Shown here: one piece after another, positions 1 through 18,105 of the stretch
Numbering within the stretch: the stretch's first letter is position 1
Layout: every line of letters starts with the position of its first letter
Translations under genes and position numbers: made by a program
DNA from: Nitrospinae bacterium RIFCSPLOWO2_12_FULL_45_22
GTDB taxonomy: Bacteria; 2-12-FULL-45-22
Direction of reading: 5' to 3'
Assembly: GCA_001803565.1 (NCBI GenBank)
Contig: MHDQ01000039.1
Span: 4,304 to 22,408, forward strand
DNA: 18,105 nucleotides
Notes under the pieces: generated by a model
The model's database searches: none
What the model was told of the DNA's origin: nothing
What the model saw: only the letters and a program-made list of their open reading frames with translations

Positions 1-570
1 CGATGTGGTAAGATATGTTGCCCAATCTGCCAGGAGTCCCGCAAAAAAGGCCGAGACAGTAAGGTTTACCTTAAGCCCCCGCAGCATCTTAAATACCCCG
101 TAACCGGCAAAGGAACCTATCACACCCATAGATACTATATCTGCTCCCCAGGTGCTCAAGCCACCATGGGCCAGGAAGAGGGCCTGGATGAGCAGTGCTA
201 CCGCAGTGATAAGGATGCTTATCGCAGGCCCAACGGCTATGGCAGACATCCCCGTACCTGCCGGGTGGGAGCAGGTGCCGGCTGTGGGAACCGGGACCGG
301 CATACAGGAGACGATAAAGACCACAGCGGCCATAAGACCCACCAGGGGCTTAAAGGATATATCTCGTTTTGAAATGGTATTGAGCCGCCAGAGCCCATAA
401 GCTACAAAGGGCATGGCAACCGCAAGCCAGAGCGCTGCCCAGTTGAGGGGTAAAATTCCTTCAGAGATATGCATGGCATAAGAGTCTTCCGGGAGAAATA
501 CCAACAATGCTAAAGTCATAAAAGCAATAAATAATCTTAAAACTCTAAATCTCGGATTTAATATAATCAT
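1..570 (-). CDS. cbiM: CbiM, substrate-binding membrane subunit of an ECF cobalt transporter (3' end cut by window)
   Basis: The reverse strand encodes 190 residues from ATG at 570, preceded by a strong ribosome site (AGGAGGAG, about 575-583), and stays open to the window edge. CbiM is the integral membrane S-type component that captures Co2+ and works with CbiN/CbiQ/CbiO in the inner membrane to feed cobalamin synthesis. Residues 1-32 form a signal peptide ending in DSYA, followed by MHISEGILP: in the CbiM/NikM family the exposed Met-His N terminus is a metal ligand. The family signature GTCSHPAGTG is present, with several hydrophobic segments after it. About 40-50 C-terminal residues are missing. 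The gene lies 12 bases after the beta-barrel gene and downstream of two cobalamin riboswitches, so B12-repressed expression is expected. NikM (nickel) is the main alternative, but the riboswitch context favours cobalt. Confidence 0.93.
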   Translation of the reverse strand, partial: MIILNPRFRVLRLFIAFMTLALLVFLPEDSYAMHISEGILPLNWAALWLAVAMPFVAYGLWRLNTISKRDISFKPLVGLMAAVVFIVSCMPVPVPTAGTCSHPAGTGMSAIAVGPAISILITAVALLIQALFLAHGGLSTWGADIVSMGVIGSFAGYGVFKMLRGLKVNLTVSAFFAGLLADWATYLTTS

Positions 571-582
571 ATCTATCTCCTC

Positions 583-1361
583 CTAAAACCGATAGGTTAG
601 GCCGGCAAGGATATGATAATCTGCCTCTGCCTGATTGAGGCCAGCTTTTATCCCGATATCAAGATCGAGGTTTTCGTATAGGGAATAGATAAGGCCTCCC
701 AGTATGAAGGCAGGATGGGTGCTGGAGCCTCTGTCTGGATTTGTTCTCCACCTACATTTCCCACCAGCTTCAGCTTTCTTGTCGCGGTATATTCAGCCGC
801 CAGGGAATAATGCCATACATCCCGCAGCTCTTTACTATTTTTGGTAAAGCCAAGGTTCAGATGCAGAATTATAGGGCCAGTTGCTTTAGTCGAGATAAAC
901 GCCAGGCCATAACTCGTCTTGCCATCGCCAAGCCCTTTTTCATCATCTCCAGTAGGCAGGGTAATGCCTGGCTTCAGGGCAAGGCTCAGGCCCTCCCGGT
1001 CATAAAATCGCCACTTTATTTCAATTCCAATATCAGAAATACCATGTTCGGTTATCATATGGCCCTCGTGATCTCGGAAGCGGAGAAGATGATAGGGAAT
1101 GGAGAGGACAAGGTCTACATTGTCCCTTAATCCGGCTGTGAAGATACTCGCTGGCTCGGTAGCGAAATCATGGTTATCTCTGGCATGTTCTCCAATTAGT
1201 TCTAACTGAAATTTTCCCGCCCCTTGCGTGCCTGTGTCATCGGTAATCAAGGGATGCGCTGCAAATACGTCACCCGACATCAATAATACAATCGCCATAC
1301 TTAGGAAAGCATAGTTATTAAAAATGGAAGATTCCAGGATAGTAAATACTCTCTTAAACAC
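583..1361 (-). pseudogene. Outer-membrane beta-barrel protein of the phenol-degradation MetA type, broken by a -1 frameshift; B12-regulated
   Basis: Starts at GTG 1361 with a GGGAGG ribosome site about 8 bases upstream. An N-terminal signal peptide (hydrophobic residues about 17-34, ending DVFAA) leads into alternating amphipathic beta strands such as KFQLELIGE, VDLVLSIPY and LSLALKPGITLPTGDD, typical of the transporter/porin-like MetA-pathway family. The uninterrupted frame ends at 648 with an aberrant tail. Adding one base in the A-run near 740-742 restores EQNPDRGSSTHPAFILGG and a tail ending in LAGLTYRF, an ideal C-terminal barrel strand with terminal Phe, with stop at 583-585. The repaired protein is 259 residues. 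It is therefore either a fresh pseudogene or a homopolymer sequencing error. Position between the riboswitches and cbiM suggests a role in moving cobalt or corrinoid across the outer membrane; this is inference. Confidence 0.8.
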
Positions 1362-1389
1362 AATCTTTTCCTCCCTTCCGTCGAGGTTA

Positions 1390-1537
1390 TGGGAATGAAA
1401 GGTCTCCTGGCTTAGGACTCCCTACTCGCCGATCTTCCCATCCCGATTATCGGGACAGTGATCTTATTGGCTTTCGTTTCCATCACAGTTGCGGGACAGC
1501 CGGGGATTCTCACCCCATTCCGCTTATTCATTCCCAA
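1390..1537 (-). ncRNA. Cobalamin riboswitch 2 (proximal)
   Basis: On the reverse strand a GGGAATGA/TCATTCCC pair (about 1530-1537 with 1391-1398) closes the aptamer as P1. Inside are the conserved core CTGTCCCGCAACTGTGATG and the B12 box AAGCCAGGAGACC (1401-1413). A perfect TCCCGATAATCGGGA hairpin near 1440-1455 forms a peripheral stem. The P1 stem ends about 13 bases before the GGGAGG ribosome site of the beta-barrel gene and I see no terminator between, so control of translation initiation is the likely mode. Its leader also contains a second aptamer upstream. Confidence 0.93.
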
Positions 1538-1599
1538 GAATTAGTTACTGATCACCGCAGAGGGTCTTATCTACCACCTCCCTCCCCTAAAGGGCCCCA

Positions 1600-1647
1600 A
1601 AATAAAAAATCCCCAATCTCCCAAAATTCCTGGGAAATTGAGGATTG
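1600..1647 (-). terminator. Intrinsic terminator after riboswitch 1
   Basis: Reading the reverse strand, AATCCTCAATTTCCCA pairs with TGGGAGATTGGGGATT, giving a long near-perfect stem with a short loop, followed directly by TTTTTTATTTT. It lies about 60 bases downstream of the first cobalamin aptamer and upstream of the second, the expected place for the expression platform of riboswitch 1. An alternative pairing would act as antiterminator without ligand. Confidence 0.85.
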
Positions 1648-1707
1648 CACCCAGCTTCCTTCATCCTCAACTATACCCCCCTACCCGCGGAGGAGTATTA
1701 GCGACCA

Positions 1708-1901
1708 TCATATAGGCAGGTCTTCTGGCTTGTGGATCACCCTACTACCAACGCCTTCCCACCTTACTGAAATAAGGCAGTGGCTTTACCCTGGCCTCTT
1801 TTCGGCAGGGCTGTTAGTTTCGTCCCCACTCACAGCGGCGGGACCACGACCGCTTCTAACGGCTCTTCCCTTTTAATCCCTAAAAAACGGAACCTATATG
1901 A
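1708..1901 (-). ncRNA. Cobalamin riboswitch 1 (distal, terminator-linked)
   Basis: The reverse strand is closed by a perfect 9-bp P1 (TCATATAGG near 1893-1901 with CCTATATGA near 1708-1716). It holds the canonical B12 box AAGCCAGAAGACCTGCC (1715-1731), the GCCACTGCC element (about 1769-1777) and a CCCGCCGCTGTGAG core variant of the usual CCCGCAACTGTGA. It is the first element of the transcript and is followed by the terminator at 1600-1647, so it probably controls transcription elongation. It differs in sequence from riboswitch 2 outside the core, so it is not a recent copy. Confidence 0.93.
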
Positions 1902-1936
1902 ATGAAAGTCTTTAGTTATTAAACCAAAAATCAACC

Positions 1937-1988
1937 TAAATAGCAAGATAAATTTTTCCTGACAAAATCCAGGGTATGAGCTATTATA
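1937..1988 (-). promoter_or_regulatory. Candidate promoter(s) for the riboswitch-barrel-cbiM transcript
   Basis: Two weak options are visible on the reverse strand: TTGTCA (1960-1965), 17 bases, TATTTA (1937-1942); and a perfect -10 TATAAT (1983-1988) with only a poor -35. Either would start the transcript upstream of riboswitch 1. The region overlaps the plus-strand promoter for the neighbouring gene. Which one is used cannot be decided by eye. Confidence 0.4.
1959..1987 (+). promoter_or_regulatory. Sigma-70-type promoter for the ketoacyl synthase gene
   Basis: CTGACA (1959-1964), exactly 17 bases, TATTAT (1982-1987); both hexamers match consensus at five of six positions. Transcription from about 1994 would leave a leader of about 140 bases before the ATG at 2134. 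The leader contains two small hairpins (CTCCA..TGGAG, about 2031-2051; TGGAG-AAAAC-CTCCA, about 2064-2078). I do not recognise them as a known riboswitch. Confidence 0.55.
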
Positions 1989-2133
1989 AAAATATGATAT
2001 AAAATATTAAGTCAACCCTCTCGTGAAACTCCATTATTAGAACCATTGGAGAATCGGACCTGGAGAAAACCTCCATCCCCTGACAGGCACTACGGAACAT
2101 GGTGGCCAGACTTAGGATGAAGGAGGGATATCT

Positions 2134-2766
2134 ATGAAAAAGAGGGTAGTAATAACCGGATTGGGAGCTATAACACCTTTAGGTACTGGCCGGCAAAAGA
2201 ACTGGGAAAAAGCCTTGCAGGGGAAGTCCGGCATAAGAAGGATCACCATCTTTGACCCCTCACCCTACCCTACCCAGGTTGCCGGTGAAGTACCCGATTT
2301 TGACCCGACTGCTTTTATGGATAGCAAGATGCTCAAGCGTATGGATACTTTTATCCAGTATGCCCTGGTAGCTAGCCTCATGGCCATGGAGGATGCTGGC
2401 CTGGTACCCGAGGGAGTAGATTATATTAATGCCCATGGGACCTCTACCCCTTATAACGATAAGTGCGAGACCCTGGCAATCAAAAAGGTATTTAGAGATC
2501 AGGCCTATAAATTAGCCATTAGCTCCAACAAGTCCATGATTGGGCACTTGATGGGTGCCTCTGGAGGAGTAGAGGCCCTATTTACTATCCTGACGCTATA
2601 TCACGATATCATACCCCCGACCATAAACTATGACCACCCTGATCCAGACTGTGACCTGGATTATGTGCCCAATGTCGCAAGGCCGCAGACGGTTAACGTA
2701 GCCCTTTCTAACTCCTTTGGCTTCGGTGGGGTAAACGGTACCCTGGTATTTAAGAAATATGAATAG
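2134..2766 (+). CDS. Beta-ketoacyl-ACP synthase II (FabF-like) with a large internal deletion
   Basis: ATG at 2134 follows a GGAGGG ribosome site. The family (KAS II) condenses malonyl-ACP with acyl-ACP in fatty-acid or polyketide synthesis. Residues 1-90 match the FabF N terminus ([16 protein letters not shown]). Residues 91-210 match the C-terminal part: [13 protein letters not shown] with catalytic His101, [12 protein letters not shown] with His138, and the terminal [14 protein letters not shown]. The product is 210 residues against about 410 for the family. The roughly 200 missing residues contain the nucleophilic Cys, so the protein cannot condense substrates. The join is at [17 protein letters not shown] (about 2389-2412). 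Both deleted ends normally carry a similar ..A..DAGL.. motif, suggesting recombination or assembly collapse between them. Translation stays in frame across the join. Confidence 0.85.
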
Positions 2767-2805
2767 AGGCAAGAGGGAATAGGCGATGGGCTCTGCTGGG
2801 TCATA

Positions 2806-2830
2806 GCCTCTAGCCTCGTGCCTCTAGCCT
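2806..2830. repeat. Short direct repeat GCCTCTAGCCT x2
   Basis: Two identical 11-base units (2806-2816 and 2820-2830) separated by three bases, in the 78-base gap between the ketoacyl synthase and SDR genes. It looks like a fragment of low-complexity interspersed repeat. The upstream GTG at 2818 that would lengthen the next gene lies inside this repeat, which argues against using it as a start. Confidence 0.65.
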
Positions 2831-2844
2831 GGCGAGGAATAACT

Positions 2845-3750
2845 ATGTTATTGATAACGGGTGGAACGGGTTTTGTAGGAAACAGTATAGTAAAGAAAGC
2901 CCTGGATAAAGGGCTAGATGTGAGATTGTTAATTCATCGCCGAAAAAGGCCAGAATTCTCACAACACCCTAAAGTTAACCAGGTGGTAGGAGATATTTTA
3001 CAACCTGAGACCCTGACTAAAGCCTTAGAGGGTGTAGATGCTATTATCCATTTAGTAGGGATTATAGTAGAAACCAAAGGGGCCAGTTTTGAGGCTATCC
3101 ATCATCAAGGCACAATAAATATAGTAACCGCAGCCCAAAAAGCTGGCATTAAAAGGTTCATCCAGATGAGCGCCCTGGGTAGTAGCCCTGCAGCAGCCAG
3201 CCGCTACCATCAGACCAAAGGGAAGGCCGAGGAATATCTTAGGGCCAGTGGCCTTGATTATACCATCTTCCGCCCCTCCATCATCTTCGGCCCAGAAGAT
3301 CAATTTATTAATTGGTTATGTCAGGTAATCAGATACTCTCCCATAATACCTATTATCGGCCCTGGGACTAATAAGCTACAGCCTATCTATGTAGAAGATG
3401 TAGCCGAGTGCTTTATCCAGGCCCTAAATAAGACTGATACCATAGGTAGGAGTTATGACTTAGGGGGGCCAGAACAATTCACTACGGAAGGTCTTATAGA
3501 CCTGCTCCTAAAGCTCCTTAATAAAAATCGCCTAAAGATCCATCTGCCCATCCCGCTTATGAAGCTCAATGCCGGCTTAATGGAAAGGTTCTTGCCTAAT
3601 CCTCCCCTTACACAGGATCAACTCCTCATGCTTCAGCAGGACAATATCTGCGATACCGAGCCTGTAATAAAAGACATCGGGCTCCAGTTGATGTCCCTGG
3701 ATAAAGTTATAAGCCAATACCTTATTGACATTCTCTACTCTTTTTGCTAG
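2845..3750 (+). CDS. Atypical short-chain dehydrogenase, NDUFA9 / NAD(P)-dependent epimerase-like
   Basis: The start chosen is ATG 2845, preceded by CGAGGAAT; the longer GTG 2818 lies in a repeat. The 301-residue product opens with the Rossmann motif TGGTGFVG (residues 5-12) and carries YHQTKGKAEEYL with the SDR-type Tyr and Lys, then GLDYTIFRPSIIFGPED and IYVEDVAECFIQAL. This matches the atypical SDR group that includes the complex I accessory subunit NDUFA9 and YbjT-like proteins, soluble or peripheral NAD(P)-binding proteins often of unknown substrate. It is about the usual length for the family (290-310). The last residues (ILYSFC) run toward an interspersed repeat and may not be conserved. 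It follows the truncated ketoacyl synthase on the same strand. No specific substrate can be inferred. Confidence 0.85.
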   Translation: MLLITGGTGFVGNSIVKKALDKGLDVRLLIHRRKRPEFSQHPKVNQVVGDILQPETLTKALEGVDAIIHLVGIIVETKGASFEAIHHQGTINIVTAAQKAGIKRFIQMSALGSSPAAASRYHQTKGKAEEYLRASGLDYTIFRPSIIFGPEDQFINWLCQVIRYSPIIPIIGPGTNKLQPIYVEDVAECFIQALNKTDTIGRSYDLGGPEQFTTEGLIDLLLKLLNKNRLKIHLPIPLMKLNAGLMERFLPNPPLTQDQLLMLQQDNICDTEPVIKDIGLQLMSLDKVISQYLIDILYSFC

Positions 3751-3775
3751 CTTATTCTGACATTGTCACATTAAA

Positions 3776-3810
3776 GATTGCTTCGTCGCTTGCGATCTTC
3801 GCAATGACAG
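3776..3810. repeat. Interspersed hairpin repeat (ATTGCTTCGTCGCT...CGCAATGAC type)
   Basis: GATTGCTTCGTCGCT is followed by a perfect TTGCGA-TCT-TCGCAA hairpin and TGACAG. From memory, near-identical elements (gattgcttcgtcgct..ctcgcaatgac) are scattered between genes of many environmental diderm genomes. It sits in the 117-base gap between the SDR gene and the molybdopterin gene. A hairpin without a T-run is unlikely to be an efficient terminator. Confidence 0.65.
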
Positions 3811-3867
3811 TTGGTGAACTTTTTATGCCCGTTTATGCCAGGGAACAAAAAAAGGATTTAGGTTACG

Positions 3868-6141
3868 ATGAAACATCATAATTATTCTATTATTGGTCAT
3901 CGCCAGCCAGCGGTAGATGCAGCATCCAAAGCTACAGGACAAGCGCAGTATACCGTGGATATACAATTGCCGGGTATGCTCTGGGGTAAGATATTACGGA
4001 GCAAATATCCCCATGCCCGCATACTCAATATTGATACCAGCAAGGCCGAAAAACTCGCTGGTATTAAGGCAGTAATTACCCATAAAGATACCTTGGGTAA
4101 AAAATTTGGCTTTGTCCGCAATACGGCGGATCAGTACCCCCTGGCCGTGGATAAGGTGCGCTATATTGGCGATGAGATTGCGGCTGTTGCGGCTGTAGCG
4201 GAAGATGTTGCTGAGGAGGCCCTGGCCCTTATCCGGGTGGATTACGAGGTTTTACCGGCTGTCTTTGACCCCCTGGAGGCTATTGACCCAGAAGCACCTC
4301 TGATCCATGACGGACAAAATAATATTAGCGCCCGGCTGGCCTGGGAGTTCGGTAATGTGGAAGAGGGGTTTGGGGAGTCCGATTTTGTCCGGCAGGATAC
4401 CTTTTATACCCAACCGGTTAATCATTGCCCTCTGGAGCCCCATGCCTGTGTAGCCAGCTTTGAGCCCCCTGATCATCTCACGGTCTGGGCCTCTACGCAA
4501 GGGGTATTCTATCTGAGGAACCAGTTGTCCCGTACCCTGGATATGCCTATAAGCAATATAAGGGTTATACGTCCCCAGGTTGGTGGGGCCTTTGGCGGTA
4601 AGATAGAGCTATTCCCTTTCAATGTTTGTGCTGCTATCCTGTCCCAAAAGACCGGCAAGCCGGTAAAGATCGTTTGTACTAGAGAAGAGGTATTCACTGC
4701 TACCCGGTGCCGTCACCCTATGATTATTCATTTAAAAACCGGGGTAAAAAAAGACGGTGCCTTAGTAGCAGTCCAGGCCCGGATTATCCTGGATGGGGGG
4801 GCATATAACAGCACTGGTCCGGTAGCAACTTATTTAGCCGGAGCCTTTCTCTGTCTGCCCTTGAAGGCCCGAAATATCAAATACGAAGGTTTTCGGGTCT
4901 ATACTAATAAACCGGTCTGTGGGGCGCAGCGGGGTCATGCGGTACCCCAGATCCGCTTTGCTATAGAGTCTCAGTTGGATATAATAGCCGAGACACTGGG
5001 CTTAGACCCTATAGAACTCCACTTGAAGAATGCCGTCCAGACAGGAGATGTGACCTTGAATAAGCAGGTCATTACCAGTTGTGGTTTTTCTGAATGTTTA
5101 GAAAAGATTAAGGCCCAGCGATCCCCGGCTCTCCCTGAGGGTAAAGGGATAGGCTTCGCTACCTGTGCCTTTGTGTCTGGCGCTACCTATCACCTATTCT
5201 TTACTACCGAGGCCTTTGCTAATGCTATTATTCAGGCCAATGAGGACGGCACGGTATCCCTTATTACTGGCGTAGCCGATATTGGCCAGGGCTCTGATAC
5301 AGTCCTGGCTATGATAACGGCTGAGGAGCTAGGTATAGGAGTAAAGGATATCAAACTGATAACCGCCGATACTGATCTAACCCCTTATGACTGGGGCTCT
5401 GGCTCCAGCCGGGTTACCTATCAGGCCGGTAATGCCACAAAGATGGCGGCTGCTCAGGTAAAGAAGCTCCTGCTTGAAGCCGTTTCCCATGAGTTAGATG
5501 TCTACCCTGAGGAGCTAGTAGCCCGGGATGGCAGGATATTTGTGAGGGACCGGCCGGAAAAGGGCATATCTTTTGCTGAGGCGGTCTCATTAGCCCAGAA
5601 GTCTACTGGTGGAGAACCTATAATTGGCCAGGGGGAGTTTCAGCCCCAGGAAGCTAAGGTTAACCTCCAGAGTGGTGAAGGAAACACCTCGCCTGCCTAT
5701 AGCTTTGGGGCGCAATTGGCTCAGGTAGAAATAGATAAAGAACTGGGCAAGGTCAAGGTTACTAAGATGGTCGTTGCCCATGACTGTGGTCTGGCTATTA
5801 ACCCCATGGCGATAGAAGGGCAGATTGAAGGCTCTATAGCCATGGGTCACGGCCAGGCCCTATATGAAGAGTTGATACAGGAAAAGGGCCAGACCCTTAA
5901 TGCCGATTTTATCAATTACCGGCTACCAACAGCCCGTGATGTGCCGGAAGTAGAGACTATGCTGGTAGAATCGGTAGACCCCGGGGGGCCTTATGGGGCC
6001 AAAGAGTCAGGCGAGGGGATCATTGTCTCTACTATACCAGCTATTGCCAATGCCATCTCTAATGCTACCGGTGGCCGTATCCATTCCCTACCCCTTACCC
6101 CAGAAAAGCTCCTGAAGGCCCTTGAACAAAAGACAAAATAG
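3868..6141 (+). CDS. Molybdopterin-binding (large) subunit of a xanthine dehydrogenase / 4-hydroxybenzoyl-CoA reductase family enzyme
   Basis: ATG 3868 follows AAAGGATTTAGG. The 757-residue product is full length for the stand-alone catalytic subunit (about 750-790). Visible landmarks are the N-terminal a/b hammerhead (KATGQAQYTVDIQLPGMLWGKI, about 21-42), NHCPLEPHA, the molybdopterin loop QVGGAFGGK (237-245), CGAQRGHAVPQ (351-361), GQGSDTVLAMITAEELG, and GAKESGEG with the catalytic Glu at 716. The family hydroxylates purines, aldehydes or aromatic carbons, or reductively dehydroxylates 4-hydroxybenzoyl-CoA, in the cytoplasm. The wording of several blocks (LPGMLWGKILRS, VYTNKPVCG..RGH, TSCGFSEC) is closest in my memory to HcrA-like proteins. 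The FAD and [2Fe-2S] subunits normally encoded alongside are absent from this window, so the gene is an orphan here; substrate unknown. Confidence 0.9.
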   Translation: MKHHNYSIIGHRQPAVDAASKATGQAQYTVDIQLPGMLWGKILRSKYPHARILNIDTSKAEKLAGIKAVITHKDTLGKKFGFVRNTADQYPLAVDKVRYIGDEIAAVAAVAEDVAEEALALIRVDYEVLPAVFDPLEAIDPEAPLIHDGQNNISARLAWEFGNVEEGFGESDFVRQDTFYTQPVNHCPLEPHACVASFEPPDHLTVWASTQGVFYLRNQLSRTLDMPISNIRVIRPQVGGAFGGKIELFPFNVCAAILSQKTGKPVKIVCTREEVFTATRCRHPMIIHLKTGVKKDGALVAVQARIILDGGAYNSTGPVATYLAGAFLCLPLKARNIKYEGFRVYTNKPVCGAQRGHAVPQIRFAIESQLDIIAETLGLDPIELHLKNAVQTGDVTLNKQVITSCGFSECLEKIKAQRSPALPEGKGIGFATCAFVSGATYHLFFTTEAFANAIIQANEDGTVSLITGVADIGQGSDTVLAMITAEELGIGVKDIKLITADTDLTPYDWGSGSSRVTYQAGNATKMAAAQVKKLLLEAVSHELDVYPEELVARDGRIFVRDRPEKGISFAEAVSLAQKSTGGEPIIGQGEFQPQEAKVNLQSGEGNTSPAYSFGAQLAQVEIDKELGKVKVTKMVVAHDCGLAINPMAIEGQIEGSIAMGHGQALYEELIQEKGQTLNADFINYRLPTARDVPEVETMLVESVDPGGPYGAKESGEGIIVSTIPAIANAISNATGGRIHSLPLTPEKLLKALEQKTK

Positions 6142-6159
6142 CTAAGAGGTCCTCTCTCG

Positions 6160-6295
6160 GTAACTATTCACCGCTGAACCAGACGCTGAGGCGCAGAGTC
6201 TTCTTACGGATCGTAAGGAGTAAGGTGTGAGGGTGAGGGGGCATCTCCTTACGCCTAACGCTCTCACGCCTTACGGGGCGTCTCTGCGGTTACCC
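6160..6295. repeat. Inverted interspersed repeat mosaic (CGCAGAG / CTTACGCC type)
   Basis: The gap between the convergent genes is a composite repeat. A plus-strand AGACGCTGAGGCGCAGAG (about 6171-6188) faces a minus-strand ACCGCAGAGACGC (about 6278-6292). Between them, CGTAAGGAG (6211-6219) pairs with CTCCTTACG (6245-6253), and GTGAG/CTCAC-CCTTAC elements repeat. From memory, the ACCGCAGAGACGC motif is a common dispersed repeat in Desulfobacterota and Planctomycetota-like genomes. The repeat overlaps the 3' end of the minus-strand gene 6271-6858 and supplies its stop codon. Confidence 0.7.
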
Positions 6296-6858
6296 CAGGG
6301 TATTGAGCAATTACCTAAATTGTTACAACTTGTGGGATTTTCTATAGCCGTTATTATCTCTTGTAATTTGCTGCTATATTCTTTTTCTAAGGCAGCTAAT
6401 AGTTGCATCCCTTCCCTGGAGCCCTCAGGATTAGGAGTGATAGCAGCACCCCTTATTCCCCGCTGGGCCAATTCTTCTACGATTAGCTTTTCTATAGCCT
6501 TTAGTTTCTCTCCCCTTGCCCGCTGGTACTCCCCGTATAGTCCTTCTATCTTAGTCGCTACCGTTTGACCATTCTTTTGGAAGCGGTTGATAACTTCTAG
6601 CAGCTTATCATTAATATTAGAGATGGTGTTGGGCTTTGACCATACCAACGATAGAAATTCCCTGGTAAGTAGCTCATCTCTACTTAATATCTTCTCTATA
6701 GCCTCTAGCCTATCTTCACCGGACCAGTATCTGGTTAGCAAGCCGGTGGCCTGGGATATATATTCCTGTTTCTTTATCTCCTCTCTCTCTTCCTGTGTGG
6801 TCTTAATTTCTCTGGTCTTCTCTAAAGCCAGTTCTAAGGCACTCTTTAACTCACTCAC
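6271..6858 (-). CDS. Hypothetical helical protein
   Basis: GTG start at 6858 with GGGGAGGG about 10 bases upstream; the 195-residue product is acidic/basic-rich and almost wholly helical. I do not recognise the family. The start MSELKSALELALEKTREI and the LEALEKEYSSKL-like tail suggest a coiled-coil or helical-bundle cytoplasmic protein, with no signal peptide, transmembrane segment or catalytic motif. The last seven residues (GNRRDAP) are encoded by the interspersed repeat at 6160-6295, so the native C terminus was probably replaced when the repeat arrived, or the repeat was recruited as coding sequence. It is convergent with the molybdopterin gene and has its own promoter candidate, so it is a single-gene unit. 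Confidence 0.7.
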   Translation of the reverse strand: MSELKSALELALEKTREIKTTQEEREEIKKQEYISQATGLLTRYWSGEDRLEAIEKILSRDELLTREFLSLVWSKPNTISNINDKLLEVINRFQKNGQTVATKIEGLYGEYQRARGEKLKAIEKLIVEELAQRGIRGAAITPNPEGSREGMQLLAALEKEYSSKLQEIITAIENPTSCNNLGNCSIPWGNRRDAP

Positions 6859-6907
6859 CCTACCCTCCCCTTATCCCTATACAGGATAATTCAATTATTA
6901 CCATCTT

Positions 6908-6936
6908 TTTATATCGCTATAGGGATCGTAAAGCAA
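6908..6936 (-). promoter_or_regulatory. Candidate promoter for the helical hypothetical gene
   Basis: On the reverse strand TTGCTT (6931-6936), 17 bases, TATAAA (6908-6913); the -10 matches five of six consensus positions, the -35 three of six. Transcription would begin near 6901, about 43 bases before the GTG start. Confidence 0.45.
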
Positions 6937-7183
6937 GGAAAAAGTGCTAGCCCCTCCTTAAAATCCTCTATTTTTTTTGAAGGACTTACCCCAAAAACTA
7001 TGGTAGAATTTTAATTATTGAATAATTCCTAATGAAAATGCTCTGCCAGTATTTCGTTTCCTCTTCCAAGACCCCTTAAGCGGTAGGGAGAGTATGTTGG
7101 TAGAAGGGGGATGCCTCGACATCTCCAAATAGTCACTCTAATATGTATGATTCATAAACATATATAGTATGGAGGATTGAATC
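6937..7183. other. Intergenic leader of the accessory island
   Basis: The 325-base gap between the divergent genes at 6858 and 7184 marks the change from G+C-richer to A+T-rich sequence. Apart from the minus-strand promoter it contains a T8 tract (6973-6980), a possible long-range CCCCTT/AAGGGG pair (about 7070-7110), a GATG..CATC hairpin, and an ATATGT-N11-ACATAT inverted repeat at 7141-7163 just before the ribosome site. I recognise no known riboswitch and no convincing -35/-10 pair for the plus-strand gene. Confidence 0.5.
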
Positions 7184-7615
7184 ATGAGCCAAGTGATAGA
7201 ATTGCGCCTAGAAGTTGAACCTATAAGCCCAGACACACCTTCTACTGTAAGTTCTCTCATAAAAGAGGCAATTGATGAATCAATCACCGCCAGTGGGATA
7301 AAACATGTAATATCCCCCCAAGAACTGAGTATAGTATTTGAACAGCACTTACCAACACCCCAAGATTTGGTTTTGGTAGTTTCAATTATCCAGTTAGTGA
7401 TCACCGCAGACCCACAATTTTTCTCAAGAATAAAGATATTTTTAGATTATCTTTTCGCAAATGTAAAATTCAAAAAAGCTGCTCCCCAAAAAATAAACGC
7501 TAAAATTTCAATGGGAGATAAAAAAATTGAGGTCAAAAATCTTAGTGTTGAAGATGCCATTAAAGTCATAACGAAAAATTATGAAGTTCATTTTAATCCT
7601 ACTGGAAAAGGTTAG
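7184..7615 (+). CDS. Small EACC1-like (effector-associated component) protein
   Basis: ATG 7184 has a strong GGAGG site (7171-7175). The 143-residue product has a variable N-terminal part, a hydrophobic helix-rich core (about 62-92, VLVVSIIQLVITADPQFF), then a basic linker and a strand-strand-helix module (INAKISMGDKKIEVKNLSVEDAIKVI, 104-129). This order (hydrophobic helix, then KxxVxxGDKxIEV..LS.EDAxKVI) resembles the effector-associated constant component EACC1 described in multigene bacterial conflict systems, but I have only the pattern, not a search. It is six bases upstream of the predicted peptidase and almost certainly co-transcribed with it. Such components are thought to link a sensor to an effector. 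Alternatively it is an unrelated hypothetical membrane-associated protein. Confidence 0.75.
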   Translation: MSQVIELRLEVEPISPDTPSTVSSLIKEAIDESITASGIKHVISPQELSIVFEQHLPTPQDLVLVVSIIQLVITADPQFFSRIKIFLDYLFANVKFKKAAPQKINAKISMGDKKIEVKNLSVEDAIKVITKNYEVHFNPTGKG

Positions 7616-7621
7616 AATACT

Positions 7622-8674
7622 ATGCCTTTAGATCCTGAACGGCAGGCAATATTGGATATATATTGTCATGTATTTGAAAAGTTGCTTGGGCATCTTAACA
7701 TTTTTGAAACACCTTCTATTATTGATTGCGATTGTTACGCAATTGTTAGAGAATGTTTTGATCCTGCCGTTAAGGAATTTGGTAAAAATCCACCTCTAAC
7801 CAATGACAAAGGAGTTCTTCTTCAAGATCTACTGAAAAAAATAGAGGGCTTATTTAGCTTTAACTATTCAAGTCACAATGATTTGCTAGATTCATTTCAG
7901 CGTTATAAATATCTTGTTCTGAATACACCTATTTTATCTCCTACCTGGATAGATAACTCTCAGGAAATCGGAGAAAGATTATCATGTCAATTTTATTCAC
8001 AAGTTTCCAGTCAAAAATATCAAGGTCTAGAAAGATCTGTTACTATTGTTATAACCCCTAGTAATAAGACATTTATTTCTTCTGTTCCCCAAAAATCTGG
8101 GGGAATAAGTGAAATATGTTTAACTTTTGGAGTAGCCGATTTTGATTTTAAGACTTATGTTAATCTCCCCTTCTATTTTTTCCACGAGTACTTATCCCAT
8201 ATACATTCGGCAAGTCTTTTTAACGAGTGTAATCTCACGCAGACATCATTATTTGAAGACGGTTGGCTTATCTATATTGCTCATCATAAATATGAAAATT
8301 ATATTCGTTCAAATCCTGAATTTGCGGAAGAACTATCCCACAAAGAGCACTATCTTAAAAGCTATATCTATTCTATCACTGACAGGGAAAAAGGAAATAA
8401 CCATGCTCAAAAAGGTTATGAACTCGCTGAAAGATTTGCACAAATTGTAGGTGAGGAACTATGTCATAAAATCAGTTTGCTTTTGGCAATGCATGACTAT
8501 GATTCCCTGCCAGGTTATTCTTTCCTGCACACTAAGTTCTTGTTTATTGTTAATAACTGGCTTCCTCGCTATTTCAAAATGGGGGAAGATGAGAAAAAAG
8601 ACGAAGTTGAGTTAATGACTTTGGCAATTGATGATCAAGAACCCCTGAAAAGTGTTTTAGAGTTGATGGAATAG
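7622..8674 (+). CDS. Predicted zinc-metallopeptidase-like protein (HEYLSH motif), possible effector
   Basis: ATG 7622 lies six bases after the previous stop; its ribosome site (AAAAGG) is inside that gene, suggesting translational coupling. The 350-residue cytoplasmic-looking protein has no signal peptide. Its centre reads FFHEYLSHIHS (His188, Glu189, His193) followed after 18 residues by FEDGWLIYIAHH (Glu212, Asp213). The spacing is HE-x3-H, one residue longer than the classic HExxH, as in the TldD class; the downstream acidic-Gly-Trp block sits where a third metal ligand is usual. The flanks are helical. I do not recognise a named family. In an EACC1-like context a protease effector is expected. 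A catalytically dead or non-peptidase metal site is possible. Confidence 0.7.
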   Translation: MPLDPERQAILDIYCHVFEKLLGHLNIFETPSIIDCDCYAIVRECFDPAVKEFGKNPPLTNDKGVLLQDLLKKIEGLFSFNYSSHNDLLDSFQRYKYLVLNTPILSPTWIDNSQEIGERLSCQFYSQVSSQKYQGLERSVTIVITPSNKTFISSVPQKSGGISEICLTFGVADFDFKTYVNLPFYFFHEYLSHIHSASLFNECNLTQTSLFEDGWLIYIAHHKYENYIRSNPEFAEELSHKEHYLKSYIYSITDREKGNNHAQKGYELAERFAQIVGEELCHKISLLLAMHDYDSLPGYSFLHTKFLFIVNNWLPRYFKMGEDEKKDEVELMTLAIDDQEPLKSVLELME

Positions 8675-8684
8675 ATTATTTAAA

Positions 8685-8703
8685 AAAATAATGAAATTAT
8701 TTT
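8685..8703. terminator. AT-only hairpin after the peptidase gene
   Basis: AAAATAAT-GAA-ATTATTTT, an 8-bp perfect stem with a three-base loop, ten bases after the stop codon at 8674 and nine bases before the next promoter. The T-rich 3' arm makes it a weak intrinsic terminator candidate, but the stem has no G-C pairs. Confidence 0.35.
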
Positions 8704-8711
8704 ATTGGTAC

Positions 8712-8740
8712 TTGACAGAAAAATATATTATGTATAATAT
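8712..8740 (+). promoter_or_regulatory. Strong sigma-70-type promoter of the sensor kinase unit
   Basis: Perfect -35 TTGACA (8712-8717) followed by TATAAT (8733-8738, 15-base spacer) or TAATAT (8735-8740, 17-base spacer). An ATATGT-N7-ACATAT inverted repeat (8737-8755) overlaps the -10 region and likely start site, a position suited to an operator. This would give a leader of about 320 bases before the kinase. Confidence 0.65.
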
Positions 8741-8840
8741 GTATAAGAAACATATAAATCGGCCTCATTCTATACCGGGGAAGAAAATGTATATTTAAAG
8801 GCGCTGCTTGGTTATTTCCATAAGATAAAGGAGACAACAT

Positions 8841-8909
8841 ATGATAAAAAAGGTCGTGGCCATCATTATTAACGCATTAACTCATCATAATAGGAGACCA
8901 ACAAGCTAA
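8841..8909 (+). CDS. Possible 22-residue leader peptide
   Basis: ATG 8841 is preceded by a good AAAGGAG ribosome site (about 8828-8834). The short frame (MIKKVVAIIINALTHHNRRP and two more residues) has a basic start and a hydrophobic stretch, then a polar tail, and ends with TAA. It lies in the long leader of the kinase unit. It could be a leader peptide, a small membrane or toxin-like peptide, or chance; the ribosome site is the only positive evidence. Confidence 0.3.
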   Translation: MIKKVVAIIINALTHHNRRPTS

Positions 8910-8924
8910 TAAGAAAAGGTACAC

Positions 8925-9017
8925 ATGGGTCTAGATAATATCAGAAAAATAGCCAATAGCTTATCGTCTGATGGAATTGCTGGATTCACTTTAGTTACTG
9001 TAAAACCATTATCTTAA
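8925..9017 (+). CDS. Possible 30-residue small ORF
   Basis: ATG 8925 follows AGAAAAGGT at short distance. The frame MGLDNIRKIANSLSSDGIAG plus ten residues ends at TAA 9015-9017, 48 bases before the kinase start. It begins with an amphipathic helix. The family is not recognised. With the preceding 22-residue frame it makes the 385-base gap potentially coding rather than empty. It may instead be the remnant of a larger gene. Confidence 0.25.
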   Translation: MGLDNIRKIANSLSSDGIAGFTLVTVKPLS

Positions 9018-9065
9018 TGATGGGTTAACCTAAGAGTCGTATTATATATAATAAGGATTATGGGT

Positions 9066-12000
9066 ATGAAAAGGTTTATGTTTACCACAAATAAGAAAGA
9101 ATTCAGATTTCACAAAGAAGACTTCATGGATAATGGAGAGGAAAAAAATATACTTAAGGCAGAAGATTTGCCGGGAGTCTCTAGCCTTCATCTGGAAATT
9201 CCGCTTAAGTTCCAGAAAGAATATGCGGCTCTTGAGAAGAGAGCTTTGTTTGGCAGACAAGCAATGAATATATTAAGTAGTCTATCAAGAGACCTCTTGA
9301 TCTTATCCCATGAGGAAATTTTGCGCCAAATATCCGTGAAGGCTCGTCAACTGCTAGACGTCCCTGTATGTATCCTTTGGAAACTAGACAGAAAGGACAA
9401 TAAGCTGAAGATAGTTGAATCTTGCGGTAATGTGAGTGAGGAATATAAAAAAATAGAGATTAACCCTAATGACCCCACAATGAAAGAATATCTCGATAGA
9501 AGGAATGTTGGCTATCTTATAGATGCTACCCGACAACAGAAATATTTTAAGCACTCTAAAGCGGTAGAAGAACAGGGATGGGTTTCTCTCTTGAGCGCCC
9601 CCATGAAAGTTGATGGTGACCTTATTGGGATGTTGGATATCTTTACCCTGGAAAAACGCCTTTTCGAGGACTGGGAAAAAGAGTTCTTTGGTATCTTTGC
9701 AAACTATGCTGCTGTCTCGATACAAAGGGGTGAGATACTAATTAAGCTAAAATCCAGACAGGAGCAAAACCTCCAATTGGGAGAAATTATCGCCCGTATA
9801 CATAGCTCCGATAATTTCGATCATATGTTACACTTTATTCTAATTGGTGCTACAGCTAGTTTTGGGTTGGGGTTCAATCGCGCCCTTTTATTATTAAAGG
9901 AGGAGACTACCAATACCTTTACCTTGAAAGGTAGAATGGCGATCGGAGAACTTACAAAAGATAAAGCTCTTGAGGCTTGGAAGAAGATAGATCACCTAAG
10001 CTTTGATTATTATTGTTGTATTGTACAAAAGAAAGGTATCAGCGATACCCCATTAAATCAATATGCAAGGGAAATTCTTATCCCTTTAGAAGATGGTTCT
10101 CAAGAGATCATTAAGGAAGTTTTCCGTTCAGGAAAACGCCGAATTATCTCTAAATTCGAGTTCTCTCAATTAAATGAAAGTTTAATACAAAAATTTGACC
10201 CTACTTCTGATATTATTGCTGTTCCGTTAGTAGCAAAAGGAAATAGTGTTGGTGTACTAATCGTTGATAACAAATTTAATGATCGTACATTTTCTGCAGA
10301 TGAGGTTGAATCCTTACAAGCTTTAGCTGATCAAGCCGCCATAGCGATCTTTAATTCCCTGGTACTTCGACAGAGGGACAACCAAAGTCGGCGTGAGAGG
10401 CTGATCACAGAGATCAGACAAATCGTTGAATGGCCCTTTGCTGACAAGCACCCCGGAACCTCTTATGAAAAAGAATTGGATGAGACTTTAGATTGTATAG
10501 TTAAAAAGACTGCGGAAGCCCTTCACGCTAAAGAGTGTTTCCTTAGATTGTTGAATAAGACAACCAACAATCTGGATCTGAGAGCTTACTATGATGGGAC
10601 CAATAAAAAAATAAATCTGGCTGAGGCCCGTAAATTTAAGTTGGGGGAAGGCATCGCTGGATTTGTTGCGCAGACAGGCAGAGCTTACATCTGTCCAGAT
10701 GTTTCCATAGATGAACATTATGCTGGCCCTGATATAGGTGGAAACAGAAACTCAATATTGTCTGTCCCTATCAAATCTGGTTCTGATGATGTCGTTGCAA
10801 CACTTAGTGTAGGTAGTGATAACAAAGCAGCCTTTGGAGAAGAAGAAAAAATTCTGCTTGAGGGAATAGCCAGAAGTGTTCTAATGGCTATTGAACGAGC
10901 CAATTTGATGGACACTTTGTTTCGTCTTGCCGAAGAGGCAGCGAAGGCGAGAGAGCTTGACCACCTACTCAATCAATTAACCCTTTTTGCAACGGACCTA
11001 ATGAGGGAACCGGTTTGTTTAGTCTGGTTACTCGACAAGGATAAAAATGGATTCACGGCAAGGGCGTTTCATGGACCAGCGGGACAAAACCCTGATTTGA
11101 GCAAGCTCTTTATCAGCAACAATACGGCTGAAATCGCTGAATTCTTACAGAGAGAAAAACCCCTATATATTGAAGATGCAAGGCAGAGCGAAGCGCACGC
11201 CTACAGGGAATTGGTAAAGGAACTGGATTGGAAGAGCATGCTAGCGATTCCTCTTACCTCTGAGGGGTGTGCCATTGGAATTCTGCAGATATATTCATAT
11301 CAAGAAGCACGCAGATTTACTACTTGGCAGTTGCAGCGATTCAAGACATTTGCCGCCCAAGCCTCTCTTGCTATAGAAAACTGCTATACTCGAATGAGAT
11401 TGGAGGCCCTGAATCAAGTCAACCAAGAAATGACCGAAATACCTCATAAGAAAGAGTTCTTGGATTTTCTCCTTAAGAAGAGCTTGGTGCTGGTAGGCTC
11501 CAACATCGGTTGTGTAAGCCTCCTGGATTATAATTCAGGGGAACTTAAAATAGTGGCTTCCGAGGGGATTCCGGATCACCCTTTGAAACTCGGCCAGGGT
11601 ATTACTGGTAAGGCCCTTCTGGAAGAGAAACCAATTAGGGTCGATGATGTTCTGACCAATGAGTGGCGTGACATATATTTCGAAGCCAGGAAAGATACTC
11701 GATCTGAACTGGTAATCCCTATCGTGATTTATAATTCGCAGGTTCGCATCGGTCAACAAGTCCAGTTGGCATCAAAGCCGATTGGTGTACTGCACATTGA
11801 AAGTCCCACAATTGGGGCCTTTTCTGAAAAAGATGAGCAAACTCTAGCAGCTCTCGCCCGCCAGGCCGCAATGATTCTTGATAGAATTGAGTTTGACAAA
11901 AAACTTGATGAGTTAAGGAAAGCTGAGACCACTATTCTTGCCAAGACGGACGGGGAAGGAGCTATTGGAGCTATCCGTGAAGCTATTAGCAAAATCCTGG

Positions 12001-12614
12001 GATATGAATGGGTCAATATTTCCCTGATAAATCTTGAGCTTGGCAGAATTAAATCGGAGCATGTATTCGGTCTGCCAGAGTACGAGAAAGAGACGTTCAA
12101 GAAGCTAGCGGACCATCGTCTTGATAGTAATGATATTCAGGCTGATATTGTTAGGACCAGGCATATAGAAGTTCCGGAGCCTGACGATCCCCGCTTCGAT
12201 TGTGCAATCTATGATCGTTTTAACCATAAGAAATTCATCAGGGTATATATTCCCATGATTACTTCTGAAAACACCGTCCTTGGCACAGTAGAAGCTGGTT
12301 ATGAGATGACCCTTTACAGAAAATATATCTATGAGAAGGACATACAAATCTTGAAAAAGTTTGTTGATTATGTAGTCTCTGCTCTTGGAGGAAGGAAAAG
12401 GGCGCTCTTAGATAAAATCACTCATGAACTGAGGTCACCCGCAGTAGGTATCCGAAATAATGCCAGCTTCCTACAGAGACGCTGGGAGGAATTGGAAAAA
12501 GGAAGAATCGAGCCGAAACTTAATGACATAATTGCAGATTGCGAGATATTGCTTCTTGAGGTCGAGGAGTTAGAATATCTCCAGCGGAATATCCTTACCC
12601 GAGAAGCCCAATAG
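9066..12614 (+). CDS. Multi-GAF sensor histidine kinase, N-terminal part: six GAF domains plus DHp, ended by in-frame TAG
   Basis: ATG 9066 is preferred over ATG 9060 because AAGGA (9053-9057) is eight bases upstream. No transmembrane segment is seen, so the sensor is cytoplasmic. I count six GAF-like modules, roughly 62-225, 228-440, 448-625, 628-790, 795-950 and 960-1110, each ending in the typical F...E...L...A.QAA.AI helix and GVL.V/GIL.I strand. GAF domains bind small ligands, cyclic nucleotides or chromophores; no Cys for a bilin is obvious. The DHp domain follows with ITHELRSPAVG and phospho-acceptor His1120, and its second helix ends at QRNILTREAQ. TAG (12612-12614) then stops translation, but the same frame continues directly into the ATPase domain. 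It heads a unit with a receiver, a winged-helix protein and a TPR protein. Confidence 0.88.
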   Translation: MKRFMFTTNKKEFRFHKEDFMDNGEEKNILKAEDLPGVSSLHLEIPLKFQKEYAALEKRALFGRQAMNILSSLSRDLLILSHEEILRQISVKARQLLDVPVCILWKLDRKDNKLKIVESCGNVSEEYKKIEINPNDPTMKEYLDRRNVGYLIDATRQQKYFKHSKAVEEQGWVSLLSAPMKVDGDLIGMLDIFTLEKRLFEDWEKEFFGIFANYAAVSIQRGEILIKLKSRQEQNLQLGEIIARIHSSDNFDHMLHFILIGATASFGLGFNRALLLLKEETTNTFTLKGRMAIGELTKDKALEAWKKIDHLSFDYYCCIVQKKGISDTPLNQYAREILIPLEDGSQEIIKEVFRSGKRRIISKFEFSQLNESLIQKFDPTSDIIAVPLVAKGNSVGVLIVDNKFNDRTFSADEVESLQALADQAAIAIFNSLVLRQRDNQSRRERLITEIRQIVEWPFADKHPGTSYEKELDETLDCIVKKTAEALHAKECFLRLLNKTTNNLDLRAYYDGTNKKINLAEARKFKLGEGIAGFVAQTGRAYICPDVSIDEHYAGPDIGGNRNSILSVPIKSGSDDVVATLSVGSDNKAAFGEEEKILLEGIARSVLMAIERANLMDTLFRLAEEAAKARELDHLLNQLTLFATDLMREPVCLVWLLDKDKNGFTARAFHGPAGQNPDLSKLFISNNTAEIAEFLQREKPLYIEDARQSEAHAYRELVKELDWKSMLAIPLTSEGCAIGILQIYSYQEARRFTTWQLQRFKTFAAQASLAIENCYTRMRLEALNQVNQEMTEIPHKKEFLDFLLKKSLVLVGSNIGCVSLLDYNSGELKIVASEGIPDHPLKLGQGITGKALLEEKPIRVDDVLTNEWRDIYFEARKDTRSELVIPIVIYNSQVRIGQQVQLASKPIGVLHIESPTIGAFSEKDEQTLAALARQAAMILDRIEFDKKLDELRKAETTILAKTDGEGAIGAIREAISKILGYEWVNISLINLELGRIKSEHVFGLPEYEKETFKKLADHRLDSNDIQADIVRTRHIEVPEPDDPRFDCAIYDRFNHKKFIRVYIPMITSENTVLGTVEAGYEMTLYRKYIYEKDIQILKKFVDYVVSALGGRKRALLDKITHELRSPAVGIRNNASFLQRRWEELEKGRIEPKLNDIIADCEILLLEVEELEYLQRNILTREAQ

Positions 12615-12623
12615 GAAACTATC

Positions 12624-13112
12624 TTGGTATTTAGAGACATAATTATCAAGACAATTCTTCAACTAAAGCCCCTTATGCGAGAGAAGGGTTTTGATATATC
12701 AAAGATATTTTATAGGCCAGAGTATATCCATAAGATCCCAAGGCTCCTTGTGGATCGGGCTAGACTGAATCAAGTGGTATTTAATGTGCTGATGAATGCC
12801 ATAAAATACGCCGAGGACGATCCGAATAGATTTGCCATCCGTATCGAAGTAGACGAAAACAGGAATTTCTATATCATTAAATTTAAAGATTGGGGAATCG
12901 GGGTGAAAAAAGGCCTTGAGGACAAGATCTTTGAAGCAGGGTTTCGGGCGCCAGAGGCTATTGATAAGTATGTCACTGGTTCAGGTTTAGGGCTAAAAAT
13001 TTCTCGAGACATTATGAGAGGACTTGGGGGAGACTTGAAGTTAACGAGTAGTTACAAACCTACCGAATTTGGAATGATGTTACCCAAGACATTGAGGGAA
13101 AATAAAATATGA
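12624..13112 (+). CDS. Histidine kinase catalytic ATP-binding (HATPase_c) part, separated from its kinase by the TAG
   Basis: The frame is the same as in the preceding gene: codons after the TAG read ETILVFRDIIIKTILQLKP, the normal entry into a kinase CA domain. The first usable start is TTG 12624; AGGA, formed partly by the stop codon itself (12613-12616), sits seven bases before it and could drive re-initiation. Numbering from that TTG, the 162 residues hold the N box (NVLMNAIKYA, Asn58), G1 box DWGIG (89-93), F box around 103 and G2 box GSGLG (119-123), so ATP binding looks intact. The two parts would make a 1348-codon kinase if the TAG were read through. The gene ends in ATGA, overlapping the receiver start by four bases. 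Confidence 0.85.
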   Translation: MVFRDIIIKTILQLKPLMREKGFDISKIFYRPEYIHKIPRLLVDRARLNQVVFNVLMNAIKYAEDDPNRFAIRIEVDENRNFYIIKFKDWGIGVKKGLEDKIFEAGFRAPEAIDKYVTGSGLGLKISRDIMRGLGGDLKLTSSYKPTEFGMMLPKTLRENKI

Positions 13113-13564
13113 TCCTGTTTGTAGATGATGAAACAAGAAGGATGGAGAGCTATAAGGAAGAACTGGAATTATCTGGTTATGAGGTTAAATTTCTACAGGA
13201 TGTTGATTCTGCCTGGCGATTTTTCGAGAACAATTTCGAAAAAATAGATCTCCTTATATTAGATCTTATTATGCCACCGGGACAAATCTTCAAAGATGAA
13301 AATACTGAAGATGGGTTGAGGACTGGAATTTTTCTCTTTAAGAAAATAAGGGAAAAGGCCACGGCCCTTCCTACGGTACTCTTTTCTGGTGGGCAACCAC
13401 CAGGAGGAGTCCAAGAACTTCCTGTTATTATCTTTACAAATGTCTCTGACGCCGCTGTACGGGAAATATTTCGGCGAAAGGAAAAGTGCTGGTTCATTCA
13501 CAAGGAGGATGTGTTACCCTTTGAGCTTGCTGAAAAGATAAAAGAAATCCTTGAATCATCTTAA
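13109..13564 (+). CDS. Stand-alone response regulator receiver domain
   Basis: ATG 13109 overlaps the kinase stop (ATGA), so it is translationally coupled to the kinase and is presumably its partner. The 151-residue product is a single CheY-like receiver without an output domain: acidic pair Asp6-Asp7 (FVDDE), phospho-acceptor Asp52 (LLILDLIMP) and the conserved Lys132 (FIHKED). It is longer than the usual 120-125 residues because of an insertion after Asp52 (PGQIFKDENTEDG) and a second strand-like segment: both PTVLFSGG (Ser93) and PVIIFTNVSD (Thr110) could serve as the beta-4 switch. Output must pass through another protein, most simply the downstream winged-helix or TPR protein. Confidence 0.9.
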   Translation: MILFVDDETRRMESYKEELELSGYEVKFLQDVDSAWRFFENNFEKIDLLILDLIMPPGQIFKDENTEDGLRTGIFLFKKIREKATALPTVLFSGGQPPGGVQELPVIIFTNVSDAAVREIFRRKEKCWFIHKEDVLPFELAEKIKEILESS

Positions 13565-13580
13565 GGAGATAGGAAAAACA

Positions 13581-15362
13581 ATGTCTGCCCAATTAGATGT
13601 ACCCTTCTTGGCTAATATTTTTCAAGAACTAATGGCCGTTTTAAAAGATAGCAAGAAAGCTATTTTACCTGAAAACGAGAATAAGTTTTGTGCTAGGGCT
13701 GCCGATATCCTATTGTCCGATATCATGAAGTTAAGCAAGATTGCATGGGATTGCAGCAATGGCGGTTGGATCGAGATTCGCGGAAGGTGGCAAGATATCA
13801 GAAGAAAAGTAGAAATGGCGTCGCGGAGATTTAACCTCCTAAGTCCCTTGGGCCAAAAATATTTTGAAGCAGACCTAAGAAGATGGGTGATTGAATGTGG
13901 GCTCAGGCAGGATCAGAATATAATCAGGCAACTAAAGAAAGATCCACTTTATCCTTCTGAAGCCATTAATCGCCTTTTTGAAATGGCAGAGAAGAGAATA
14001 GGTGAGAGGGTAGGTGAGTCTGATAATGGTGTAGATATTTCGTTTGATATGTCCGTATTGATCAATATTTTAGAAGAACTAAAAGATGTTTTTAAAGAAA
14101 GCGGGAAGGCTATTCTTCCTGAAAACGAGGATAAGTTTTGTGACAGGGCTGCCGATATCCTATTGTCCGATATCATGGGGTTAAGCAAGATTGCACGGGA
14201 TTGCAGCAATGGTGGTTGGATCGAGATTCGCGGAAGGTGGGATTATATAAAAAAAATATTAGAAATAGAGCAACCAATTTCCCCGAAGATTTGGGGTGAA
14301 GTATCGCTTAAGGTAAAGAGGGCTATATTAATTGCAAAAAAATTTACTGTAAGTCAAATTGTAGACATTACTGGAATAAAATATCAGAGCGTGGAAACGG
14401 TAATACAGAGGCTTCTAAAAGAAGGTGCACTTATCAAAGTCAATTCTGATAACCTGGTTTCGCCAGAAGGGACAACTACAAAGAAGGGGAGGCCCAAACA
14501 GTACTACACTTTTGCCAATCCTGAAAAAACTAAAATGCTTCGAGATAATTTGGATGCCCTCTTACAAGAGCAATCTCTGGTTGAACCATCGAGACATAAG
14601 CCTAAAAACCCCCATTTTATGAAAGCCCTTTCAACTATCGATTCGTTAGAAGCATCCTGTTCTGAAATTACTGATAATTTGTTAAATGAAATTGATATTA
14701 ATCTTTCCCTTGCGCGAGAATATGAGGAGATGGTTGATGAAAATAATGAAATAGCTATGGCATATATTGATTTTGCTCAAGCCAGATTGGAATATTTAAG
14801 AGAGGAAAGAGAAGAGGGCGAGAAACTTTTAGAGAATGCTAAAAATGTTTTCAAAAAATACAAAATGCCTGAAGAACAATCTATTGATGAATACCTAATT
14901 TCCTCAAAGTTAAGTCTTGCAATCAAAGAAACAAAAAAAGCTATTAAAAATGAAAACTATGAAATATTGGCACATAAATTAAATAGCTTAACGTCAGATT
15001 TTGCCTCCTATTCTATTTTACCCTCTATTACCTCCCGAATAAAGGAATTCATTGAAACTGCTTGCCAACTATCTAACCTAACAGGTGACTTACTGGGCAA
15101 AAATAGGAGGTTGGAAGAGCAAATTCAGTCATTATTGGAGGAGAACGAAAAACTTAAGATCCAACAACAATTATCCAGCGAAATAAATCGCAATTTATCA
15201 GAAGCAGTAAAGAATTATTCATTGATACCTGAAGCTCGTTATCCACAGCACGAATTGCCGAAACCTAGTTTATTTGGCGAAGGTGAACCATTACGACTAC
15301 CTGAAAAGGTGTTGACTCTCTCAGAATTTAGTTTACGTAATAAACGAAAGGCAGTAAATTGA
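13581..15362 (+). CDS. Winged-helix DNA-binding protein with duplicated N-terminal module and coiled-coil C terminus
   Basis: ATG 13581 has AAGGAGATAGG upstream; a TTG at 13551 would overlap the receiver gene and lacks a site. The 593-residue protein has two copies of an unrecognised module (about 10-80 and 160-230) sharing KAILPEN..KFC.RAADILLSD and CSNGGWIEIRGRW. A winged helix follows (about 235-315: FTVSQIVDITGIKYQSVETVIQ recognition region, wing GRPKQYYTF). The C-terminal half is helical, with a TPR-like stretch (about 355-500) and a coiled coil (about 505-545, RRLEEQIQSLLEENEKLKIQ). No receiver domain is present. Placed between a lone receiver and a TPR scaffold, it is the likely DNA-binding output of the pathway, though it might instead be an adaptor. 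It overlaps the next gene by four bases. Confidence 0.8.
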   Translation: MSAQLDVPFLANIFQELMAVLKDSKKAILPENENKFCARAADILLSDIMKLSKIAWDCSNGGWIEIRGRWQDIRRKVEMASRRFNLLSPLGQKYFEADLRRWVIECGLRQDQNIIRQLKKDPLYPSEAINRLFEMAEKRIGERVGESDNGVDISFDMSVLINILEELKDVFKESGKAILPENEDKFCDRAADILLSDIMGLSKIARDCSNGGWIEIRGRWDYIKKILEIEQPISPKIWGEVSLKVKRAILIAKKFTVSQIVDITGIKYQSVETVIQRLLKEGALIKVNSDNLVSPEGTTTKKGRPKQYYTFANPEKTKMLRDNLDALLQEQSLVEPSRHKPKNPHFMKALSTIDSLEASCSEITDNLLNEIDINLSLAREYEEMVDENNEIAMAYIDFAQARLEYLREEREEGEKLLENAKNVFKKYKMPEEQSIDEYLISSKLSLAIKETKKAIKNENYEILAHKLNSLTSDFASYSILPSITSRIKEFIETACQLSNLTGDLLGKNRRLEEQIQSLLEENEKLKIQQQLSSEINRNLSEAVKNYSLIPEARYPQHELPKPSLFGEGEPLRLPEKVLTLSEFSLRNKRKAVN

Positions 15363-17656
15363 TAGTCGCCGAGAAATTAGAATTTACAGAGTATTTAAAA
15401 AAAGGGATAGAAGCTCGCGAAAAAAAGGAATATGAACCTGCCATAAAATTTCTTAACATAGCCGCAGAGCATAATCCTGATGATGCCCTCCCTTATTTAG
15501 CCATTGGTCTGGTTTATAAGGATCAAAAAAAACCAGAAGATGCTATTGGTGCATTTGAGAAGGCAATTGAAATTGACCCCAAAAGAGCTGATGCATATAA
15601 GGTACTTGGTCTTTCCTACAGGGAATTAGGACGAGTTGAAAAAGCCGAGAAGGCATTTCAGAATGCCCTTGAATTTGAAGTCTTTACTGATAACAGAATA
15701 CAAATCCTTTCTATTTTGGGAGCCATTTTTCTTAAGCAGAGAAGACACAATGAGGCAATTGATACATTTAAAAAAGCCCTTAATCTCGCTCCCAATAACT
15801 CTAGCCTTTTTTATAAATTAGGAATGTGTTATTTTGAGAATGGAAAATATGAAGAAGCTATAAATACATTGATTCAAAGTTTAGAAATTGAAGAAACTGT
15901 GGAGGCAAATAATCTTCTTGGAATTATTTATGGTTATACTAATCGGCACAAGGAAGCAGAAAAAGTTTTTAAAAAAGCCTTAAAAATAAATTTTGAAAAT
16001 GCGGCAACCCATATAAATCGTGGTATGGCTTGCATGGCTTTGGGAAAGATAGAGAAAGGAATTAGAGACTTTAAGAAAGCGGTAGAACTCAACCCTCAGA
16101 GTTATACAGCTCGGTTTTTATTGGGGTTAGCGTATTTAGCTGATGAAAATAAACAGAAAGCTTTGTTCTGTTTAAAAGAAGCCATGAAATTGAAAGATGA
16201 AGAACCCCAGGTATTATACACGATGGGCTATATTCTTTTAGCAACTGATGAATACGATGAAGCCGAAAAAGTAATTGAAAAGCTGATAGGCTTGAGTCCT
16301 AGAGATGCAGACGCTTACAATCTCCTTGCCGGTATAAAATTTAAACAGAATGAAATAGAGGAAGCTCTTGATATTCTGAAAAAGGCAATTTCCCTTAAGC
16401 CTAGAGAAGCGATATACTATTTCAATATGGCCTCAGCCTATAAAGCCTGTGGACGGGAAGAAGATGTCATCAAAGCCATAAATAGAGCCATTGAGTGTGA
16501 TGAAAAAGATGCCCAAGTTTATCACATAGCAGGTCGTTTGTTGAAAGATATGAAAAAGTATACAGAAGCCTTAATTAACTTTGAAAAGTCTATTGAACTT
16601 GAGGATGGTAGATATACCACCTATACCGCTTTAGGAGGGGTTTATCTAGAATTAGATAAGATTAAAGAGGCCAAAGAAGCTTTTCAAAAAGCTATCAGTT
16701 TTAATCCCCAATATGCTCCGGCCCTTTTTTACTTGGGGTTGTGCTTTCACTGTGAAGGAGATTACACAAGAGCTATTCGGCCTTTAAAAACCGCTATTAA
16801 ATACAAACCTGAAAATGTTTCTCCATACCAATTATTGGCTATAGTATATGATATGTTGGATAATTACAATGAATCTATAAAGGTAATTACCAAAGCAATA
16901 GAAATAGAACCTGAAAATCAGGGACTTTACTATATATTGGGTAATATCCATTTAGGTTTCCAAGAGTATGAAAAAGCTAGGGATGCCTATAACAAACTAA
17001 TAGAATTGAACCCCCAATCTGCAGAAGCATATCTGGGAATTGGAAGGATTTATTATAAGCGTAAAGACTTTGAAAAGTCTATCGAAGCTATTAAAAAGGC
17101 AATTGAATTTAAAAACAATTACCCAGATGCCTATTATTGGTTAGGGAGTGTGTATCATGAGAATAAAAATCTTAGGGAGGCAGAGGAATCTCTTAATAAA
17201 GCTATTGAATTAGATCCTTCAAGAGAAAATTATTATAATAGTTTGGCAGTTGTTTATAAAGACCAGAAAAGATATGAAGATGCCTTTCAAACAGTCAAAA
17301 AAGCCCTGGAACTAGATCCTGATGAGTCAGTTTATCACAATAATCTGGGCTTTACTTATTATCTGATGGGCCATATAGACAAAGCCATAGAAAAATTCAA
17401 TGACTCAATTAACATTGATCCAGATGATTCAAGACCATATTTTAACTTAGCCATGTGCCATATAATACAAGGGAAAGAAGAAGAGGGAATAAAAGAGTAT
17501 CAGAAGGCGTTAAAAGTTGATCAAAAATTTGTAAAAGCACAGATAAGAGAACATATTAAAGACCTTGAAGATGCACTTGCTGAACACCCTGAATGGGAAA
17601 CAAAATTGCAACCAGCCTTGAAATTATTACAGGAAAATTTGAACGGAAAGAAATGA
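15359..17656 (+). CDS. Large TPR-repeat protein (about 21 tandem TPRs)
   Basis: The start is TTG 15359, overlapping the previous stop as TTGA; no nearer ATG exists, so coupling by re-initiation is likely. The 765-residue protein is almost entirely tetratricopeptide repeats: from about residue 10 to 725 I can lay out 21 units of 34 residues with the classic pattern (A..LG..Y...G.Y.EAI..F.KALELDP). A short helical capping tail rich in Lys and Glu (about 726-765) follows. There is no signal peptide, transmembrane segment or enzymatic domain, so it is a cytoplasmic superhelical scaffold for protein-protein contacts. Being last in the kinase-receiver-winged-helix unit, it probably assembles or senses the complex. 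TPR arrays of this type are common, so sequence similarity alone will not reveal its partner. Confidence 0.9.
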   Translation: MIVAEKLEFTEYLKKGIEAREKKEYEPAIKFLNIAAEHNPDDALPYLAIGLVYKDQKKPEDAIGAFEKAIEIDPKRADAYKVLGLSYRELGRVEKAEKAFQNALEFEVFTDNRIQILSILGAIFLKQRRHNEAIDTFKKALNLAPNNSSLFYKLGMCYFENGKYEEAINTLIQSLEIEETVEANNLLGIIYGYTNRHKEAEKVFKKALKINFENAATHINRGMACMALGKIEKGIRDFKKAVELNPQSYTARFLLGLAYLADENKQKALFCLKEAMKLKDEEPQVLYTMGYILLATDEYDEAEKVIEKLIGLSPRDADAYNLLAGIKFKQNEIEEALDILKKAISLKPREAIYYFNMASAYKACGREEDVIKAINRAIECDEKDAQVYHIAGRLLKDMKKYTEALINFEKSIELEDGRYTTYTALGGVYLELDKIKEAKEAFQKAISFNPQYAPALFYLGLCFHCEGDYTRAIRPLKTAIKYKPENVSPYQLLAIVYDMLDNYNESIKVITKAIEIEPENQGLYYILGNIHLGFQEYEKARDAYNKLIELNPQSAEAYLGIGRIYYKRKDFEKSIEAIKKAIEFKNNYPDAYYWLGSVYHENKNLREAEESLNKAIELDPSRENYYNSLAVVYKDQKRYEDAFQTVKKALELDPDESVYHNNLGFTYYLMGHIDKAIEKFNDSINIDPDDSRPYFNLAMCHIIQGKEEEGIKEYQKALKVDQKFVKAQIREHIKDLEDALAEHPEWETKLQPALKLLQENLNGKK

Positions 17657-17890
17657 ATATTAATGTTTTCTCCCAAAATATTCTCCCCATATTCGGATAG
17701 CTTAATCTTTTACTATTCGGAATGGTGTTAACACCAACCTCTTATATTTTTAACTAAAATTACTCAAATGCTGCCCAAAATCCAACCTCTCTTTTGTATT
17801 TAACCAAAAAGCATGACTCCCTCACTCGGTGGGGCAATCGTTTATTTCAGTTACGGAGGGAAAACTATCCGTAAAATAGCGATTAAAAAT
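17657..17890. other. A+T-rich intergenic region with palindromes
   Basis: There is no gene between the TPR stop and the transposase region (348 bases in all to 18004). It holds a perfect 12-base palindrome GGTGTTAACACC (17724-17735) and a nested hairpin TTACGGA..TCCGTAA (17851-17857 with 17868-17874) inside AATCG..CGATT (17836-17840 with 17880-17884). No T-tract follows either, so I do not call a terminator. The left end of the insertion sequence probably falls near or within the last part, but I cannot fix it. Confidence 0.5.
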
Positions 17891-17906
17891 AGCCTAAGAG
17901 TAGAAA

Positions 17907-17997
17907 AGTCCTCTTGGAATAAGACTTTCGAGAGAGTATAATGCTTAAAAACATTCACCCACTGGGTGAAACAGCAAACCTTAAACTCAAGAGGACT
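17907..17997 (+). promoter_or_regulatory. Inverted repeat sequestering the transposase ribosome site
   Basis: AGTCCTCTTG (17907-17916) is perfectly complementary to CAAGAGGACT (17988-17997), which contains the AGAGGA Shine-Dalgarno of the transposase. A nested TTCACCCA-C-TGGGTGAA hairpin (17954-17970) lies in the loop. Transcripts entering from the TPR gene would fold and hide the site, while a transcript started inside the repeat would not: a known way for insertion sequences to avoid activation by outside promoters. Confidence 0.6.
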
Positions 17998-18004
17998 GAG
18001 AAAT

Positions 18005-18105
18005 ATGGTACAACAAACTGTTTTGCCTTTCAAGATAGAGATGACGGATGAGGTATTGACGCCTAGGGCGGGGTTAGCCTTGATAGCGGAATATATACAT
18101 GGGCT
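18005..18105 (+). CDS. IS1380-type transposase, 5' end only
   Basis: ATG 18005 is nine bases after AGAGGA. The 33 visible residues, beginning MVQQTVLPFKIEMTDE and continuing VLTPRAGLALIAEYIHG, match the N terminus I know for IS1380-family DDE transposases (a short basic/hydrophobic lead, then T.E.LTP.AGL.L..E..H.LGL). The gene runs off the right edge, so its integrity cannot be judged. It marks a mobile element at the right boundary of the A+T-rich signalling genes. An IS4-like group is a less likely alternative. Confidence 0.75.
   Translation, partial: MVQQTVLPFKIEMTDEVLTPRAGLALIAEYIHG

Follow-up and report, generated by a model that had tools for sequence, protein, structure and literature searches.

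A lone in-frame amber codon between the DHp and ATPase domains of a multi-GAF histidine kinase, probably a young lesion or a wrong consensus base

Does an amber codon that falls between the phospho-acceptor and ATPase domains of a histidine kinase mark a natural two-subunit enzyme, a codon that is read through, or an interrupted gene? The question is raised by a locus of Nitrospinae bacterium RIFCSPLOWO2_12_FULL_45_22, which we analyzed within a window of 18,105 nucleotides (contig C39, positions 4304-22408). The assembly comprises 3.67 Mb in 321 contigs and is 85% complete, from which we infer that the genome is probably a metagenome-assembled draft, and the compared genomes include a single close relative, which belongs to the same order. 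Read through the stop, a continuous frame (9060-13112) encodes five GAF domains followed by the DHp and ATPase (CA) domains (Table 1). An earlier note on this DNA had described the same frame on both sides of the TAG at 12612 and a tightly coupled downstream gene, and both descriptions hold: the frame stays open to the TGA at 13110-13112, and the receiver gene starts within an ATGA overlap at 13109.

Table 1. Coordinates of the kinase locus in the window
Feature	Position	Strand	Basis
Upstream half, multi-GAF sensor and DHp (phospho-acceptor), ending at the in-frame TAG	9060..12614	+	ORF of 1184 aa; Pfam GAF x5
DHp domain (H box HELRSP); neither helix 1 nor helix 2 truncated by the stop	12396..12611	+	HK853 alignment (H260 region, helix 2)
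In-frame amber stop TAG in the DHp-CA linker	12612..12614	+	Sequence; opposite HK853 residue 324 and a sense codon in G338
Shine-Dalgarno-like AGGA that shares bases with the stop, 7 nt 5' of TTG 12624	12613..12616	+	Sequence
Possible separate CA (HATPase_c) ORF, TTG start, 162 aa	12624..13112	+	ORF list; HATPase_c 6.6e-16
Stand-alone receiver (response regulator) gene, start overlapping the kinase stop	13109..13564	+	Response_reg 1e-8

The same note placed the stop between the two catalytic domains, with kinase motifs intact on either side, and our domain analysis agrees. In Pfam searches, HATPase_c (PF02518) in the downstream half scores above the cut-off, and HisKA is found in the last 90 amino acids of the upstream half at 4.8e-4, which is under the Pfam gathering score. 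All five kinase boxes are intact: H (HELRSP), N (NVLMNAIKYAE), G1 (DWGIGV), F (IFEAGF) and G2 (GSGLGL). The read-through DHp-CA region aligns end to end with HK853 of T. maritima (231 residues, E about 1e-17), the histidine of HELRSP lying opposite H260 in a two-helix DHp as expected of a HisKA-type kinase, and the other four boxes lying in HATPase_c, again as expected; the one departure from this type is that the TAG keeps the two domains off a single uninterrupted polypeptide. In HK853, DHp helix 2 extends to about residue 317, and 315 is the last residue of a DHp construct (PMC5727384). The TAG stands opposite residue 324, seven residues past the helix end, and the TTG at 12624 maps, counted along the alignment, between residues 327 and 328. 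Such a position leaves both domains whole, so that, as read from the alignment, the predicted upstream protein has the full DHp domain and the predicted downstream ORF almost all of the CA domain. A stop would spare both domains at about 10 of the 1350 codons, a rarity that was remarked post hoc. Single-sequence fold prediction of the read-through DHp-CA region gave a pLDDT of 39.6, too low for use. Fused HisKA kinases of the HK853, WalK and EnvZ kind likewise carry DHp followed by CA with all boxes present, and differ from the window gene in its TAG in the DHp-CA linker and its five preceding GAF domains.

To what form of the gene does the interruption belong? A joined-segment search of 60 genomes returned only generic kinases, mostly 25–34% identical across the joint. 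A search of 386 genomes gave one clear relative (G338, C41:8024-8767; E 1.6e-36, next match only E 4.6e-20), which belongs to a distant bacterium. Its kinase is one uninterrupted frame of roughly 900 codons (884-aa ORF, L144:6131-8785), 35–36% identical to the window protein over DHp and CA, with 35% across the joint over 233 residues of that protein (E 3e-36). The residues flanking the TAG align with this kinase without a gap, and the position of the TAG is a sense codon there. Comparison of orthologues at this codon had been proposed in the earlier note; as the nearest relative has a sense codon, the stop is not common to both. The two loci further share a 151-aa receiver gene directly 3' of the kinase, identical in length. 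In contrast to the window gene, the relative has no stop at the joint, a different N-terminal part (no tblastn match to the GAF array) and other neighbors. Its kinase-receiver pair stands between a patatin-like gene and a PtuB-like HNH gene (G338:C41, 2664-10612), with a serine-recombinase-like gene farther upstream of the patatin-like gene, a setting that resembles a mobile or defence island.

Wider searches added no closer counterpart. No further member of the G338 kinase family was found in 385 relatives of G338 or its phylum, and no close relative of the window kinase in viral contigs or, with the G338 kinase as query at E 1e-15, in plasmids; phages and plasmids at E 1e-5 gave generic kinases only, as did the genome-contig search. 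Used as orthologue probes, the gene at 13551 had no match in 386 genomes and the gene at 7622 none in 290. The 60- and 386-genome searches listed well over a hundred kinase matches. None of those examined is cut at the DHp-CA joint, including seven stop-flagged matches that were opened in other genomes, six of which stop at their natural end. The seventh, a histidine kinase with an internal TAA close to the end of its ATPase domain (L148, G098:C29:9308-9943), is truly interrupted and indicates that single-stop kinases occur as background. With the nearest relative fused and no joint-cut kinase among those examined, these alignments lead us to conclude that the ancestral kinase gene was a single fused piece. 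A chance tandem of two never-fused genes that happen to share a frame is very improbable. Each half does have its own recognizable domain, but only three codons separate the stop from the TTG, these codons, like the residues ahead of the stop, align with the linkers of fused kinases, and the relative is one gene.

Reassignment of TAG across the genome, which the earlier note already thought unlikely, is rejected. Of 293 long genes in 524 kb of the genome, 75 terminate in TAG, 143 in TAA and 75 in TGA, and RF1 is present (535 bits). A more local alternative is that this one TAG is partly read through, by a suppressor tRNA, pyrrolysine or leaky termination, to give a short and a full-length kinase. 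The frame is open on both sides, as this would demand, and in a genome 85% complete the genes responsible could be missed. However, none of the tRNAs resolved among 36 matches (a partial one at a contig start excepted) has the UAG-reading CUA anticodon, no match to the PylS N-terminal domain, which covers one form of PylS only, was found in the genome, and the RNA 3' of the stop is unremarkable in structure (z –0.5 and –1.65). The incompleteness of the genome means that these absences are not absolute; recoding is still unlikely, and with RF1 present and a quarter of genes ending in TAG we regard partial read-through as a very remote prospect.

The likeliest of the alternatives is that the stop is functional, translation ending at the TAG and restarting at the TTG at 12624 to yield sensor-DHp and ATPase subunits that would meet in trans and phosphorylate the adjacent receiver. 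The earlier note had proposed that the stop codon itself forms a re-initiation site. The elements that it named are present, the first TTG, ATG or GTG after the stop being this TTG, with the AGGA 7 nt ahead. To gauge chance, artificial TAGs were introduced at randomly chosen codons in 283 of the genome's genes, and the six codons after each were inspected: 25% of these stops were followed by an in-frame start, and 6.0% by one that also had a Shine-Dalgarno match of at least 4 bases. TTG starts look common in the genome (46 of the 283 genes, by a crude best-SD call). At a chance frequency of 6% the re-initiation site is weak evidence when taken alone, and the predicted AGGA/TTG feature is suggestive at most.

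Other observations can be read in favor of such a split kinase. The stop falls exactly at the DHp/CA boundary, so that the halves form separate ORFs divided at a domain border, as in natural splits; EnvZ cut into the same two domains still works, and 3.66% of HisKA proteins in SMART lack a HATPase domain (PMC3591291); and natural split CheA kinases exist (PMC3591291, PMC7656254). Against this, conservation of the split in relatives, which a natural split should show, is not seen: neither the nearest relative nor any other kinase examined is divided at the joint, and there is no second example. Barring contig-edge or degenerate cases, no other CA-only ORF occurs among the 36 HATPase_c matches in the genome. 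The HE/DxxN/T phosphatase motif of bifunctional split kinases (PMC3591291) is not strictly present either, as the H box reads HELRS with Ser, rather than Thr or Asn, at the N/T position, which is a conservative change. We therefore think it unlikely that the locus encodes a functional split kinase. The fuller proposal, that one message of a HisKA-type kinase naturally yields two subunits, with the stop forming part of the ribosome-binding site of the ATPase subunit and the restart rate setting kinase strength, we hold to be quite unlikely.

How exceptional is the interruption, and has the gene decayed around it? We surveyed 524 kb, roughly a seventh of the genome, for neighboring ORF pairs that share a frame and carry coding signal, and the window kinase was the only pair that looks like one gene cut by a lone in-frame stop. 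The other same-frame pairs, judged by eye at their junctions, resemble ordinary gene borders, with downstream starts similar, for example, to CheY, RuvC, ClpC and LpxA. Coding signal is 0.106 before the stop vs 0.095 after it (genome mean 0.148, sd 0.068); the downstream half shows no measurable decay, and the rest of the 4-kb kinase gene is undamaged. An undecayed downstream half is compatible with a young lesion, a consensus error and a maintained split alike, and the lack of erosion on either side fits a single recent event.

The reading that we favor is that an ancestrally fused multi-GAF kinase gene has acquired one young nonsense substitution, either real in cells or present only in the consensus of the draft assembly. 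We consider this probable. The properties of a young lesion are found together here, namely an intact relative, a single lesion and no other decay. Also counted in its favor is a ketoacyl synthase ORF on the same contig (2134-2766, + strand), FabF-like, which lacks its middle 194 residues (model positions 89-282) as one in-frame deletion, either a real deletion or an assembly collapse; a full-length FabF is encoded elsewhere in the genome (G000:C278). Counted against it are the domain-sparing position of the stop and, as a further improbability, the Shine-Dalgarno-like match with its start. A recent nonsense mutation or base-call error, which the earlier note gave as the plain alternative, thus becomes the best reading, given that relatives are uninterrupted at the joint and that the searches returned no suppressor tRNA or PylS. 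The two outcomes which that note had put forward, separate subunits or suppression, find positive support in nothing but the location of the stop and the Shine-Dalgarno-like match, and the same uninterrupted relatives, the same searches and the chance frequency of the restart site speak against them.

From what is observed at the locus (the stop, intact flanking domains, a fused relative and TAG as a normal stop), we infer when and how the lesion arose and which proteins it would leave. If the TAG is real, RF1 would end translation after a complete sensor-DHp protein without the ATPase domain. This product, predicted probably to have no kinase activity of its own, could at best dimerize and be phosphorylated in trans. 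Isolated DHp domains of EnvZ and NtrB show phosphatase activity (PMC3510030), and by analogy with these fragments the sensor-DHp protein may act as a phosphatase on the neighboring receiver, although its own phosphatase position is Ser. The ATPase half would be made weakly, by restart at the TTG.

The surroundings of the kinase contain further features. Tandem cobalamin riboswitch aptamers (1402-1521 and 1698-1912, – strand) point towards an ORF at 648-1361 and a CbiM-like gene at the window start. Orphan genes lie beside the kinase at 6271-6858 (–), 7184-7615 (+) and 7622-8674 (+), the first with a sub-threshold match to a NACHT N-terminal helical domain (NNH2); these three are possibly a defence or conflict island. 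Another orphan, of 603 aa (13551-15362, +), has an N-terminal internal duplication whose copies are identical at 49 of 64 residues, a sub-threshold hint of a MarR/TrmB-like wHTH and a weak Csa3-like match. A reading of the kinase itself as part of a defence system, through PADLOC matches to PDC-M43B and SduA, was rejected; these matches extend over no more than the generic HATPase and receiver parts.

Among systems already described, split EnvZ, CheA3/CheA4 and Hik36/Hik43 likewise have their phospho-acceptor and ATPase parts on two polypeptides (PMC3591291, PMC7656254). Unlike the window stop, the EnvZ split was made by hand, and split CheAs are divided at the level of P1/HPt into ordinary separate genes, whereas the window gene has a lone in-frame stop. 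The locus also resembles singleton interrupted coding sequences or young pseudogenes, which show one lesion, no other decay and no conserved lesioned copies (criteria of PMC3711429), although that survey treats frameshifts and the lesion here is a nonsense codon. Most probably the window case is a single interrupted gene of a draft assembly, and it illustrates that calling an enzyme split takes more than a stop at a domain boundary and a nearby Shine-Dalgarno match. Should the split prove real and under selection, it would form a natural counterpart of hand-cut EnvZ and would serve to test the proposal that separated domains give switch-like signalling (PMC3591291).
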